A stretch of DNA of 64,000 nt from an uncultured Spirochaetales bacterium (GTDB lineage: Bacteria > Spirochaetota > Spirochaetia > Sphaerochaetales > Sphaerochaetaceae): positions 1 through 64,000 of the forward strand of contig CALXRC010000004.1 in assembly GCA_944390865.1 (NCBI GenBank), given 5' to 3'. The position numbers were made by a program, and so were the translations under genes. The notes beneath the pieces are model-generated. The model was not told the origin of the DNA, ran no database searches, and saw nothing but the letters and a program-made list of their open reading frames with translations. Below are positions 1 through 64,000 of this stretch, in pieces; position 1 is the stretch's first letter; each line of letters starts with the position of its first letter.

Positions 1-62
1 GGGAGGGGGGCGCGCAGGGGGGGGAGGCGGTGGGGAACGGCCGGGGCGCGGGGTGCAGGGCG
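1..62. other. G-rich low-complexity stretch, probable contig-edge artefact
   Basis: These bases are overwhelmingly G, with runs of six to eight G, and are unlike the balanced composition of the rest of the window. No coding frame or structured element is seen. The most likely explanation is low-quality sequence at a contig end; a genuine G-rich element cannot be excluded. Confidence 0.5.
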
Positions 63-194
63 GAGCTTGAGAAGGCTTTCTCCTCATCCGGCCTGAGCGG
101 AAATGAAAGAGCTGAAGCGCTGTCTTTTGATCAGCTGATCAGTCTTGCCTCAGCTCTTGAAAAGGTCAGACAGAAGCAGCCTGAGCCAGTGTGA
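63..194 (+). CDS. C-terminal fragment of an unidentified protein
   Basis: An open frame of 43 codons ends in TGA at 192-194 and is rich in Glu, Lys, Leu and Ala, ending KQPEPV. Codon choice (CTG, CTT, GCC, GAG) matches neighbouring genes, so this looks like the tail of a real gene whose 5' part is lost in the G-rich bases at the window edge. It converges on pta and overlaps its 3' end by 29 bp, a gene-end overlap seen repeatedly in this window. The product cannot be recognised; the tail is probably helical. Confidence 0.35.
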
Positions 195-1167
195 TGGCTG
201 CAGTCACCACGATATCTTCTACGCAGCAGCCTCTGGACAGATCGCTGACCGGCTTGGCAAAGCCCTGAAGAATAGGGCCGTAAGCAGCTGCACCTGCAAG
301 GCGCTGGACGAGCTTGTAGCCGATGTTTCCTGCCTGAAGGTCAGGGAAGACCAGTGTGTTTGCCTTTCCTGCGACTGCAGAGCCGGGAGCCTTCTGCTTT
401 GCAACTGAATCGACAATTGAAGCATCGAGCTGAAGCTCTCCGTCGACCTGGAGATCCGGGCACTTTTCCTTCACAAGGGCCGTGGCCTGCTGGACTTTGT
501 CGACGAGATCGCCCTTTGCGCTTCCCTTTGTGGAGTAGCTGAGCATTGCGACAACAGGCTCGACGCCAAGGAATGTGCGGCAGCTCTCTGCGCTTGCCTC
601 TGCTATTTCGGCAAGCTGCTCAGCTGTCGGATTCGGGATAGTAGCGCAGTCTGCGAAGATGAATGAACCGTTTGCGCCGTACTGTGTCTTGTCTGTTGCC
701 ATGACAAAGCAGCTGGAAGCGCTTTTGATGCCGGGCTTGCACTTGATGATGTTGAAAGAAGCGCGCAGCACATCTGCTGTTGTTGATTCAGCTCCGGCAA
801 CCATGCTGTCTGCATAGCCGAGGTGAACCAGCATGGCACCCCATCTGAGCTGGTTGACAATGTCGGTCTCTGCCTGCTCAGGAGTCATGCCCTTGTGCTT
901 TCTGAGATTGTAGTATTCATTTGCGAACTCTGCTTTCTTGCTGTCAGTTGCCGGATCCTCAATCCTGATGCCTTCAAGGCTCACCCCTGCAGCCTCGGCA
1001 GCAGCCTTCACCTTGTCAACAGGACCGACAAGCGTGACTGAAGATGCAATGTGCTCATCCATGATGATCCTTGCAGCCTGAAGAGTCCTTTTCTCAAGAC
1101 CTTCTGCAAGCACGAGCGACTTTCCTGCCTGTCTGGCAAGATTCTTCATTTTCTCAGCGAATGTCAT
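166..1167 (-). CDS. pta: phosphate acetyltransferase
   Basis: This protein interconverts acetyl-CoA plus phosphate and acetyl phosphate plus CoA, normally paired with acetate kinase for ATP production in fermentation. It is 333 aa, the usual length of the short PTA_PTB-type enzyme without the N-terminal regulatory domains of the long form. The start [13 protein letters not shown], the segment around [14 protein letters not shown] near residue 115 and the C-terminal [10 protein letters not shown] block near residue 305 are typical of the family. An AGGAG lies about 8 nt before the ATG, and a promoter is predicted at 1213-1241. The ackA partner is not in the window. Confidence 0.95.
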
Positions 1168-1212
1168 ATCTTACTTCTCCTAAATCAGGAGGCAATTCCT
1201 CCCTAGTGGAAA

Positions 1213-1241
1213 ATAATAAAGCGGCACAGGTTTTTTGTGAA
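1213..1241 (-). promoter_or_regulatory. predicted sigma70 promoter of pta
   Basis: On the minus strand TTCACA (1241-1236) is followed after 17 nt by TATTAT (1218-1213), a near-consensus -35/-10 pair. The leader then contains GGAGG and GCCTCC complementary segments just before the AGGAG ribosome-binding site. Confidence 0.5.
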
Positions 1242-1262
1242 CAGTTTTCAGCCTTCCCGTGA

Positions 1263-1292
1263 TTGATAAAATGAGCTTTCTTGGGCTATCCT
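1263..1292 (+). promoter_or_regulatory. predicted promoter of tyrA, near-leaderless
   Basis: TTGATA (1263-1268), an 18-nt spacer and TATCCT (1287-1292) lie only 7 nt before the tyrA ATG at 1300. No Shine-Dalgarno precedes that ATG, so the transcript would start at or next to the start codon. Confidence 0.4.
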
Positions 1293-1299
1293 TGCCAGC

Positions 1300-2055
1300 A
1301 TGACAATAGGCGTATACGGTCTGGGCCGCTTTGGCTCGTTCTGGCTTGCCGCAGTGAGAGCAAACACTGATCCCTCAATACGCGTCATAGCGACAAGCCG
1401 CAATCCTCATCCTGTCCCGGAAGGCACTGAGTTTGTTGACGAAGACAGCTTTCTCAGTCAGTGCGACGTCATCTTCTTCACCGTGGCCATTTCAGCCTTT
1501 GAGTCTGTCCTGGACCATGTCAGCGGCAGACTGAAAAAGGATGCTCTTGTAATGGATACCTGCTCAGTCAAGGCCTATCCTGCAAAGTGGATGGAATCCT
1601 GTCTCAGCGGGGATGAGGTGAGCATTGTCGCAACTCACCCGATGTTCGGACCTGACAGCGGCCGCAATGGGCTCAAAGGGCTTCCAATGGTCCTTTGCCC
1701 TGTCCGCGTCTCACAGCAGAAGCTTGAGAAGCTGGAGTCAGTATTCTCCTCCTGGGGCCTGAAGGTGCTTGTGATGAGCCCTCTCGAGCATGACAAGGAG
1801 GCCGCCTACAGTCAGGGCGTGACTCACTTCGTGGGCCGTACGCTGAGGGAAATGGGGCTGGGGGAGACTGAGATTGCGACCTCCGGCTACAAGGCACTGA
1901 TGACTATTGTCGATCAGACCTGCAACGATCCTATGCAGCTGTTTTATGATCTGCAGCATTACAACCCTTATGCCAGAGAGATGAGGCTGAGCCTGCAGTT
2001 CGCAACGGAAAAGATTCTGAACAAGCTCAGAGAGAGCGAGGAGGGCAAAAAGTGA
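1300..2055 (+). CDS. tyrA: prephenate dehydrogenase (TyrA-like)
   Basis: The protein is expected to convert prephenate to 4-hydroxyphenylpyruvate with NAD(P)+, a step of tyrosine synthesis. The N-terminus has a Rossmann dinucleotide motif (GVYGLGRFGSFW, residues 4-15), and the family signature ATHPMFGPDSG lies near residue 111, including the catalytic-type His. At 251 aa it is a single-domain enzyme with no fused chorismate mutase or ACT domain; a separate AroH-type chorismate mutase is encoded at 26841. The stop overlaps the GTG start of mtaB by 4 nt, indicating translational coupling. The start codon has no Shine-Dalgarno but a promoter sits immediately upstream. Confidence 0.85.
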   Translation: MTIGVYGLGRFGSFWLAAVRANTDPSIRVIATSRNPHPVPEGTEFVDEDSFLSQCDVIFFTVAISAFESVLDHVSGRLKKDALVMDTCSVKAYPAKWMESCLSGDEVSIVATHPMFGPDSGRNGLKGLPMVLCPVRVSQQKLEKLESVFSSWGLKVLVMSPLEHDKEAAYSQGVTHFVGRTLREMGLGETEIATSGYKALMTIVDQTCNDPMQLFYDLQHYNPYAREMRLSLQFATEKILNKLRESEEGKK

Positions 2056-3338
2056 GAGTCTGTGTCTACACTCTTGGCTGCAGGCTCAACCAGTGTGAGA
2101 GCGAGGCTCTTGCCGACTCCTTTGCCCGGGAAGGCTGGACAGTCGTCAAGGAAAGCTCCGGAGCTGAGCTTTATATAGTGAACACCTGCACAGTAACTGC
2201 AAAAGCAGAGCAGAAAGCCAGACGGATGATCAGGCTGTTTGCCGGAAGGAACAGCCAGGTCGTTGTGACCGGCTGCTATGCCCAGATGGCGGAAGCGGAG
2301 ATAAAGAAGCTTGGAGACAACATTGTCGTCGTCCCTCTTGTGAAGAAAGCCGGACTGCTTTCCCTTGCGCGCCACATAAAGACAGCAGAAATGAACGGCA
2401 TGACGCTTGCGCAGGCGCTCAGGAGCTTTGCCGAGCCGGACAGCTCTCCTTTTGATTATAAGGCTTCGTCATTCTCTTATCACTCAAGAGCTTACCTGAA
2501 AATACAGGATGGCTGCGACAACAGCTGCGGCTACTGCCGCGTCCATATTGCGCGCGGAGCCAGCCGTTCTCTGGACAGGAGTGAAGTGATCAGGCGCGCC
2601 CTCGAGCTTGAGGGCGAGGGCTTTAACGAGATTGTGCTCACAGGCGTGAACCTGACGATGTACGATCACGAGAATGAAGGGCTGGGAGGCCTGATGCTGT
2701 CCCTCATTCCGCGCCTGAAAGGCACGACAAGGCTCAGACTGTCATCAATGGAGCCTGATCATGTTGATGAACGGCTGATCGAGGCCTGTTCCTCGCCTGC
2801 GGTGCATCCTCATTTCCATATTCCGGTTCAGAGTGCCAGCGACCGCGTCCTGCAGCGCAGCAGCCGCAGGTATTCGAAAAGTCACCTTGAATGGGTCCTC
2901 AACGAGCTGAGAAGGGTGAAGGATGATCCTTTCCTGGCCTGTGATGTGATAGCAGGGCTTCCTGCAGAAGGAAAGGAAGAGGCGGAAGAGACTTACTGCT
3001 TTGTAAAGGACATGGGTTTTGCCGCCCTTCATGTCTTTCCATTTTCCCCGCGTCCTGACACAGTGCTGTACAATGCGCCGGACAGATGTGAGGAGCGGGT
3101 GCGCGATGAGAGGGCTGAAAGACTCAGGCAGCTGTCAGGGCAGCTGCACGAGGCTTATGTGTCGCGTCAGATTGGCAGAAAGCTTGAAGTCCTGCTTGAA
3201 AACAGGAAGGACGGACTGTGGCACGGCACGACAGGAAACTATCTCAAGGTAAAGATTGAAAACGTTCCCCCCTTCAGCACAAGGGGAGAACTTGTGAGCG
3301 GAGTGCTCGTCTCTCCTGACACTCTCAGGCTTTCCTGA
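2052..3338 (+). CDS. mtaB: tRNA t6A37 methylthiotransferase MtaB
   Basis: MtaB is a radical-SAM enzyme that adds a methylthio group to t6A37 of tRNAs decoding ANN codons. The N-terminal cluster-binding cysteines are at C10, C46 and C75, and the radical SAM CxxxCxxC is at C155, C159 and C162 (GCDNSCGYC). The central barrel contains RLSSMEPD and HIPVQSAS, and the C-terminal TRAM-like region ends near residue 428, the usual family length. The start is a GTG embedded in a GTGA overlap with tyrA. Its 3' end overlaps the convergent cysE by 14 bp. Confidence 0.9.
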   Translation: MRVCVYTLGCRLNQCESEALADSFAREGWTVVKESSGAELYIVNTCTVTAKAEQKARRMIRLFAGRNSQVVVTGCYAQMAEAEIKKLGDNIVVVPLVKKAGLLSLARHIKTAEMNGMTLAQALRSFAEPDSSPFDYKASSFSYHSRAYLKIQDGCDNSCGYCRVHIARGASRSLDRSEVIRRALELEGEGFNEIVLTGVNLTMYDHENEGLGGLMLSLIPRLKGTTRLRLSSMEPDHVDERLIEACSSPAVHPHFHIPVQSASDRVLQRSSRRYSKSHLEWVLNELRRVKDDPFLACDVIAGLPAEGKEEAEETYCFVKDMGFAALHVFPFSPRPDTVLYNAPDRCEERVRDERAERLRQLSGQLHEAYVSRQIGRKLEVLLENRKDGLWHGTTGNYLKVKIENVPPFSTRGELVSGVLVSPDTLRLS

Positions 3339-4209
3339 TCATGACGACATCCGGGTCCTTGTTGAGCACTCTTGTGCCGGCAGGAACTGAAGTCTTGATC
3401 CAGCAGGATGAGCCGATTGTTGAATTGTGTCCGATGACAATGTCGCCCAGCACTGTTGCGTTGGCATAAATGGTCACGTTGTCTTCAATTGTCGGATGGC
3501 GCTTTGCTCCCTTCAGAAGCTGGCCGCAGGCATCGCGCGGAAAGGAAAGTGCTCCGAGCGTCACTCCCTGGTACAGCTTTACGTTGCTGCCTATTACGCA
3601 GGTCTCGCCTATGACAACGCCTGTGCCGTGGTCAATGAAGAAGCTTTCGCCAATGCTTGCTCCGGGATGGATGTCGATGCCGGTCTCACTGTGAATGAGC
3701 TCGTTGAGCATTCTGGGAATCAGCGGAATGCCCAGACAGAAGAGGTGATGGGCGACTCTGTGCACGGCCAGGGCCTTGAATGCCGGGTAGCAGATGATGA
3801 CTTCAGTCAGACTTCTGGCGGCAGGATCCCCGTCAAAGCCTGCCTGCGCATCTTTTTTCAGCAGCAGGCGTATTTTTCCGAGATTCTTCATCAGGTCATC
3901 AACAGCCCATTCTGTCTTTTCCTTCAGCTCGCATTCAGCCATATCCTGCTCTTCATACTTGAGGGCAAGGTAGATGCACTGGCGCAGCATTGATATGAAA
4001 AACTCCATTTCAAAGCGTACTGCAGCTTCCATGCTTTCCTGCTTTGCACTCATGTTCCTTCCCGGATAGAGCAGGCTGAGAAGACAGTCTTCCAGCCGTC
4101 TGATCTCATCCATCGTAGGCAGGCTTGCGACATGCCTGTATAGGGCATCTGTCTCTTTGAGACGCGAAAATGAACTCAGATATGATGAAAGGTATTTATC
4201 GCTTTGCAT
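3325..4209 (-). CDS. cysE: serine O-acetyltransferase
   Basis: The enzyme transfers acetyl from acetyl-CoA to L-serine, the first step of cysteine synthesis. The 294-aa protein has a long helical N-terminal part (about residues 1-165) and a left-handed beta-helix of hexapeptide repeats from about residue 185, with the signature HPGASIGESFFIDHGTG and later GVTLGA and HPTIEDN. The extended helical N-terminus resembles the EpsC/SATase subgroup of anaerobes and plants rather than the shorter enterobacterial CysE. It is convergent with mtaB, sharing 14 bp. No cysK neighbour is present. Confidence 0.9.
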   Translation of the reverse strand: MQSDKYLSSYLSSFSRLKETDALYRHVASLPTMDEIRRLEDCLLSLLYPGRNMSAKQESMEAAVRFEMEFFISMLRQCIYLALKYEEQDMAECELKEKTEWAVDDLMKNLGKIRLLLKKDAQAGFDGDPAARSLTEVIICYPAFKALAVHRVAHHLFCLGIPLIPRMLNELIHSETGIDIHPGASIGESFFIDHGTGVVIGETCVIGSNVKLYQGVTLGALSFPRDACGQLLKGAKRHPTIEDNVTIYANATVLGDIVIGHNSTIGSSCWIKTSVPAGTRVLNKDPDVVMIRKA

Positions 4210-4224
4210 GCAGCAGAGTATAAA

Positions 4225-4773
4225 TCATTCTTCGCTGTCTGTAATCAGGTCCAGTGTCCTTTCTCTCAGCTTCAGGGCAGTGAATGCTGCGATGACAAGC
4301 TTGATGACATCTCCGATGATGAAAGGATAGAGACCGCCTGCAAGCGCAGCGGAAAGGGAAAGCGAGCGGGAATGTGCCAGCCAGAAGAGTCCGGGTATGT
4401 AGATGGAGACTGTGGCAAGCAGTGCTGCTAAAAGGTACAGGGCGAGGCTCTTTTTTCTGAAGACTTTCAGCATGAGGCCTTCAATCAGGACTGCCGGAAC
4501 AAGGCCTGCCAGATAGCCTCCTGTCGGGCCGCTGAAGGCTGCAAAGCCTCCTCCTGCCGTGAATACCGGAAGCCCGGCAAGGCCGAGCAGCAGATATATG
4601 GCAAGGCTTGACAGGGCAAGCGGAAGCGGGAGAATCAGGCCTGCGATCAGCGCAAACAGCGTCTGCAGCGTGATCGGTACAGGAGGAAGCGGGATCCTGA
4701 TGAACGCACCGGCTGCGATGAGGGCAGAGAACAGTGCGGTGAGAATTATCCTGATCAAAGTTGTTCTGTTCAT
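4225..4773 (-). CDS. bioY: biotin transporter BioY
   Basis: BioY is the substrate-binding membrane subunit (S component) of biotin ECF transporters. The 182-aa protein has about six hydrophobic segments and the characteristic RIPLPPVPITLQT and GPTGGYLAG motifs. The start is set at the ATG at 4773 because GGAGG is 7 nt upstream; an in-frame TTG two codons earlier lies inside the spacer. It is divergent from the biotin ligase gene birA, which fits biotin-responsive control through the intergenic region. EcfA and EcfT subunits are not in the window. Confidence 0.93.
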   Translation of the reverse strand: MNRTTLIRIILTALFSALIAAGAFIRIPLPPVPITLQTLFALIAGLILPLPLALSSLAIYLLLGLAGLPVFTAGGGFAAFSGPTGGYLAGLVPAVLIEGLMLKVFRKKSLALYLLAALLATVSIYIPGLFWLAHSRSLSLSAALAGGLYPFIIGDVIKLVIAAFTALKLRERTLDLITDSEE

Positions 4774-4818
4774 TGTCAACCTCCAGCTTCGACTGAGTTT
4801 ACTGCCTGCCGCTATCCT

Positions 4819-4850
4819 TAGTCAACCTCTCTCTTGCATCAGGTTGCTCA
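4819..4850. promoter_or_regulatory. candidate BirA operator between bioY and birA
   Basis: TAGTCAACC and GGTTGCTCA form an imperfect inverted repeat (CAACC/GGTTG arms) separated by 14 nt, the half-site and spacing pattern of BirA boxes (TTGTAAACC-N14-16-GGTTTACAA). It overlaps the -35 and spacer of the predicted birA promoter. The match is partial, so this is a proposal based on position and symmetry. Confidence 0.4.
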
Positions 4851-4862
4851 AGAGTCTAAACT
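4834..4862 (+). promoter_or_regulatory. predicted promoter of birA
   Basis: TTGCAT (4834-4839), 17 nt, TAAACT (4857-4862). The birA ATG at 4871 follows after 8 nt with no Shine-Dalgarno, so the mRNA leader would be at most a couple of bases. Confidence 0.45.
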
Positions 4863-4870
4863 CTTTATTG

Positions 4871-5806
4871 ATGAGTACGAAAGCAGAACTGTACAAACTG
4901 TTGAAGGCAAACAGCGGCCGCTTCGTTTCAGGTCAGGAAATTGCTTCCAGACTGGAGCTTTCGCGCACGGCTGTCTGGAAGGCTGTCAGGGCGCTGGAAG
5001 AAGAAGGCTTTGAAATAGAAAGCGCCAGGAGTCAGGGCTACCGTCTGGTAAGCGATGCCTATTCGCAGCTTTCGCTGAGCTGCGGACTTGATATCCCTGT
5101 CTGTTTTTATGATGAGATTGACTCTACAAACAATGAGGCGCGCCGCCTGCTGTCTCAGGGCAGGGAGGTGCCCTTTGTGGTCGCTGCCGCCAGGCAGACA
5201 GGCGGAAAGGGAAGGCGGGGCAGAAGCTTTTCTTCTGATGAAGGCGGCATTTACCTGTCTGTTGTCGTGCCTGCAGGCAGCAGCGACAGCATAGAGACTG
5301 TAACGACCCGCACCGCAGTTGCCCTCTGCCGCACAATTGAGGGCGCAGGGCTGAAGCCTGCCATCAAGTGGGTCAATGACATCTATGTTGACAGGCGCAA
5401 GGCTGTCGGCATCCTCTGTGAAGGCGTGGTCTCAATGGAGGACGGACGCATAAGCGAGGTCGTTATAGGCGTTGGCGTCAATTTCGACAGGGCAGCCTTC
5501 CCGCCTGAGCTTGAGAATATTGCCTCTTCCCTGTTTCCTGCCGGCAGCGCTCCGGTTTCCAGAACTGATTTCGCCTGCGCTGAAGTCAGGAACATTCTTT
5601 TTTCCCTCACTGAGGAGAACTACGCTGATGAATACCGCAGGCGCTGCTTCATCCTTGGCCAGAGGATATCTGTGATAAAGCCGGAGGGCGAGAGGGAGGC
5701 TGTGGCGCTTGATGTCGATGACAGGGCCCATCTGATCGTGCGCTATGATGATGGAAGCGTGGAGACGCTTTCCAGCGGCGAAGTGAGCACGAAAGTCCTG
5801 TCTTGA
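4871..5806 (+). CDS. birA: biotin--[acetyl-CoA-carboxylase] ligase / biotin repressor BirA
   Basis: BirA makes biotinyl-5'-AMP and transfers biotin to carboxylase carrier domains; bifunctional forms also repress biotin genes. The 311-aa protein has an N-terminal winged helix (residues about 1-65, ASRLELSRTAVWKAVRALEEEG), a catalytic domain containing DEIDSTNNEA and the GGKGRRGRSF biotinyl-AMP loop near residues 118-128, KWVNDIYV, and a C-terminal SH3-like domain. The DNA-binding domain makes it the class that can act as a repressor, consistent with divergent bioY and the inverted repeat upstream. The start follows MSTKAELYKLL. Confidence 0.93.
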   Translation: MSTKAELYKLLKANSGRFVSGQEIASRLELSRTAVWKAVRALEEEGFEIESARSQGYRLVSDAYSQLSLSCGLDIPVCFYDEIDSTNNEARRLLSQGREVPFVVAAARQTGGKGRRGRSFSSDEGGIYLSVVVPAGSSDSIETVTTRTAVALCRTIEGAGLKPAIKWVNDIYVDRRKAVGILCEGVVSMEDGRISEVVIGVGVNFDRAAFPPELENIASSLFPAGSAPVSRTDFACAEVRNILFSLTEENYADEYRRRCFILGQRISVIKPEGEREAVALDVDDRAHLIVRYDDGSVETLSSGEVSTKVLS

Positions 5807-5858
5807 TATCTCTTTGCCGACCCGGTATTATCTAACAACTGTCTGAGTGGAGATCTAT

Positions 5859-7688
5859 ATGCTTGATACTTTAAGAGATGAATGGAAAAACATAGTGGAG
5901 CAGGAGCTTGATGCCCTTGCCGGCAGGCTTGGCGTCACAAGAGATGCGGAGCTTGCCGCAGGAAAGCCGCCTAAGGCAGAGCAGGGAGACATTGCCTTTC
6001 CGATGTTTGTTTTTGCAAAGGCATTCAGGACAAGTCCTGCAAATATTGCCCTGACTGTCAAGCAGGAGCTTGAGAAAAGGGATAAGCTTCCTTCAGGCTC
6101 TCTCATCGCCCTGGGGCCTTATCTCAATGTGAAGCTTGATGCAGCGCAGATTGCAGATGCGCTTTATGCTGAAATAAAGGACAAAGGGGATGACTTTGGA
6201 AAAGGCGATGCCCTCAGGGGCCGCAAGATCATGATCGAGTTCTCCTGTCCGAACACTAACAAGCCTCTTCACCTCGGGCACATGAGGAATGACAGCCTGG
6301 GCATGTCCGTGACAGCCCTGCTGAAAAGCCAGGGCGCTGAAGTGATGAAGGTGAACCTCATCAACAACCGCGGCGTCCATATCTGCAAGAGCATGTGGGC
6401 CTACAAGACCTTCGGAGGCGGAGAGACTCCTGAGTCCACAGGCGAGAAGGGAGACCATTTTGTCGGCCGCTACTATGTCCGTTTCGCCCAGTACGAGAAA
6501 GACTGCATTGATGCGCTCCTTGCACAGCATCCTGAGGCATCTGAGAAGGAAAAGGAAGAGCTGAAGGCCAGGGCATCTGCCGAGGCCAACAGCAAGGCTC
6601 AGGACATGCTTGTCAAATGGGAGGAGGGCGATGAGGAGACTGTGGCTCTCTGGTCTCTGATGAACAAGTGGACGCTGGACGGGCTTGCTGAGAGCTACCG
6701 CGAGATGGGCGTCAGCTTTGACAAGTATTACTATGAGTCTGATACCTACCGCCTTGGAAAGAGCGAAGTGATGAAGGGGCTTGAGAAAGGCGTCTTCTAC
6801 AAGGCAGATGACGGTTCTGTGCAGATCGATCTTACTGATATCGGACTGGACAAAAAGGTCCTTCTGAGAAAGGACGGCACTTCAATCTACATTACCCAGG
6901 ATCTCGGCACTGCGGTCAGCAGGCATGAGGACTGGCCGTTTGACAGTCTGATCTATGTTGTCGCAAGCGAGCAGCAGTACCATTTCAAGGTGCTGTTCCA
7001 CTGTCTCAAGGTGCTCGGTTACGACTGGGCTGACGAGCTGCATCACCTCAGCTACGGAATGGTCAATCTGCCTTCCGGCAGGATGAAGAGCCGTGAAGGC
7101 ACTGTCGTTGATGCAGATGACCTGCTTGCGGACCTTGCTTCGCTTGCAAAGGCTGAGATTGTGCGCAAGGACCGCGAGAGCGCTCTGGATGATGCTGACA
7201 GGACAAGCCATGACATCGCGCTGGGGGCACTGAACTACTATCTGCTTCAGGTCGCTCCTGAGAAGGACATGATCTTCAATCCTTCCGAGTCCATCAGCTT
7301 CAACGGAAACACTGGACCCTATCTTCAGTACATGGGCGCCCGCATTTCCTCCATGCTGTCAAAGTTTGAGGCTGTGAAGGATGAGTACAGGGACATCCGT
7401 TTTGACGGAAGCCTGCTGTCAGGCGAGGATGAGAAAGCCCTCATCATGGCAATTGCCGGCTACCCTGAGGCTGTCAGGAAGGCAGCACTGACCTATGATC
7501 CGTCTGTCATCGCAGCCCTGCTTTATGATATCGCAAAGACCTTCAGTCACTATTACCACGACAACCAGGTGCTGAAGGCTGAGACGAGAGAGCTTGTGGC
7601 TGCAAGAATCGGGCTGTCCGAGATGGTCCTGCAGACTCTGAAGAATGCCTTCTCAATCATCGGCATTCCGTTCCTGAGCGCTATGTGA
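5859..7688 (+). CDS. argS: arginine--tRNA ligase
   Basis: A class I aminoacyl-tRNA synthetase charging tRNA-Arg. The 609-aa protein begins with an Add1-type N-terminal domain, has the HIGH variant HLGH at residues 138-141 (after CPNTNKPL), a KMSKS-equivalent loop without the usual lysine pair (GRMKSREG, near residue 410), and the C-terminal DALR anticodon domain. The start is the ATG at 5859; an upstream GGAG (5849-5852) is close enough to serve as ribosome-binding site. An earlier in-frame start would lack one. A terminator follows at 7715. Confidence 0.95.
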   Translation: MLDTLRDEWKNIVEQELDALAGRLGVTRDAELAAGKPPKAEQGDIAFPMFVFAKAFRTSPANIALTVKQELEKRDKLPSGSLIALGPYLNVKLDAAQIADALYAEIKDKGDDFGKGDALRGRKIMIEFSCPNTNKPLHLGHMRNDSLGMSVTALLKSQGAEVMKVNLINNRGVHICKSMWAYKTFGGGETPESTGEKGDHFVGRYYVRFAQYEKDCIDALLAQHPEASEKEKEELKARASAEANSKAQDMLVKWEEGDEETVALWSLMNKWTLDGLAESYREMGVSFDKYYYESDTYRLGKSEVMKGLEKGVFYKADDGSVQIDLTDIGLDKKVLLRKDGTSIYITQDLGTAVSRHEDWPFDSLIYVVASEQQYHFKVLFHCLKVLGYDWADELHHLSYGMVNLPSGRMKSREGTVVDADDLLADLASLAKAEIVRKDRESALDDADRTSHDIALGALNYYLLQVAPEKDMIFNPSESISFNGNTGPYLQYMGARISSMLSKFEAVKDEYRDIRFDGSLLSGEDEKALIMAIAGYPEAVRKAALTYDPSVIAALLYDIAKTFSHYYHDNQVLKAETRELVAARIGLSEMVLQTLKNAFSIIGIPFLSAM

Positions 7689-7714
7689 GTTCTTTTGCAG
7701 CCGAAATCTGATGA

Positions 7715-7744
7715 GAGACTGCCCGTCAGCTGGCAGTCTCTTTC
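7715..7744 (+). terminator. rho-independent terminator of argS
   Basis: GAGACTGCC (7715-7723), an 8-nt loop, GGCAGTCTC (7732-7740), then TTT. It lies between the convergent argS and TetR genes. Confidence 0.7.
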
Positions 7745-7747
7745 GTA

Positions 7748-8284
7748 TCAGGCTGAGAAAAGGGAAAGAAAGCCTTTCACGCAGTCCTGAGGATCCTCAA
7801 GCTCCCAGATGAACGCTGCTGTCAGGCTGGAGGCAAACAGGCGGGACAGGGCCTGAGGATTGTTTGTCCTGATGCTTCCCCTTTCTGCCATATTTGATAT
7901 TATTGCCTCGCTCTGGCTGTACAGCATCAGCAGCAGGGACTGCATGTCATCCCAGGCTCTCTGATCTGCATCCATGCGCTGCTGCAGCAGCGAAATGAAG
8001 GCAGAGCGCGTCCTGTCTGTGAAAAGATCTGACCAGTGGCTGACTGCGCTTTCAAGCACAGCCTCAGGCTCCTGTGACAGGTCTACAGTGAAGGAAAGAT
8101 GCAGGCAGTCCTTTTCAAAATAATCGTAAACTGCACTGATTATCCTGTCCTTGCTGTCAAAATGATAGTAAAGGCTGGCCTTTCTCACGCCAAGCTTCTG
8201 CGCAAGGTATGACAGCGTGAGTCTGTCATAGCCTTCGTCCCTTATGATGAAGGCCGCCTGAAGTATTATGTCCTTTTTGTCCAT
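7748..8284 (-). CDS. TetR/AcrR family transcriptional regulator
   Basis: The 178-aa protein has the family's N-terminal helix-turn-helix (residues about 2-50: YDRLTLSYLAQKLGVRKASLYYHF) and a helical ligand-binding domain. The start MDKKDII at 8284 is chosen because it matches the family's usual N-terminus; an in-frame ATG ten codons upstream adds a hydrophobic stub, and neither has a clear ribosome-binding site. A palindromic sequence at 8319-8334 could be its operator. The usual transporter or enzyme target is not adjacent, so the regulated gene and the ligand are unknown. Confidence 0.9.
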   Translation of the reverse strand: MDKKDIILQAAFIIRDEGYDRLTLSYLAQKLGVRKASLYYHFDSKDRIISAVYDYFEKDCLHLSFTVDLSQEPEAVLESAVSHWSDLFTDRTRSAFISLLQQRMDADQRAWDDMQSLLLMLYSQSEAIISNMAERGSIRTNNPQALSRLFASSLTAAFIWELEDPQDCVKGFLSLFSA

Positions 8285-8318
8285 AAAGGAAATGATAGGG
8301 CAAAGGTGAAACAAAATC

Positions 8319-8334
8319 TACCGGCCGGAAGGTA
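8319..8334. promoter_or_regulatory. candidate operator of the TetR regulator
   Basis: The segment contains the perfect 8-bp palindrome CCGGCCGG with flanking TACC and GGTA. It lies 35 bp upstream of the TetR start codon, where an autoregulatory site would be expected. The symmetry is visible; binding is inferred. Confidence 0.3.
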
Positions 8335-8384
8335 AAAACGCGGTGATTTTCATTTTTCCTGCCTCATCTTTCTGGCAAACAGGC

Positions 8385-8413
8385 TTGTCCTCTTTTTCCT
8401 GTGCGGATATTCT
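8385..8413 (+). promoter_or_regulatory. predicted promoter of the rplU-rpmA-obgE operon
   Basis: TTGTCC (8385-8390), 17-nt spacer, TATTCT (8408-8413), giving a leader of about 27 nt before rplU with an AGAGG ribosome-binding site. Confidence 0.5.
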
Positions 8414-8446
8414 GAGCGGCAGAAATCAAACTTACAGAGGAAAAAA

Positions 8447-8758
8447 ATGTACGCACTCGTAGAAATTCTCGGCAAGCAGTACAAGGCTGAAGAAGGCCAG
8501 AGCCTGCAGGTCGATCTTCTCAACATGGAAGAAGGTGCTTCCTTTGAGACAGACAAGGTTCTCGCTGTCGTGGACGGAGATGAGGCTAAGTTTGGTACAC
8601 CTTATGTATCAGGCGCTTCAATCCAGGCAACAGTCGGCAGTGAAGTCAAAGGCGACAAGATCAAGGTTTACAAGTTCCACAGAAGAAAGGGTTACAGAAG
8701 AACTCAGGGACACAGACAGCAGTATTCCGTGATCACAGTCAATAAGATCAACGCATAA
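8447..8758 (+). CDS. rplU: 50S ribosomal protein L21 (bL21)
   Basis: A 103-aa ribosomal protein that binds 23S rRNA in the large subunit. It starts MYALVEILGKQYKAEEG and contains the conserved C-terminal KFHRRKGYRRTQGHRQQY, diagnostic for bL21. It heads the cluster rplU-rpmA-obgE, the common bacterial order, here without the small ysxB gene often found between rplU and rpmA. Confidence 0.97.
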   Translation: MYALVEILGKQYKAEEGQSLQVDLLNMEEGASFETDKVLAVVDGDEAKFGTPYVSGASIQATVGSEVKGDKIKVYKFHRRKGYRRTQGHRQQYSVITVNKINA

Positions 8759-8770
8759 GGAGGCGCTAGA

Positions 8771-9025
8771 ATGGCACATAAGAAAGGTGGCGGTTCATCA
8801 CGCAACGGACGCGATTCCAATGCACAGCGCTTGGGTGTTAAGCGCTTCGGCGGTCAGATTGTGAAGGCTGGTGAGATTCTTGTCCGTCAGCGCGGAACAA
8901 AGATCCATCCCGGCCAGAATGTCGGACTGGGAACAGACTATACTCTCTTTGCCAAGGTTGCAGGCACTGTCGAGTATGTGAACAGGAACAACAGAAAGTA
9001 TGCAACTGTTGTTGCTGCTGAGTAA
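8771..9025 (+). CDS. rpmA: 50S ribosomal protein L27 (bL27)
   Basis: An 84-aa basic protein of the large subunit whose N-terminus reaches the peptidyl transferase centre. It begins [17 protein letters not shown] with no Firmicutes-type cleaved extension and continues with KRFGGQ and [12 protein letters not shown] strong AAGGAGG lies 7 nt before the ATG. It is 12 nt downstream of rplU and 6 nt upstream of obgE, clearly one operon. Confidence 0.97.
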
Positions 9026-9031
9026 GGACTG

Positions 9032-10090
9032 ATGTTCGGATTTTCTGACGAAACCTATATCGATGTTGCCTCCGGAAACGGAGGCAATGGTTGTGTTTCC
9101 TTCCACAGAGAGAAATTTATTCCCAAAGGCGGTCCTGACGGAGGCGACGGCGGAAAGGGCGGAGATGTCGTGTTTGTCGTGCGTGACAACCTGAGGACTC
9201 TCGGCCATCTGAAGATGGTGCGCACTTTCAGGGCTGAGAACGGCCGTCCCGGTCAGGGCGACAGGTGCTTCGGACGCTGCGGCGCAGATGTGGAGATTTC
9301 TGTCCCTCCTGGCACTGTGATCAAGGATGCCGATACAGGAGAGCTCATAAAGGATCTCACAGGCGAGAGCCGCTGGGTCTTCCTGAAAGGCGGGAAGGGC
9401 GGACTGGGAAACTGGCACTTCAGAAGTTCCACAAGACAGACTCCGCGCTTTGCCCAGAGCGGGGAGAAGGGCCAGGAGATGAGGATCGGCGTTGAGCTGC
9501 TCGTCATTGCAGATATCGGCTTTGTCGGTTTCCCGAACGCGGGAAAGAGTTCCCTGCTCAACCTGCTGACAAACGCAAGAAGCAAGGTCGCAGGCTATCC
9601 GTTCACCACGAAGATACCTCAGCTGGGAGCAATGCGCTATGACGGCCAGGACATCATTCTGGCTGACATCCCGGGAATAATTGAGGGTGCTAGCCAGGGA
9701 GCCGGAATGGGCTTCAAGTTTCTGCGCCATATCTCGCGCACGAAGGCGCTTGCTGTTTTCATTGATCTCAGCGATGAGGGCTATCTGTCCAGCTATTCCA
9801 TTCTGATGAAGGAGCTTGAGCAGTTTGCTCCAGCGCTTGTGAGCAAGCCTCAGGTCATCATTGCCTCAAAGGCAGATGAGGATCTTGACGGCGAGAGGCT
9901 TGGCCTCCTCAGGGCCTCTCTGGATGGAAAGGAGATTCATCCTCTTTCCGTTTATATGGATGAGACTGTTGAGGACGTGAAGCAGGCCTTCATCCGTGTT
10001 GTTTGCAGCAGTCAAGAGAGAAAGGATGCGGCAGACGGAGGCTTTACGGCTGTAGTGGACAATGAGGCCGAGTACAGGGATGAGTACTGA
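9032..10090 (+). CDS. obgE: GTPase Obg/CgtA
   Basis: Obg is a ribosome-associated GTPase acting in late 50S assembly. The 352-aa protein has the glycine-rich Obg fold (residues about 1-158, GNGGNGCVSFHREKF) followed by a G domain with the P loop GFPNAGKSS, DIPGIIEGA (G3) and ASKAD (G4). It ends shortly after the G domain without a full OCT domain. The start is preceded by AAGGA. Its end overlaps nadD by 11 nt. Confidence 0.96.
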   Translation: MFGFSDETYIDVASGNGGNGCVSFHREKFIPKGGPDGGDGGKGGDVVFVVRDNLRTLGHLKMVRTFRAENGRPGQGDRCFGRCGADVEISVPPGTVIKDADTGELIKDLTGESRWVFLKGGKGGLGNWHFRSSTRQTPRFAQSGEKGQEMRIGVELLVIADIGFVGFPNAGKSSLLNLLTNARSKVAGYPFTTKIPQLGAMRYDGQDIILADIPGIIEGASQGAGMGFKFLRHISRTKALAVFIDLSDEGYLSSYSILMKELEQFAPALVSKPQVIIASKADEDLDGERLGLLRASLDGKEIHPLSVYMDETVEDVKQAFIRVVCSSQERKDAADGGFTAVVDNEAEYRDEY

Positions 10091-10673
10091 GAAAAAGAGC
10101 CTGCTCTTCGGAGGCTCCTTTGATCCTGTTCACAAGGGGCATGTGCACATCATAAAGGCGGCACTTGAGCTGACTGACTATGAACGGATAATCGTCATGC
10201 CGGCCAGTGTGTCCAACTTCAAGCAGAAAGCCAGAGGCGTGTCAGGTCAGCACAGGCTCGCAATGCTGCATCTGGCGCTTGATAATATCAGGGCGGAAGG
10301 CAGACAGATCATAATTTCCGACTATGAGATCAGAAAGGGCGGAGTCAGCTATACATATGATACTGTGAAAGCTGTGTATCAGCTTTTCCAGGTAAAGGGC
10401 ACTCTCGGCTTCCTGATGGGAGACGATCTGATCCAGGATCTGGACAAGTGGTACCATTATGATGAGCTGGTCAGGCTTGTCGATTTTGTATGCTTCACGC
10501 GTCTTGGCAGCCACCCTGCGGCTCCTGCAGGCGCCAATGTCAGATACTATGACATTCCGCCTCTCGTCTCGAGCAGCAGCACTGTCCGTCAGGGAGATCT
10601 TGACCTTACAGAAGATTCTGTCAGAGAGTATATTATTGAGCATGGATTATACGGAACTGGAAAAGATTGTTAG
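10080..10673 (+). CDS. nadD: nicotinate-nucleotide adenylyltransferase
   Basis: NadD adenylates nicotinate mononucleotide to deamido-NAD in NAD synthesis. The 197-aa protein has the nucleotidyltransferase signature GGSFDPVHKGH at residues 11-21 and the second motif SSSTVR near residue 165. The start at ATG 10080 overlaps the last codons of obgE and is preceded by AGGG; an ATG six codons earlier is an alternative. Its position between obgE and yqeK/rsfS is the standard cluster order. Confidence 0.94.
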   Translation: MSTEKKSLLFGGSFDPVHKGHVHIIKAALELTDYERIIVMPASVSNFKQKARGVSGQHRLAMLHLALDNIRAEGRQIIISDYEIRKGGVSYTYDTVKAVYQLFQVKGTLGFLMGDDLIQDLDKWYHYDELVRLVDFVCFTRLGSHPAAPAGANVRYYDIPPLVSSSSTVRQGDLDLTEDSVREYIIEHGLYGTGKDC

Positions 10674-11220
10674 TCAGCAGATGAAGGCTTCCAGATTTGA
10701 GCATTCCCTTGGTGTTGTTGAAGTCTGTGAAGTGCTTTCCCGTCGCTTCCGCCTCGATGTAGAGCTGAGCCGGATGACAGGAATCTTTCACGACTGGGCC
10801 CGTTATATGGATGGCAGCAAGATGCTTTCCTTCTGCAGGAAGAACAGCATCGAAGTATATGCTGAGGAGGAGGCAAGCCCCATGCTGCTGCACGGCGCAG
10901 TCGCAGCCTGGTATTTCCCCCGCATAACGAATATCTGGGATGATAGGGCCGTGAAGGCGATCCGCAACCACACTCTGGCCAGCCCTGATATGGGGGCGCT
11001 GGGTGCCGTGCTCTATGTGGCTGATTATTCAGAAAAGGGCCGCCGTCATCTTGATGACAATGACAGGCTGATCATCTGGGGAAAGCCCAACCTTGAGCAA
11101 ATGGTCCTGGAAGTGCTGAAAAGGGAAGAGGAGTACTCTTTCACTGTCAGCAGGCCAATGGCGGACATCAGTGTGAAAACCCGTGATTTCCTGCTCTCTG
11201 GAGGCAAGTTTGAAATTTAG
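10642..11220 (+). CDS. yqeK: HD-domain hydrolase, YqeK-type symmetrical Ap4A hydrolase
   Basis: YqeK family proteins hydrolyse diadenosine tetraphosphate symmetrically to ADP. This 192-aa protein shows the HD metal ligands in FEHSLGV (about residue 20), FHDWAR (about residue 50) and LLHGAVAA, plus the downstream LYVADYSEKGR. It overlaps nadD by 32 nt and is followed by a lipoprotein gene and rsfS, matching the usual nadD-yqeK-rsfS order. Confidence 0.88.
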   Translation: MDYTELEKIVSQQMKASRFEHSLGVVEVCEVLSRRFRLDVELSRMTGIFHDWARYMDGSKMLSFCRKNSIEVYAEEEASPMLLHGAVAAWYFPRITNIWDDRAVKAIRNHTLASPDMGALGAVLYVADYSEKGRRHLDDNDRLIIWGKPNLEQMVLEVLKREEEYSFTVSRPMADISVKTRDFLLSGGKFEI

Positions 11221-11734
11221 GACTGCTGTTCTGATTCTCTGCACCGCACTGTTTCTCACCTCCTGTTCCTCATCTGAACAGGCTTATTACCTTGACGGCG
11301 GCAGCCAGGCTGCGGCCTATCTGATTTCAGGGGACAGACTTGTCGAGATAAGAATCGCGGGACAGCTGTATGAAGACTATATCCAGGGCACAGAGCTGGC
11401 CGGCTTTTCAAGACTGTTCGGCTGTGAGGCCGTTTCAGCTGCCGCCATTTCCGGGACAGCCTTTGACAGGCGCGACTCTCTCTATTCTGATCTTGCCTGG
11501 CTCACAGGCAGGGCTGATGGGCTTGATGCGGCCAGGGATTTCTTTTCTGACCTGTCGTCAGGTTCATTCATTGATACTGTGGACAACCTCAGTGCGGACT
11601 TTGATGAAAAGGCTTTTCTGAAAGCTGTGAGAAAGACTGAGGAGCATTATATTTATGATCTGGAACGCGTGCTTGCCAGCGTGGATGATGTGGATTCATT
11701 CCTTCCCATATGGCTTGCTTCGGTTCTGGCTTAG
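11210..11734 (+). CDS. small lipoprotein of unknown function
   Basis: A 174-aa predicted lipoprotein with signal MKFRTAVLILCTALFLTSC and the lipobox LTSC at residues 16-19. The mature part contains no domain I recognise; a few hydrophobic and acidic stretches suggest a folded globular protein. The start is taken as TTG 11210 because GGAGG lies 6 nt upstream and the signal peptide begins there. It overlaps the end of yqeK by 11 nt and lies 14 nt before rsfS, so it is part of the operon. In other bacteria a LytR-type gene can occupy this slot, but this protein is too short for that. Confidence 0.8.
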   Translation: MKFRTAVLILCTALFLTSCSSSEQAYYLDGGSQAAAYLISGDRLVEIRIAGQLYEDYIQGTELAGFSRLFGCEAVSAAAISGTAFDRRDSLYSDLAWLTGRADGLDAARDFFSDLSSGSFIDTVDNLSADFDEKAFLKAVRKTEEHYIYDLERVLASVDDVDSFLPIWLASVLA

Positions 11735-11748
11735 GAGAATTTTGAATT

Positions 11749-12096
11749 ATGACAGAAATCGTCAGGAATAACAGTCAGGCAATAGCAGACTTTCTGAATG
11801 AGCACAGCTGCCGTGATGTCAGCGTGATTGAGCTTGAAAACTGTTCATGGACAGACTGCTTCGTGATTGCGACAGTCAATTCAGTCGGACATCTGAGAGG
11901 TGTTGTCCATCAGATCTGGGATCTTCTGAACAGCCTTGGCCTGCAGGTCAACAACAGGCACAAGACTCCTGCAGAGGACGGCTGGACTCTGATTGACACT
12001 GGGGATATCGTGATACACCTCATGAGCCAGGAGCTCAGGGATTTCTATTCACTGGAAAAGCTGTGGAGGACAACTGAAGAGAAAAAGGAAGACTGA
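11749..12096 (+). CDS. rsfS: ribosome silencing factor RsfS
   Basis: RsfS binds ribosomal protein L14 and blocks subunit joining in starvation. The 115-aa protein carries the family pattern DVSVIELE...TDCFVIATVNSVGHLRGV (two parts of one motif, residues about 24-50) and EDGWTLIDTGDIVIHLM near residue 77. GGAG lies about 10 nt before the start. It ends the rplU-to-rsfS cluster. Confidence 0.95.
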   Translation: MTEIVRNNSQAIADFLNEHSCRDVSVIELENCSWTDCFVIATVNSVGHLRGVVHQIWDLLNSLGLQVNNRHKTPAEDGWTLIDTGDIVIHLMSQELRDFYSLEKLWRTTEEKKED

Positions 12097-12131
12097 CAAC
12101 GTGTTTTTTATGTGAAGTGACGTCTCTTTTC

Positions 12132-12160
12132 TTGCCTTAGTTTCTTCTGAAGTGAATACT
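12132..12160 (+). promoter_or_regulatory. predicted leaderless promoter of the response regulator gene
   Basis: TTGCCT (12132-12137), 17 nt, AATACT (12155-12160), then exactly 6 nt to the ATG at 12167. There is no Shine-Dalgarno, so transcription would begin at the A of the start codon. Confidence 0.45.
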
Positions 12161-12166
12161 TTTGTC

Positions 12167-12871
12167 ATGAAAACTATTTATGTTGTTGAAGACCATGATG
12201 CGATAAGAGACGGCGTTGTCCGTTATCTGGAGATTTCCGGTTACCATGCACTGGGACTGGCAACTCTGGCAGAAGAAAGAAAAGCTGTTGAGACAGAGAA
12301 GCCTGACCTGATCATTCAGGATGTCATGCTTCCTGACGGAGACGGCTTTCTTTTTATCAAGGAACTCAAGAGGAGAAACGTCGACATTCCTGTAATCTTC
12401 ATGACTGCAAGAAGCGAGGAGTCTGACAGGATCCTGGGCTTTGAGCTCGGCGCTGATGATTATATTTCAAAGCCGTTCAGCCCGAAGGAGCTCGTGCTGA
12501 GAGTGGCCGCCCTCTTCAGGAGGCTTGATCATGCAGGCAGCAGGGACGACGGCGGGCAGATGGCATTCACAGACACAGTCAATGAGCTTGTGATAGATTT
12601 CACGCAGCACAGGCTGACGATAAACGGAGATGAGAAGACCCTGACAGCGGCAGAATGGAGGATCGTGACATACCTGGCTGAGAATGAGGGCAGGCTTGTC
12701 TCTCGATCCCTCATCCTAGAGAAGTGCTTTGACTACTCCTTTGACAGTTATGAGCGCGTTGTCGATACGCATATAAAGAACATAAGGGCAAAGCTCCGCC
12801 CCGGCGAATGGATAGAGACGGTGCGCGGCTATGGCTACAGGTTCTGCACAAGAAAGGAATCTGCAAATTGA
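12167..12871 (+). CDS. OmpR-family two-component response regulator
   Basis: The 234-aa protein has an N-terminal receiver domain with the acidic pair E8/D9, phospho-acceptor D52 (QDVMLPDGDG), MTAR (Thr) and KPF (Lys), followed by a C-terminal winged-helix DNA-binding domain with the VVDTHIKNIRAKL and VRGYGYRF signatures. It is translationally coupled to the histidine kinase downstream through a TTGA overlap. A GTG five codons upstream is an alternative start. The target genes cannot be deduced. Confidence 0.93.
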   Translation: MKTIYVVEDHDAIRDGVVRYLEISGYHALGLATLAEERKAVETEKPDLIIQDVMLPDGDGFLFIKELKRRNVDIPVIFMTARSEESDRILGFELGADDYISKPFSPKELVLRVAALFRRLDHAGSRDDGGQMAFTDTVNELVIDFTQHRLTINGDEKTLTAAEWRIVTYLAENEGRLVSRSLILEKCFDYSFDSYERVVDTHIKNIRAKLRPGEWIETVRGYGYRFCTRKESAN

Positions 12872-14340
12872 GAGTCAGGGTCCTGCGGCGTTACTTTTTC
12901 CGGATCTTCTTCTCCCTGCTGCTTGTCACTTCCCTCATTGTGGCAATACAGGTTGTCTTTCTGCTGACTTCAATGTGGATGGCCGGCGTGAACTGGCCGC
13001 GCTTTGTGGCGCATGAATATGTCAACAGAGTAATCTCGGCCATGGACAGCCTGGATCATCCCACAATGAATGAGACCTTAGATGTGTTTACCCAGAGCAT
13101 GGATGACAGGGTCTCAGGCCTGCTGATCAGGAACGTGAGGACAGGAGATCTGCTGCTGTATGGCAGGACGCCGCAGAGCGCTGCATCTGATGATGTGCCG
13201 CAGAAGGACCAGCATCTTGTCGACGTGACGTCGCAGGATCAGAAGGTGGTTTCGAAAAGCAGCGACGTGTACAACATCTCAGCCCAGCTTGATGAGGAGG
13301 GAGACTTCACTTATTCTGTCACAGCGATTGCCGGAAGCGAAGACAGCTCAGTTGTCACGTACACTGTTCCTTCCTTTATCAATGAAAAGGACATTGCCGC
13401 AACAATCTTCTATGAACTGAACGGCGAGCTGATCACGTGTTTTGATATCCTGGTCATCAATATGAGGAACTATGAATCCAACCGCTACATCATTGATGCC
13501 ACGATAATGACATTCACCTGGATCATTCCGATCTGTCTTGCAATAGCAGTCATTGTCTCAATTCTTTTCTCCCGCCGCGACACGAGAGCCATCGTAAGAT
13601 TTCAGGAGGCTCTGGACAAAATCGCCCACGGGGACTACAGCATTACTCTGCCGCGTCAGCATACCTTTGAACTGGAAGAGATAGCGCGCTCCATAGAGAG
13701 GCTGAAAGTGAACCTTGAGAAGAACCGCCTGGCACGCAAGGAGTGGATCCGCTCCATTGCCCATGATCTCAACACACCGATCAGCAGCATCAGGCTTCTG
13801 GCAGAGGGCCTTGAGGACGGAGTATATCAGGCAGATGAGTACTTCTTCTCAAGCCTGAAGAAGGAGATAGGGGATCTGTCCCAGAAGGTGACCACTGTAC
13901 GTTATTACACAAGCCTGATGGATCCTGACTTCAGGCCGGACCTGCATGCTGTAAGGCTGTCAGAGCTCATTGCGGATGTCGTCAGCTCCTATGCAGACGA
14001 CATAGAACGGATCAGAGTTGAGATCAAAGCTGATGCACAGATAGAAACTGACTATGCGCTGCTGTCGCGGGCGCTGCATGAGCTGATAAACAATGCACTG
14101 CAGGCTGACAGCGGCAGAATCTCTGTCAGCCTCGATCACAACATCATAGAAATAAGGAACAAGGGCTGTCTGCCTGACCATCCTGACCTGTTTGAGCCCT
14201 GGGCACGCGGAGACAACAGCCGGCACAGCGGAGGCTGCGGCCTTGGCCTTCCTGTCACAGGCCAGATAATGACAATACTTGACGGCAAGGTTGAGATAAG
14301 TCAGCAGAAGGATGAAGTCTCAGCCAGACTCATATTGTAG
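12868..14340 (+). CDS. membrane sensor histidine kinase
   Basis: The 490-aa kinase has a first membrane helix at residues about 10-38, a periplasmic sensor region of about 175 residues, a second helix near residues 210-235, a HAMP linker, a HisKA domain with phospho-acceptor H299 (SIAHDLNTPISS) and an HATPase domain with N box HELINNALQAD and G box GCGLGLPV. The start is the TTG that overlaps the stop of the response regulator; the frame opens earlier but only inside that gene. The sensor domain has no family I recognise, so the stimulus is unknown. Confidence 0.93.
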   Translation: MRVRVLRRYFFRIFFSLLLVTSLIVAIQVVFLLTSMWMAGVNWPRFVAHEYVNRVISAMDSLDHPTMNETLDVFTQSMDDRVSGLLIRNVRTGDLLLYGRTPQSAASDDVPQKDQHLVDVTSQDQKVVSKSSDVYNISAQLDEEGDFTYSVTAIAGSEDSSVVTYTVPSFINEKDIAATIFYELNGELITCFDILVINMRNYESNRYIIDATIMTFTWIIPICLAIAVIVSILFSRRDTRAIVRFQEALDKIAHGDYSITLPRQHTFELEEIARSIERLKVNLEKNRLARKEWIRSIAHDLNTPISSIRLLAEGLEDGVYQADEYFFSSLKKEIGDLSQKVTTVRYYTSLMDPDFRPDLHAVRLSELIADVVSSYADDIERIRVEIKADAQIETDYALLSRALHELINNALQADSGRISVSLDHNIIEIRNKGCLPDHPDLFEPWARGDNSRHSGGCGLGLPVTGQIMTILDGKVEISQQKDEVSARLIL

Positions 14341-14877
14341 TCAGTCCAGCTTCACAGCCATCATGATCTCATCGTCTTCAAGGCGGCGGACGGAAAGCAT
14401 TCCTTCCTCATAAAGGCCATAGGATGCGCTGTATCCTCCCTTTGGGATGCTGACTGAGCCCGGATTGAAGATGATGATGCCGTTTTCCTTCTTTGCGACA
14501 GGAATGTGCGTATGCCCGTAAAGGAAGATCTCTGCACCCGGCGGCAGCTGTGACTCGCTGTAGATATGTCCATGAGAGAGCGTAAGAGTGTATCCGTCAA
14601 TGTGCACCAGAGCAGTCGTGCTCAGGATGGGGAAGGAAAGAACCATCTGGTCGACTTCAGCGTCGCAGTTTCCCCTTACTGCAATGATCTTTGTGCTCAG
14701 GCTGTTCATGACAGGGATCACCGCTTTTGGATTGTAGCTGGAGGGAAGATCATTCCTGGGTCCGTGGTAGAGCACATCGCCCAGGCAGATGACAAGATCC
14801 GCTTTTCCCGCAAGCTTTTCGATTTTCAGGACAGGCTCCAGTGCCCCGTGGATATCAGAAATGATCAATGCTCTCAT
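14341..14877 (-). CDS. yfcE: YfcE/MJ0936-type metallophosphoesterase
   Basis: A 178-aa calcineurin-like phosphoesterase; relatives hydrolyse phosphodiesters in vitro with Mn2+. All metal-binding motifs are present: SDIHG (residues 7-11), GDVLYHGPRN, GNCD, SHGH and GHTHIP. The start MRALIISD at 14877 fits the family. The gene lies downstream of trmL on the same strand with a 23-nt overlap. The physiological substrate is unknown. Confidence 0.9.
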   Translation of the reverse strand: MRALIISDIHGALEPVLKIEKLAGKADLVICLGDVLYHGPRNDLPSSYNPKAVIPVMNSLSTKIIAVRGNCDAEVDQMVLSFPILSTTALVHIDGYTLTLSHGHIYSESQLPPGAEIFLYGHTHIPVAKKENGIIIFNPGSVSIPKGGYSASYGLYEEGMLSVRRLEDDEIMMAVKLD

Positions 14878-15367
14878 ATTGCTTTTCAACCTTCTCGAAA
14901 GGAGCCGGGAACCCCAGCTGCCTGTAGTATTCAAATACTGCAACAGCGACGCTGTTTGACAGATTCAGGCTCCTTTCTCCTTTTCTGAGCGGAAGCCTGA
15001 AGCAGCGCTCAATGTTGGCCTCTATCAGCTCTCTCCCAAGTCCTGCTGACTCTCTTCCGAAAATCATGAAAAGGTCTTCATCCTTTTCTTTTTCAAAGCT
15101 GATGTCAAAGTAGTTCAGCCTGCTGCGGGCAGAGAAGAAGAGGAGCTTCTTATCTCTGCAGCGGAAGAAAAACTCCTCATCCGAGTCCATCACTTCCAGG
15201 TCAAGCTCGTCCCAGTAATCCAGACCGGCACGCTTGAGGTGTTTCTCGTCCAGTGAGAAGCCAAGCGGCCTGACAAGAATCAGCCTGCTTCCGGTTACAG
15301 TGCAGGTGCGTGCGATGTTGCCGGTGTTCTGCGGTATTTCAGGCTGAAAGAGTACAATATTGAGCAT
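14855..15367 (-). CDS. trmL: tRNA (cytidine/uridine-34-2'-O)-methyltransferase TrmL-like (SpoU family)
   Basis: SPOUT methyltransferase expected to 2'-O-methylate the wobble nucleotide of leucine tRNAs. The 170-aa length and the motifs QPEIPQNTGNIARTC (residues about 8-22), FGRESAGL near residue 100, and LRKGERSLNLSNSVAVAVFEY near the C-terminus are diagnostic of the TrmL branch, which lacks an N-terminal rRNA-binding extension. Confidence 0.93.
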   Translation of the reverse strand: MLNIVLFQPEIPQNTGNIARTCTVTGSRLILVRPLGFSLDEKHLKRAGLDYWDELDLEVMDSDEEFFFRCRDKKLLFFSARSRLNYFDISFEKEKDEDLFMIFGRESAGLGRELIEANIERCFRLPLRKGERSLNLSNSVAVAVFEYYRQLGFPAPFEKVEKQYESIDHF

Positions 15368-15697
15368 TAGGCATAGCTAAGCACAAAAGGGCAGGCTGAG
15401 ACAATAGGATTCAAGGGACCGGGAGCCTGGCTGCTTTGTTTTTTCTGCTGCGTGACAATTGAAGAAAGTTATCCCGGCCCGGGCGTGATCGGAGCTCAGC
15501 AGGATTATCTTTATGCCAGACAGTACGGCGGGGCTGCATCCGGAATAGGAGTGAAATATGTCAGCTACTATGAGGATGCAGGGATTGCGTTCAGCGCTCA
15601 GACTGACGCATGGTCTGAAGCTCTGTCCATCTGATGTAATTTCCTGTTAACCGGCACATGTTCCATAACCTGAGTCTTTAGGCTAGACTCTTGGGTT
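15368..15697. other. intergenic stretch with one short open frame
   Basis: This 330-bp interval between trmL and uppP holds the 60-codon frame listed separately at 15452-15634. A weak TAGACT -10-like hexamer sits 8 nt before the uppP ATG, without a convincing -35. No RNA gene or repeat is seen. Confidence 0.4.
15452..15634 (+). CDS. short open frame, possible 3' remnant of a secreted or barrel protein
   Basis: Sixty codons from a GTG, using codons like the neighbouring genes, with Gly/Tyr-rich and alternating-polarity segments (QYGGAASGIGVKYVSYY) typical of beta-strands. There is no ribosome-binding site and no signal peptide in frame, so it may be the surviving end of a degraded gene rather than an intact small protein. 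No function is proposed. Confidence 0.3.
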   Translation: MTIEESYPGPGVIGAQQDYLYARQYGGAASGIGVKYVSYYEDAGIAFSAQTDAWSEALSI

Positions 15698-16504
15698 ATG
15701 GAAGTGTTGAAAGTAATAATACTTGGCATTATTCAGGGGATAACAGAGTGGCTGCCTGTCTCTTCGACAGGACACATGCTGCTCTTTGATGAACTCATGC
15801 CTCTGCACCAGAGTGCCGAGTTTGTCTCTGTTTTCATGGTTGTCGTACAGCTTGGTTCTGTCCTTGCTGTGGTTGTTCTCTTTTTCAGGAAGCTGTGGCC
15901 GTTTGGAAAGGAAAGGAGCGAGACAAGACGCACTCTGACTCTCTGGGGCAAGGTCCTCATTGCCTCAATACCTGCAGGAGCCACCGGCCTTCTCTTTGAT
16001 GATATCATTGACTCAAGGCTGTCGGTCTGGCCTGTAATTGCCGCGGCTCTTGCGCTGTACGGAATTGCATATATAATCCTTGAAAAGTGCGTGAGGATCA
16101 GAACACGCATAAACAGCGTGGATGGGCTGGCTGTCAGGGGCAGCCTCATAATGGGTGCTTTTCAGATGCTGGCGCTGATCCCTGGCACATCCCGTTCCGG
16201 CTCGACGATTCTCGGCGGAATGATCACAGGGGTAAGCAGGCCCGCAGCTGCGGAGTTTTCGTTTTTCATGGCGCTTCCTGTAATGGCGGGGGCAAGCCTG
16301 CTGCGCCTTGTCAAAAGCGGCTTTGGATTCACTGCGGGAGAGTGGGGCCTGCTGTTTCTTGGAGCCCTGGTTGCCTTCCTTGTCTCCCTTGCCGTGATCA
16401 AAGGCCTGATGAGCTATGTGCGCTCTCATGATTTCTCTGTCTTCGGCATATACAGAATCCTGCTTGCGGCTGTTGTCGTGGTCTATTTCGGCTTTATCCG
16501 CTGA
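15698..16504 (+). CDS. uppP: undecaprenyl-diphosphatase
   Basis: This membrane enzyme (BacA/UppP) dephosphorylates undecaprenyl pyrophosphate to recycle the carrier lipid of cell-wall synthesis. The 268-aa protein has about eight hydrophobic helices and both active-site motifs: QGITEWLPVSSTGHM (residues about 14-28) and PGTSRSGST near residue 162. It converges on dinB with an 11-bp overlap. It lies next to the murE-ddl-dinB operon, though on the opposite strand. Confidence 0.96.
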   Translation: MEVLKVIILGIIQGITEWLPVSSTGHMLLFDELMPLHQSAEFVSVFMVVVQLGSVLAVVVLFFRKLWPFGKERSETRRTLTLWGKVLIASIPAGATGLLFDDIIDSRLSVWPVIAAALALYGIAYIILEKCVRIRTRINSVDGLAVRGSLIMGAFQMLALIPGTSRSGSTILGGMITGVSRPAAAEFSFFMALPVMAGASLLRLVKSGFGFTAGEWGLLFLGALVAFLVSLAVIKGLMSYVRSHDFSVFGIYRILLAAVVVVYFGFIR

Positions 16505-17672
16505 ATCGGCCTTTGTCCTTGATCAGTGAGCTTGCCCGTGTAAGCTTAGTGCCTTTCTTGTTGATGTCCAGTATGACACGTTCAAGCTCACGCTTCTTTC
16601 TGGCCTGTTCCTTGAACAGTTCCTCCTGCTCGATATCATCGCCGCTGTACATCTGATACAGTCCGACGCCCAGAAGCCTTATTCCGCCGCCTTTATAGCG
16701 CTGCCAGAAGAGGCGTGAGGCATATTCGAAAACATCGCTGGAATTGTATATCCCGTCCTGAGGAGTTGTCTGTATGCTTGTCGTCGTGAAATCAGGATAG
16801 CGGATCTTGACGCCGACAGTGCGGGCGACAAAGTGCTCATCCAGAGAGCGGAATGCCACTTCCTGGCTGAGCTCCATCAGATAGTTGTCTATGGCATCCT
16901 TTTCGATCAGGTCTGGAAAGAATGTCCGTTCGGCCGAGATTGAGTGGGACTTGCTTTCACCTGACCAGATTCCGGGATCGATTCCTCTGGAAGCCTTGTA
17001 CAGGTATGTCCCCTGAGCTGAGCCGAAAAGCCCTGACAGCCGCTCCAGCGAGTACTCCCTCAGCTCCTGCGTAGTCCTGATGTTGTATTTCTCAAGCTTC
17101 TCAACGGTTGCCTTTCCCACACCCCAGAGCTTTTTCAGTCCGACAGTGTCGACAAAATCCGTCTCCAGACCGGAAGGCACAATTGTCAGTCCGTCAGGCT
17201 TCTTGAAATCAGAGGCGAGTTTTGCAATAAAACGCGATGAGCCGACTCCTACAGAAATAGTGAGGCCTGTCTCTTTCCTTACCCGTTCCTTGAGCAGCAC
17301 TGCCGCCTGTCTCGGGCTTGAATAAAGCAGCCCTGTTCCTGTCATGTCAAGGTAGGCTTCATCAATTGACGCCTGGAGGTAATCAGGCGCAATGTCACTG
17401 ATTATTGCCATGACTTCTTTTGATTTCTCGCTGTAGCGCTTCATGTTGCCAGGTACGCAGACTGCCTGCGGGCACAGCCTCATTGCTGTTGTCATCGGCA
17501 TGGCAGAATGAACGCCGAACCTGCGGGCCTCATAAGAGCAGGTCGAGACAACACTTCTGGGCCCCTTGTGCCCGATGATGAGCGGCTTGCCTTTCAGTGA
17601 AGGATTGTCAAGCACCTCAACGGCCGCAAAGAAGGCATCCAGATCAACATGAAAGAAAACAGCTTCACTCAT
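16494..17672 (-). CDS. dinB: DNA polymerase IV
   Basis: A Y-family translesion polymerase of 392 aa. The palm domain carries FFHVDLDAFFA (catalytic Asp at residue 10) and the SIDEAYLD motif near residue 104, followed by thumb helix-hairpin-helix segments and the little-finger domain. The start overlaps the ddl stop codon (ATGA), so it is the last gene of murE-ddl-dinB. Joining a translesion polymerase to wall-synthesis genes is unusual and probably only economical packing. Confidence 0.94.
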   Translation of the reverse strand: MSEAVFFHVDLDAFFAAVEVLDNPSLKGKPLIIGHKGPRSVVSTCSYEARRFGVHSAMPMTTAMRLCPQAVCVPGNMKRYSEKSKEVMAIISDIAPDYLQASIDEAYLDMTGTGLLYSSPRQAAVLLKERVRKETGLTISVGVGSSRFIAKLASDFKKPDGLTIVPSGLETDFVDTVGLKKLWGVGKATVEKLEKYNIRTTQELREYSLERLSGLFGSAQGTYLYKASRGIDPGIWSGESKSHSISAERTFFPDLIEKDAIDNYLMELSQEVAFRSLDEHFVARTVGVKIRYPDFTTTSIQTTPQDGIYNSSDVFEYASRLFWQRYKGGGIRLLGVGLYQMYSGDDIEQEELFKEQARKKRELERVILDINKKGTKLTRASSLIKDKGRFSG

Positions 17673-18604
17673 ACCTTCTTTCTATTATAGCGTATAAGAG
17701 CGTTTCCAATAAGATTGGAGACGAAGGCCTTCATTCCTCCGGCCTGTCCGGCCAGGACGAGCAGGTGGCTGGACGGCGTGCTGCCCGGGATTGTGTTTAT
17801 CTCATTGATCATCAGCCTGCTGCCGCTGAGGAAGAAATCAACTCTCATGTACAGCGAGCCATGCACAGCCCTGAAGGCTCTTGCCGCGTACTGTGTTATC
17901 TTATTCCTGATCTCCTCATCAATGAGCACTTCTTCAGGCGGAATGCAGCGCACTCTGTCTGAATATTTGTTCTCATATACATAATATGGAGCTGATGCGC
18001 TGACCTCAATCGGCCCTGCGACTTTCACCTCATCATCGCTGTAATCATAGAAGACAAGACACTCAAGTTCTCTCAGCGGACTTATCTCTTCCTGGACCAG
18101 CACTCTTTCATCAAGCTCAAAGACCCTTGCCAGCGCAGCGTCGAGACCTTTCCTGTCTGTCTTCTCAATCCCGATTGAGGAGCCTCCGCTGTTCATCTTG
18201 ACTATGTAGTGCTCTGCATCAAAAAGCCTGTCAGGCAGTTTGTCTCTCTGTCTCAGGCATACTGTCCTTGCTGTCGGTATCCCCGCCTGCGCAAAGAGCC
18301 TGAGCTGTGTGTCCTTATCCATGCCGATGCTGCTTGTGAGCACATCCTCGCTCACATAAGGCCTGTCCAGCAGCTCGAACAGGGCCTGAATGAGCCCGTC
18401 CTCTCCCATATGACCATGCATTACAGGGTAGAACAGGTCACAGCGGCTGGTGAAAAGAGCATGCGGAAGTTTTCCTGTCTTTGGAATAAGGATTTCCTCA
18501 ACTTCATGTCCAAGTTCTTCAAGTGTGGTCCTGATTGTCTGGGCCGACTTCAGGCTCACGTCATATTCAAGGGAAGGGCCCCCCTTAACAAGGCAGATTC
18601 TCAT
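17669..18604 (-). CDS. ddl: D-alanine--D-alanine ligase
   Basis: An ATP-grasp enzyme making the D-Ala-D-Ala dipeptide of peptidoglycan. The 311-aa protein has VKGGPSLEYDVSLKSA at the N-terminus, HGHMGEDG near residue 78 and the C-terminal MRVDFF...INEINTIPGSTPSS metal and substrate loop. The start at ATG 18604, with AGAGG upstream, overlaps the end of murE by 20 bp. The sequence is divergent from the enterobacterial enzymes but the key motifs are intact. Confidence 0.92.
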   Translation of the reverse strand: MRICLVKGGPSLEYDVSLKSAQTIRTTLEELGHEVEEILIPKTGKLPHALFTSRCDLFYPVMHGHMGEDGLIQALFELLDRPYVSEDVLTSSIGMDKDTQLRLFAQAGIPTARTVCLRQRDKLPDRLFDAEHYIVKMNSGGSSIGIEKTDRKGLDAALARVFELDERVLVQEEISPLRELECLVFYDYSDDEVKVAGPIEVSASAPYYVYENKYSDRVRCIPPEEVLIDEEIRNKITQYAARAFRAVHGSLYMRVDFFLSGSRLMINEINTIPGSTPSSHLLVLAGQAGGMKAFVSNLIGNALIRYNRKKV

Positions 18605-20027
18605 TGTCAGCAAACCTCTTCGCTGCACTCAGTACAGCTTCTCTTTCATTCCATTTTTTTCTGTATGTGCCGCAGTCAATTGAATCCTGCGGACCAAGGC
18701 CCAGAAAGAAAAGGACGTCGCCTTTTCCTGACATGGCTATGGCCTTTTCCACTGCCTTGCTTCTGTCTTCCTCAATAGCATAGGCGGCAGGATCCAGTCC
18801 CTCTGCTATCTCACTGCAGATTGCCTTCACGCTTTCTTCCCTCGGATCATCTTCTGTAAGAATGATCTGCCTGCACCATAGCGCCGCTTCCTGTCCCATC
18901 GGTTTCCGCTTTGACCTGTCGCGGCTGCCGGAAGCGCCGAAGAGTGCGATGAAGCCTGAGTCAGGATACTGTCTCCTGAAGGCTGAGAAGAGCTGATGGA
19001 ACGCATCAGGCGTATGCGCATAGTCGATGACAAAGGTCCTTTCATAAAGACTGAAGCAGTCAAGCCTCCCGGGAGGACAGGCAAGCTCTGAAAGATGGGG
19101 CAGCACTTCTTTCAGCTTTATGCCCAGGATATTTGAGGTGAGCACTGCAGCTTCATAGGCATTGTCTAGGACAAAGTCCTCAAAGTAGGGCAGTGAGTAC
19201 TCTCTCTCTTCATATCGGAATTTCAGTCCTGTCCTGCTGCGGCTGATTATTTCAGGCCTCTCCAGAAGGACAGGGCCATTCTGTCTTATGAAAGGCAGTA
19301 TTCTGCTGTCTGAATATGAGAAGACAGGGCCTTCGGTCATGCTGGCAAGTCTTGCCTTGCTCTCATAATAAGAGTCGAGACTCTTGTGAAACTCAAGGTG
19401 CTCGCTGCTCACCTTTGTATAGCAGGCTGCGGCAAAGACAGTGCCCTCAAGCCTGCAGTACTCCCTGCTCAGTGCATGGCTGGATGCTTCAAGAACGAAA
19501 TACTGGCAGCCGCCGGCAGCGGCTCTTGCCAGCAGAGCCTGCATGTCAAAGGCTTCAGGTGTCGTATTATGCAGCCTGTTTGCCTCAAGTCCGTCTCCTG
19601 CGTCAATGACGGCTGTCGTTGACAGGCCGGCTTTGAATCCCATTGCCTTTATCAGCTGATAGGTGAAGAAGGCAGTCGATGTCTTTCCGTCAGTGCCCGT
19701 GATTCCTATTGTCTTCATCTTTCTGCTGGGACAGCCGAAAAAAGCATTTGAAGCAAGGGCAAAGAGTCCTCTCACATCAGTTACAGTGATGACAGATACC
19801 GATGATTCAAGCTCCTTATGCTCATGAGCAGAGACAATTACAGCAGCTCCATTGCTGACTGCATCCCGGATGAAGTCTTCTCCGCTGACGTGAAGGCCGG
19901 CAAATGCGAAAAAGGCTGAGTTCTTTCTGCAGGATCGTGAATCATAATAAAGTCCTGTCAGCACAACGTCATTCAGGATATGCGCTTTCCCGCCGGACAG
20001 AAAGGCCAGCTGTTTTACTGTGAGCAT
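18585..20027 (-). CDS. murE: UDP-N-acetylmuramoyl-tripeptide synthetase
   Basis: MurE adds the third, diamino acid to UDP-MurNAc-L-Ala-D-Glu. The 480-aa protein has the Mur ligase ATP loop GITGTDGKTST near residue 106, the central domain with ASSHAL, and the C-terminal domain with the specificity motif TEDDPREES. DDPR differs from both DNPR (meso-diaminopimelate) and the DNPA-type loop of lysine enzymes; in spirochaetes ornithine is known as the third residue, so the substrate cannot be fixed from this motif. The ATG has no Shine-Dalgarno but a promoter sits 6 nt upstream. Confidence 0.93.
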   Translation of the reverse strand: MLTVKQLAFLSGGKAHILNDVVLTGLYYDSRSCRKNSAFFAFAGLHVSGEDFIRDAVSNGAAVIVSAHEHKELESSVSVITVTDVRGLFALASNAFFGCPSRKMKTIGITGTDGKTSTAFFTYQLIKAMGFKAGLSTTAVIDAGDGLEANRLHNTTPEAFDMQALLARAAAGGCQYFVLEASSHALSREYCRLEGTVFAAACYTKVSSEHLEFHKSLDSYYESKARLASMTEGPVFSYSDSRILPFIRQNGPVLLERPEIISRSRTGLKFRYEEREYSLPYFEDFVLDNAYEAAVLTSNILGIKLKEVLPHLSELACPPGRLDCFSLYERTFVIDYAHTPDAFHQLFSAFRRQYPDSGFIALFGASGSRDRSKRKPMGQEAALWCRQIILTEDDPREESVKAICSEIAEGLDPAAYAIEEDRSKAVEKAIAMSGKGDVLFFLGLGPQDSIDCGTYRKKWNEREAVLSAAKRFADNENLPC

Positions 20028-20033
20028 GAGACA

Positions 20034-20042
20034 ATAATAGCA
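20034..20042 (-). promoter_or_regulatory. extended -10 promoter of murE, leaderless
   Basis: On the minus strand TGC-TATTAT (20042-20034) is an extended -10 element. Exactly 6 nt separate it from the murE ATG at 20027, placing the start of transcription on the start codon. Confidence 0.5.
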
Positions 20043-20080
20043 TTCCCGGGGGAGTGACGCTACCTCAGGTGTCTTTGTTA

Positions 20081-20089
20081 TGCTATATT
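20081..20089 (+). promoter_or_regulatory. extended -10 promoter of the outer-membrane protein gene, leaderless
   Basis: TGC-TATATT (20081-20089) lies exactly 6 nt before the ATG at 20096. If used, the apparent AAGGA just before the ATG would fall outside the mRNA. Confidence 0.4.
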
Positions 20090-20095
20090 AAGGAC

Positions 20096-21121
20096 ATGAA
20101 AAAGGCTTTCATTCTTGTTTTTGCATTGCTCTTTGCCGCAGGGAATCTCTGTGCTGCAATCCATCTTCCCTCCAGAAGCATGTCGGTTGCGAGGGCAGGG
20201 CGGATTGAAGATGTCTTTTCCAATCCTGCGGCCCTGCCGTTCCGTTCTTCTGCTGACGGCAGCTTCCTGGTGGGGCTGAGCTATGCGGATGAGGCCGATC
20301 CTGAGATTTACAGGAATGATGAGAAGCTGAGCTTTTTCCAGTCATCGGAAATTGATCTGAGCCTGTCTTTCGGCGGCAGGCATGCCATGTTCTCTCTAGC
20401 AGTAAGTTATGATCTGGATGACAGGAAGGCGGAGCCGCTTACTTATGACATGTACTTCAAAATGCACTTCCAGCTGGATCTCGGCTATGCCGCCGGACCT
20501 TTTTCTGCAGGTGCCCGGCTGCAGGGAGGAAGCAGTCTTGTGCGCACAGACAGGAGAGTGGAGTCGGCCTGGGACTATGCTGCAAACTTCTTCTTTTCAC
20601 AGTTTTACGAGAACTCTGGAAGCGAGTACTTCCAGCTGGGACTTGGCGCAATGTGGCATGATGACTGGTTCACAGTCGGGCTGTACAGCGACCGGGTTGT
20701 GGCTGCAGAGGGCGGAAACATCAGTTTCTCCCTTGACAGCATCACAGACTCGCTCAGTCTCGGTCTGACGCTGAACTTTCCGCGCTTCACCTCAGAGGGA
20801 GAACTCTATCTTCTCAGGCCATCGCTTGTCCTTCAGGCCGGAAACCTCACATCTTCTTCTGACAGCTATCTTCTGGCTGAACTTGATTTCTGCTTCCAGC
20901 TACTGCCTGACACAAATCTCACAGTCTCGACAGGCATAATCAGCTTCAGAAATGCAAGGGAAGACTATTTTGACAGCCTCAGAACAGACCAGAGTTTTTC
21001 TCTGGAGCTGGAACTGGGGCAGTGGTCTCTTGATTTCGACTACACCCTGCCTGTCGAATACTACAAAGGAGACAGCTCCAGGCCAATGAGCTTTACCATT
21101 GCCCTGAGATTCAATCCGTGA
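20096..21121 (+). CDS. predicted outer-membrane beta-barrel protein of unknown function
   Basis: The 341-aa protein starts with a signal peptide (residues 1-20, MKKAFILVFALLFAAGNLCA) and continues with many alternating-polarity segments, for example FQLDLGYAAGPFSAGARLQ and SFSLELELGQWSLDFDYTL, ending FTIALRFNP with a penultimate-type aromatic strand, as expected for a barrel. No catalytic motif is seen. It may belong to the large set of spirochaete barrel proteins; family assignment was not possible by eye. Confidence 0.75.
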   Translation: MKKAFILVFALLFAAGNLCAAIHLPSRSMSVARAGRIEDVFSNPAALPFRSSADGSFLVGLSYADEADPEIYRNDEKLSFFQSSEIDLSLSFGGRHAMFSLAVSYDLDDRKAEPLTYDMYFKMHFQLDLGYAAGPFSAGARLQGGSSLVRTDRRVESAWDYAANFFFSQFYENSGSEYFQLGLGAMWHDDWFTVGLYSDRVVAAEGGNISFSLDSITDSLSLGLTLNFPRFTSEGELYLLRPSLVLQAGNLTSSSDSYLLAELDFCFQLLPDTNLTVSTGIISFRNAREDYFDSLRTDQSFSLELELGQWSLDFDYTLPVEYYKGDSSRPMSFTIALRFNP

Positions 21122-21240
21122 ACTTCAGATTGTGATTGTTCCATTAGATTTAACGATATTAATGTTGTGCAGCTTCAGGCTGACGGACAAAAAACTTATG
21201 GATTAAAAGTGTAAGAGAATCTCTCTTAGGAGGCACTTGA

Positions 21241-21444
21241 ATGGGGAACCATTATGTGCCGGCACCTTTCCCTGCCAGCACAAGACTGACAGCTTATGGC
21301 CTGAGATTTTATGGAGCCGGCGAGTCTCGAACTCGCCACCTGCAGATTGCGAACCTGCCGCTCTACCCGATGAGCTACGACCCCGAAGAGAAATGGGCCC
21401 CAAAACGAAGCCCATTTCAACATGATCAGTTAGTGGTTGACTGT
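21241..21444 (+). CDS. doubtful small open frame with strong Shine-Dalgarno, antisense to tRNA-Ala
   Basis: AGGAGG at 21229-21234 is ideally spaced before ATG 21241 (MGNHYVPAPFP...). The frame stays open beyond 21444 but there runs antisense first to tRNA-Ala and then to the KEVPVE gene, so the boundary given is arbitrary. It may be a relic of a gene start or a chance match; I see no protein family. Confidence 0.15.
21312..21384 (-). tRNA. tRNA-Ala (anticodon CGC)
   Basis: The minus strand folds as a canonical 73-nt cloverleaf: acceptor GGGGTCG/CGGCTCC with the alanine identity pair G3-U70, D arm GCTC/GAGC, anticodon stem GCAGG/TCTGC with loop TTCGCAA (anticodon CGC), and T arm GGCGA GTTCGAG ACTCGCC. 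The discriminator is A and CCA is not encoded. It reads GCG codons. It lies downstream of the KEVPVE protein gene on the same strand. Confidence 0.93.
21393..21421 (-). terminator. hairpin after the KEVPVE-repeat protein gene
   Basis: GAAATGGGC and GCCCATTTC form a perfect 9-bp stem with an 11-nt loop on the minus strand, between the stop codon at 21446 and tRNA-Ala. The following bases (TCTTC) are not a true T tract, so termination may be partial, or the hairpin may separate tRNA and mRNA processing. Confidence 0.4.
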
Positions 21445-21445
21445 A

Positions 21446-22582
21446 TTATAAACCAGCTGCGGCCATTTTTACAAGCTTTTCCGCATCAGCCTGTTCACTG
21501 CTCAGGCTTGCAACAGACCATGCAGCATCTTTCAGCTCTGCTTCCTTTGCCCTGATGAGGCTTGTGACTTCATCCTTGTTGGCAAAACTGAAGATCAGTG
21601 CGATGTAATTGTCTGTATCGAAGACAAAGGCATTGGAATCAAAGATCTGAGAAAGCCTTTCCTCATCCACGCCGTCTGTCTTGGCAAAGAGGGCGAGGGA
21701 GATGTCGCATTCATCTTCGCGGGCGCAGGCGCATTCAGCGTCAAGCACCTGTGCAAAGTCAAGCATTCTGGTTTCAGCAGGAGTCTCAGCCGTCTGGGCA
21801 GCCGGCACCTCAACGACTTTCTCGACCTCAACTGGCTTTTCAACGATCTTCTCAACTTCAACAGGTCTCTCGACAATCTTCTCGACGACCTTTTCCACAG
21901 GAACCTCAACCGGAACTTCCTTCACGATCTCAATAGGAACTTCCCTGACAACTTCCTTGATGACGGGAACTTCCCTTACGACTTCCTGCTGCGAGGAGGC
22001 GACCGGGACTTCCTTTATGACTTCCTTGATAATCTCGACAGGAGCGGCTTCTTCTCTGACAGGAACCTCAACCGGGACTTCCTTAATGACTTCTCTTACG
22101 ACCGGAACTTCCTTCTCGATTTCCTTGATGACTTCTACAGGCACTTCCTTGACGACAACTTTCTCGACAGGAACTTCTTTTATGACCTCAACTGGAACTT
22201 CCCTGACGACTTCCCTGATCTGCGGTTCAGCAGCTCTGGGAGCGACTGTCTCCTGTGTCCTTGCAGCATCTACGGAAACGTTGACCGGATCATCTTTTGG
22301 TGCGCTTTCAAATGGTTTTGTGTAAGCATTCGGCGGTAATTTGTCTGCCTGGTCGGCAAATTCATCTTCATGACGCTTTGCTATCATGACTCCGATCTGG
22401 ATCAGGATCAGACCGATGAGGATCGGAAAGAGTTTAATCAGAACAGAGTAGACCTGGGAGTCAGTGATCTGATAGGCGGGGACAATGAAGTTTAGAAAAA
22501 CTAGAGCAAAAACAGCAATGACTACAAACGAGATAACAACGCTGGTTACCACTAGCTTTGCCGTATTTTTTGATTTTGGCAT
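21446..22582 (-). CDS. membrane-anchored KEVPVE-repeat protein of unknown function
   Basis: A 378-aa protein with two predicted membrane helices (residues about 10-35 and 47-67), a linker, a long Val/Glu/Lys/Pro repeat region (residues about 123-260, variants of KEVPVE, REVPVEVIKEV and VEKPVEVEKVV) and a C-terminal globular domain of about 100 residues containing CACAREDECDISLALF and FVFDTDNYIALIFSF. The C-terminal part has the flavour of a degenerate nucleotidyl-cyclase/GGDEF-like fold, but no motif remains, so this is a guess. GGAGG lies 9 nt before the ATG and a near-perfect promoter precedes it. The repeat region could be an extended spacer reaching from the membrane. Confidence 0.75.
   Translation of the reverse strand: MPKSKNTAKLVVTSVVISFVVIAVFALVFLNFIVPAYQITDSQVYSVLIKLFPILIGLILIQIGVMIAKRHEDEFADQADKLPPNAYTKPFESAPKDDPVNVSVDAARTQETVAPRAAEPQIREVVREVPVEVIKEVPVEKVVVKEVPVEVIKEIEKEVPVVREVIKEVPVEVPVREEAAPVEIIKEVIKEVPVASSQQEVVREVPVIKEVVREVPIEIVKEVPVEVPVEKVVEKIVERPVEVEKIVEKPVEVEKVVEVPAAQTAETPAETRMLDFAQVLDAECACAREDECDISLALFAKTDGVDEERLSQIFDSNAFVFDTDNYIALIFSFANKDEVTSLIRAKEAELKDAAWSVASLSSEQADAEKLVKMAAAGL
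21803..22216 (-). repeat. coding repeats specifying KEVPVE-type units
   Basis: About 138 codons of imperfect 6-7-residue repeats of Val-Pro-Val-Glu and Lys/Arg-Glu-Val. The repeats are degenerate at DNA level (GGAACTTCC-like words recur on the plus strand). They explain the long open frames on the opposite strand here. Confidence 0.8.
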
Positions 22583-22629
22583 AATAATTTCACCTCCGGC
22601 TTAACATATATACATTAAGTCACACATGC

Positions 22630-22662
22630 TGATATTATACAAGTCAAGATTTGATATGGCAA
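22630..22662. promoter_or_regulatory. overlapping face-to-face promoters between KEVPVE gene and divIC-like gene
   Basis: Minus strand: TTGCCA (22662-22657), 17 nt, TATAAT (22639-22634), a near-consensus promoter for the KEVPVE gene. Plus strand: extended -10 TGA-TATTAT (22630-22638) ahead of the DivIC-like ATG at 22656. The two -10 elements share the same bases, so only one promoter can be occupied at a time. Confidence 0.5.
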
Positions 22663-23147
22663 CCAAAAAACTGTTTATCCTTTTTTTTGTATTTGTTTTT
22701 ATATTCATTGTGCTTTTCACTTTATTCGGGCACAGTGGTCTGCTTGTGAACAGGTCATTGCAGCAGCGTCTGGATCAGCTTGACAGACTTGCTGAGGAAA
22801 AGCGGCTGGAAGTCCAGGCGCTTGAGCAGCAGAGAATGCAGGTACAGGAAGAAGACTACTTTGACGATGTCGCCCTTTCCCTGGGTTACAACCGCTATGG
22901 CGATGTCGTTTACTACTTTCAGGAACCTGATGTCATTGAGAGTCCCGCACCGTCTGCTGCCCGGACTGAGCAGCCTGTTGAGATTTATGAAGGTGCTGAT
23001 GCCTGGCTGCTGGCTCTGATTTCGCTTGCGCTCACTGTCTTTTCTGCCTTTTTGGTTTTCCTGATCAGGCATTTTGCCGGACGCAGGACGGAACATGCAC
23101 ACAAAGACGGACCTGTTTCCAGGTATGATAACTTTGACTGGTCATAG
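22656..23147 (+). CDS. FtsB/DivIC-like septum formation protein
   Basis: A 163-aa protein with an N-terminal membrane helix (residues about 6-26), then a coiled coil (LVNRSLQQRLDQLDRLAEEKRLEVQ split over residues about 30-60) and a DDVALSLGYNRYGDVVYYF segment resembling the end of the DivIC domain, typical of FtsB/DivIC proteins that form the FtsQLB divisome complex. Unlike classical FtsB it continues with a second membrane helix (residues about 118-140) and a charged tail. The start at 22656 lies within the promoter-rich intergenic region; an upstream ATG is possible but overlaps the promoters. Confidence 0.7.
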   Translation: MATKKLFILFFVFVFIFIVLFTLFGHSGLLVNRSLQQRLDQLDRLAEEKRLEVQALEQQRMQVQEEDYFDDVALSLGYNRYGDVVYYFQEPDVIESPAPSAARTEQPVEIYEGADAWLLALISLALTVFSAFLVFLIRHFAGRRTEHAHKDGPVSRYDNFDWS

Positions 23148-23160
23148 GGAGGATGCAAAA

Positions 23161-23712
23161 GTGCTTTACAATGATGATTCTTCACTGGAACTTGTCGCTT
23201 CAATGCTGCTTGAGAACAAGGTCGGAGTGATTCCTGCAGACACGATTTACGGCTTCAGCGCGAGAGCGAACGAGATAACTGCCGGACGCATTTATGAAAT
23301 AAAAGAGAGGCCAAGGAACAAGAGCTTCATAATGCTTTGCGGCAAGGACTGGCTGAGACAGTCGCGCTTTATCGTTCCAGAAGAGCTTTATGACCTCTGG
23401 CCCTGTCCTCTGAGTGTCATTGTCGCTGACAGGGAAGGGCACACTCAGGCGGTCAGAGTGCCTCAGGACAAGTACATCCTGTCGCTTGTCCGCCTGACCG
23501 GTCCTCTCTGGTCGACAAGCTGCAATATTTCATCAATGCCCAGCCTCACAAGCTACGATGAGATCACGGCGGCTTTCGCAGGAAAGGCGGACTTCTTCGT
23601 CAGAAAGAGAAAGGAGAGCACAAATGCTCTCCCTTCCACGCTGATTGACTGCACATCCAGGCCTTTCAGGATTATCCGTCAGGGTGCCTTTGACTGCAGC
23701 TGCCTCATCTGA
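23161..23712 (+). CDS. Sua5/YciO/YrdC family L-threonylcarbamoyladenylate synthase-like protein
   Basis: The family makes threonylcarbamoyl-AMP for the t6A37 modification of tRNA. The 183-aa protein shows GVIPADTIYGFSARA near residues 22-36, the basic loop KERPRNKSFIML and the C-terminal STLIDCTSRPFRIIRQGAF. The start is GTG 23161, which has GGAGG 8 nt upstream; longer in-frame starts lie inside the DivIC-like gene. It connects functionally with MtaB encoded at 2052, which modifies t6A further. It overlaps the convergent DUF1015 gene by 8 bp. Confidence 0.87.
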   Translation: MLYNDDSSLELVASMLLENKVGVIPADTIYGFSARANEITAGRIYEIKERPRNKSFIMLCGKDWLRQSRFIVPEELYDLWPCPLSVIVADREGHTQAVRVPQDKYILSLVRLTGPLWSTSCNISSMPSLTSYDEITAAFAGKADFFVRKRKESTNALPSTLIDCTSRPFRIIRQGAFDCSCLI

Positions 23713-25018
23713 TCCTGCGTCCTTCCATGTAGTAGCGCTTTTCTTCAGCATGCCCGATAGAGAAGGTCTTGCGCGGGAAGGCGCCGTCCTTGATGATGTC
23801 GTCAAAGAATGTTTCTTTGGATATTTCGCTCATTATGATGCCGGTATTGCCCTCTTCTGAGGCGATGCGCTCTGTCACTTCGGCTCCATGAATGTAGTCG
23901 ACATTCGTCCTGCCTTCCTCAAGCAGGCTGTCGATGCAGGCCTGGATGATGCTGGCTCCAAGCGAGTATCTGTCGCTTGTGACAGTCCATGCTGTGCGGC
24001 GTGAGCCTGAAATCAGTCCGAAATGTATTTTCCCGTCATTGACGTTGATGCGCTGCCTGAGCACATCCAGCGACGGCACCGCCTCTGTCTCCACGCTTGA
24101 GCAGTATGATCTTATCTTCTGGGCGACAATGTCTTCATCCGTGTTGAAAAAGACTCTGTGGATGGCTTCGAACGTAAGGGCGGGGTCAAAGATGTTTTCG
24201 ATTTCAACAAGCGCCCAGCGCGACGGGTGCTGCTTTGCCTTTTCAGGACCGATGCTCTGCTTGAGATCCTCATAAAGGCTCTTTGCTGTCGCAAGCGAAT
24301 GGTTTCCGTCTCCCATTGCATAGAGCAGGGGATTTGACTTGTCCAGTCTGTCATACAGGAACTGCAGGCCGTCGGCAACAATGCCGATGTCTTCGTCACT
24401 GTTGACCAGATAGCCCCTGATGTGGCCTCCGCCGAGCATCAGCTCTGTGTCATAGACGCACGGCAGGCTGTCCTTCTTTGCGGCAAGTCTTTCAATGATG
24501 GACCTCCTGCTGTCGCTGATCAGCACCATGATGTGGGGAAGCTCCAGCAGCGCATTCTTCCTTATTTCCTTGCGCGGCGGAATGCGGGAAAGGATTGTTC
24601 CTTCTGTCGCCCTGATAAGCGAGCGGCTGTCCTTCTCATATGAATAGCTTTCAAGATCCAGAGAAGCCACGAGGCCATGCCTCACACCGGCAGAAGTGCT
24701 GCGTTCGACAAGAATGAAGCTGTCCTTGTAGCAGGTGAAGATGTCTTTCTCCAGATAAGACTTCATGCTGCTGTTGATTTCGTCAATGATCTTTTCCTTG
24801 TTCCCGTCCTCAAGATAGCACTCTGGGTAGATGAGATGGATTGTGCTTGGAACATCCTTTGTGATTTCCTCCACCTTTTTCCAGTAATCTCTCTGGCTTG
24901 TGAACTGGTCACAGGCGACCACTGCCCATTTTCCATAGTCGATTCCCTCTTTCGGCAGAAGGATGTCGCCTGTATCAAGCGACAGCGAGTTGAGCTTTTC
25001 TCTCAGCTTTGTGTTCAT
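23705..25018 (-). CDS. DUF1015 family protein
   Basis: A 437-aa protein of the DUF1015 family found in spirochaetes, Thermotogae and clostridia. Typical features are KWAVVACDQFTSQ near residue 39, YAMGDGNHSLATAK near residue 220 and VEIENIFDPALTFEAIHRV near residue 255. Its biochemical role is not established to my knowledge; the conserved DGNH motif suggests an enzyme. The start at 25018 has GAGGAG 7 nt upstream. It stands alone between convergent and divergent neighbours. Confidence 0.88.
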   Translation of the reverse strand: MNTKLREKLNSLSLDTGDILLPKEGIDYGKWAVVACDQFTSQRDYWKKVEEITKDVPSTIHLIYPECYLEDGNKEKIIDEINSSMKSYLEKDIFTCYKDSFILVERSTSAGVRHGLVASLDLESYSYEKDSRSLIRATEGTILSRIPPRKEIRKNALLELPHIMVLISDSRRSIIERLAAKKDSLPCVYDTELMLGGGHIRGYLVNSDEDIGIVADGLQFLYDRLDKSNPLLYAMGDGNHSLATAKSLYEDLKQSIGPEKAKQHPSRWALVEIENIFDPALTFEAIHRVFFNTDEDIVAQKIRSYCSSVETEAVPSLDVLRQRINVNDGKIHFGLISGSRRTAWTVTSDRYSLGASIIQACIDSLLEEGRTNVDYIHGAEVTERIASEEGNTGIIMSEISKETFFDDIIKDGAFPRKTFSIGHAEEKRYYMEGRRIR

Positions 25019-25130
25019 CAAAGACTCCTCTGAGCCCGGTATGGGCACTCTTTAAGTTTAAGCCTGCTTTCTGTCCTGAACAAGCCGGAATGCTTGAGAA
25101 AAAACAGCGCTTCAGGTAAAAAGTAAGGCT

Positions 25131-25868
25131 ATGAAAAGACCAGTGATCGGACTTACATGCAGTTACGATTATTCCGACATCTTCACCGAGCAGATTGACA
25201 GAGGACTGACTGTCCCGATGTGGAATTACATCAGTGAAGCCTATATCAGATGCATCGAGAGGGCAGGAGGCTTTCCGCTGCTCATTGCAAACCTTGAGAA
25301 TGAAGACGAGCTGGCTCAGGCCGTGGATCTGTGCGACGGCTTTCTGTTCACAGGAGGCAATGACATTGATCCTCTGTGCTACGGACAGGTGGATCAGGGA
25401 GCCTGCGGCCGCATTATTCCCCAGCGGGACAGGCAGGAGACAGAGCTTGTCAGATATGTGCTTGAGAAGACTGGCAAGAGCGTATTTGGAATATGCCGGG
25501 GCTGCCAGCTGATCAATGTGGCTCTTGGCGGCACGCTGATTCAGGATCTGTCAAAAGTGCGCCATTTCAAGTCAAACTATTCTCTGAACACTGTCAGTCA
25601 CTATGTGGAAATCAGTGAAGGCACAAGGCTTGCCTCGATTCTCGGTCCTGGCCGCATCGGCGTCAACTCCCTTCATCATCAGGCTGCAGACGTGCTTGGA
25701 AGCGGCCTGCGTGCCAGCGCATACAGCGAGGACGGGGTGGTGGAGGCTGTTGAACTTGAGAGTTCAGGGCGTTTTTTTCTGGCAGTCCAGTGGCATCCTG
25801 AGAAGCTGTTTCTGGACGACGTGATGCAGGGGCTTTTCAGGGCCTTTGTCGATTCATGCAGGAGCTGA
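25131..25868 (+). CDS. class I glutamine amidotransferase-like gamma-glutamyl hydrolase (PuuD family)
   Basis: A 245-aa peptidase C26 protein related to gamma-glutamyl-GABA hydrolase. The nucleophile elbow GICRGCQLINV places the catalytic Cys at residue 122, and the His/Glu pair is in VQWHPE near residue 222; LFTGGNDIDPLCY near residue 73 is the oxyanion region. The real substrate is unclear because no putrescine pathway genes are nearby. It is followed after 2 nt by thiamine pyrophosphokinase and then two more genes, forming a four-gene operon. Confidence 0.88.
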   Translation: MKRPVIGLTCSYDYSDIFTEQIDRGLTVPMWNYISEAYIRCIERAGGFPLLIANLENEDELAQAVDLCDGFLFTGGNDIDPLCYGQVDQGACGRIIPQRDRQETELVRYVLEKTGKSVFGICRGCQLINVALGGTLIQDLSKVRHFKSNYSLNTVSHYVEISEGTRLASILGPGRIGVNSLHHQAADVLGSGLRASAYSEDGVVEAVELESSGRFFLAVQWHPEKLFLDDVMQGLFRAFVDSCRS

Positions 25869-25870
25869 GA

Positions 25871-26530
25871 ATGGCCTATTCACTGCTGATAACCGGGGGC
25901 TCTGCTCCTTCTTTCCTGCCTCCTCTTGTTTATGAGATGACTGTCTGCTGCGACAGCGGCTATGACACGGCGCGTGAGCTGGGCCTCAGGCCTGATATCG
26001 TGGTGGGAGACTGCGACTCCACGAAATACAGAGAGGAGATTATTAAACTTGGCTTCACGCCTTGCTCCCATGAAAAGGATGAGTCTGATACAGAGCTCGG
26101 ACTGATGAGGCTTTCTGATCAGCATCACTATGATCTGATCGGCGGCGGAGGAGGCCGTCTGGACCACCTGCTTGCGCTCTTTGCCCTTTTCAGAAAGTAT
26201 GCCTTCCCGCGCTGCTGGCTGACAGCTTCTGATCTCATTCTTTCCCTGAAGAAGGGCACAAGCATTCTGACGCTTCCTCTTAACTGCGATATCAGCTTCT
26301 TCTCACTTTCAGATACCGTGCGCGTATGCTGCGATTCTCTCGTCTGGCCTCTGGATGACTATCTGCTGGATGCCTCTTCCATGAGCCTTTCCAACAGGAC
26401 TGCAGCCTCCAGACTTGAGATAAGGAGCAGCGGAGACTTTCTTGCAAGAATCCCGGTTGACAAAGCGCCCTTTTTCTTTGAGGCCAACACTGCTAATATT
26501 AATACATGCTGGAATTTCGAAGAGTCTTAG
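25871..26530 (+). CDS. thiN: thiamine pyrophosphokinase
   Basis: The enzyme converts thiamine plus ATP to thiamine pyrophosphate plus AMP. The 219-aa protein has CCDSGYDTARELGLRPDIVVGDCDS (parts near residues 26-50), the EKDESDTELGLM motif and GGGGGRLDHLLA near residue 95, all characteristic. The start at ATG 25871 has AGGAG 6 nt upstream. It complements the riboswitch-controlled thiamine transporter at 57.3-61.1 kb: together they would import thiamine and activate it. No TPP riboswitch precedes this operon. Confidence 0.92.
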   Translation: MAYSLLITGGSAPSFLPPLVYEMTVCCDSGYDTARELGLRPDIVVGDCDSTKYREEIIKLGFTPCSHEKDESDTELGLMRLSDQHHYDLIGGGGGRLDHLLALFALFRKYAFPRCWLTASDLILSLKKGTSILTLPLNCDISFFSLSDTVRVCCDSLVWPLDDYLLDASSMSLSNRTAASRLEIRSSGDFLARIPVDKAPFFFEANTANINTCWNFEES

Positions 26531-26844
26531 CCTTTTCATCAAGAATTCACACTTACCTGATGGTGCTGTATCTTTTTTTCGCTGTCCTGATGTGTGCATC
26601 GTTCTTCACGGATGTGGACGCGGCACTTGTCAGCATTGTCTCCGCTGCGATGGCTGTGCTGGCCTGGCTTGTCATCTTTGAAGGAGTGTGGATCATCCTT
26701 GCCAGCATATACCAGATATTCTATTCAAAGGTGCTGGCTGTAGCGCCGGTGCTGCTGACAATTGTCAGGGGTCTGGTTGTTCTGATCATTGCAACCGTGC
26801 TTGATGCACTTGAGCTTGTTATCACACAGGGGGTGACAATATGA
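26506..26844 (+). CDS. small membrane protein of unknown function
   Basis: A 112-aa protein with three strongly hydrophobic segments (residues about 16-35, 38-68 and 76-106) and an amphipathic start. It overlaps thiN by 25 bp and aroH by 4 bp (ATGA), so it is expressed with them. I recognise no family. Confidence 0.75.
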   Translation: MLEFRRVLAFSSRIHTYLMVLYLFFAVLMCASFFTDVDAALVSIVSAAMAVLAWLVIFEGVWIILASIYQIFYSKVLAVAPVLLTIVRGLVVLIIATVLDALELVITQGVTI

Positions 26845-27209
26845 AAAACTGTTTTGCGATCCGCGGTGCCACGACAGTCGAGATTGATAATCCGGCTGAA
26901 ATGGATGAGGCTGTCTCCGAGCTGTTTGACCAGATCGTCACGCGCAACAGGCTTGATCTGGATGATATAGCATACATTCTGCTTTCTCAGACGCCGGATC
27001 TTAAGACAAAGAATGCGGCAACGTGCCTGAGAAAGACAGGCAAGTGCGATTCAATCCCTCTTTTCTGCCTTCAGGAAGCAGAGATTCATGGAATGATGGA
27101 CCATGTCATCAGGCTTCTTGTTGTTGTCGGACGTCCTGCAGAAAGTCCGGCGAAGATGGTCTTCCTGCGCAGGGCTGCGGCTCTCAGGCCTGATCTGAGG
27201 GAAGAATAG
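26841..27209 (+). CDS. aroH: chorismate mutase, AroH class
   Basis: This enzyme rearranges chorismate to prephenate. The 122-aa length, the start FAIRGATTVEIDN, LSQTPDLKTKNAATCLRKTG near residue 50 and the C-terminal HVIRLLVVV match the trimeric Bacillus-type AroH fold. Its product feeds the TyrA-like enzyme encoded at 1300. It is the last gene of the puuD-like-thiN operon, starting within an ATGA overlap. Confidence 0.92.
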   Translation: MKNCFAIRGATTVEIDNPAEMDEAVSELFDQIVTRNRLDLDDIAYILLSQTPDLKTKNAATCLRKTGKCDSIPLFCLQEAEIHGMMDHVIRLLVVVGRPAESPAKMVFLRRAAALRPDLREE

Positions 27210-27450
27210 GGGATGGCTAAGCCTTCTGGCGTAATTTAAGACTGGCTTCTGGATGCAGAAATTTCTCTTCCTGCTTTTCATTTATGAAGAACTTTCTGTA
27301 CGAAGCTGTTTGATGAATGCCTTGCTGTTTAGCTGATCTGTGAGTTAATGCATAAAGGTACAGTCAAGCATAGCTGCAAAAAAGCTTTTTCCAGAGGAAA
27401 GACTTTGGCTGATTGTTGACAAGCATTACACCTGCATAGGATTTTGTAAC

Positions 27451-28041
27451 ATGAAAAGATGCAAATGGACAGGAAATGACCCTCTGCTGATTGAGTACCA
27501 CGACAAAGAATGGGGAGTTCCTCTTTTTGATGATGACAGGCAGTTTGAGTTTCTCTCGCTGGAAGTCATGCAATGTGGATTAAGCTGGATGACAGTCCTC
27601 AGGAAAAGGGATGTAATGAGGAAGGCATTCGATGCATTCTCTCCAAAGCTGGTGTCACAATACACAGATGAGGATGTGTCCAGAATCATGAATACAGAGG
27701 GAATGATCCGATCTGAAAGGAAAATCCGTGCGGTGATCAGCAACGCAAGGCACTTCATCGAAATCCAGGAGAAACATGGATCCTTCTCTAATTTCATCTG
27801 GAGTTATATAGGCTTCAAGCCTGTGGAATATCCAGGTCATGCTGATGGAACAGTCCTCATCAGCCGTAATGAGCTGTCCGACCAGATAAGCAAGGACCTG
27901 AAGAAGCGCGGTTTTTCATATCTAGGGTCAATTACAATTTATTCTCATCTGCAAGCTGCAGGACTGATCAATGATCATTATGATTACTGCTTCAGATATT
28001 TGCAGCTAAAAGGTGATATGAATAAGTATCTGAAATCCTGA
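27451..28041 (+). CDS. tag: DNA-3-methyladenine glycosylase I
   Basis: Tag excises 3-methyladenine from alkylated DNA. The 196-aa protein begins RCKWTGNDPLLIEYHDKEWG with the zinc-site Cys and Trp of the family, continues SLEVMQCGLSWMTVLRKR (catalytic region), and retains the zinc-ligand motif HYDYCFRY near the C-terminus. There is no clear Shine-Dalgarno; TTGACA (27416-27421) and TAGGAT (27437-27442), spaced 15 nt, precede the ATG by 8 nt. Its composition is more A/T-rich than its neighbours and it abuts the IscB element, so it may have been acquired. Confidence 0.93.
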   Translation: MKRCKWTGNDPLLIEYHDKEWGVPLFDDDRQFEFLSLEVMQCGLSWMTVLRKRDVMRKAFDAFSPKLVSQYTDEDVSRIMNTEGMIRSERKIRAVISNARHFIEIQEKHGSFSNFIWSYIGFKPVEYPGHADGTVLISRNELSDQISKDLKKRGFSYLGSITIYSHLQAAGLINDHYDYCFRYLQLKGDMNKYLKS

Positions 28042-28059
28042 AATCTTTTTTCGCAGGTT

Positions 28060-28355
28060 CTGATGTGAATCAGCTTGAGTCAACTACCCCACCTTGAAGA
28101 AGGTGAGGCTTGAAAAAGCCTTGGTTGACTAGCCCAAGGTCTTCGAGACCTACGTTACGGAGGAAGATACAGGCACCGGCGGATGTTGTCCTAGTCCGCC
28201 GCTCTGCGGTCCGTGGTTAAACAGTTCTGATGGGCAGGAACAGTGCTGCGGATATATATAACCCTCCGATAACATCGGCGAAGGACAGTGAGGAGAGATG
28301 CCTCACGACAGGGATTGATCCCTGCATTACCCGTTAAGTCGGGAAAGGAGATTGC
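28060..28355 (+). ncRNA. omega-RNA (HEARO-type) of the IscB element
   Basis: The 300-base region directly upstream of iscB is full of perfect hairpins. An outer helix AGTCAAC/GTTGACT (28078-28084 with 28124-28130) encloses CACCTT/AAGGTG and GGCTT-GAAA-AAGCC. Then follow AGGTC-TTCG-A-GACCT (28137-28151), GGCGGA/TCCGCC (28178-28200), CCGAT/ATCGG (28266-28278), TGAGG/CCTCA (28289-28305) and CAGGGAT/ATCCCTG (28309-28324). Location and architecture match the RNA that guides IscB nucleases, with the guide expected at the 5' end (around 28060-28077). Exact ends are estimates. Confidence 0.85.
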
Positions 28356-29642
28356 ATGGTCTATGTAATCGCACAGAGCGGAAAGCCTCTGATGCCGACA
28401 GAACACTATGGCAAAGTCAGATGGCTTCTCAAAAGAAAAAGAGCTAAGGTTGTAAAACGCTCACCATTTACGATTCAGCTCCTGTACGGAAGCGGAAACG
28501 AAAGGGTGCAGCCTGTGACGCTCGGAGTTGATACCGGGTATCAGACAGCCGGCTGCTCAGCATCAACGGAGAACAAGGTTCTCTTTGAAGCAGAAGAAGA
28601 GATGCGCACTGATGTCTCCGAGCTTCTTACGGAAAGAAGGGAGAAACGCAGTGCGAGGAGGAACAGAAAGACAAGATACAGACAGGCACGCTTCGACAAC
28701 AGAAGACGCACAGAAGGCTGGCTTCCGCCGTCAGCAGAGGCAAGGATTTTATCTCACGAGAACATGATAACCTTAATATCTTCTTTTCTTCCTGTGTCCC
28801 ATATCGCAATCGAAACCGCCGCATTCGACATCCAGAAGATAAAGAATCCTGATATCGAAGGCAAAAGCTATCAGGAAGGGGAACAGCTCGGCTTCTGGAA
28901 CACAAGGGAATATGTATTGTGCAGAGATGGACACAAATGCAGGATATGCGGAGGAAAATCAAAGGACAAAGTCCTTGAAATTCATCATGTCATCCGTCGC
29001 TCGGATGGCGGCACGGACCGCCCCGACAACCTCATGACGCTCTGCAGCCACTGCCACGATGGCGTGCATAAGGGTACAGTAAAACCAGACTTCAAGAAAG
29101 CTCCGCAGTTCAAGGCGGAAACGCTGATGAGCATCATGCGCTGGGAGCTGTACAGAAGACTGCAGAAGCTGTACGGGAAAGAGAATGTATCAATGACATA
29201 CGGGTATATAACAAAGAATACAAGGATTACCCATAAGCTTGAGAAATCGCATTACATTGATGCCAGATGCATTGCAGGGCATCCTGAAGCCTCCTCTGAC
29301 GGGGACTGGTATTACATGCGCAAGACCAGAAGCCATAACAGGAAGATCCATAAGGATACGATTCTCAAGGGCGGCGTGAGGAAACAAAACCAGGCAGAGA
29401 AGCTCATAGGAGGCTTCGGTCTCTTCGACATCGTCAGATATGAGAGAAATATCTGCTATATCCACGGCAGAAGAAGTTCCGGATACTTTGATATAAGGAA
29501 ACTTGACGGGGACAGGATTCATTCCGGTATCCACTATCGGAATCTCGTGCTCATTGAGCGGATAAATACAAGGCTTATAGACAGGAGGAAGCCGATTCCT
29601 CTCCATTCTGCAGAGGCTGGAGTATCCTCGGCTAAAAATTGA
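28356..29642 (+). CDS. iscB: RNA-guided nuclease IscB
   Basis: IscB is the transposon-encoded, omega-RNA-guided DNA nuclease related to the ancestor of Cas9. The 428-aa protein has the N-terminal PLMP domain (SGKPLMPTEHYGK, residues 8-20), RuvC-I with D59 (LGVDTG), an Arg-rich bridge helix (residues about 93-118), RuvC-II with E153 (IAIETAAF), an HNH domain with zinc cysteines C195/C198 and C230/C233 and catalytic H210/H211 and N225, and RuvC-III with H299/D302 (KSHYIDA). A TAM-interaction-type C-terminus follows. All catalytic residues are present, so both strands should be cleavable. AAAGGAG lies 5 nt before the ATG. Confidence 0.95.
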   Translation: MVYVIAQSGKPLMPTEHYGKVRWLLKRKRAKVVKRSPFTIQLLYGSGNERVQPVTLGVDTGYQTAGCSASTENKVLFEAEEEMRTDVSELLTERREKRSARRNRKTRYRQARFDNRRRTEGWLPPSAEARILSHENMITLISSFLPVSHIAIETAAFDIQKIKNPDIEGKSYQEGEQLGFWNTREYVLCRDGHKCRICGGKSKDKVLEIHHVIRRSDGGTDRPDNLMTLCSHCHDGVHKGTVKPDFKKAPQFKAETLMSIMRWELYRRLQKLYGKENVSMTYGYITKNTRITHKLEKSHYIDARCIAGHPEASSDGDWYYMRKTRSHNRKIHKDTILKGGVRKQNQAEKLIGGFGLFDIVRYERNICYIHGRRSSGYFDIRKLDGDRIHSGIHYRNLVLIERINTRLIDRRKPIPLHSAEAGVSSAKN

Positions 29643-29668
29643 TGAAGGTTTTTTAATGGCTGTATGTT

Positions 29669-29702
29669 TGAGTCTGTCTGGATGCTGATGTTCACAGACT
29701 CA
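29669..29702. other. perfect inverted repeat downstream of iscB, possible element end
   Basis: TGAGTCTGT (29669-29677) and ACAGACTCA (29694-29702) form a 9-bp perfect stem with a 16-nt loop, 27 bp after the iscB stop. Subterminal hairpins mark the right ends of IS200/IS605-type elements that carry IscB; this one is a candidate. It could instead be a terminator, but it has no T tract. Confidence 0.35.
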
Positions 29703-29715
29703 TAAATAAAAGAAA

Positions 29716-29748
29716 AACTCAGGAACAAATCCTGAGTTCTCTTTTTTT
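29716..29748. terminator. bidirectional terminator between iscB and the 56-aa protein gene
   Basis: AACTCAGGA (29716-29724), loop ACAAA, TCCTGAGTT (29730-29738), then TCTC and T7. On the minus strand the same stem is followed by TTTTCTTTTATT, so it can stop transcripts from both sides. Confidence 0.8.
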
Positions 29749-29766
29749 AATCAGCATAATCTGAAC

Positions 29767-29937
29767 TTACATCAGATCCTTAGCCTTGCGGGCTGTGTTG
29801 CCGCTCTTTTCGCAGACAGCATAGTGACGAAGCTTGCCGTTCTCGAAGACACTCTTCATCTTGATGACTCCGCCCCATCTGCTCATAAGGATCTTGGCAC
29901 CTTCACGGTGAGCGTTCTTAGAAACATTACCTGCCAT
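29767..29937 (-). CDS. small basic conserved-looking protein (56 aa)
   Basis: An open frame of 56 codons on the minus strand with GGAGG 8 nt before the ATG, between a strong terminator and tRNA-Thr. The protein (MAGNVSKNAHREGAKILMSR..., ending ARKAKDLM) is rich in Lys, Arg and Asn with one Cys and looks like a small nucleic-acid-binding or ribosome-associated protein. It is not bL33, which often follows tRNA-Thr in other bacteria; I do not recognise the family. It probably shares a transcript with tRNA-Thr from the promoter at 30087-30115. Confidence 0.8.
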   Translation of the reverse strand: MAGNVSKNAHREGAKILMSRWGGVIKMKSVFENGKLRHYAVCEKSGNTARKAKDLM

Positions 29938-29989
29938 CTTCAGTTCCTCCAGATCTGTGCCACAGAAGTGGCAATCAAGTTTTCTGAAA

Positions 29990-30062
29990 AGCCGACTGTC
30001 GGATTTGAACCAACGACCGGCTGATTACAAATCAGCTGCTCTGCCAGCTGAGCTAAGTCGGC
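29990..30062 (-). tRNA. tRNA-Thr (anticodon TGT)
   Basis: A 73-nt cloverleaf on the minus strand: acceptor GCCGACT/AGTCGGC, D arm GCTC/GAGC, anticodon stem CTGAT/ATCAG with loop TTTGTAA (anticodon TGT), T arm GGTCG-TTGGTTCAAATCC with normal TTC sequence. The discriminator is T and CCA is not encoded. G1-C72 and C2-G71 agree with threonine identity. The 56-aa protein gene follows 52 nt downstream. Confidence 0.93.
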
Positions 30063-30086
30063 GAGTGCTTTTCAGCAACGGATTAG

Positions 30087-30115
30087 AAAGTACACAATTT
30101 CTGAATTCTTTGCAA
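30087..30115 (-). promoter_or_regulatory. predicted promoter of tRNA-Thr and the 56-aa protein gene
   Basis: On the minus strand TTGCAA (30115-30110), 17 nt, TACTTT (30092-30087), followed by tRNA-Thr about 25 nt downstream. Confidence 0.45.
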
Positions 30116-30292
30116 GGGGGATGAACGGTAATTTTTCCAAAAAGCAGAAAATTTTTGCTTTCCCTGAGCCTTCTGCTTATCTCATGTGTTTTCATGACAA
30201 ATATTTAGATCTGCTCATGCCTGCTGCAGGACGGCAAAATGCGAAATTCTCTGATTTAATGCACTTTTCTGCTGTCAACAGGCATTTGCTCG

Positions 30293-30301
30293 TGCTATTA
30301 T
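30293..30301 (+). promoter_or_regulatory. extended -10 promoter of the first repeat-domain lipoprotein
   Basis: TGC-TATTAT within CGTGCTATTATTGA. The second, paralogous lipoprotein gene has the nearly identical CGTGTTATTATTAA upstream, so the promoter core was apparently duplicated or conserved together with the domain. Confidence 0.45.
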
Positions 30302-30363
30302 TGAATAAAACTGACATTGCCTAAACGATGTCAATAAAATCAGAAGGATGAAAAGGTAAAACT

Positions 30364-30837
30364 ATGACTAAGCCACTTTCCGTTGTTTTACTGGCTTTGA
30401 TGCTTGTCCTGTCACTTGCAGGCTGTCAGAGCAGCGAGCCAGTCGATTCTGTTCAAGAGATTGTTGTTCCGGCACCTGCTCCGGTAACTGAGGCACCTGC
30501 ACCTGCACCTGTCGTTGAAGAAGAGCCGGCTGCTGCCGCACCTGTCACAGGCTCCCTGACAGTCTATGACTATACAGCAACTTATGAAGCTGTTCCGGGA
30601 CAGGCTGTTGTCAGCTATCCTGACTTCATCACAGATGAAGAGATTGGCGCCTTCTTTGCCTATGCCTATGCAAACCATGAGGCAGAGCTTACAGGCGTTT
30701 ACTATGAGATCACGGCACCCGGCACGCTTGTGCTGACCTTCCCGCAGGAAGTGACAGTCGCAGATGCTGCAGCCGTTGTTGATCACCTGAGCGCAAATGA
30801 CCTTCCTGCTTTCCTCAATCAGTATCTTGGGGCTTAA
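30364..30837 (+). CDS. lipoprotein with a domain shared with the adjacent 5'-nucleotidase
   Basis: A 157-aa predicted lipoprotein: signal with lipobox LAGC (Cys21), a Pro/Ala/Val/Glu-rich linker (residues about 30-62, repeated APAPV), then a domain of about 95 residues starting near GSLTVYDYTATYEAVPG and ending LPAFLNQYLGA. The same domain, with very high identity (for example YYEITAPGTLVLTFPQEVTVAD split between both), forms the N-terminal part of the protein encoded at 31045. Function is unknown; an envelope-located binding or anchoring role is conceivable. AAGG lies about 8 nt before the ATG. Confidence 0.85.
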   Translation: MTKPLSVVLLALMLVLSLAGCQSSEPVDSVQEIVVPAPAPVTEAPAPAPVVEEEPAAAAPVTGSLTVYDYTATYEAVPGQAVVSYPDFITDEEIGAFFAYAYANHEAELTGVYYEITAPGTLVLTFPQEVTVADAAAVVDHLSANDLPAFLNQYLGA

Positions 30838-30870
30838 GCAGCTGAAATAAACTTCATTAATCTGATCTGT

Positions 30871-30899
30871 GCACCGGAAAAATTTCCGGTGCATTTCAT
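30871..30899 (+). terminator. terminator after the first lipoprotein gene
   Basis: GCACCGGAAA and TTTCCGGTGC (30871-30892) form a perfect stem, followed by ATTTCATTT. Confidence 0.6.
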
Positions 30900-30978
30900 T
30901 TGTCGCATGCGGAATGTAAAAAGTTGGATAAATTAACCGGCAGACACTAATTTTTAGTTACCGAGTGTCAGTATGCCG

Positions 30979-30987
30979 TGTTATTAT
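30979..30987 (+). promoter_or_regulatory. extended -10 promoter of the nucleotidase lipoprotein
   Basis: TGT-TATTAT, matching the element upstream of the paralogous lipoprotein gene. Just upstream, GACACT and AGTGTC (30943-30969) form an inverted repeat that might be an operator. Confidence 0.4.
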
Positions 30988-31044
30988 TAAGCAGATGTTT
31001 TCAGACATCTTTTCTGATACTTACCTTAATTCAGGAGGATACAA

Positions 31045-33144
31045 GTGAAGCGTATTACAAAGCCACTTTCCGTCTTTTTGGTTTCCCTGATGCTGGTCCT
31101 GACCCTTGCGGGCTGTCAGACTGGCACTTCAGTGGATTCTGCTGTGGAAATCACAGTGCCGGCACCTGCTCCGGTGGCAGATTCCGCACAGCCGGCCGCA
31201 CCAGCTGCTGAACCGGCTCAGGAGACACAGGCCGTGCAGGAGAGCGCACCTGTTATCGTCAAGCAGACTGGATCTCTTTCTTTCTATGGCTATACAGTGA
31301 CCTATGAAGCAGTTCCAGGGCAGGCTGTCGTTAGTTATCCAGCTTTCATCACAAATGAGGAAGTGGAGGCTTTCTTTGCATTCGCCTTTGAGCGCCATGC
31401 TGATCAGCTTGCAGGTGTCTACTACGAGATCACGGCACCCGGAACACTCGTCCTGACCTTCCCTCAGGAAGTTACGGTTGCTGACGCGACAGCTGTTGTC
31501 GAGCATATGGCAGGCCATGATCTGCCGGAATTCCTCAACCAGTATCTTGGAAGCGATGATGCGGTTGTCGAAGTTGTCAGGGATGAACCTGTTGTAGAGG
31601 TTGTCCCGGCTGCTGCTCAAGAGAGCGCTGAGCCTGCTGCTGTCTATCCTTTCGGCGTGACAGAGATCAAAAAGGCTGACGGCGATGATACCTTCAACCT
31701 CTATGTTGTTCATACAAATGACGTTCATGGAAGAATTGAGGAAGGAACAGACGGCTCTCTGGGTTATGCAAAGCTGTCGACCCTGCTGAAGATGGGCCGC
31801 TCTGTGACAGACAACATCCTGGTTCTTGATGCCGGCGATGTGCTTCACGGAACAAATCTTGCGAACGTGTTTGAAGGCGAGTCTGTAGGCGTTCTTCTCA
31901 ACATGCTCGGCTATGATGCCGTCGCTCCGGGAAATCATGACTTCAACTATGGTGCAGACCGCCTGATTGAGCTGAGCGCACTCAGCGATTCCATGGGAGG
32001 CGCAAAGGTCCTTGCGGCCAATATCCTTGACCAGAACGGAAACCTGGTGTTCCAGCCTTATCAGGTTTATGACTATAACGGATTCAAGGTCGTCGTCATC
32101 GGACTGACCACACCTGACACAAAGACTAAGTCCCATCCGAGGAACACAGAGGGCCTGACATTCTGGGATGACTCATATGTCAGCTATGCCCAGCAGGCTG
32201 TTGATCTGGCTCATGAGATCGGCGACTATGTGATCGTGCTCGGCCACATTGGCCTTGATGCGGATGGAAGCGGACTTACTTCCGACATGATCTGCTCAGC
32301 TGTTGACGGCATTGATCTCTTTGTTGACGGCCACAGCCACACAGTCCTGGAGAACGGCACTGAAGTCAACGGAACTCTCATTGTCTCGACAGGTCAGTAT
32401 CTGAACAATGTCGGACTGGTTGAGATTCAGGTTTCAGACGGAGCAGTGCAGGGCGAGAGTGCGATGCTCATTCCTGCCAGCGAGGTCATCGATCCTTCAA
32501 CAAGCGCCCTTGCACAGAGCCTTGGCATAACATATGTGGCGGATGATCCTGAGGTCATTGCCTACATTGATCAGCTCAACGCAGAGCTTGAGCAGAGATT
32601 CAGCGAGGTTGTCGCAAACGTTCCTGTTGCCCTCGACGGTGAGAGAGAGCATGTCAGGACAAGAGTCACAAATCTTTCCAGACTGATCTGCGAGGCCATG
32701 ACTGCAGAAACAGGTGCTGATTTCACAATCATCAACGGCGGCGGCATCAGAGCCTCAATTGAGGCAGGAGAGGTCACTCTTGGCGATATCAACAATGTGC
32801 TTCCGTTCACAAATACAGTTGCTGTCTGTGAGATCACGGGCGACCAGGTCTATGAGGCGCTTGAGTACGGCTATTCAATGGCTCCGGAGTCAAATGCCGC
32901 ATTCAGCCAGTCTGACCTCAAGGTTGTATACAGCAGATTTGATGAGCCCGGCTCCAGAATCCGCCGTGTGCTGCTTCCGGATGGAACACCTCTGGACAGA
33001 AATGCAACCTACACAGTCGCAACCAATGACTTCATGGCTGCAGGCGGCGACGGCTACACAATGTTTGGCAGGGTAGTCCAGGAAGGACGCCAGCTCAACG
33101 AAGTCTTTGCTGATTATCTGGCTCAGATTTATCCGGCAGACTGA
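31045..33144 (+). CDS. UshA-type 5'-nucleotidase lipoprotein with an extra N-terminal domain
   Basis: A 699-aa lipoprotein (lipobox LAGC, Cys24). After an Ala/Pro/Gln linker it has the unknown domain shared with the preceding gene (residues about 74-172), then a metallophosphoesterase domain (VVHTNDVHGR near residue 222, DAGDVLHG, GNHDFNYG, GHIGLDADG, DGHSHT) and a 5'-nucleotidase C-terminal domain (INGGGIRAS, NNVLPFTNTVAV, VATNDFMAAGGDGY). Such enzymes dephosphorylate nucleotides outside the cytoplasmic membrane to salvage nucleosides and phosphate. The start is GTG with AGGAGG 6 nt upstream. It is followed by a strong terminator. Confidence 0.93.
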   Translation: MKRITKPLSVFLVSLMLVLTLAGCQTGTSVDSAVEITVPAPAPVADSAQPAAPAAEPAQETQAVQESAPVIVKQTGSLSFYGYTVTYEAVPGQAVVSYPAFITNEEVEAFFAFAFERHADQLAGVYYEITAPGTLVLTFPQEVTVADATAVVEHMAGHDLPEFLNQYLGSDDAVVEVVRDEPVVEVVPAAAQESAEPAAVYPFGVTEIKKADGDDTFNLYVVHTNDVHGRIEEGTDGSLGYAKLSTLLKMGRSVTDNILVLDAGDVLHGTNLANVFEGESVGVLLNMLGYDAVAPGNHDFNYGADRLIELSALSDSMGGAKVLAANILDQNGNLVFQPYQVYDYNGFKVVVIGLTTPDTKTKSHPRNTEGLTFWDDSYVSYAQQAVDLAHEIGDYVIVLGHIGLDADGSGLTSDMICSAVDGIDLFVDGHSHTVLENGTEVNGTLIVSTGQYLNNVGLVEIQVSDGAVQGESAMLIPASEVIDPSTSALAQSLGITYVADDPEVIAYIDQLNAELEQRFSEVVANVPVALDGEREHVRTRVTNLSRLICEAMTAETGADFTIINGGGIRASIEAGEVTLGDINNVLPFTNTVAVCEITGDQVYEALEYGYSMAPESNAAFSQSDLKVVYSRFDEPGSRIRRVLLPDGTPLDRNATYTVATNDFMAAGGDGYTMFGRVVQEGRQLNEVFADYLAQIYPAD

Positions 33145-33164
33145 GTGATGCAGTAATTTGGACT

Positions 33165-33194
33165 CAGGCTCCCTTGAATCAGGGAGCCTGTTTT
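33165..33194 (+). terminator. terminator of the 5'-nucleotidase gene
   Basis: CAGGCTCCCT, 6-nt loop, AGGGAGCCTG (33165-33190) followed by TTTT. Confidence 0.85.
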
Positions 33195-33288
33195 ATCCGC
33201 TGATGCTGGGCAGAAACTGTTCTGGCTTCTGTGAAGTTGCTGCTGGCAAAGGAAATAGCAGAATTCCTCATTTTTTGCTGCAAGATTA

Positions 33289-33317
33289 TTGACTTTAGTT
33301 CCTAATTTCTCTATCAT
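33289..33317 (+). promoter_or_regulatory. promoter of tRNA-Asn
   Basis: TTGACT (33289-33294), 17 nt, TATCAT (33312-33317), with the mature tRNA starting 27 nt further on. Confidence 0.65.
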
Positions 33318-33343
33318 CTCTATCGTTGCGTTAAGCAATCCGA

Positions 33344-33416
33344 TCCCCTTTAGCTCAGTCGGTAGAGCAGCGGACTGTTAATCCGCCTGTCGCAAGTTCA
33401 AATCTTGCAGGGGGAG
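33344..33416 (+). tRNA. tRNA-Asn (anticodon GTT)
   Basis: A 73-nt cloverleaf: acceptor TCCCCTT/AGGGGGA, D arm GCTC/GAGC, anticodon stem GCGGA with loop CTGTTAA (anticodon GTT), T arm GCAAG-TTCAAAT-CTTGC, discriminator G as expected for asparagine. CCA is not encoded. It has its own promoter and terminator. Confidence 0.94.
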
Positions 33417-33423
33417 CTTGATA

Positions 33424-33455
33424 AAGGCATCTAGTTGATTCTAGGTGCCTTTTCT
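33424..33455 (+). terminator. terminator of tRNA-Asn
   Basis: AAGGCATCTAG and CTAGGTGCCTT (33424-33451) pair with one G-T, loop TTGATT, then TTTCTT. Confidence 0.75.
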
Positions 33456-33474
33456 TATCTTTGGAGGTCTTCCT

Positions 33475-34122
33475 GTGTCTGATCTTGATTCTTTTCTCGA
33501 GCGTTTCCGACTTGAGCTGTCTCACCGTTTTGGCTCTGATCTGCTCTTTTTCGGAATTCAGGGCAGCCATGCAAGAGGCGAGGCCGGCCCTGACAGCGAC
33601 ATTGATCCTGTGGTGATTCTCTCTGAATGCTCGAAAAGGGAACTGCGCATCTACTCCGAGCTGCTTGACTCCTTTGAGGAAAGGGATCTCATCTGCGGCT
33701 TCACTGCATCAGCATCTCAGCTTCAGGCCTGGGACAGGGCCGACAGGGTCCAGCTGATACTGGACACAAAGCCGCTGTATACGGCAGAAGGCTACAGGCT
33801 TCCTTCATACACAGCTGATGATGTCTCTCTTGCTGTGCTGCAGGGCGCCTGTGCACTGACTCATGCTGTGAGCCACAACATTCTGCATGAAAGAGACTGG
33901 CAGCTGCTGAAAGGGCAGTTCAAGGCAGCCCGTTTCGTTGTCCGGATGAAACACTTGCGCGATACCGGAAACTATATTGCCGCATTCAGGGAGCTTGCAT
34001 GTCATGCTGATGACAGGGAAAAGCAGATACTTGCAGTGAAGGAAGCGTATACAGAGGATGATGCCTGGCTGCTTTTTGAGTGGGCATCAGAACTTGTTGC
34101 TGCCGGGACAGGGAAAAAATAA
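33475..34122 (+). CDS. nucleotidyltransferase-domain protein
   Basis: A 215-aa protein with the minimal nucleotidyltransferase motif GSHARGEAGPDSDIDPVVIL (residues about 30-49), giving the GS and DxD metal-binding residues, followed by a helical region that may be a substrate-binding or HEPN-like part. Related proteins adenylylate aminoglycosides or act as antitoxins; neither role can be decided here. The start is GTG 33475 with GGAGG 7 nt upstream. The last codons overlap the terminator of the convergent dpaL gene. Confidence 0.8.
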   Translation: MSDLDSFLERFRLELSHRFGSDLLFFGIQGSHARGEAGPDSDIDPVVILSECSKRELRIYSELLDSFEERDLICGFTASASQLQAWDRADRVQLILDTKPLYTAEGYRLPSYTADDVSLAVLQGACALTHAVSHNILHERDWQLLKGQFKAARFVVRMKHLRDTGNYIAAFRELACHADDREKQILAVKEAYTEDDAWLLFEWASELVAAGTGKK

Positions 34123-34146
34123 GCGGAACCTTTATCAGGCTCCGCT
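34114..34146 (-). terminator. terminator of dpaL
   Basis: On the minus strand AGCGGAGCC and GGTTCCGCT pair around a 7-nt loop and are followed by TATTTTTT. The T tract overlaps the final Lys codons of the convergent nucleotidyltransferase gene. Confidence 0.7.
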
Positions 34147-34155
34147 CTGGCTTTG

Positions 34156-35403
34156 TCAGCGTTCAGTAATGTAGGGCTTTGGCACTGGATCACAGCCGTC
34201 CCAGATAATCTGCCTGAAGTGCGTCGGATCAGTGTTGCCCTCTGTGTTGATGAAGAAAAGCCTGCTGTTTGAATCAATGCCGAGATGACTGATCAGCTCA
34301 CCGGTCACGTCCTTCTCGCTCATCATCGAGTAAAAACATCCCAGAGGCACTGCGCCGGATTCTCCGCTGATGACAATGGGATCATCTTTCAGCGGGGTTG
34401 CCAGTATCCTCATTCCCCTTGCTGCGATGTAATCAGGGACAGAGACAAAGGCATCCACAAGCGGCCATAGTACATCCCAGGCAATTGCCGAAGGCTCTCC
34501 GCAGGCAAGACCAGCCATTATCGTATCAAGGTCCCCCGTCACATTGTGCGGCTTTCCGTCTCCTATCTGTGCTGAATGGAAGAGACAGGCTGCGTTTTCC
34601 GGCTCGACAACAATGAACTTGGGCAGGTTGTCCTTGAACAGGGAGGCGTAAAAGCCGATGACAGAGGCTGCAAGAGCTCCTACGCCTGCCTGCACGAAGA
34701 CGTGAGTCGGTCTCTCGATTCCCATTCCTGCAAACTGTTCCTGTGCTTCCAGCAGCATTGTCGTGTAGCCCTGCATGATCCATGTCGGAACTTCCGTATA
34801 GCCCGGCCATGATGTGTCAGATATTATTTCCCAGCCGTTGTCTCTTGCGTCTATGGCAACCTGCCTGACTGCATCATCGTAGTTGCCGTTCACTACAGTG
34901 ACCTCTGCACCGAACATTCTGATTGCGTCAATTCTGGCCTGGCTTGTCTCCCTGTGAACATAGATCTTGCACTTGTGCCCGAGCATCCTGCTTGCCCATG
35001 CAATGCCCTTGCCATGGTTGCCGTCAGTTGCGGAAGCGAAGGTCAGCGTCCCTGTCATGTCATGACATTCCTTGCTGATGAGGAACCTGTATGTCATCTT
35101 GTCATCATCAAGGCCGAGCTTTTTCTGAAGGAAGCGGAAAATGGCAAAAGAGCCACCCATGACCTTGAAGCTGTTCAGCTCGAGTCTCTGGGATTCATCC
35201 TTGACATAGATTCCTTCGACTCCCATCATGTGGGCAAGATGCGAGAGGGACACCAGCGGAGTCTGCCTGAAGGAAGGCAGCTGGCGGTGAAAGTGCCGGG
35301 CCCTTCTTGCGGTCTCAACATTGAAAAGATTGTCAGCCTGCCAAGTCTCATGACTTGGAGAACGTAATATCCATTTGAAATCTGCTGCAGTATATCCAGA
35401 CAT
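34156..35403 (-). CDS. dpaL: diaminopropionate ammonia-lyase
   Basis: A PLP enzyme that degrades 2,3-diaminopropionate to pyruvate and ammonia. The 415-aa protein has the PLP lysine K80 in ELNSFKVMGGSFA, ATDGNHGKGIAWASRMLG for phosphate and substrate binding, and VFVQAGVGALAASV. The start at 35403 has GAGG 5-6 nt upstream; an in-frame GTG two codons earlier lacks that spacing. It is monocistronic with its own promoter and terminator, and no transporter or ygeW/ygeY-type neighbours are present. Confidence 0.93.
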   Translation of the reverse strand: MSGYTAADFKWILRSPSHETWQADNLFNVETARRARHFHRQLPSFRQTPLVSLSHLAHMMGVEGIYVKDESQRLELNSFKVMGGSFAIFRFLQKKLGLDDDKMTYRFLISKECHDMTGTLTFASATDGNHGKGIAWASRMLGHKCKIYVHRETSQARIDAIRMFGAEVTVVNGNYDDAVRQVAIDARDNGWEIISDTSWPGYTEVPTWIMQGYTTMLLEAQEQFAGMGIERPTHVFVQAGVGALAASVIGFYASLFKDNLPKFIVVEPENAACLFHSAQIGDGKPHNVTGDLDTIMAGLACGEPSAIAWDVLWPLVDAFVSVPDYIAARGMRILATPLKDDPIVISGESGAVPLGCFYSMMSEKDVTGELISHLGIDSNSRLFFINTEGNTDPTHFRQIIWDGCDPVPKPYITER

Positions 35404-35419
35404 AAACACCTCTTCCTTT

Positions 35420-35449
35420 ACTATAGATTAACCACAGAAGCTAAGGCAA
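35420..35449 (-). promoter_or_regulatory. predicted promoter of dpaL
   Basis: TTGCCT (35449-35444), 18 nt, TATAGT (35425-35420) on the minus strand, about 17 nt before the ATG. Confidence 0.4.
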
Positions 35450-35454
35450 GACAG

Positions 35455-35485
35455 AAAAAAAGGAGGAAGAAAAAGCTCTTCCTCC
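35455..35485 (-). terminator. terminator of the manB-galE operon
   Basis: On the minus strand GGAGGAAGA, loop GCTTTT, TCTTCCTCC, then T7 (35461-35455). Confidence 0.85.
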
Positions 35486-35507
35486 CTCTTGCCGGTTCCG
35501 GCAGTGC

Positions 35508-36500
35508 TCACACTTCCTTTCCCTGAAGCTTCATGTTGTACTTGTAGACATTCCAGGTAGAGGAGATGATGGTGTCAAGATCGCTGTAGCGGGCCTTCCA
35601 GCCAAGCACCTCATGAGCCATCTTGCTTGAGGCGACAAGCTTTGCCGGATCTCCCGGACGGCGTGCCACGATCTGTGACGGAATCGGCTTGCCTGTGATT
35701 CTTCTGGCAGCCTCGATGATCTGCATGACAGACAGTCCTGTCTCTGAACCCAGGCCCACAACAAGATCCTTGTTCTGGGATGAGATGTAGTCAGCAGCCC
35801 TGACATGGGCATCAGCAAGGTCTGTGACATGCACGTAGTCCCTGACGCCTGTTCCGTCAATTGTGTCATAGTCATTTCCGAAGACCAGCACATTGGGCCT
35901 CATTCCGCAGGCAGCTTCCATGACCACAGGAATCAGGTTTGCCGGGTTTCTCTCAAGGCCGTTCATCCTGCCGTTGACATCGTAGCCGGCAGCATTGAAA
36001 TAGCGGAGGGCTGCAAAGCGGAGGTTCTTCAGCTTTGAATACCATTTCAGGTTCTCTTCAATGCAGAGTTTTGTATATCCGTAGTAGTTCTCAGGATTTG
36101 TGGGATGCTTTTCATCAATCGGAAGGTACTGCGGCTCTCCGAAAGTTGCTGCAGAGGAAGAGAGGATGAAGTTCATGCAGCCTGCAGCGACACATTCTGT
36201 GATTACGATCAGGGCTCCCGTGATATTGTTCTCACTGTATTTTTCCGGCTTGATCATGCTCTCTCCGGCAGCTTTGAATGCTGCGAGGAAGACCGCACAG
36301 TCCCAGCCCTTGCTCAGCACCTGTCTGACTCTGTCCCTGTCAAGGATGTCGCCTTCATAGAATTCTGCATCAGGAGAAACATTGCTTCTCAGTCCTGAGG
36401 AAAGATTATCATAAATTCCAACCTTGTCGCCTCTGTCAAGAAAGGCCATGGCAACATGGGTTCCGATGTAACCTGCACCGCCGAATAATAATACTCTCAT
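35508..36500 (-). CDS. galE: UDP-glucose 4-epimerase
   Basis: GalE interconverts UDP-glucose and UDP-galactose with bound NAD+. The 330-aa short-chain dehydrogenase-type protein has the Rossmann motif FGGAGYIGTH (residues 6-15), catalytic Y140/K144 (YYGYTK) with serines at 114-116 (LSSSA), and the C-terminal ARRPGDP motif. It is the last gene of the operon, 17 bp after manB, and is followed by a strong terminator. Related UDP-sugar epimerases cannot be fully excluded. Confidence 0.92.
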   Translation of the reverse strand: MRVLLFGGAGYIGTHVAMAFLDRGDKVGIYDNLSSGLRSNVSPDAEFYEGDILDRDRVRQVLSKGWDCAVFLAAFKAAGESMIKPEKYSENNITGALIVITECVAAGCMNFILSSSAATFGEPQYLPIDEKHPTNPENYYGYTKLCIEENLKWYSKLKNLRFAALRYFNAAGYDVNGRMNGLERNPANLIPVVMEAACGMRPNVLVFGNDYDTIDGTGVRDYVHVTDLADAHVRAADYISSQNKDLVVGLGSETGLSVMQIIEAARRITGKPIPSQIVARRPGDPAKLVASSKMAHEVLGWKARYSDLDTIISSTWNVYKYNMKLQGKEV

Positions 36501-36517
36501 GGTTTAAATCACTCCTT

Positions 36518-37867
36518 TCAGTTGAATTTATTTATTATTGAACTGATTTCGTCAAGCTTTGCTTTCAATAATACATCATCTTTAGCTTCGCAGACTATCC
36601 TGAGGTATGGCTCCGTGTTGCTTTTCCTGACGTTGAACCACCATGTATCAAACTCTATTCTGCAGCCGTCAAAGTCAAGGACTCTCACAGGCTTGTCATT
36701 TGTGATGTAACGGTCGCACAGTGCCCTGATCGCCTCATCCTTGTGCTCAAGGCGGAAGTTGATCTCGCCGCTGTTGGCATATGAGATGATCTCTTTCATG
36801 AAGGAACTGAAAGTCTGTCCCTTCTTCTTCAGGTCAGCGACGACAGAAAGCACGATGAGACAGGCAAGTATGCCTGAATCGCAGTTTCCGAAATCCCTGA
36901 AGTAGTAATGACCTGCAAGCTCTCCGCCGAAGATGCCGTTGATCTGCCTTATCTTGAGCTTGGCAAAGGCATGCCCGACCTTCCAGGTCGTGACTGTGAA
37001 GCCGAGTTTTTCCAGATATTCACTGGTGGATCTGCTTGTGCGGATGTCCTGAAGGCAGGCCCCTGTCTCTCCTTTGTTCTTGTAATAGTAGCCGATGAGG
37101 GCAGTAATGTAGTCCGGCTGGATGAAGCAGCCGTTTTCATCGGTGAACATAACCCTGTCGGCATCTCCGTCAAAGATGACTCCCACATCGCTTCCTGCAC
37201 GTCTGACAGCTTCCATGAGCTGCTGGCAGTTCTTGATCTCCAGCGGGTTTGGCTCATGGGCCGGGAAGGTGCCGTCAAGCCTGTCATTGAGGTAGACAAT
37301 GTCTTTATAGTCCCTCAGGATATCCTTTATCACGACATTTGACATTCCGTTGGAGGTGTCAATCGTTATCTTCAGTCCTGAGAGATCCGGCACGAACTGC
37401 CTCTGGTATCTGATGTATTCTTCCCTGATTGAAGTGAAGTCCCTGACAACGCCTTTCTTCACTGAAGGCTTCACTTCTTCCTCCATCACCATTTTCTCAA
37501 GCTCTTTCAGGCCCGTGTCTCCTCCGACAGGAAGCGCGTCTGTGCGGCTTATCTTCAGTCCGTTGTACTCAGGCGGGTTGTGGCTTGCCGTGATCTGAAC
37601 AGATGCGTCTGCCTTGTATGCACGTGTCGCGTAATAGACCATCGGGGTAGTGCACAGTCCCAGATCATGCACATCGCACCCTGCATCTGTTATGCCTTCA
37701 GAAAGACTTTGGAAGATCTCATTGCTTGAGACGCGGACATCGCGTCCCACAAGGATGAAATCACATTTGAGAAGCTTTGGCAGGAAATAGCCGATTCTGT
37801 AGACAATATCCAAGTCAAAATCCTTATTGTAGACACCTCTGATGTCATAGGCCTTGAATGCGTTCAT
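36518..37867 (-). CDS. manB: phosphomannomutase/phosphoglucomutase
   Basis: An alpha-D-phosphohexomutase of 449 aa converting hexose-6-phosphate to hexose-1-phosphate. Motifs: catalytic phosphoserine S95 in ITASHNPPEYNG, metal loop FDGDADRV near residue 235, sugar-binding GGELAGHYYF near residue 315, and phosphate-binding RKSNTEPYLRI near the C-terminus. With galE downstream it would supply activated sugars for glycans. The start overlaps the upstream 157-aa gene by 4 nt. Confidence 0.92.
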   Translation of the reverse strand: MNAFKAYDIRGVYNKDFDLDIVYRIGYFLPKLLKCDFILVGRDVRVSSNEIFQSLSEGITDAGCDVHDLGLCTTPMVYYATRAYKADASVQITASHNPPEYNGLKISRTDALPVGGDTGLKELEKMVMEEEVKPSVKKGVVRDFTSIREEYIRYQRQFVPDLSGLKITIDTSNGMSNVVIKDILRDYKDIVYLNDRLDGTFPAHEPNPLEIKNCQQLMEAVRRAGSDVGVIFDGDADRVMFTDENGCFIQPDYITALIGYYYKNKGETGACLQDIRTSRSTSEYLEKLGFTVTTWKVGHAFAKLKIRQINGIFGGELAGHYYFRDFGNCDSGILACLIVLSVVADLKKKGQTFSSFMKEIISYANSGEINFRLEHKDEAIRALCDRYITNDKPVRVLDFDGCRIEFDTWWFNVRKSNTEPYLRIVCEAKDDVLLKAKLDEISSIINKFN

Positions 37868-38337
37868 CTTTTCTCCTCTTCGCGCTTCAGCGCATCTGTG
37901 AATTCTTTATGGCTTATCAGTTCGAAATACAGACAGCGTCCGTCATCAAGCTCTATCTGCGTCACGACAGGAAAGAGCAGCTGCGAAAGCCTTCCTGCCG
38001 TGCACAGCGGCACTCTGGAGGCAGAGGCGCATGTCTGCTGGGCCTGGCGCTTTTTCACTATGCTCATTGACCTGATCTGATCTGATCTGAACCTGAATGA
38101 GTATTTCTCGTACTTAGGTGTGTTCTTTGATTTAAGAGTGTAGCCCAGAATCTGGGGAAGTCTCTCAAAATCCTCAAAATAGAGAGTTCCGTCTTCAAGA
38201 ATACAGAAGAAAACCCCGTACTCCCTGACCAGCCCGTCATTGCTGCCGAACCAGGTGGCAAAGGTCCTGTATCCGATCTTGGATCCGAGTTCAGCTTCAA
38301 GAGCTGAGATGAATTCTTTAGCTTCCTTACTGTCCAA
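37864..38337 (-). CDS. hypothetical protein, first gene of the manB-galE operon
   Basis: A 157-aa cytoplasmic protein with no signal peptide or membrane segment. It contains YGVFFCILEDGTLYFEDFERLP and ELDDGRCLYFELISHKEF, a beta-strand pattern reminiscent of a PH-like or GRAM-like domain, but I do not recognise a family. The start appears to be TTG without a clear Shine-Dalgarno. The 4-nt overlap with manB indicates coupled translation. Confidence 0.75.
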   Translation of the reverse strand: MDSKEAKEFISALEAELGSKIGYRTFATWFGSNDGLVREYGVFFCILEDGTLYFEDFERLPQILGYTLKSKNTPKYEKYSFRFRSDQIRSMSIVKKRQAQQTCASASRVPLCTAGRLSQLLFPVVTQIELDDGRCLYFELISHKEFTDALKREEEKR

Positions 38338-38369
38338 TCTTCTGCTTCTATCCTAAAAGAGTCTTTTCA

Positions 38370-38375
38370 TATAAT
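38370..38375 (+). promoter_or_regulatory. -10 element of the RlmK-like methyltransferase gene
   Basis: A consensus TATAAT lies 11 nt before the ATG at 38387; the -35 is weak. The mRNA leader would be about five bases. Confidence 0.35.
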
Positions 38376-38386
38376 ATTAACAGGCC

Positions 38387-40027
38387 ATGCTTGAATATGA
38401 AAGAAGGGATTTTGCAAAACTGCTGAAAAAAGGTGCTCTTGAGGGGCGCCGCTGGATGAGGGCGACTGACAGTGAGGCCGTGAGGATTTATGACAGAAAC
38501 CTTGAAGCTGCTCCTGTCACAGTCGAGCTTTACGGTTCCTGGGCAAAGATTGTTGATTATGCTCCGGGAGGCATGAGCGAAGACGAGCGCACCCAGATAA
38601 CCGATATTGTCTGCAGGAATGTATATATAGAGCGCAGTCATATTGTCTATCAGCTGAGGAAAAAGAGAGAAGGGCTGGAGCAGCACAGTCTCGTAAGTCC
38701 TGAAAAGGCTGAATTCACTGTGAAGGAACATGGACTCAGTTTCATAGTCGATCTCGTCAGTCATATAGACACGTATCTTTTCCTTGATCATGCGCTGACA
38801 AGAGAGTATGTCAGGAGCATTAGTGCTGATCTCAACGTTCTTAACCTGTTCAGCTATACAGGCAGTTTCTCTGTATACGCTGCTGCAGGCGGCGCGCGGT
38901 CCGTCACTTCTGTCGACATGTCAAACACTTACTGTGAAATTGCCCGCCGCAACCTCTGTGCAAACGGCTTCCGCGATGAAAGCCGCTACCCTGTAATTGC
39001 AGGCGATGCGCTTCCGTTCATTGAGAAGGAAGTTGAGAAAGGCGCTCAGTACGACATTGTCATTTTCGATCCTCCAAGTTTTTCCAACTCGCATAAAATG
39101 GATAAGCCCTTTGATGTGAAAAAGGATTATCTTGCATGGATCGCAAAGCTCAGCAGGATCATGAGCGACCATGCGCTCTTGATTTTTTCCTCCAATTCAA
39201 GTACCTTCGCCCTTGATAAAAACTCTCTCAAGCATTCATTCAAAATCATTGAGATTTCCAGTCAGACAGCGCCTCAGGGCTTTTCGAAATCAAAGGGCGG
39301 AATATCGCGTGTCTGGTTGATGGAAAAGCTTTCGGTTTTCAATGATAAGGCCTCAAAGAGAAAGAAGGAAAGAATTGTGAAACCAGTTACAGATCAGGAT
39401 TTTGAATCTTTAGTCAGCTCAATTGAATCGTATGATTCTGAAAAGGACGAAAAGACAGCACCTTCCCAGAGAAAGGGAAGCCGGCCCGGTTATAATGACA
39501 GAGCCAGAAGAGATGAGCGTCCGCGTGAGAGAAGATACTCAGATCGAAGAGATTACTCAGATCGAAGAGATTACTCAGACCGAAGGGATTACTCAGATCG
39601 AAGGGATTACTCAGATCGAAGGGATTACTCAGATCGAAGAGACTACTCAGACCGAAGAGACTACTCAGACCGAAGGGATTACTCAGATCGAAGAGACTAC
39701 TCAGACCGAAGGGATTATTCAGACCGAAGGGATTACTCAGACCGAAGGGATTACTCAGACCGAAGGGATTACTCAGACCGAAGGGATTACTCAGACAGAA
39801 GAGAGAGTGCAGGGCGTCAGGAGCGTTCTGACAGGAACAGGTCTTACTCTGGGGAAAGAAGGTCTGGCTTCAGACCACGTTCCGGCAGGGATGAGGGGCC
39901 TTCCTCAAGGGCGCAGAGTCATGCTTACAGCAGGAGCCGCAGAGAGAGAAAGCCTGTCAGACCCTATGGTTATGACACGATCAGGACAAGCAGGAACAGA
40001 AATGATTCCTCTGATGATGAGGAGTGA
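38387..40027 (+). CDS. RlmK-like rRNA methyltransferase with YSDRRD-repeat tail
   Basis: A 546-aa protein. Residues about 1-330 form a class I SAM-dependent methyltransferase close to the RlmK half of RlmKL (23S rRNA m7G2069): LNLFSYTGSFSVYAAAGGA (SAM motif), SVDMSNTY, and the catalytic-type DIVIFDPPSFSNS, plus the LFLDHALTRE entry segment. After a charged linker the tail consists of 15 copies of YSDRRD (residues about 384-473) and a basic, Arg/Ser-rich end. A repeated Arg/Asp/Tyr/Ser tail suggests RNA binding or condensate-type behaviour; this is inference. The RlmL/THUMP half is absent. Confidence 0.88.
   Translation: MLEYERRDFAKLLKKGALEGRRWMRATDSEAVRIYDRNLEAAPVTVELYGSWAKIVDYAPGGMSEDERTQITDIVCRNVYIERSHIVYQLRKKREGLEQHSLVSPEKAEFTVKEHGLSFIVDLVSHIDTYLFLDHALTREYVRSISADLNVLNLFSYTGSFSVYAAAGGARSVTSVDMSNTYCEIARRNLCANGFRDESRYPVIAGDALPFIEKEVEKGAQYDIVIFDPPSFSNSHKMDKPFDVKKDYLAWIAKLSRIMSDHALLIFSSNSSTFALDKNSLKHSFKIIEISSQTAPQGFSKSKGGISRVWLMEKLSVFNDKASKRKKERIVKPVTDQDFESLVSSIESYDSEKDEKTAPSQRKGSRPGYNDRARRDERPRERRYSDRRDYSDRRDYSDRRDYSDRRDYSDRRDYSDRRDYSDRRDYSDRRDYSDRRDYSDRRDYSDRRDYSDRRDYSDRRDYSDRRDYSDRRESAGRQERSDRNRSYSGERRSGFRPRSGRDEGPSSRAQSHAYSRSRRERKPVRPYGYDTIRTSRNRNDSSDDEE
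39536..39805 (+). repeat. 15 tandem 18-bp repeats encoding YSDRRD
   Basis: Fifteen uninterrupted units of 18 bp. The units differ only at third codon positions (GAT/GAC, AGA/AGG, TAC/TAT), apart from the last one, which ends in Glu. The nearly all-synonymous variation means the peptide repeat has been kept under selection rather than arising from very recent slippage. Confidence 0.95.
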
Positions 40028-40030
40028 AGC

Positions 40031-40059
40031 AGGGGAGCCGCAGAGGCTCCTCTTTTTTT
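40031..40059 (+). terminator. terminator of the RlmK-like gene
   Basis: AGGGGAGCC and GGCTCCTCT pair around GCAGA and are followed by T7. Confidence 0.8.
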
Positions 40060-40599
40060 CAGTCAAGGAATCTGATCATCTGTATCAGATCTGCAAATGA
40101 GCCGTCATTAAGCCTGAAGGCACGCGGGAAGCGTCCTGTCTCAGTGAAGCCAAGACTTGAGTACAGTCCAAGCGCTATGCTGTTCTGCTCACTTACCTGC
40201 AGCTCCACCAAGGCCTGGCGCAAGGCTTATCAGTGTTTCCAGCATTGCTCTGCCCAGTCCGCGGCTCTGCCACCGCCTCAGAATGGCAATGGAAATTTCT
40301 CCTCTGTGCCGGATTTTCCTGCTGCCGCCAAGCGGGTACAGGTCCGCAAAGCCGGCTTCCTCGCTGCCGATGAAGGCACCAAGCATAAGAGAGCGCTGAT
40401 CGCTGACCCTTCCTTCAATCCAGGCTTCTTCCTGCTGGATGGAGAGATCAAACTCGTCAGGACAGCGGGCAAGAAAGTCTGTCTCGCCGTACAGCTTTTT
40501 CATTGCAGCAATTGTCTGTGCTGCATCTTCCGGCCGCAGGCTTCTGAATTTTGCAAGTGTACCGTCGCGCAGCCTGATTTCAGCCGAATCGTATTTCAT
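40059..40599 (-). pseudogene. GNAT acetyltransferase, frameshifted near its 3' end
   Basis: The first part (MKYDSAEIRLRDGTLAKFRSL... to about 40210) is a normal GNAT domain with the acetyl-CoA loop RRWQSRGLGRAML. The frame then runs to an early stop at about 40189, whereas the missing end (LQVSEQNSIALGLYSSLGFTETGRFPR..., to a stop at 40059) continues in another frame. Dropping one C near 40205-40212 restores a single protein of about 180 aa resembling RimI-like or sugar/antibiotic acetyltransferases. It is either a recent pseudogene or a sequencing error. A consensus -10 lies 6 nt before the ATG. Confidence 0.75.
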
Positions 40600-40605
40600 A
40601 GCAGA

Positions 40606-40634
40606 ATTATATCTCTGGCTGCTACCTTCCGCAA
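40606..40634 (-). promoter_or_regulatory. leaderless promoter of the GNAT gene
   Basis: On the minus strand TTGCGG (40634-40629), 17 nt, TATAAT (40611-40606), then exactly 6 nt to the ATG at 40599. It overlaps the 3' end of the upstream MFS gene. Confidence 0.5.
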
Positions 40635-41790
40635 AGCCTGTTTTTTGCTGTCGTGCAGGCTGTCTGCAGCAGGACAAGGACAAGCAGATAGAAGGGGAGA
40701 AGATCCTGCCGTCCGAACAGGCTTGTCAGAGCTCCGTAAAGCGGGGGAATGAACATATTTCCAATGTAGTTGAAGCACATCTGCATTGAGATTATGCCTA
40801 CGCTGTACTCAGGACGGAAGTAGGAGACTGTCTGCTTTACCATTGCCGGATATACAGGTCCGAAGCTGAAGCCCAGGATGAAGACCACAATATAAAGCAG
40901 TTCAAGCCTGGAAGTGAGCATCAGCACAATGATTGAAAGAATGATGAAGGCCTGGCTGAGCTGTATCATCCGTTTTCCGGACACTCTGTTTGCGATGAAG
41001 GCCGTTGCGATGCGCCCTGTGCTGATGCCGATGTATATCATTGAGCTTATGGAAGCCGCTGTTGCCGCATCAAGCTGCTTTCCGAAAACGAGGTAGCTTG
41101 CCATCCACAGGATCGTCACGCCCTCGAATGTATAGAACGTGAAGGCAAGACAGCTGAAAGCCGCGCCTCTCACTCTGAGCAGCTGAGGCACTGAGTAGAC
41201 CCTGCCATCCTGCTTTATCATCTCATCTGTCCTGTTCTCGCCGCTTTCTTCCTTCCACAGGGGTTTTGATAAAACGACGATGAGGGCGATCACTGTCTGT
41301 ATGACTGCCAGCACGATATAACCTTCACGCCAGGTGCGTCCGGTGCTGAAGAATACAGAAAGCATGCTGGGTGCAATGACGGTCCCTATTCCCCAGAAGG
41401 CATGCAGGAAGTTCATCTGCATGGCTGAATAGTGTTTTGCGACGTAATTGTTCAGTGCCGTATCGATTGTTCCGGCTCCCAGTCCGAGCGGAACAGAAAA
41501 AGCAGCATTGAGGCCATGCTGCGGCTGAATGAGAAAAGATAGAGGGCTGAGAAGGTCAGCGCGATTGAGATGACTGTTACGCACCAGGTTCCGAGGCGCT
41601 TGATAAGACGCTGTGAAAAGAGAGATGAGACGACTGTGCACAGCGCGACTGCCGTGTTTATGAATCCTGCCATTGAGACAGAGGCTCCAAGATCAAGGTA
41701 CATAAGCGGCCAGGCTGTTCCGAGCACTGAGTCTGGCAGTCCGAGCGAAATAAACGACAGATAGATGACGATTAACAGTACTGTAGCCAT
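40622..41790 (-). pseudogene. MFS transporter split by a frameshift
   Basis: The N-terminal part (about residues 1-95: VLLIVIYLSFISLGLPDS and later membrane helices) ends out of frame near 41500, and the remaining nine or so helices continue in a second frame from PLGLGAGTIDTALN onward to the stop at 40622. Adding one T to the T5 run near 41497-41501 joins them into a protein of about 390 aa with 12 helices. Its sequence (GLPDSVLGTAWP, GAGTIDTALNNYVA) is typical of the FucP-like/sugar MFS group. The start at 41790 is uncertain; an in-frame ATG lies at 41841. Homopolymer position makes a sequencing error plausible. Confidence 0.8.
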
Positions 41791-41884
41791 ACCAGGAGAG
41801 AATAGCACAGCAGACAAGACTTGTTTAATGTGATCTTGCATAAGCTTTTTCTGTTTTTGCCAGACAGCTGCGTTATTGACACTT

Positions 41885-42727
41885 ATGGCGGAAAAACATG
41901 ATTCTCATGTTATGAAAGTGACTGTTCTGTTTGACTCCGCCCTTTTTCCGCTGTCTGTCTGCCGCTGCACTCTTGAAAAAGACGAGACCCTTGTCAGAAA
42001 GGCAGTCAGCTCAGCAAGCGCTGTGCTGGTGGAGTCAGGCGATGTGTCCTTTGTCTTTCCTGACAACATAGTCCCTGTGCTTTCGCACTCAGGCATTTTC
42101 ATAAACCAGAACAGAGAAAGAAAGATGAGAGCCAACATGGAGTCGTGCTTTGTCCTGCTGGAATTCACTCAGCAGCTGACCGGCCATCTTCCTCTTGTCA
42201 GCGACAAATACATCAAGCCGCTTCTGCGCCTGTCAGGAGACTATACAGTTCTTTCAAAGACAGCCTGTTCCTCCCTCTCCTCAGCTCTGGACAGTCTTGA
42301 GATGGGACAGTTCGGATGCGAGCTGAAAATGCTGTCAGCTGTCTTTGATCTGCTGTTCACTGTCTGCAGCGGCAAGGAGGACCTGCTTGCATCCCCATCC
42401 TCTGTCTCTGATGAGCGTCTTGAGCGCATGCTTGACTTCATGAACAGCAGGCTGGATTCGAAACTCAGCCTGGAAGAGGTGGCAGAGGCCGGCTTTGTCT
42501 CTCAGAGAGAAGCCTCAAGACTGTTTGAGAAATACCTCGGCTCATCTCCGATGAAGTATTTTCTCTTCCTGCGGCTGGAGAAGGCGAGGAGCCTGCTTGA
42601 GAGAAAGCAGGCTGCAATTGCAGATATCTGTCAGGAGACAGGCTTTGAGTCAGTCAGCCATTTTTCAACCTGCTTCAGAAAGATGTATGCGATGACGCCG
42701 GGAGAATACAGAAACCGCTACAGATGA
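41885..42727 (+). CDS. AraC family transcriptional regulator
   Basis: A 280-aa protein with an N-terminal domain of unclear ligand and a C-terminal AraC DNA-binding domain with both helix-turn-helix units (LSLEEVAEAGFVSQREASRLF and AIADICQETGFESVSHFSTCFRKMYAMTPGEYR, residues about 195-278). It is divergent from the MFS transporter gene and may control it, a common pairing. The start ATG 41885 has no Shine-Dalgarno. Confidence 0.9.
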   Translation: MAEKHDSHVMKVTVLFDSALFPLSVCRCTLEKDETLVRKAVSSASAVLVESGDVSFVFPDNIVPVLSHSGIFINQNRERKMRANMESCFVLLEFTQQLTGHLPLVSDKYIKPLLRLSGDYTVLSKTACSSLSSALDSLEMGQFGCELKMLSAVFDLLFTVCSGKEDLLASPSSVSDERLERMLDFMNSRLDSKLSLEEVAEAGFVSQREASRLFEKYLGSSPMKYFLFLRLEKARSLLERKQAAIADICQETGFESVSHFSTCFRKMYAMTPGEYRNRYR

Positions 42728-42730
42728 CAA

Positions 42731-42750
42731 AGGCGGGGAAAACCCCGCCT
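42731..42750. terminator. hairpin between the convergent AraC and glnS genes
   Basis: AGGCGGGG-AAAA-CCCCGCCT is a perfect 8-bp stem. On the minus strand it is followed by TTTGT, giving a moderate terminator for glnS. Confidence 0.6.
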
Positions 42751-42758
42751 GATGATTG

Positions 42759-44450
42759 TCACAGTCCCATTTTGGCTTTCTGCTTTGCCCAGGAATCCTT
42801 GAGCGTGCAGGTCCTGTTGAAGACCATTTTCCCTTCAGCCGAATCTTTTGAGTCGACACAGTAATAGCCGTTGCGGATGAACTGCAGATAGTCGCCCGGC
42901 TTTGCCTTTGCTGCTTCTTCCTCTATAGCTGCATCATTGATGACAATGAGCGAGTCAGGATTGATGTCATCAAGATAGTTGCCGGTCGCCTCTCCCGGGA
43001 TCTCTGCCTTGAAGAGCTTGTCATACTGTCTGACCTCAGCCCTGATGCAGTGATCTTTGCTCACCCAGTGGCTTGTTCCCTTGACCTTGCGTCCGTCAGG
43101 GCTGTCTCCTCCTCTGCTGAGCGGATCATAGTCCGCGTGGATCAGCGTGATCCTGCCGCTCTCATCTTTCTCAATGCTGGTGGCTGTGATGAAGTAGGCG
43201 TACTTCAGGCGCACTTCATTGCCGATATAAAGACGGTGGTAGCCCTTGACCGGGTTTTCCATGAAGTCCTCTCTCTCAATGTAGATGTGTCTGGAGAAGG
43301 CTACAGAGTGCTTTGCGCTGTTCTCGTCTTCAGGATTGTCCTCAGCCTCAAAGTATTCAACCTTGTCCTCCGGGTAGTTGTCTATAACGACCTCGACAGG
43401 GTCAAGCACTGCCATAAGGCGCTTTGCTCTCTTGTTCAGATCTTCCCTGACGCAGAATTCCATGAGCGAGAAGTCAACCATGCCCTCGACTTTTGCAACC
43501 CCCACGCGGTTGACAAAGTCAAGCATCGCCTCAGGCGAGTAGCCGCGTCTCCTTATGCCTGCGACAGTGGGCATTCTCGGATCATCCCAGCCGGAGACAA
43601 AGTTGTTGTTGACCAGATAGAGCAGCTTTCTCTTGCTCATGAGGCAGTAGGTGATGTTGAGGCGTGCGAACTCGTACTGATGCGGAGTATGGTCAATTCC
43701 GTCAATGCTTGTAGCCCAGTCATAGGCCGGCCTGTGATCCTCAAACTCAAGCGTGCAGATTGAGTGCGTGATGCCTTCTATGGCATCGCTGATCGGATGC
43801 GTGAAGTCATACATTGGATAGATGCACCACTTGTCTCCAGTGCGGGGATGATGGGCAAACTTGATGCGGTACAGGGCCGGATCCCTCATGTTGATATTAG
43901 GACTTGCCATATCGATTTTCGCCCTGAGCGTATAGCTGCCTTCAGGATGCTTTCCCTGTCTCATTTCCTCAAACAGGCGGAGATTCTCTTCAATGCTCCT
44001 GTCTCTGTCAGGGCTGTTCTTTCCCGGCTCTGTCAGCGTGCCTCTGTATTCCTTCATTTCTTCTGCAGAGAGAGAATCGACATAGGCCTTTCCTTCCCTG
44101 ATCAGGCGTACGGCGATCTGATAAAGCTGGTCATAGTAATCAGACGCATAGTATTCATGCTCTCCCCAATCGAAGCCGAGCCAGTGGATGTCATCCTTGA
44201 TTGCGTCAATGTACTCATTTTCTTCCTTTGCCGGATTTGTGTCGTCAAGACGGAGATGACAGCGTCCTCCGTACTTGCGGGCAAGAGAGAAGTTCAGTGC
44301 GATGCTCTTGATGTGTCCGATGTGAAGATACCCGTTGGGTTCAGGCGGGAAGCGGGTCACTATTTCATTGTTCGGAACCCTTCCGTTTCTGAGATCATCC
44401 TCGATGATCTTTTCGATAAAATTAAGCGGACGGTTTGCAAGTTCTGCCAT
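42759..44450 (-). CDS. glnS: glutamine--tRNA ligase
   Basis: A class I synthetase charging tRNA-Gln directly. The 563-aa length, RFPPEPNGYLHIGH with the HIGH motif at residues 43-46, the MSKR loop (LMSKRKLL, near residue 276) and WDDPRMPTVAGIRRRG are diagnostic of GlnRS rather than GluRS. AAGGAGG lies 5 nt before the ATG. Presence of GlnRS in a bacterium usually means it was acquired long ago from eukaryote-like sources, known in proteobacteria and some other phyla. Confidence 0.96.
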   Translation of the reverse strand: MAELANRPLNFIEKIIEDDLRNGRVPNNEIVTRFPPEPNGYLHIGHIKSIALNFSLARKYGGRCHLRLDDTNPAKEENEYIDAIKDDIHWLGFDWGEHEYYASDYYDQLYQIAVRLIREGKAYVDSLSAEEMKEYRGTLTEPGKNSPDRDRSIEENLRLFEEMRQGKHPEGSYTLRAKIDMASPNINMRDPALYRIKFAHHPRTGDKWCIYPMYDFTHPISDAIEGITHSICTLEFEDHRPAYDWATSIDGIDHTPHQYEFARLNITYCLMSKRKLLYLVNNNFVSGWDDPRMPTVAGIRRRGYSPEAMLDFVNRVGVAKVEGMVDFSLMEFCVREDLNKRAKRLMAVLDPVEVVIDNYPEDKVEYFEAEDNPEDENSAKHSVAFSRHIYIEREDFMENPVKGYHRLYIGNEVRLKYAYFITATSIEKDESGRITLIHADYDPLSRGGDSPDGRKVKGTSHWVSKDHCIRAEVRQYDKLFKAEIPGEATGNYLDDINPDSLIVINDAAIEEEAAKAKPGDYLQFIRNGYYCVDSKDSAEGKMVFNRTCTLKDSWAKQKAKMGL

Positions 44451-44524
44451 TACAGCCTCCTTATCTGCTCTTTCACAGGAGCTCTTTGGAAAAATTTTGG
44501 CACAACTATATCATTTAAGCCCTG

Positions 44525-44962
44525 CTATGAAAAGTGAAAAACCGCATCTCCCTGTCCGTTTGTCCAGAAGGAAAGGGAATAGCTGGCCTCTATGGAAGGC
44601 AGAGTGATTGAATAAACGCAGCTCTGGTCAAGGAAAAAGCTGACTGTGGACTGCTTTCTGACAATCCTGATCTCCTTTTTTCCCTCTGTCTGCCAGCAGC
44701 TTTTCGTGCTCAGGGACAGAAAGTCAAGCTCAAGCTCGGCGGTGCTTTCAAGCAGGCTCAGCCTCAGTCCGTTGCCGGGAGAGAAGATGAGGGCCGCTCC
44801 GCATCTGACCTGTGTCTCAGCAGAGAAGACAATGTCGTCATCTTCATCGCTTGTCCAGACGAGGTGATGCTCGCCAGAGCTGCGGAAGCTGAGGCTGCCG
44901 GAAGAGAGAATGCGCAGCTTTTCAGGTCTGTTTATCCATTGGCATTTCTTAATTCTGAGCAT
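44525..44962 (-). CDS. hypothetical beta-rich protein
   Basis: A 145-aa protein (MLRIKKCQWINRPEKL...) with alternating strands such as GEHHLVWTSDEDDDIVFSAET and SYSLSFWTNGQGDAVFHFS, resembling a small jelly-roll or DUF1349-like fold. There is no signal peptide. The frame is open far upstream but coding character begins at 44962, where GATTAT lies exactly 6 nt upstream of the ATG. Function unknown. Confidence 0.65.
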   Translation of the reverse strand: MLRIKKCQWINRPEKLRILSSGSLSFRSSGEHHLVWTSDEDDDIVFSAETQVRCGAALIFSPGNGLRLSLLESTAELELDFLSLSTKSCWQTEGKKEIRIVRKQSTVSFFLDQSCVYSITLPSIEASYSLSFWTNGQGDAVFHFS

Positions 44963-44967
44963 GACTG

Positions 44968-44974
44968 TATAATC
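44968..44974. promoter_or_regulatory. overlapping divergent -10 elements
   Basis: Plus strand TATAAT (44968-44973) precedes the PfkB-like gene, and minus strand GATTAT (44974-44969) lies 6 nt before the ATG of the hypothetical gene. The two hexamers overlap by five bases, so the promoters should exclude one another. Confidence 0.4.
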
Positions 44975-45010
44975 TTTGAAAACAGAAGATAAGTAAAGAC
45001 GGGGGTGCGT

Positions 45011-45730
45011 ATGATCTATTTTGCAGGTGCTGCTGAAATGAAGCTTGTTGTTTCCGCTGACGGACTGAGTCTCCAGCCGGACGGCTATCTGTACAACACG
45101 GCCAATGCTGTCAGGCAGAAAGCTGATCCCAGAGTCAGCATTCTGACGAAGCTGAGCAATGACGGTCCGGGACGGCTGCTGCTTGAGGCCCTTGTCCATG
45201 ACAGGATTGTCTTTGATCCTGAGCTGCTGAGCCTTGATCTTCCCTCTCTGCTTGTAGTAGAGGACAGACTCGGGCGCACAAGCCGGTATGACAGCCACTG
45301 TGCCCAGACGGCTGTCTCATCTGAGGAGCTTCTTGTCTCTCTCCAGAACAACAGCGACGTCGACACTGTCGTGCTGACAGGCACTGCCCTGTATTATCAG
45401 CCGCTGTTCAGCTCCCTGCTTGATGCTGTGACTTTCCTGAACCCAAGACCCTTCATTGTCATCGATCCAGCCATTGACAGTTATCCGCATCCTGATGAAG
45501 GCCGTCTGATGCGCCAGTTCAGCCAGGCAGCTCAGAACGCTGACTGCATTGTGCTGAGAGATGGTGAGGCAGAGCGTCTGGGCACAAGTCCTGAGTCAGC
45601 CGCGCCGCTTGTCTATCTGGCTGCCCGTGACGGGGTGTCTGTGTACAGGGACGGGAAAGCCTGCGATTCCTTTGCCGGAGGCATTGAGGATATCTATGGC
45701 AGGATAATCAGGAAAGAGCATCAGTCCTGA
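45011..45730 (+). CDS. PfkB-like sugar kinase, apparently degenerate
   Basis: A 239-aa protein whose pattern follows the PfkB/ribokinase fold: a Gly-containing N-terminus, NTANAVRQKAD...SILTKLSNDGPGRLLLEAL resembling the substrate-binding region, FIVIDPAIDSY and DCIVLRDGEAERLG, then LAARDGVSVYRDGKA. The catalytic anion hole and base (DTxGAGD) are missing; the matching place reads SFAGGIED and the protein stops soon after. It is about 60-70 residues short of functional kinases. It may be inactive or a regulatory homologue. A run of five G just before the ATG may serve as ribosome-binding site. Confidence 0.6.
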   Translation: MIYFAGAAEMKLVVSADGLSLQPDGYLYNTANAVRQKADPRVSILTKLSNDGPGRLLLEALVHDRIVFDPELLSLDLPSLLVVEDRLGRTSRYDSHCAQTAVSSEELLVSLQNNSDVDTVVLTGTALYYQPLFSSLLDAVTFLNPRPFIVIDPAIDSYPHPDEGRLMRQFSQAAQNADCIVLRDGEAERLGTSPESAAPLVYLAARDGVSVYRDGKACDSFAGGIEDIYGRIIRKEHQS

Positions 45731-47400
45731 TCGTAGATGCTTCTGTCCTGATATTTGTCTTTGTACATCATGCTGTCAGCAAGCGAGATTGAACGCAGGA
45801 GATCGTTCTTCTTTCCCGGATCATATTCAGTGCTTCCGACTGAGAAGTCCACGGCAGTGGAGCCGGCAAGATCCTGAAACAGTGTCCTGATTTTTGAGAT
45901 CAGGGCAGTCCTGTCCAGATCCGGCGAGTCCTTGACCAGAAGGAAAAACTCGTCTCCGCCTGTCCTGAATGCATAGTAATCCAGATCTGAGGCTGCCTTT
46001 CTGATGCAGTCTGCGAAGTTTCCGAGCAGCCTGTCTCCCGCATCATGTCCAAATGTGTCGTTGACTTCCTTCAGGTTGTTCAGGTCAAAGAAGAAACAGT
46101 GAAACTTTGTCGAAACGTTCTCCAGAAAATCGAGACGGTTGATCAGGGCTGTCCGGTTGAGCAGTCCTGTGAGCGGATCAGTGAAAGCAAGGGCAAAGGC
46201 CCTGCGCCTTTCCCTGGCTGTCTTTGAATTCTGTATGCTCTGGCCGATAGCCCGGAGTATGAAGATGAAAAAGACAATGTAATAGGGCACATAGATGATC
46301 AGCTGAATCTCAAGCGCATTGCCTCCGACAAGGATGACCTGTTCGTTGACAATGCTGAACAGATAAATGATGAGCCCGGCAGTAAGCGAGACGGCTCCGT
46401 CGAATCCTGTCTTTATCCCAAGCCTGATGCACTGGACGATCAGGTAAGCGAAGAAGAGGATAAGCAGCGATGCCATCAGCATAAGGAAGGAGTCAATATT
46501 GATGTGGGCGAAGAGGTAGAGCGCGTACATCAGGATGAACACGGCAATATAGAAAGAGGAGAACCAGTCTGCAAATTTCAGCGCGGGGGCAAGCTGGCTG
46601 CTGTAATTCTGCTTTATATAGAAGATTATGGCGGCCGGGAGCAGGGCCATCATCAGGTATGAGATGTCGAGGGCCTGAGTGACGTTGCTGATGAAGAGCT
46701 GTCTTGACCAGTTCTGCGAAAAGACCCACAGCCCTGTGATCAGGACAATCGCGGCAGATGAAATGAGATTCTTCAGCGCTTCCCTTGTTTTCACGATGAT
46801 GCAGAAGATCAGTATGAACAGGGCTATCGCAAGAGTTGAGATGCCTATTATGAGGGAAGCAAGGTTGCTGGCCACAAGATGCGTGATCAGGCTGATTCTC
46901 TCTCCGATGAAGACCGGTCTGAACACATGGTTTGCCGAATCATGACTTGTGACGTAGACAATCCTTACAGTGCTCTCTTCGTAAGGCATGTTCAGGCGCA
47001 CGACATTGTAGCGCCCGCCGTCGAAAGAGGCCGGACGGCTGGCTTCGGGCTTTGCAATCAGCTGGAAGATCAGGTTGTCATCCTGGTATACATGCACGCT
47101 TGATGCGTATGAGCGGAAGCAGAGGGCGGGGTCTATATAGCTGCCGAAGCCTTCAAGCCTGACAATAAACTCATAAGTGTCGCTGAAGCTGTAGTCTCCA
47201 GTATTGGTCCATTCTCCGGACACATTCTGAGAAACAAGGTTTCCGTTCTTGTAGACAGTCAGTCCTGTCACTTCCTCAAAGTCCTCAGCCGCAGAGAAGA
47301 TCCCGCAGCCGTAACCTGGTGCTGCCAGCGTCATGAGAAACACGGCAGACAGGATGAAGAGGACGATGACGACAGCTGATGCAATGCTTATCCGCTTCAT
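45721..47400 (-). CDS. membrane GGDEF protein (7TM-DISM type), diguanylate cyclase
   Basis: A 559-aa protein: N-terminal hydrophobic signal/anchor, an extracytoplasmic beta-rich sensor region (residues about 30-175), about seven membrane helices (residues about 180-390) and a C-terminal GGDEF domain with RTGGDEFFLLV intact, so cyclic di-GMP synthesis is expected. This is the 7TMR-DISM layout, which in some relatives senses carbohydrate-like ligands. Its start overlaps the stop of the upstream GGDEF gene (ATGA). Confidence 0.92.
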   Translation of the reverse strand: MKRISIASAVVIVLFILSAVFLMTLAAPGYGCGIFSAAEDFEEVTGLTVYKNGNLVSQNVSGEWTNTGDYSFSDTYEFIVRLEGFGSYIDPALCFRSYASSVHVYQDDNLIFQLIAKPEASRPASFDGGRYNVVRLNMPYEESTVRIVYVTSHDSANHVFRPVFIGERISLITHLVASNLASLIIGISTLAIALFILIFCIIVKTREALKNLISSAAIVLITGLWVFSQNWSRQLFISNVTQALDISYLMMALLPAAIIFYIKQNYSSQLAPALKFADWFSSFYIAVFILMYALYLFAHINIDSFLMLMASLLILFFAYLIVQCIRLGIKTGFDGAVSLTAGLIIYLFSIVNEQVILVGGNALEIQLIIYVPYYIVFFIFILRAIGQSIQNSKTARERRRAFALAFTDPLTGLLNRTALINRLDFLENVSTKFHCFFFDLNNLKEVNDTFGHDAGDRLLGNFADCIRKAASDLDYYAFRTGGDEFFLLVKDSPDLDRTALISKIRTLFQDLAGSTAVDFSVGSTEYDPGKKNDLLRSISLADSMMYKDKYQDRSIYDQD

Positions 47401-49088
47401 AGCCGTCCTCCCTTTTTCAGCCGCTCGCGGCTGCTTGTCCTCTGCCTTTTCATGTCATACATCGCCTTGTCTGCCTGTCTGAGGCATTCGCTGAAGGCTT
47501 CAGGTCCTCCGCCTCTGTATTCAGCCGTGCCGTATGAGAAGGATGACGAGTAAGGGGCCTCCTTCTCCCATTCTTCCTCCAGCGCTGCGAAATCAGTCTC
47601 TGCGGCCTGGGAAAGCGGAACAAGGCAGACAAACTCATCTCCTCCTGTCCTCCAGATGAGGGCATCTCTGGACAGATTCGCCTTCATGAAGCGCCCAAAA
47701 GAGGAAAAGACCCTGTCTCCCTGTGCGTGTCCGAAGCAGTCGTTGACGAGCTTTATCTCATTGATGTCTATGCTGACTGCCAGATATTCCTTTCCTGTCA
47801 GGTTCTCCTCCTGCCTGCAGAACTGATCAAAGCTGCGTCTGTTCAGGCAGTCTGTGAGGCTGTCCTTGAACAGCAGGTCATCCAGTTCCACATTCCGCAG
47901 GTTTATGTTCTCCCGCTGTATATAATCGTAAAGCGCGAAGGCTGAGTAGCAGATGAAGCCTGTCAGCCGCAGTATGTTCGACACACAGCGGAAATTCGAG
48001 TAAAGCCTCAGATCCATTGTGCTTATGTCCTCAAGCACAAGGCTGACAGTCAGGATCAGCAGGAAGGTTATTTTCGCATAGAAGTTGTCTTCGCTTTCTC
48101 TTGCGGCCCCTGTGCTTATGAAGACAAGGGCAAGGGCGAGAAGGGCCAGAGTGGAGGCAAGGCGCATGTAGTGGAAGAAGAAGTGCGCAAGGGCCGGAGA
48201 AAAGGGAGCGGCTGCGGCAGTGAGTATGAGGCCGCACAGGGGAATCATTGCTATGACCCAGCAGAAGGGCCTGTTGTACTTTGTCAGATGCTCGCCCTTT
48301 ATGATCAGCGCCAGTGCCGTGACAGGAAGCAGGGCTGTGAATATACGCTCCAGAAGGACCCACAGCATTTCATCTGAGATTATGAGCATCCTCAGCGGAC
48401 AGCTTACCAGCGTCAGCACGATAAGCAGAAGCTCACTCAGCAGCACATAGCCCAGGCGGATCTTTGTCTTTTTCATCAGCGCGAAGACAAGACCGAGCAC
48501 AGCTATGATGAGAATTGTCGCATGTATCACTGACAGCGTGAAAAAGATCAGCAGCGGACTTCTGAAAAAAGCGATGAGATCTGCCTGTGTGTAGAGGAAG
48601 GGACAGCCTGCCGACAGCGTCACCGCAGCCTGCGTGTTGTTTCTGAGAACAAGGGTCATTGTCTTTCCGCTGATGTCCTCTTCCAGCTCTCCTGTGTGAA
48701 GAAACTCCTCGCTGTGGGTCAGCACAGTTTCATATTCCGGCCTGGTCCGGCCAATGAGGATGCCGTCTGCATAAAACTCGTAATACGGAGCATTCGTGGG
48801 AAGAATGTAGACAGTCTTGCCTTCCGCCATATGGGTCACACGTCCCTCAAGGCGCGCTTCCTGACCCGGCTCCAGCCTGATTGAGACTGTTCCCTCAATG
48901 CCTTCAGCAGCCTTTAAGCCGTCAATGAAAAGATCCATTGCCGTGCAGGCCCTGCAGCTTGTGTTCTCATAGACTGAGGGAGAGTTGATTCCGCTGTGAA
49001 ACACAAAAGCCACCACAGTGATGAAAACTGCCAGCAATATGAGCAGGAACTTGAAATAGCTGTGGACCGGAATCGTTTCACTCTTCAT
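47397..49088 (-). CDS. membrane GGDEF protein, diguanylate cyclase
   Basis: A 563-aa protein built like its neighbour: an N-terminal anchor helix, an extracytoplasmic domain (to about residue 185), seven or so membrane helices and a GGDEF domain with WRTGGDEFVCLV. The two probably arose by tandem duplication and are translationally coupled. No EAL or HD-GYP phosphodiesterase is in the window. The start at 49088 is the first ATG near the anchor helix; an upstream in-frame codon at 49124 is possible. Confidence 0.9.
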   Translation of the reverse strand: MKSETIPVHSYFKFLLILLAVFITVVAFVFHSGINSPSVYENTSCRACTAMDLFIDGLKAAEGIEGTVSIRLEPGQEARLEGRVTHMAEGKTVYILPTNAPYYEFYADGILIGRTRPEYETVLTHSEEFLHTGELEEDISGKTMTLVLRNNTQAAVTLSAGCPFLYTQADLIAFFRSPLLIFFTLSVIHATILIIAVLGLVFALMKKTKIRLGYVLLSELLLIVLTLVSCPLRMLIISDEMLWVLLERIFTALLPVTALALIIKGEHLTKYNRPFCWVIAMIPLCGLILTAAAAPFSPALAHFFFHYMRLASTLALLALALVFISTGAARESEDNFYAKITFLLILTVSLVLEDISTMDLRLYSNFRCVSNILRLTGFICYSAFALYDYIQRENINLRNVELDDLLFKDSLTDCLNRRSFDQFCRQEENLTGKEYLAVSIDINEIKLVNDCFGHAQGDRVFSSFGRFMKANLSRDALIWRTGGDEFVCLVPLSQAAETDFAALEEEWEKEAPYSSSFSYGTAEYRGGGPEAFSECLRQADKAMYDMKRQRTSSRERLKKGGRL

Positions 49089-49169
49089 TGAGCTCAGATT
49101 AAGGTTTGTCCTGCTTTCAGGCAAGAGCTGAGTTGCTTTTGCCGTGAATAATATATTAATTTTCCCCTT

Positions 49170-50129
49170 ATGAAGGACTGTATTAAGATTTCCTGCCTGG
49201 CCCTGATGGTTCTGCTGCTGGCATCCTGTTCTCCTGATCCTGTCACCGGATATGAGTTCATGATGGATACTCAGTGCTCCATCACAGTATATGAACGCGG
49301 TGATGAGGCATTCATTGACGGCACGTTTCAGTTTGTCAGGCAGCTCGCTTCACGCCTGGACCGCTATGATGAGTCAAGCGAGATCTTCCGGATAAACGCA
49401 ATGGCGGGCAGGGAGCCTGTGAAGGTTACAGGACAGGTGTTTGAGCTTATCAGCCGCGCCAGGGACCTTTGTGAGGACACAGACGGCCTTTTCAACATAC
49501 TTATGGGCAATATTTCCGATCTGTGGGGCTTTACGTCCGCTGAGCCTCATGTGCCGTCGGATGAAGAGCTGGCTGAGCTGACTGCTGCCGCTGACATCAG
49601 CAATCTGGTGCTGAATGAAGAGGATCAGACTGTCTATATAGCAGATGAGAAAGCCTCTCTTGATCTCGGGGCAATAGCAAAAGGCTATGCTTCTCAGGCT
49701 GCTGCTGACTATCTGCGCTCTCAAGGAGTGGAGAAGGCCGTGATCAACTTCGGCGGCAATGTCTACTGCATCGGAACACGTCCTGACTCAAGTCCATGGA
49801 GGGTCGGAATACAGAATCCTGACACTGAGTACGGAGGCTACTTCACGACAGTCGAGGTAAGTGACTGTGCGGTAGTCACCTCAGGAGGCTACCAGCGGTA
49901 TTTCATTCAGGATGGAGTGCGCTATCATCACATACTTGATCCTGCGACAGGCCGGCCGGCTGACAGCGATCTTGCCAGCGTCAGCATAATCTGTGAAGAC
50001 GGGGCTCTGGCTGATGCCCTGTCCACTGCCTGCTTCGTCGCAGGAGCAGATAAGGCAGAGGAGCTTTGCCGGAAGTTTGGCGTCAGCGCTCTGTTTCTGA
50101 CACAGTCAGGAGAAGTGATCAGGATCTGA
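49170..50129 (+). CDS. apbE: FAD:protein FMN transferase (ApbE)
   Basis: ApbE attaches FMN covalently to threonine of membrane electron-transfer proteins such as Rnf/Nqr subunits. The 319-aa lipoprotein has lipobox LLASC, MMDTQCSITVY near residue 30, the signature SLDLGAIAKGYASQAAADYL near residue 165 and NFGGNVYCIG. The target Rnf/Nqr genes are not in the window. It overlaps the convergent methyltransferase gene by 11 bp. Confidence 0.93.
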   Translation: MKDCIKISCLALMVLLLASCSPDPVTGYEFMMDTQCSITVYERGDEAFIDGTFQFVRQLASRLDRYDESSEIFRINAMAGREPVKVTGQVFELISRARDLCEDTDGLFNILMGNISDLWGFTSAEPHVPSDEELAELTAAADISNLVLNEEDQTVYIADEKASLDLGAIAKGYASQAAADYLRSQGVEKAVINFGGNVYCIGTRPDSSPWRVGIQNPDTEYGGYFTTVEVSDCAVVTSGGYQRYFIQDGVRYHHILDPATGRPADSDLASVSIICEDGALADALSTACFVAGADKAEELCRKFGVSALFLTQSGEVIRI

Positions 50130-50889
50130 CGCACAGGAAGGCCAGATAGCAGTCCTGGATGAAACTGTCCACAGGTTCAAAGGTGCTCGGGCTTGTATAT
50201 GCATCCTCAATCACGAAGCCGGCTGAGAACAGGCTGGAAAAAACCGAGCCAAGCGTATGGGAAAACTCGAACGTGTCTTTTGCCTCGGCCATTTTCCGCT
50301 GCTCCCTGTCGCTCAGTGAAGTGCAGGAGGAGAAGGGAAGCGTGTAGCGGATCTTCATTTTTCCTCTTTCCAGGGCTTTGACATCAAAAATATACATTAC
50401 TGGATTTGCTATGCCGAACATGAAGACGCCTTCCGGTCTCAGGATTCTTCTCACCTCCCTGAAGACGGGAGACAGTCCGCTTACAAAATTCAGCGACACA
50501 GGATTGATGCAGGTGTCAAAGCTCTCATCCTCAAGCATTGTCAGATCGTTCATGCTTGTGTTCACTGTCCTGAGGTCAAGGCCGTAAGCAGCGGCTGTCT
50601 TTCTGTCCTGCTCAAGCTGTGCCTGAGAAATGTCGCATACAGTGACATTCCGTCCGCTGGCCGCCAGTACTGGACCCTGCTGTCCTCCGCCTGCCGCCAG
50701 TGCAAGCACGTCAGTGCCGATCCGTCTTGTCCATGATTCCGGCATGAAGCCGTCTGGAGTCAGCGTGAGCCTCAGCTGTCCGCTGCGGGCAAGGTTTATG
50801 CTTTCTTTGTCTGCCGGACGAGTCCAGTAATTATTTCTTCTCACTTCCTCATCCCAGGCGCTCTGGTTGAGTTTCTCATAATCCTGCAT
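50119..50889 (-). CDS. class I SAM-dependent methyltransferase
   Basis: A 256-aa protein with the SAM-binding loop LALAAGGGQQGPVLAASG near residue 65, the acidic CDISQAQLEQDR segment and a post-I motif, of the UbiE/Methyltransf_11 type. The substrate cannot be inferred. The ATG lacks a Shine-Dalgarno, but GATAAT (50901-50896) lies exactly 6 nt upstream, suggesting a leaderless mRNA. Confidence 0.87.
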   Translation of the reverse strand: MQDYEKLNQSAWDEEVRRNNYWTRPADKESINLARSGQLRLTLTPDGFMPESWTRRIGTDVLALAAGGGQQGPVLAASGRNVTVCDISQAQLEQDRKTAAAYGLDLRTVNTSMNDLTMLEDESFDTCINPVSLNFVSGLSPVFREVRRILRPEGVFMFGIANPVMYIFDVKALERGKMKIRYTLPFSSCTSLSDREQRKMAEAKDTFEFSHTLGSVFSSLFSAGFVIEDAYTSPSTFEPVDSFIQDCYLAFLCVRS

Positions 50890-50976
50890 GCCTGTATTAT
50901 CACCTGAAAACGCAATGAGTGAAAGCTCTCAGCTGTCATTGACCCAGACTCATGTTAGTGTTAGCTTTCTTCTGAG

Positions 50977-52230
50977 ATGAAAGAGAAGCTTCCGCTGCCG
51001 AAACTGATAACTGGTATAGTCTGCACTGCCGCACTGCTGCTGGTTTTTGTCCTGCTTGCGCTCTGGACAGTTTCAGTGCGCGACAGCAGAAAGAGCGATG
51101 AGCTCAGGAGAGAGCTTGACAGCATAACGGCTCAGGGCGGCGAGAGGGCCCTGCTGAGCCTTGGCGGCTATGAGGTTGACAATATTTTCTATTCAGATGA
51201 GGGCCTGATCCTTTTTGAGCAGGGAAATCAGGACTGGAAGTATTCTGCCGATGAGATGCAGAACATATCTGTGTTCAGTCAGTGCGCAGACAGCGTGGTG
51301 GAACTGTATTCCGCAAGCGAACTGAGCGCTTCCACCGGCTGCGGGGTGATCATCTCGTCTGACGGCTACATCGTGACAAACACTCATGTTGTCAGCAACG
51401 GAGATGTAATCACTGTCAAGTTCTATGACGGCAGCGAGGCTGAGGCCGAGCTTGTCGGAACTGATCCGATAACGGACATCGCGGTGATACATGTCAGCGG
51501 CAAGGACGATATGCTTCCTGTTGCCTTCAGCTCCGCATCCGAACTTGTCGTGGGTCAGAAGGTGATTGCAATCGGCTCCCCTTACGGCTATTCCTGGTCG
51601 CAGAGCGTCGGTACGGTCTCTGCGCTTGACAGGACTGTCACTGCATCATCCGGTGTTTCCCTTTCAGGCCTGATTCAGACAGATGCGCAGATCAATCCCG
51701 GAAACAGCGGAGGTCCTCTTCTTGACAGCCGCGGCAGGATGGTCGGCCTCATCACTGCAATCTACTCTACGACCGGAAGTTCACAGGGGGTGAGCTTCGC
51801 GATTCCCGCTGATACGGTGATCAGCATTGCCGGAGAGCTTATCAGGAGCGGTTCTGTCAGCCGCGGCACTCTGGACATCCTTTCTGTTGAGCTGAATCCG
51901 ATGATTGTGGACTATGCCTCCCTTCCTGTCTCTCAGGGCATCCTGATCAGCCAGGTCATTCCTGCAGGAGAAGCTGACAGGGCAGGACTCAGAGGAGGAA
52001 GCGTCCGAACTGCCTACGGTTCTTCCGTCATCTATCTTGGCGGGGACATCATCGTCGAGCTTGATGGCCAGCCGATAACCGGATATAACGACTATTACGC
52101 CTTCATGGCTGATACCAGTTCTTCTGACAGGGTTGATGTCACTGTCATACGTTCAGGAGAGAGGCTGACAATAAGGAATGTGCCTCTGGTGGAGCAGACA
52201 GTCGAGAATATGAGGTGGTTAATCAGATGA
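50977..52230 (+). CDS. HtrA/DegS-like serine protease with PDZ domain
   Basis: A 417-aa envelope protease anchored by an N-terminal helix (residues about 10-32). The trypsin-like domain carries the triad H137 (TNTHVV), D167 (TDIAV) and S244 (NPGNSGGP), followed by a single C-terminal PDZ domain (residues about 310-400). With one PDZ and a membrane anchor it resembles DegS or Gram-positive HtrA more than DegP. Its stop overlaps the uvrB start (ATGA). Confidence 0.93.
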   Translation: MKEKLPLPKLITGIVCTAALLLVFVLLALWTVSVRDSRKSDELRRELDSITAQGGERALLSLGGYEVDNIFYSDEGLILFEQGNQDWKYSADEMQNISVFSQCADSVVELYSASELSASTGCGVIISSDGYIVTNTHVVSNGDVITVKFYDGSEAEAELVGTDPITDIAVIHVSGKDDMLPVAFSSASELVVGQKVIAIGSPYGYSWSQSVGTVSALDRTVTASSGVSLSGLIQTDAQINPGNSGGPLLDSRGRMVGLITAIYSTTGSSQGVSFAIPADTVISIAGELIRSGSVSRGTLDILSVELNPMIVDYASLPVSQGILISQVIPAGEADRAGLRGGSVRTAYGSSVIYLGGDIIVELDGQPITGYNDYYAFMADTSSSDRVDVTVIRSGERLTIRNVPLVEQTVENMRWLIR

Positions 52231-54299
52231 GTGAGAACCGTTCTTCAGCCGCCTGGGCCGGCGAGGATGTCGTCAACGTCCACAAAAATGCTGTCCTTAA
52301 AAACCGTTCATTTCATGTAGTGGCCCCCTTTGATGTGTCAGGAGATCAGGGACAGGCCATTGAGCAGCTCAGCAGAGGAATCGAACAGGGAGACAGAGCT
52401 CAGACTCTGAAAGGCGTGACAGGATCCGGAAAGACCTTCACGATGGCAAAGATCATTGAAAGGATCAACAGGCCGACCCTGGTGCTTTCACACAACAAGA
52501 CGCTTGCAGCCCAGCTGTACAGGGAGTTCAAGAGCTTTTTTCCCGACAATGCTGTTGAATACTTCGTCTCGACATATGATTACTACCAGCCTGAGGCCTA
52601 TGTGCCCGGCAAGGACCTGTATATTGAAAAGGAAGCTGATATAAATGACGAGATAGACCGCCTGAGGCTGTCCGCATCCTTTTCTCTGATGGAAAGAAGG
52701 GATGTTGTCGTGATCTCGACTGTCAGCTGCATATATGGCCTGGGCAATCCTGTCTCCATCAAGGACATGATTCATTCGTACACTGTCGGTGAAATTTTTG
52801 ACCACAAGAGTGAGCTTGAGCAGTTAGTAAGGATGCTTTATGAAAGGAACGACATGGTCTTAAGCCGCGGCACTTTCCGCGTAAGAGGCGATGTCATAGA
52901 GATTTATCCTGCTTATCTTGAGAGTGCTGTCCGCATAACTCTTGACTGGGATGAGATTGTCTCCATTGATGTGTTTGATCCTCTCACGCTGGAGAAGCTT
53001 GATAAGCTGGACAGCTTCACCCTGTATCCTGCAAAGCAGTTCGTAATGCCGAAAGAGGCCCTGGACAGCGCCATTGTCCGCATTGAGAACGAGCTCAGGG
53101 ACCAGCTTGACTATTTTGAGTCCCAGGGCAAGCTGGTTGAGAAGGAAAGGCTCAAGAGCCGTGTTGAATACGATATAGAAATGCTGAAGGAAGTCGGCTA
53201 CTGCTCCGGAATAGAGAACTATTCCCGTCCGCTTGCAGGCCGTGCCCCCGGGGAGCGTCCTGCTGTCCTGCTGGATTACTTCCCTGATGACTTTGTCGTC
53301 TTCATTGATGAATCCCATGTCACGCTGCCTCAGATCGGAGCCATGTATGAAGGTGACAGAAGCAGGAAGCTTAATCTGGTCAACTATGGCTTCCGCCTGC
53401 CGTCTGCACTGGACAACAGGCCGCTGAAGTATGAAGAGTTTGACAAGAAGGTCGGGCAGAGGGTTTATGTCAGCGCCACGCCTGGAAAGACTGAGCTGAA
53501 GGAGAGCACGAGGGTTGTCGAGCAGCTCATCAGGCCCACAGGTCTGCTGGATCCTTCCATTGAGGTGCGTTCGACAGAAGGCCAGATGGAGGACCTTTTC
53601 GGCGAGATCAACAAGACAGTCAGGAAGGGTGAGAGGGTCCTGGTCACGACGCTCACGAAGAAAATGGCGGAAGATCTGACAAACTATCTTTCCGGACTCG
53701 GGCTGAGGGTCCGCTATCTGCACAGCGAGATAGAGACGATTGAACGTGTCGAGATTCTTACTGACCTGAGGAAGGGTGTGTTTGACGTGCTTGTCGGAAT
53801 CAACCTGCTCAGAGAGGGCCTTGATCTTCCTGAGGTCGCCCTTGTCGCAATTCTGGATGCTGACAAGATCGGCTTCCTCCGCTCTGCGACATCCCTTATC
53901 CAGACAATAGGAAGAGCTGCGAGAAACGCGGACGGACGCGTCATAATGTATGCCGACCAGATGAGTGATGCGATGAAGGAGGCCATAAACGAGACCGAAC
54001 ACAGGCGGGCAGTCCAGATGGCCTACAACGAGGAGCATGGAATCACTCCCACTACGATCAGGAAGGCTGTTGAGGATATTATCGAGCGCCAGATGCAGGA
54101 TGCCGAAGAGATCCAGAAGGACGAACTGAAGATACAGAGGGCAGGCTACAACCTGCTGTCTGATAAAGACAGGAAGAAATACGTGCGCGAGCTTGAAAAA
54201 GAGATGAGAGCCTGCGCAGAGCGTCTTGAGTTTGAAAAAGCAGCCGCAATCAGGGATGAGATTGAGGCTGTGAAGAGCGGCAGCTACATCACAGAGTGA
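52227..54299 (+). CDS. uvrB: excinuclease ABC subunit B
   Basis: UvrB is the damage-verifying helicase-like subunit of nucleotide excision repair. The 690-aa protein has the P loop GVTGSGKT (residues 63-70), the beta-hairpin STYDYYQPEAYVP, helicase motifs DESHVTLPQ and QTIGRAARN, and a C-terminal UVR domain that contacts UvrC. The ATG at 52227 is preceded by GAGG and overlaps the htrA-like stop codon. It overlaps the convergent caspase-like gene by 11 bp. Confidence 0.97.
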   Translation: MSENRSSAAWAGEDVVNVHKNAVLKNRSFHVVAPFDVSGDQGQAIEQLSRGIEQGDRAQTLKGVTGSGKTFTMAKIIERINRPTLVLSHNKTLAAQLYREFKSFFPDNAVEYFVSTYDYYQPEAYVPGKDLYIEKEADINDEIDRLRLSASFSLMERRDVVVISTVSCIYGLGNPVSIKDMIHSYTVGEIFDHKSELEQLVRMLYERNDMVLSRGTFRVRGDVIEIYPAYLESAVRITLDWDEIVSIDVFDPLTLEKLDKLDSFTLYPAKQFVMPKEALDSAIVRIENELRDQLDYFESQGKLVEKERLKSRVEYDIEMLKEVGYCSGIENYSRPLAGRAPGERPAVLLDYFPDDFVVFIDESHVTLPQIGAMYEGDRSRKLNLVNYGFRLPSALDNRPLKYEEFDKKVGQRVYVSATPGKTELKESTRVVEQLIRPTGLLDPSIEVRSTEGQMEDLFGEINKTVRKGERVLVTTLTKKMAEDLTNYLSGLGLRVRYLHSEIETIERVEILTDLRKGVFDVLVGINLLREGLDLPEVALVAILDADKIGFLRSATSLIQTIGRAARNADGRVIMYADQMSDAMKEAINETEHRRAVQMAYNEEHGITPTTIRKAVEDIIERQMQDAEEIQKDELKIQRAGYNLLSDKDRKKYVRELEKEMRACAERLEFEKAAAIRDEIEAVKSGSYITE

Positions 54300-55260
54300 A
54301 AAGAACGAGATCAATATAGAATCTGTTGAGGACAGGAGACTGGTACGACCACAGCTCATGGCCCTCAAGTGCCTCATACAGCCCTGCGACGCTTATCACA
54401 GGATCTGACGGCAGGCCCGGTCCTTCGACTCCCGGTGAATGAAACTGCCAGCCGAGCGCTGTCAGCAGGCCAACAGAGAAAAACCCGTGAGCAAGTCCGG
54501 CCGAGTCGTCTTCGTAGCTCAGCTCATCGCTGCGTGAGGCAGTCATGAAATAAAATCCGCACCTGCCGTCATCAGGCATTTTGAAAAGCGAAAGCACAGC
54601 TGAAAGGATCTCATCTCTGCCGCTGAGTCTGTCCTCTTCTTCATCAACGGATCCTGAATAGCACGAGTCAAGGATGACAAGCTTTGGACAACAGAAGGCT
54701 GACAGGGCTTTCTTCAATGCTGACAGTTCGATCAGGCTCGACATATTGCCGGCTTCTTCCTGCCAGTAGCCAATGTCCGGAAAGTAGATATTGCCGACAA
54801 CAAGCGCGCCGTTAAGGTGCTCATTATTTTTATTCGAACTATTAGCACCGTGTCCGGCATAATAAAATATGAATATATCATTTTCGTTCAGGCAGAATCT
54901 CAGTTTACTCAAGGCTGCGAAAATGCTTTCCTTCATGTCATGTCCGCTCAGCTCTGTCCTGACTGACTCTTCAGCTCCCTTCCTGATGCTGCTGTCCTGC
55001 CTGTAATAGTATTTCTGTCTTGCAGTGAAGCTTATTGAGACCAGGTCTGTTCCTGTCTTTTCTGCAAGAAATTCAAACTGGCTTATCATGGCACTCTGAT
55101 CATTGACAGCTCCGTGAAGACTGTTCATTGAAGTGCCGACATAGTCGAGCGCCACAGAAAAAAGGTATACGGTCCTATTTTCAGCAGCATCAGGGTAAAA
55201 GAGATCACAGGAGGTGAGAAGGAAGAAGAATGTCAGGAAAAAAACAGTACATTTCCTCAT
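54289..55260 (-). CDS. caspase-fold (peptidase C14) lipoprotein, copy 1
   Basis: A 323-aa predicted lipoprotein (lipobox LLTSC, Cys18) with a caspase-like p20 region: an N-terminal strand YLFSVALDYVG, catalytic His137 in FYYAGHGA and catalytic Cys200 in LVILDSCYSGS, followed by FYFMTASRSDELSYED. The layout fits bacterial orthocaspases/peptidase C14. The C-terminus, about 100 residues after the Cys, contains the FFSVGLLTAL segment typical of the fold. Its start overlaps the stop of the upstream barrel-like gene (ATGA), so the two are translated together. The target is unknown. Confidence 0.88.
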   Translation of the reverse strand: MRKCTVFFLTFFFLLTSCDLFYPDAAENRTVYLFSVALDYVGTSMNSLHGAVNDQSAMISQFEFLAEKTGTDLVSISFTARQKYYYRQDSSIRKGAEESVRTELSGHDMKESIFAALSKLRFCLNENDIFIFYYAGHGANSSNKNNEHLNGALVVGNIYFPDIGYWQEEAGNMSSLIELSALKKALSAFCCPKLVILDSCYSGSVDEEEDRLSGRDEILSAVLSLFKMPDDGRCGFYFMTASRSDELSYEDDSAGLAHGFFSVGLLTALGWQFHSPGVEGPGLPSDPVISVAGLYEALEGHELWSYQSPVLNRFYIDLVLFTL

Positions 55261-55793
55261 CCGATCACCCCCTGCGGAACCATCAGCTTCATTGAAACTG
55301 AAATGTGAGTCTCGAGAAACTCCCTGCGATAGAGGACGTCAAGGCCCAGAGAGAAGAGAAGGGATGAGTCAATGAAGATGCCGCCGCTCAGTCCTGCTTC
55401 AACAAAGGCGAATGAAATGTCCTGCTTTTCAGTCACTCCGAATCCTGCTGCGGTGCTACAGCCGAGGCTGAAGGAGCCAAGACGGCAGGAGTATGCAATG
55501 TAAGAGCCTAATCTCCTGCTTGCAAGCAGGTACGTGTTTTCATGAATGATGGAAGCAGACACCCTTCCTGCCTTCAGTCCTGCACAGAGCGAATGTCGCT
55601 CTGAGAAAGTGAAGGAAGCAAGATCGAGAGTGATGAACACTGCTGTGCTGGTTCTGACAGGGACACTGTTGTCTTCAAGGCTGAGATTGTGCGACAGCAC
55701 GAGTGCAGAGGCGGCTGCGGCCCCCGGCGTGAATGAGAAAGCATGCAGGACAGTCTGCTGCAGCAGGAAAAGGATGATGAGTGTCTTCTTCAT
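55257..55793 (-). CDS. small secreted barrel-like protein paired with caspase copy 1
   Basis: A 178-aa protein with a cleavable signal peptide (residues 1-18, MKKTLIILFLLQQTVLHA) and eight or so amphipathic strands, such as SLCAGLKAGRVSAS and LLFSLGLDVLYRREF, suggesting a small outer-membrane barrel. It resembles the protein at 56748 in length, signal and a shared H-x-x-T-Y-x-L core (IHENTYLLASRRLGS against MHDRTYFLGSNLAGP). GGAG lies 5 nt before the ATG. It precedes and overlaps the caspase-like gene. Confidence 0.75.
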   Translation of the reverse strand: MKKTLIILFLLQQTVLHAFSFTPGAAAASALVLSHNLSLEDNSVPVRTSTAVFITLDLASFTFSERHSLCAGLKAGRVSASIIHENTYLLASRRLGSYIAYSCRLGSFSLGCSTAAGFGVTEKQDISFAFVEAGLSGGIFIDSSLLFSLGLDVLYRREFLETHISVSMKLMVPQGVIG

Positions 55794-55839
55794 TGTGTCT
55801 CCTCATCACTAATACTGAAAAGCTGCAGGATTTGTGCAC

Positions 55840-56742
55840 TCAGAAAGAAAAGAGGACCAGATCCCTTACGCTGTCTGTCGCCTCAAACTGCTGACTGAGT
55901 CCTCCTGAATAATAAAGCCCTTTTTCAAGTTCATTGACAAGCCAGGTGAAGGTCAGATGGCCTGTCTGGGGAAGAGAGGTCCTGATGCCATTGCTGCCTA
56001 GATCTAGACCGCATCTGATCAGCACGTTCAGTGAGAAAAGGCCGAATGAAATATTCCCGCTTCCAGTTATGCTGTCATCAAGAGTGACTGAATAGGACAG
56101 CTGGTCCTTCTGGGCAGCGGCAATGTACCAGGTTCTGGTCTGCTTGCTCTCATAGGGCCTGAAGAGAGAGGAGAAGTCTGTCCTGCTGTCGCTTCCCTCC
56201 TCATCGATGTTCGATGCCGAATAGCAGCAGTCGAGGAGTATGAGCTTGCAGCAGCTGATGCTGTCAAGCTGGCTTATCAGTCTGTCCGCATCATAGACTT
56301 TATCATCTGCCAGAAGGAGAGAGCCGTCCGCCAGGCCGTGGCCTGAGTAGTGGAAGATGAGAATGTCATCACTGCTGACTGCTGCAGCAAGATTTTCCAG
56401 CTGGGCTTCCAGCTCGCTGCTGAAGCTGTCCTTCTGGATTTCTTTTTGCACATTGTCAACTGTCAGAAAACACTTTCCGCTGATGTCTGTGAATGAAGAG
56501 TCAAGCTCTCCCTGACTCAAAAGCACGTTGTGGTACTCAACTCCTGCACAGTCAGCAAGAAAGCTGAACTGTCTGTCCATCCAGTACTGGTCGCACAGGG
56601 TGCCTGAAAGCTGATTCTGCGTCTGATAGTAATTGCATGCAGCAGACACAAAATACACGGAATAGCCGTCTGAACTGTCAGGTCCGAAGCTGCAGGAAGA
56701 GAGACTGAAAAGAGTGAGCAGAAAGAAAATCAGCATCCTCAT
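55840..56742 (-). CDS. caspase-fold (peptidase C14) lipoprotein, copy 2
   Basis: A 300-aa predicted lipoprotein (lipobox LSSC, Cys17) homologous to copy 1: VYFVSAACNYYQT, catalytic His135 in FHYSGHGL, and Cys173 in LILLDCCYSAS, then WYIAAAQKDQLSYS and ISFGLFSLNVLIRCGLD. Identity with copy 1 is moderate, so the duplication is old. ATG 56742 is chosen because GGTGA lies upstream and it gives a clean signal peptide; ATG 56754 is an alternative that overlaps the previous gene. Confidence 0.87.
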   Translation of the reverse strand: MRMLIFFLLTLFSLSSCSFGPDSSDGYSVYFVSAACNYYQTQNQLSGTLCDQYWMDRQFSFLADCAGVEYHNVLLSQGELDSSFTDISGKCFLTVDNVQKEIQKDSFSSELEAQLENLAAAVSSDDILIFHYSGHGLADGSLLLADDKVYDADRLISQLDSISCCKLILLDCCYSASNIDEEGSDSRTDFSSLFRPYESKQTRTWYIAAAQKDQLSYSVTLDDSITGSGNISFGLFSLNVLIRCGLDLGSNGIRTSLPQTGHLTFTWLVNELEKGLYYSGGLSQQFEATDSVRDLVLFSF

Positions 56743-56747
56743 GTCAT

Positions 56748-57272
56748 TCACCATTGCATTGAGGCTGTGGAAATAGTGCAGCCGACAGAAAAGCGGAGCG
56801 CAAGATCACTCTGGCTGTATGCAAGAGTGAGCCTGGGAAAGAGAGATATATATTCACAGGGGGAGAAGACAAGAGACAGCGAGACTGATGGGCTGAAGAT
56901 CAGGATGCGGCTTGAATGATACCTTCCGAAAGCAAGAACAGCGTCCAGCTGCGCATCCAGCGTCTTTGTAACCGGGAAGCCCACGGCAAAGCCGGGACCT
57001 GCCAAATTGCTGCCAAGAAAGTATGTCCTGTCATGCATCATGGAGTCTGAGTTATGGATCACTGTCAGATAGCCTGAGAGCCTGATTTTATCTGACTTGT
57101 ACTTCACTCCGAAGCTCAGGTCTGCCGTAAGGCTTGTCTGCCGGCTGTCGTCCGTGTTGAAGTACCAGGCCTGTGCAGCTCCTGCTGCAGCTGATGCCGT
57201 CAGGCTTATGCTTCCGGCATGAAGCAGGGACAGGGGCAGCAATAGAATGAGCATGGCAGCAAGTCTTTTCAC
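56748..57272 (-). CDS. small secreted barrel-like protein paired with caspase copy 2
   Basis: A 174-aa protein with signal peptide (residues 1-19) and alternating strands such as TSLTADLSFGVKYKS and YISLFPRLTLAYSQSDLALRF, suggesting a small outer-membrane barrel. It is a paralogue of the protein at 55257. The GTG start overlaps the thiQ stop (GTGA), tying it to the thiamine transporter operon. No function is known. Confidence 0.75.
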   Translation of the reverse strand: MKRLAAMLILLLPLSLLHAGSISLTASAAAGAAQAWYFNTDDSRQTSLTADLSFGVKYKSDKIRLSGYLTVIHNSDSMMHDRTYFLGSNLAGPGFAVGFPVTKTLDAQLDAVLAFGRYHSSRILIFSPSVSLSLVFSPCEYISLFPRLTLAYSQSDLALRFSVGCTISTASMQW

Positions 57273-58276
57273 TTTACGATAGAACCGTCCTTGAAGAAGA
57301 TGAGCTGTGTCTTCCTTATGTAGATTGTAATGTATTTGTCTTTCGGATAGAAGCCTGACTGCGCGAGTATCCTGTGACCGTCATACTGGAGGCCTAGCAT
57401 GTAGCAGTGGCCCAGATATTCGGCTCCGGAGACTTCCACGTTTTCAAGGATGAGGAAGGCGTCGCTGTCGCCGTAGAAAACTCCCTCTCTTACTGTCACT
57501 GCCTCCGGGCGGAAAAATATTGTGTCAGCCTCGATGTCAAGGTTGAACATGGTTCCGGGCAGGCTTGTTCCTTCTCCTGTGAAATAGGCGGTGAAAAGCG
57601 TTTCCGGCTCTCTGTATACAGCCTGCGGAGTGCCCGTCATTTCAATCTTTCCAGACCGGATCACGGCGATTCTGTCGCTGATGGAGAAGGCTTCTTCCCT
57701 GTCATGCGTGACATAGATTGTCGTCAGGGCAGGGTTTTCATCGTGTATGCGTCTTATTTCATCCCTCATGCGCCGTCTCAGTGCTGCATCCAGGGCACTG
57801 AGAGGCTCATCCAGGAGGAGAATCGAAGGCTGTGAGGACAGTGCCCTTGCAAGAGCCACTCGCTGGCTCTCTCCGCCCGAGAGCGTCGTGACCTTCCTCT
57901 TGTTGTAGCCTGGGAGATTGACAAAGGAGAGCAGGGCATTCACGTCTTCCTTTCTCTCTTTCTTTCTGATCTTCCTTATTTTCATCGCATATGCAATGTT
58001 CTTCTCGACATTCATGTTCGGAAACAGCGCATAATCCTGGAAGACCATGCTTATTCCTCTTTTCTGGACAGGCACTTTCACAATGTCTTTCCCGTCAACA
58101 AGAATCTGTCCCTCATCCGGGTCCTCAAGTCCGGAGATCAGGGAAAGCAGAGTTGACTTTCCGGACCCGCTTGGTCCGATGATTGTCAAAAACTCGCCTT
58201 CGTTTACCTCCAGGTCAAGATCAAGAGTGAAATCAGGATATTTCTTTTTCAGTCCTTTCAGTTCAAGCTTTGCCAT
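57269..58276 (-). CDS. thiQ: thiamine ABC transporter ATP-binding protein
   Basis: A 335-aa ABC ATPase with Walker A GPSGSGKST (residues 34-42), Q loop, signature LSGGESQRVALARAL near residue 133, Walker B ILLLDEPLSALD and an extra C-terminal regulatory domain of about 100 residues. It is longer than enterobacterial ThiQ and looks like the iron/spermidine importer group; the thiamine assignment rests on the riboswitch and the neighbouring ThiB- and ThiP-like genes. The start at 58276 has AAAGGA just upstream and overlaps thiP by 14 bp. Confidence 0.85.
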   Translation of the reverse strand: MAKLELKGLKKKYPDFTLDLDLEVNEGEFLTIIGPSGSGKSTLLSLISGLEDPDEGQILVDGKDIVKVPVQKRGISMVFQDYALFPNMNVEKNIAYAMKIRKIRKKERKEDVNALLSFVNLPGYNKRKVTTLSGGESQRVALARALSSQPSILLLDEPLSALDAALRRRMRDEIRRIHDENPALTTIYVTHDREEAFSISDRIAVIRSGKIEMTGTPQAVYREPETLFTAYFTGEGTSLPGTMFNLDIEADTIFFRPEAVTVREGVFYGDSDAFLILENVEVSGAEYLGHCYMLGLQYDGHRILAQSGFYPKDKYITIYIRKTQLIFFKDGSIVK

Positions 58277-59924
58277 TTTCCTTTCTCCCCAGGCGGCCCG
58301 CAATGATGAAGACGATGAAAGTCGTTGCGATGAGCACTGTTCCGATTGCGCAGGCTCCCTGGTAATTGTATGAGTTGATCAGTCTGTAAAGCAGGATAGG
58401 CAGTGTGATGACCTTGCCTTCAGCAAGAGTCAGGGTGGCATTGACTTCTCCCACAGAGAGTGCAAAGGAGAAGATGAAAGCTCTTGCTATGGTTCCTCTT
58501 ATCATGGGAATCTCAATGCTGAAGCAGGTTCTCGCAGTGCCTGAGCCCAGAGTGTAGGCTGACAGCAGGATGCGTTCATTTTCTGCTCTTATGACAGGCA
58601 CAAGAGTCCTCATCGCAAAAGGAAGCGCTGTGACGAGGTGGGCCAGTATGACAAGCACATAGCCTGTCACGATGCCAGAGGATGGAAACTGCGCCTTTAT
58701 GATGTAGTAGCCGAGGCCCAGAGTGACAGAACTTATTGCCAGCGGAAACATTCCGGCTATCTCTGCACTCCTGCGTCCTGATTTTGCGACATACAGCGAC
58801 AGGAAAAGTGCAAGCACTGTTGCAAGAAAGGCGACTGTCAGTCCGATAAACAGGCTGTTGACAAGTGCGGAGAAAGCGTCTGACATCACACCGACAGAGG
58901 TGCGCAGCGCGAATATCTCCTGATAGCTTCTTGTGGAAAAGCCTTCTCCATAACGCTTTGATGTTGACCAGAATGAGCGTACAAGAATGGATGCAAGCGG
59001 TCCGAGAATGAAGATCAGTGCAAGGAGAGTCCAAAGCACAGAGGCAATCCTCACAGGCCATGTCTTTATTGCAACAGCCCTGTCATCCCTGCTTTTCTCC
59101 CTGCCGGCGGCCTTGCGGGAAACCAGAGTATAAATGACAATGATCACAAGGTTCACCAGAAAAGAGAAAACAGAGAGGGCCGCTGCCCTGCTGCTGTCCA
59201 TCACGATGTTGTTTGTCCTGTATATCTCCACTTCAAGAGTCGTGTACTGCGGGCCTCCTCCGAGCACGAGGATGATTGAAAAGCTTGTGAAGCAGAAAAG
59301 GAAGATGAGCAGGGCCGCAGAGAGGATCACGGGACGAAGCCTTGGAAGAGTCACTGTGAAAAACACTCTGGCTCTGGATGCGCCCAGCATGAAGGCAGCG
59401 TTTTCCTGTCCTCTGGGGTAATGCGCCCAGGCATCGGTGATCAGCGTGAGCGCCACAGGAATGTTGAGAAAGGCGTGAGCCAGTATGATTGCCCTGAAAG
59501 AGTAAAGAATCTTTATTGAATCATCACGTCCTGTGATGAAGCGGTAAAGAGTGTTTACAAAGCCTGAGTTGCCGTAGAAGATCACAAAGCCCAGGACCAC
59601 AAGGATTGAGGGAAGGACAAAGCACAGGGAAGACAGTGACAGGATCAGGTTCTTTCCTGCAAACCTGTAATTTGCGCACAGCCAGGCTCCCGGCAGGGCG
59701 CACAGTACGGATACAAGGGCGGACAGCCCTGCCTGCAGCAGCGTGAATGACAGCAGCCTCCAGGTGTAGCCGGACATGAAGACCTGTCTGATCAGCTCAA
59801 GGGAAAAGCCGTCCTGTGTGAAGAATGCACGGGAGAAGGTGAAGGAAAGAGGAAGGATGAAAATAATAAGGAGTATCAGCAGAGGCAGTGCTGCCGTCAG
59901 TGAATAAAAATGACTAGATTTCAT
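58263..59924 (-). CDS. thiP: thiamine ABC transporter permease (fused two-domain)
   Basis: A 553-aa protein with about 12 membrane helices made of two BPD_transp_1 halves, each with an EAA-type loop (AAFMLGASRARVFFTVTLPRLRP near residue 180 and SAYTLGSGTARTCFSIEIPMIRG near residue 455). Fused permeases of this kind serve iron and thiamine importers. GGAGGAAGG lies immediately before the ATG. Confidence 0.88.
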   Translation of the reverse strand: MKSSHFYSLTAALPLLILLIIFILPLSFTFSRAFFTQDGFSLELIRQVFMSGYTWRLLSFTLLQAGLSALVSVLCALPGAWLCANYRFAGKNLILSLSSLCFVLPSILVVLGFVIFYGNSGFVNTLYRFITGRDDSIKILYSFRAIILAHAFLNIPVALTLITDAWAHYPRGQENAAFMLGASRARVFFTVTLPRLRPVILSAALLIFLFCFTSFSIILVLGGGPQYTTLEVEIYRTNNIVMDSSRAAALSVFSFLVNLVIIVIYTLVSRKAAGREKSRDDRAVAIKTWPVRIASVLWTLLALIFILGPLASILVRSFWSTSKRYGEGFSTRSYQEIFALRTSVGVMSDAFSALVNSLFIGLTVAFLATVLALFLSLYVAKSGRRSAEIAGMFPLAISSVTLGLGYYIIKAQFPSSGIVTGYVLVILAHLVTALPFAMRTLVPVIRAENERILLSAYTLGSGTARTCFSIEIPMIRGTIARAFIFSFALSVGEVNATLTLAEGKVITLPILLYRLINSYNYQGACAIGTVLIATTFIVFIIAGRLGRKENGKA

Positions 59925-59940
59925 CCTTCCTCCGTCAATA

Positions 59941-60972
59941 TCAGTTGTTTATCATTGCCTGAGTCCACTCGCTGGTCCATCTGTCGATGTTCTCAGCTAC
60001 ATACTCAGGATCCATGCTGAACACTTTCTCCGGTACTGGTGCCCAGTCATAGGCATCCGGAAGCTCCGTGCTGTTGTTCACAGGGTACATGGAATTTGCA
60101 ATGGCGGTCTCTCTCTGTCCTTCTGTGAGAATGAAGTCAATAAAGGTCTTTGCCTCTTCCTTGCTGTCACTTGAGGCCAGAAGTCCGATTGACTCAATTG
60201 TCTGATGATGACCTTCAGGGAAGAGGACTGCCTGATAGCGTGTGCTGTCTTCCCACAGTACATGGTAGACAGGGCTTGTGGTATAGCTGATCACGATATC
60301 TGCCTCTCCTTCAGTGAAGAGTCCGTAGGCTGATGACCATCCGTCTGCAATGGTGAGGGCGTTTTCACCTACATCCTTCCACCAGTCAAGGTAGCCGTCC
60401 TCTCCGTAGATCTCAATTGTCCACAGCAGAAGGCCAAGTCCGACGGAAGAGGTTCTGGGGTCAATCAGGATGATCTGGTCCTTGAACTCCGGACTTCTCA
60501 GATCTTCAAGGCTTTCCGGTTTTCTTGTTGTTCCTTCGCTGTCCCAGACAAAGGCAAACACGCCGTAGTCAAACGGAATGAGCCTGTTCTCAGGATCAAA
60601 CTTCAGACTGTCGTCAATGCTGGCGAGCTCTGGGGACTCATAGCTTTCAAAAAGCCCTGACTCATAGGCTGTGCTGGCCTGATCGTCTGAGATTCCCATG
60701 ATGAGGTCAGCCGGGCAGCTGTCGCCTTCCGTGATCGCACGGGAAAGCATTTCGACAGCATCTCCGCTGCTGACAACATTGACCTTGATTCCCGTCTCTT
60801 CTTCAAAGAGCGGAATGAGGGTAGGTCCGCTTCCCCATTCTGATGAGAAGGTGTCGTAACAGTAAAGAGTGATGGATTTTTCTTCACTGACAGTCTCTCC
60901 TGCAGCCTGTGCGAAGACAGATGACAGGCAGAGCAGAACAGTCAGCAATACAAGTAAGAACTGCTTTTTCAT
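59941..60972 (-). CDS. thiB: thiamine-binding periplasmic protein
   Basis: A 343-aa extracellular solute-binding protein with signal peptide (residues 1-22). It follows the ThiB/family 1 pattern: LYCYDTFSSEWGSGPTLIPLFEEETG at the start of the mature part (read in two pieces), PADLIMGISDDQ, the segment IPFDYGVFAFVWDSE and SYTTSPVYHV. A TPP riboswitch directly upstream supports thiamine as ligand. GGAGG lies 5 nt before the ATG and can be sequestered. Confidence 0.9.
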   Translation of the reverse strand: MKKQFLLVLLTVLLCLSSVFAQAAGETVSEEKSITLYCYDTFSSEWGSGPTLIPLFEEETGIKVNVVSSGDAVEMLSRAITEGDSCPADLIMGISDDQASTAYESGLFESYESPELASIDDSLKFDPENRLIPFDYGVFAFVWDSEGTTRKPESLEDLRSPEFKDQIILIDPRTSSVGLGLLLWTIEIYGEDGYLDWWKDVGENALTIADGWSSAYGLFTEGEADIVISYTTSPVYHVLWEDSTRYQAVLFPEGHHQTIESIGLLASSDSKEEAKTFIDFILTEGQRETAIANSMYPVNNSTELPDAYDWAPVPEKVFSMDPEYVAENIDRWTSEWTQAMINN

Positions 60973-61022
60973 AAAGCCTCCGGTATCTGAAAATCTGCCC
61001 TGGGTATGGGTTATGAAATGAG

Positions 61023-61104
61023 GCTTCTGCGCTCCCTACGCTGGATTTATCCAAATCAGGTAACGGGTATATCCTCAGTCCAAACAGCCACCCCGGACAC
61101 AAGC
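61023..61104 (-). promoter_or_regulatory. TPP riboswitch (THI element)
   Basis: The minus strand contains all conserved TPP aptamer elements in order: GGGGTG, CTGAGG, ATACCCG, ACCTGATTTGGATAA, and CCAGCGTAGGGA, with P1 GCTTGTG pairing to the 3' end. The downstream strand AAGCCTC (61026-61020) is complementary to GAGGCTT (60980-60974), which contains the ribosome-binding site of thiB, so ligand binding can switch translation. It controls thiB-thiP-thiQ and probably the genes downstream of them. Confidence 0.93.
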
Positions 61105-61120
61105 TAGACTAAAGCAGAGC

Positions 61121-61151
61121 AGGGGAAGGGGGGAGGGGGGGGGGGGGGAGG
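61121..61151. repeat. G-tract region including G14
   Basis: Runs of 4, 6 and 14 G separated by A (G14 at 61135-61148) lie between the oppA terminator and the TPP aptamer, where the thiB promoter should be. It is either a slippage-prone, possibly phase-variable element or a sequencing artefact like the window's first 60 bases. Confidence 0.6.
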
Positions 61152-61185
61152 AAAAAAGAAAGGCACCTCCGTTTCTGAAGGTGCC
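61152..61185 (-). terminator. terminator of oppA
   Basis: On the minus strand GGCACCT and AGGTGCC pair around a 10-nt loop and are followed by TTTCTTTTTT. Confidence 0.8.
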
Positions 61186-61209
61186 CTGAGGTCTGCATCT
61201 TATCTTCCG

Positions 61210-62916
61210 TTACTTAAGATAGATGTCTTTTGTCGGATGGTAGTCCATTGTGTTCGGATACCAGCCGCCCCACTTGCTGGTGTCAATCATGTTCTGTGAG
61301 ACATAGACATACAGCGGGATGATTGCCTGATCCTGGTTGATCAGGATGTTCTCTGCCTGCTTGAGGACATTGAATCTCTCCTCTCCGGCTGCCATTGTGG
61401 CTGCCTGCTGGATCAGTGCATCGTACTCTGCATTGGAGTACTTTCCGCCGTTCATGCCTGCGCCTGTGATGAACATGTCAAGGAATGTGTTCGGATCCTG
61501 GTAGTCACCGACCCATCCGGCACGTGCGATCTGGAAGTTGCCTGAGTTCCTGTTGGCAAGGTAGGTTGCCCATTCCTGGTTCTCAAGCACGACGTTGATG
61601 TTGAGGTTCTCCTTAAGCTGCTGCTGGATGAACTCTGCGATCTGGCGGTGAGCGTCATCTGTGTTGTAGAGGACTGAGATTGTCGGGAAGCCTACGCCGT
61701 TCGGATAGCCTGCCTCTGCAAGGAGCTGCTGGGCATACTCCGGATCGTAGAGAACACCGCCTCTTTCCTCTTCCTGAAGAGCCTCATAACCGGCCATGTC
61801 AGGCACGATGCCCCAGCATGCGATCTGTCCGGCGCGTGTGACTTCTTCAACAAGCTGCTCGCGGTCGATTGCGTAGCTGATTGCCTTTCTCACTCTCACA
61901 TCGTCAAGAGGCGGCTCTGTGACGTTGATTGTGTAGTAGTAAGTTGACAGCTGCGGTGCAACCTGATAGTCGCTTCTCATCTGGATCTCATCGAATCTGT
62001 TGAGGTCGATGCCTGTATTCCAGTCAACCTGTCCGGAAAGGTACATGTTGTAGTTTGTAGCGACATCATCGCTGGCGAGGAAGACGACTTCATCAAGATG
62101 CACGTTCTCGGCATCCCAGTATGTTTCGTTCTTCACACAGACAATTCTGTCCTGAGGTGTGTGCTCTGCAAGGACATAAGGTCCATTTCCGACAAAGTTC
62201 TCAGGCTTTGTCCAGTCTGTGCCGTACTCCTCGATGGCATGCTGCGGAACAATTGCGAATGAATAGTGTGAAAGGGCACCGATGACATACGGAAGCGGTC
62301 CGATGAGCGTCATTTCAAAAGTCTTGTCGTCGATGGCGCGGATCTGGAGTGCTTCAGGACCGGCTTCACCGCTGTTGAACTCTGATGCACCTGCGATGAA
62401 CATTGCAGGGAACCAGGCGTACGGGCTTCCTGTTGCAGGATCGAGCTCACGTGTCCATGAGTAGACGACATCCTGAGCCGTGATAGGCACACCGTCTGAC
62501 CAGACAGCATCTTCTCTGAGATGGAATGTGTATGTGAGGCCGTCTTCTGAGATGTCCCAGCTTTCCGCAACGCCCGGGATTCCGTCAGCTGTCTCAGGAT
62601 CAATTGTCACAAGGCCTTCAAAAAGAGCCTCGTAGATTCTGTGCTCCGGAACACCCTGAATCTGGCTCGGGTCAAGGCTTTCAGGCTCTGCGCTGTTGGC
62701 GATGACAAAGCGTACAGGCTCATCTGAAGCTGTTTCAGCAGGAGCTGCAGTCTCTGCTGCAGAAGCCGCTGTCGTGCTTGTTGTTGTCGTAGTTGTCGAG
62801 GCTGTGGCTGAAGCTGCAGAACTTGCTGTGCTTGAGGAATCTCCGCCGCATGAAGCGAGCGTGATGGTGCACAGAGCTGCAAGCAGCATCATGATTACCG
62901 CAATAGATTTCTTCAT
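61210..62916 (-). CDS. oppA: oligopeptide ABC transporter substrate-binding lipoprotein (OppA-type)
   Basis: A 568-aa family 5 solute-binding lipoprotein (lipobox LASC, Cys23) with a Ser/Thr/Ala linker (residues about 25-65), then NSAEPESLDPSQIQGVPE, WDISEDGLTYTFHLRE, YSWTRELDPATGSPYAW and a C-terminal NTMDYHPTKDIYLK. These proteins bind peptides for import. GGAGG lies 5 nt before the ATG. An OppF-type ATPase gene lies just upstream on the same strand beyond a small divergent gene, so the opp genes are divided into two transcripts. Confidence 0.93.
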   Translation of the reverse strand: MKKSIAVIMMLLAALCTITLASCGGDSSSTASSAASATASTTTTTTSTTAASAAETAAPAETASDEPVRFVIANSAEPESLDPSQIQGVPEHRIYEALFEGLVTIDPETADGIPGVAESWDISEDGLTYTFHLREDAVWSDGVPITAQDVVYSWTRELDPATGSPYAWFPAMFIAGASEFNSGEAGPEALQIRAIDDKTFEMTLIGPLPYVIGALSHYSFAIVPQHAIEEYGTDWTKPENFVGNGPYVLAEHTPQDRIVCVKNETYWDAENVHLDEVVFLASDDVATNYNMYLSGQVDWNTGIDLNRFDEIQMRSDYQVAPQLSTYYYTINVTEPPLDDVRVRKAISYAIDREQLVEEVTRAGQIACWGIVPDMAGYEALQEEERGGVLYDPEYAQQLLAEAGYPNGVGFPTISVLYNTDDAHRQIAEFIQQQLKENLNINVVLENQEWATYLANRNSGNFQIARAGWVGDYQDPNTFLDMFITGAGMNGGKYSNAEYDALIQQAATMAAGEERFNVLKQAENILINQDQAIIPLYVYVSQNMIDTSKWGGWYPNTMDYHPTKDIYLK

Positions 62917-63083
62917 TTGTACCTCCTAAGGCAAATCAAATTAGCTGAATACTACTTCATTTTCCACTTTTATTCTATACTTTATGTAAATATTTTTATC
63001 TTTATGCATTTTGTATGCAAATTAGGCAGACTGTACTTTTTCTGTCCTTGCCACCGGCCAGCCAAAGATAATATCATCTTCAT

Positions 63084-63638
63084 ATGTTTTCCTATAATCT
63101 GAGAAAGAAATCAGACACGAAGCTGGTCTATTCGCTCTCTGCGGGCATCAGGATCCTGTCTTTCGTCTTTGCCCTGATTCTCGTGACTGGAATAATCAGT
63201 GCCGCATCAGAAGAGGGCTTCACGCTTTCCCTCATCATACCGTCAGTCTTCATAGCCGTGCTTTTTCTCATTCCCTTTTACAGGGACGAGTGGATTTTTG
63301 ACAACGCAAAGGAAGAGGCTGTCTGCGTCTTCGGGCTTGGCTGCTTTGTGAAGAGGCAGGTGCTGGCTTACAGTGAGATAGACTGTGTGGAAATAAGGCA
63401 CTTTTATAAGGGAATACGTGAAGGAAGCTCTGCCAGGCCCACCTGGCGCAACAGGGAAATGTCGCAGCTGAGCATCGTTGCGCTGGATGAGATGACAGGA
63501 AGACTCAGCATGGAGACTGCTCCTGCCAGAAAATACGGCCTGAAGCTTGAGCGGACGGCCAATCTCATTGCCTCTTTCACCGGACTCAGGCTCAGCATCG
63601 ACAAGGCCGCCCTTGAGACCGGATTCCGCCGCAGATGA
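63084..63638 (+). CDS. hypothetical membrane protein
   Basis: A 184-aa protein with two membrane helices (residues about 20-45 and 50-68) followed by a cytoplasmic PH-like beta domain (DEWIFDNAKEEAVCVFGLG, then EIDCVEIRHF), the pattern of small bPH/YdbT-like membrane proteins. No known partner is adjacent. TAATAT lies 9 nt before the ATG and no Shine-Dalgarno is seen. Inserted between opp genes on the opposite strand. Confidence 0.75.
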   Translation: MFSYNLRKKSDTKLVYSLSAGIRILSFVFALILVTGIISAASEEGFTLSLIIPSVFIAVLFLIPFYRDEWIFDNAKEEAVCVFGLGCFVKRQVLAYSEIDCVEIRHFYKGIREGSSARPTWRNREMSQLSIVALDEMTGRLSMETAPARKYGLKLERTANLIASFTGLRLSIDKAALETGFRRR

Positions 63639-63665
63639 AAAAGGCTGTCCATTTCGGGGACAGCC
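63638..63665 (-). terminator. terminator of the oppF transcript
   Basis: On the minus strand GGCTGTCC and GGACAGCC pair around a short loop and are followed by TTTTTC. Confidence 0.75.
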
Positions 63666-63674
63666 TCAGGAATG

Positions 63675-64000
63675 TCAGTCTTTTTTATGTTTTCTCGCTT
63701 CCTTCGCTTTCAGCTTCTGCTCTTCCTCTGTCAGAGTGTCATCAGCTTCCTCAGCGACAGGCCTGTCATCATACAGGAAGCAGGCGACCTTGTGGTCATT
63801 GCCGCAGTCAAACATGGGCGGCACGCAGCTGGCGCACTTGTCCATTCTCTTTGAACATCTGTCATAGAAGTAGCAGCAGTGACGCTCCTTGTCAGGGGAG
63901 GGCACATCTCCTTCAAGCACGATCCTCTTCCTGTTTCTTTCAATTTTAGGATCCGGGATCGGTGCTGCGGAGAGCAGCGCCTCCGTATATGGATGAAGCG
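63675..64000 (-). CDS. oppF: oligopeptide/dipeptide ABC transporter ATP-binding protein, C-terminal part
   Basis: The last 108 codons of a gene that runs off the window. [17 protein letters not shown] and the following basic stretch are the typical oligopeptide ATPase C-terminal region, followed by the Cys-rich motif ([15 protein letters not shown], then CVPPMFDC) of OppF/DppF-type subunits and a lysine-rich tail. OppF versus OppD cannot be decided absolutely from the C-terminus, but the Cys pattern and final gene position favour OppF. Confidence 0.88.

What the first reader, a model, noticed from the sequence alone, without database searches (positions are those of the whole stretch)
28060..29642. 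Complete IscB with omega-RNA and intact catalytic residues
All RuvC (D59, E153, H299/D302) and HNH (H210/H211, N225, four Cys) residues and the PLMP domain are present, and the upstream 300 bp folds into a compact multi-hairpin RNA. IscB is a known family, but this copy looks functional, is compact (428 aa), and lies alone beside tag. The guide predicted at about 28060-28077 could identify the donor site it protects or the last insertion target.
Basis: partly seen in the sequence, partly recalled or inferred. Interest (0 to 1): 0.65.

Follow-up and report, generated by a model that had tools for sequence, protein, structure and literature searches.

The report
IscB element with omega-RNA beside tag
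The window holds an intact copy of a known selfish gene-cutting element (IscB with its guide RNA); comparing it with relatives shows that such elements often sit exactly between a host gene's ribosome-binding site and its start codon, so that the guide is a copy of that site.

Summary
IscB (28356-29642, 428 aa) passes the NCBIfam IscB equivalog model (358 vs 175 bits), and the RNA upstream is Rfam HEARO (28079-28292, 142.5 vs 83 bits). All RuvC and HNH catalytic positions are invariant in a 36-member alignment. The element is not alone: a second copy (93% DNA identity, split over two contigs) and a 49% cousin exist in the same genome. Element ends are 28079 and about 29641, followed by an ATGA motif. 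The guide (28063-28078) is the left flank of the insertion; a congener (L049) carries the uninterrupted site inside a membrane-protein gene that is destroyed here. The unexpected result is general: across IscB loci from a collection of 85,000 species genomes, and again in viral contigs, the motif after the element is very often the start codon of a host gene, and the left flank (the guide) carries that gene's Shine-Dalgarno sequence at normal spacing. Likely essential genes are among them. I found no paper stating this, but recall an ATGA/GTGA target motif from 2009. The window copy itself is off this pattern.

The parts
28063..28078 (+). Guide (16 nt, ATGTGAATCAGCTTGA): host DNA flanking the left end, inside the remnant of a membrane-protein (ABC-2 permease-like) gene
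   Evidence: Immediately 5' of the left end; same flank is followed directly by the right flank in congener G012; no other match with 0-1 mismatch in the own genome. Guide length is inferred from known IscB biology.
28079..28292 (+). omega-RNA scaffold (HEARO, RF02033); left end of element at 28079
   Evidence: cmscan 142.5 bits; similarity to the second genomic copy starts at 28079
28293..28355 (+). 3' hairpins of the RNA and ribosome-binding site of iscB (AAAGGAG 28344-28350)
   Evidence: sequence; fold
28356..29642 (+). iscB, RNA-guided endonuclease, 428 aa; PLMP, RuvC-I, Arg-rich bridge helix, RuvC-II, HNH, RuvC-III, C-terminal TAM-interacting region
29591..29641 (+). Right end: hairpin GCCGA..TCGGC plus AT-rich spacer, coding for the last residues of IscB
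   Evidence: conserved across copies with different flanks up to the ATGR motif
29642..29645 (+). ATGA motif (inferred TAM / target motif), overlapping the iscB stop codon TGA by one base
   Evidence: ATGR invariant at the right border of 13 element families, identity collapses after it
28018..28078 (+). 5' remnant of a membrane-protein gene (ABC-2 permease-like, frameshifted), overlapping the 3' end of tag
   Evidence: aligned to the intact 264-aa gene in L049
29646..29691 (+). Further remnant of the same gene after the element
   Evidence: blastn match to L049 1858-1901
27451..28041 (+). tag, DNA-3-methyladenine glycosylase I (neighbour, not part of the element)
   Evidence: PF03352 226.8 bits

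Best explanation
A non-autonomous IS200/IS605-type element of about 1.56 kb (28079-29641) that carries only an omega-RNA and iscB. It is inserted 5' of an ATGA motif, about codon 21 of an ABC-2 permease-like gene that has since decayed. Transcription entering from the host side (probably from the tag operon) makes an RNA whose first 16 or so nucleotides are the host flank; IscB bound to this RNA cuts DNA in which that flank is joined directly to ATGA, that is the empty site left when the element is excised or an allele without it, and repair from the copy that still carries the element restores it. The transposase would act in trans. Shown: protein and RNA families, ends, empty site, other copies, Y1 transposase domains elsewhere in the genome. 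Inferred: transcription, cleavage, the TAM as such, repair, and which transposase moves it.
For: HEARO 142.5 bits; IscB equivalog 358 bits; Foldseek best hits are IscB/IsrB structures, 8csz E 1.5e-27 and 8dmb E 1.1e-18; catalytic positions invariant; empty site in G012, no target duplication apparent; second copy in the own genome exactly at the start codon of a FecCD permease gene, with the uninterrupted operon in nine congeners; ATGR at the right border of all families, in agreement with the NTGA TAM measured for DtIsrB (PMC9581776); full-length Y1 transposase domains at three other places in the genome. Retention by cleavage of the excision joint is described for TnpB (PMC11870625).
Against: No transposase in the element, and the ends of the tnpA loci examined do not resemble its ends. 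The G012 empty site reads ATAC instead of ATGA, so that allele is probably not a target today. The host gene is already decayed, so this copy may be old. No expression or activity data.
Confidence: 0.85

Rival explanations
1. The copy is a dead passenger: intact by recent descent but not expressed or not active.
For: It lies in a decayed gene; broken copies exist in relatives (G015:C49 with about 380 nt missing; partial copies in G008 and G015).
Against: Full-length ORF, all catalytic positions kept, complete RNA; a 93% identical sister copy at another site shows movement of the family in this lineage.
Confidence: 0.2
2. The element is a domesticated RNA-guided regulator that binds and represses a host locus, as TnpB-derived TldR proteins do.
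For: Guides of relatives lie on ribosome-binding sites, a place where binding would silence a gene.
Against: RuvC and HNH residues are intact; the guide has no other site with 0-1 mismatch in the own genome; guides differ at each insertion.
Confidence: 0.04
3. For the general start-codon pattern: no preference of the machinery at all; insertions at ATGA within genes are purged and those before start codons survive.
For: ATGA is common at start codons, and purging from coding DNA would leave a pattern in this direction (inference).
Against: By a crude count only 70 of 575 non-coding ATGA sites are start codons (12%), against 31 of 58 insertions, so loss from coding DNA alone does not give the excess. 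Selection for copies that gain transcription of guide and RNA is a further form of selection and is not excluded.
Confidence: 0.4

Closest known systems
IscB (OgeuIscB and relatives; NCBIfam NF040563)
   Same: Domain order, catalytic residues, 5' omega-RNA with guide at its 5' end, location in IS200/IS605-type elements
   Different: 428 aa against about 496; the ends of the family suggest an ATGA motif, not the NWRRNA-type motif of OgeuIscB (for large IscBs cf. PMC13180657)
HEARO RNA (RF02033)
   Same: Full-length covariance match, RNA directly upstream of an RRXRR/HNH ORF
   Different: nothing of note
IsrB (DtIsrB)
   Same: PLMP domain, large omega-RNA, NTGA-type motif
   Different: IsrB lacks the HNH domain, which is present here
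TnpB of IS200/IS605 elements
   Same: Guide taken from the flank of the element; motif shared with the transposase target
   Different: TnpB takes its guide 3' of its RNA at the right end; IscB 5' of its RNA at the left end

Membership tests
IscB | RRXRR/PLMP N-terminus and split RuvC with intact D, E, H/D | tested here: met
   PF14239; D59, E153, H299, D302 invariant
IscB | HNH domain with catalytic H and N | tested here: met
   PF01844 49.3 bits; H210, N225, four Cys invariant
IscB | Curated equivalog model and fold | tested here: met
   NF040563 358.2 bits vs 175; Foldseek 8csz E 1.5e-27 (model pLDDT 78.5)
IscB | omega-RNA 5' of the gene | tested here: met
   RF02033 142.5 bits
IscB | RNA-guided double-strand cleavage next to a TAM | not testable with these tools
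   needs a cleavage assay
IS200/IS605-type element | Defined ends, no target duplication, insertion next to a short motif | tested here: met
IS200/IS605-type element | Own Y1 transposase TnpA in the element | tested here: not met
   only iscB lies between the ends; Y1 domains lie elsewhere in the genome. Hence called non-autonomous, and placed here by ends and cargo only
IsrB | Absence of HNH | tested here: not met
   HNH present
Type II-D Cas9 | No PLMP domain, larger REC lobe | tested here: not met
   PLMP/RRXRR present, 428 aa
Type II-D Cas9 | Adjacent CRISPR array | not tested
   no repeat search was run

The most novel reading that the evidence does not exclude
IscB elements are addressed to translation start sites. 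They insert between the Shine-Dalgarno sequence and an ATGA start codon, so the guide is a transcript of the host gene's ribosome-binding site, the host promoter supplies the transcription that the external guide needs, and the host gene, sometimes a normally essential one, stays expressed downstream, in some clades through an overlap of the iscB stop with the host start codon (TGATG or ATGA).
Probability: 0.55. Interest if true: 0.65.

Novelty: new member of a known kind. Interest (0 to 1): 0.42.

Why it matters
The copy itself adds one more complete IscB from a clade with an ATGA-type motif, with its donor site documented. The general pattern would explain how an RNA whose guide lies outside the element gets transcribed, how such an element can sit in front of genes that the cell cannot lose, and what IscB guides record in nature; it makes directly testable predictions on expression of the gene behind the element.

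Tried and rejected
Searched the tnpA loci (L061-L070) for ends like those of the IscB element: only 11-nt chance matches. Searched the own genome for other sites matching the guide: none with 0-1 mismatch, four with 2 mismatches, against one for the reversed control pattern. Looked for the empty site in G014, the congener with the closest tag: the sequence downstream of tag is unrelated there. A first automatic rule for the right end mis-assigned some loci and was replaced by assignment guided by family alignments and, for viral contigs, by a weight matrix; 45 viral loci gave no confident right end and were left out. Literature: the papers of 2009 (HEARO), 2015 (ISC) and 2021/2023 (OMEGA, selfish spread) are not held; the full-text searches found no statement of start-codon insertion.

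Full report
What is there. The ORF 28356-29642 encodes 428 aa. It matches PF14239 (RRXRR) with 208.9 bits and HNH PF01844 with 49.3 bits and the NCBIfam equivalog 'RNA-guided endonuclease IscB' with 358.2 bits against a cut-off of 175. Its nearest solved relatives are IscB and IsrB proteins by sequence and by predicted fold (mean pLDDT 78.5; 8csz E 1.5e-27, 8dmb E 1.1e-18). In an alignment of 36 relatives D59, E153, H299, D302, H210, N225 and the four cysteines are invariant. The RNA upstream matches Rfam HEARO over its whole length at 28079-28292 with 142.5 bits (gathering 83).

Ends and copies. The own genome (1.96 Mb, 44 contigs) has a second copy of the same element: its left end is at the end of contig C24 (similarity begins exactly at window 28079) and its right part, 93% identical, at the start of contig C18. 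That these two contig ends are one copy is inferred from the gene order. A 49% identical cousin with its own HEARO RNA lies on C2. Relatives in the same genus hold between none and ten matches. Aligning copies of 13 element families that sit in different flanks, the right border is ATGR in every case, and identity falls from 100% to background within a few bases after it. The left border is the first base of the HEARO model. The window element is therefore 28079-29641, followed by ATGA at 29642-29645. The stop codon of iscB (29640-29642) overlaps this ATGA by one base.

The empty site. In congener G012 (L049) the left flank of the window element continues directly into the right flank: window ...GTGAATCAGCTTGA | element | ATGAAGG..., L049 ...ATGAATCAGCTTGAATACAAGG.... 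The site lies at about codon 21 of an intact 264-aa membrane protein gene which is followed by an ABC ATPase gene; by its sequence and neighbour I read it as an ABC-2 permease, but no family search was run on it. In the window only about 60 nt before and 50 nt after the element remain of this gene, with a frameshift. It has no second site with 0-1 mismatch in its own genome. The G012 allele has ATAC where the motif would be and so is probably not cut.

The second copy and the general pattern. The C24/C18 copy sits exactly before the start codon of a FecCD permease gene (PF01032), between it and the gene of the binding protein; nine congeners have the same gene pair without an element at that point. 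The best G015 copy sits between AAGGAGG and the ATG of a periplasmic binding protein gene. I then tested this on 80 IscB loci from genome contigs, with left ends from Rfam. Of 58 loci with both ends usable, 31 give, when the flanks are joined, an ORF of at least 80 aa from the ATG with the upstream frame closed within 20 codons, against 6.4% of 846 control ATGA sites in the same flanks (Fisher p 2e-19). A Shine-Dalgarno 4-mer lies 4-18 nt before the left end in 29 of 58, against 14% at random places. Right ends in this set were assigned by eye, guided by family alignments, which is a weakness; the copies are also not fully independent, since several come from one genome. On 80 loci from viral contigs, with a weight matrix that knows nothing of ORFs, 10 of 28 are start-like against 4.4% of controls (p 1e-6) and 15 of 28 have the Shine-Dalgarno motif against 13%. 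Using left ends only, 125 non-redundant flanks show a sharp peak of the motif at -15 to -8: 56 of 125 carry it in -18..-4, against 12 and 16 in the two adjacent windows. In three of four annotated plasmid records the next annotated gene begins exactly at this ATG. Genes behind the elements include signal peptidase (PF10502), the lipid II flippase MurJ, a NadD-like nucleotidyltransferase, an FtsX/MacB-type permease that looks like LolC/E, RecG and an NtrC-like regulator; several of these are usually essential (general knowledge), so the gene behind the element must often remain expressed.

How it probably works. The guide of an IscB omega-RNA lies outside the element. Insertion just behind a host ribosome-binding site puts the element under the host gene's promoter, so that guide, RNA, iscB and host gene are read as one transcript (inferred). 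In the window's clade the iscB stop and the ATG overlap (TGATG or ATGA), an arrangement that supports termination-reinitiation (PMC10666635); in most other clades the distance is 20-75 nt, where that paper found coupling to be weak, so how those host genes are translated is open. Retention would work as described for TnpB: excision restores flank plus motif, which the nuclease cuts, and repair restores the element (PMC11870625). The motif agrees with the NTGA TAM measured for IsrB (PMC9581776).

Limits. The window copy itself does not follow the start-codon pattern; it lies inside a gene that is now dead. About half of the loci do not follow it by my criteria. The null for purging from coding DNA (about 12%) rests on a crude ORF caller. 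I recall, without being able to check, that the original HEARO report gave ATGA or GTGA as the sequence after the element; the searches made here found no statement that this is the start codon of a host gene with its ribosome-binding site in the guide, but the main papers are not in the library.

Verdict. An intact, ordinary member of a known family, with its donor site identified; a general insertion rule emerged on the way that would interest specialists.

Noticed in passing
L090 1655-1866, 2075-2283, 2558-2769, 4504-4738: Butyrivibrio MAG contig with three HEARO RNAs in tandem upstream of one iscB and a fourth after it: an array of omega-RNAs, each with its own possible guide. Further multiple HEARO hits in L113 (Quinella, 2222 and 2766), L080 and L142.
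   Followed up: no
L170, G015:C2:51752-51982: HEARO RNA without an IscB ORF found downstream, preceded by AAAAGGAGTGAGGAAA, so possibly an ORF-less element that could use IscB from elsewhere in the genome.
   Followed up: partly
L036/L030, G015:C49: Copy of the same element with about 380 nt of iscB missing (window 29020 to 29401) but both ends intact: a deletion derivative that still looks mobile.
   Followed up: partly
window 29590-29645: In the window's clade the iscB frame runs through the right-end hairpin, so the protein tail (PIPLxxAEAGVSSAK) is dictated by the DNA end of the element and the stop codon overlaps the target motif.
   Followed up: yes
L278 1551 and 1570: In Anoxybacillus plasmid pDSM15939_1 the element lies between an annotated DUF84 gene and a thioredoxin gene, and the DUF84 gene now ends 20 nt inside the omega-RNA, so insertion can also change the C-terminus of upstream genes.
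   Followed up: no
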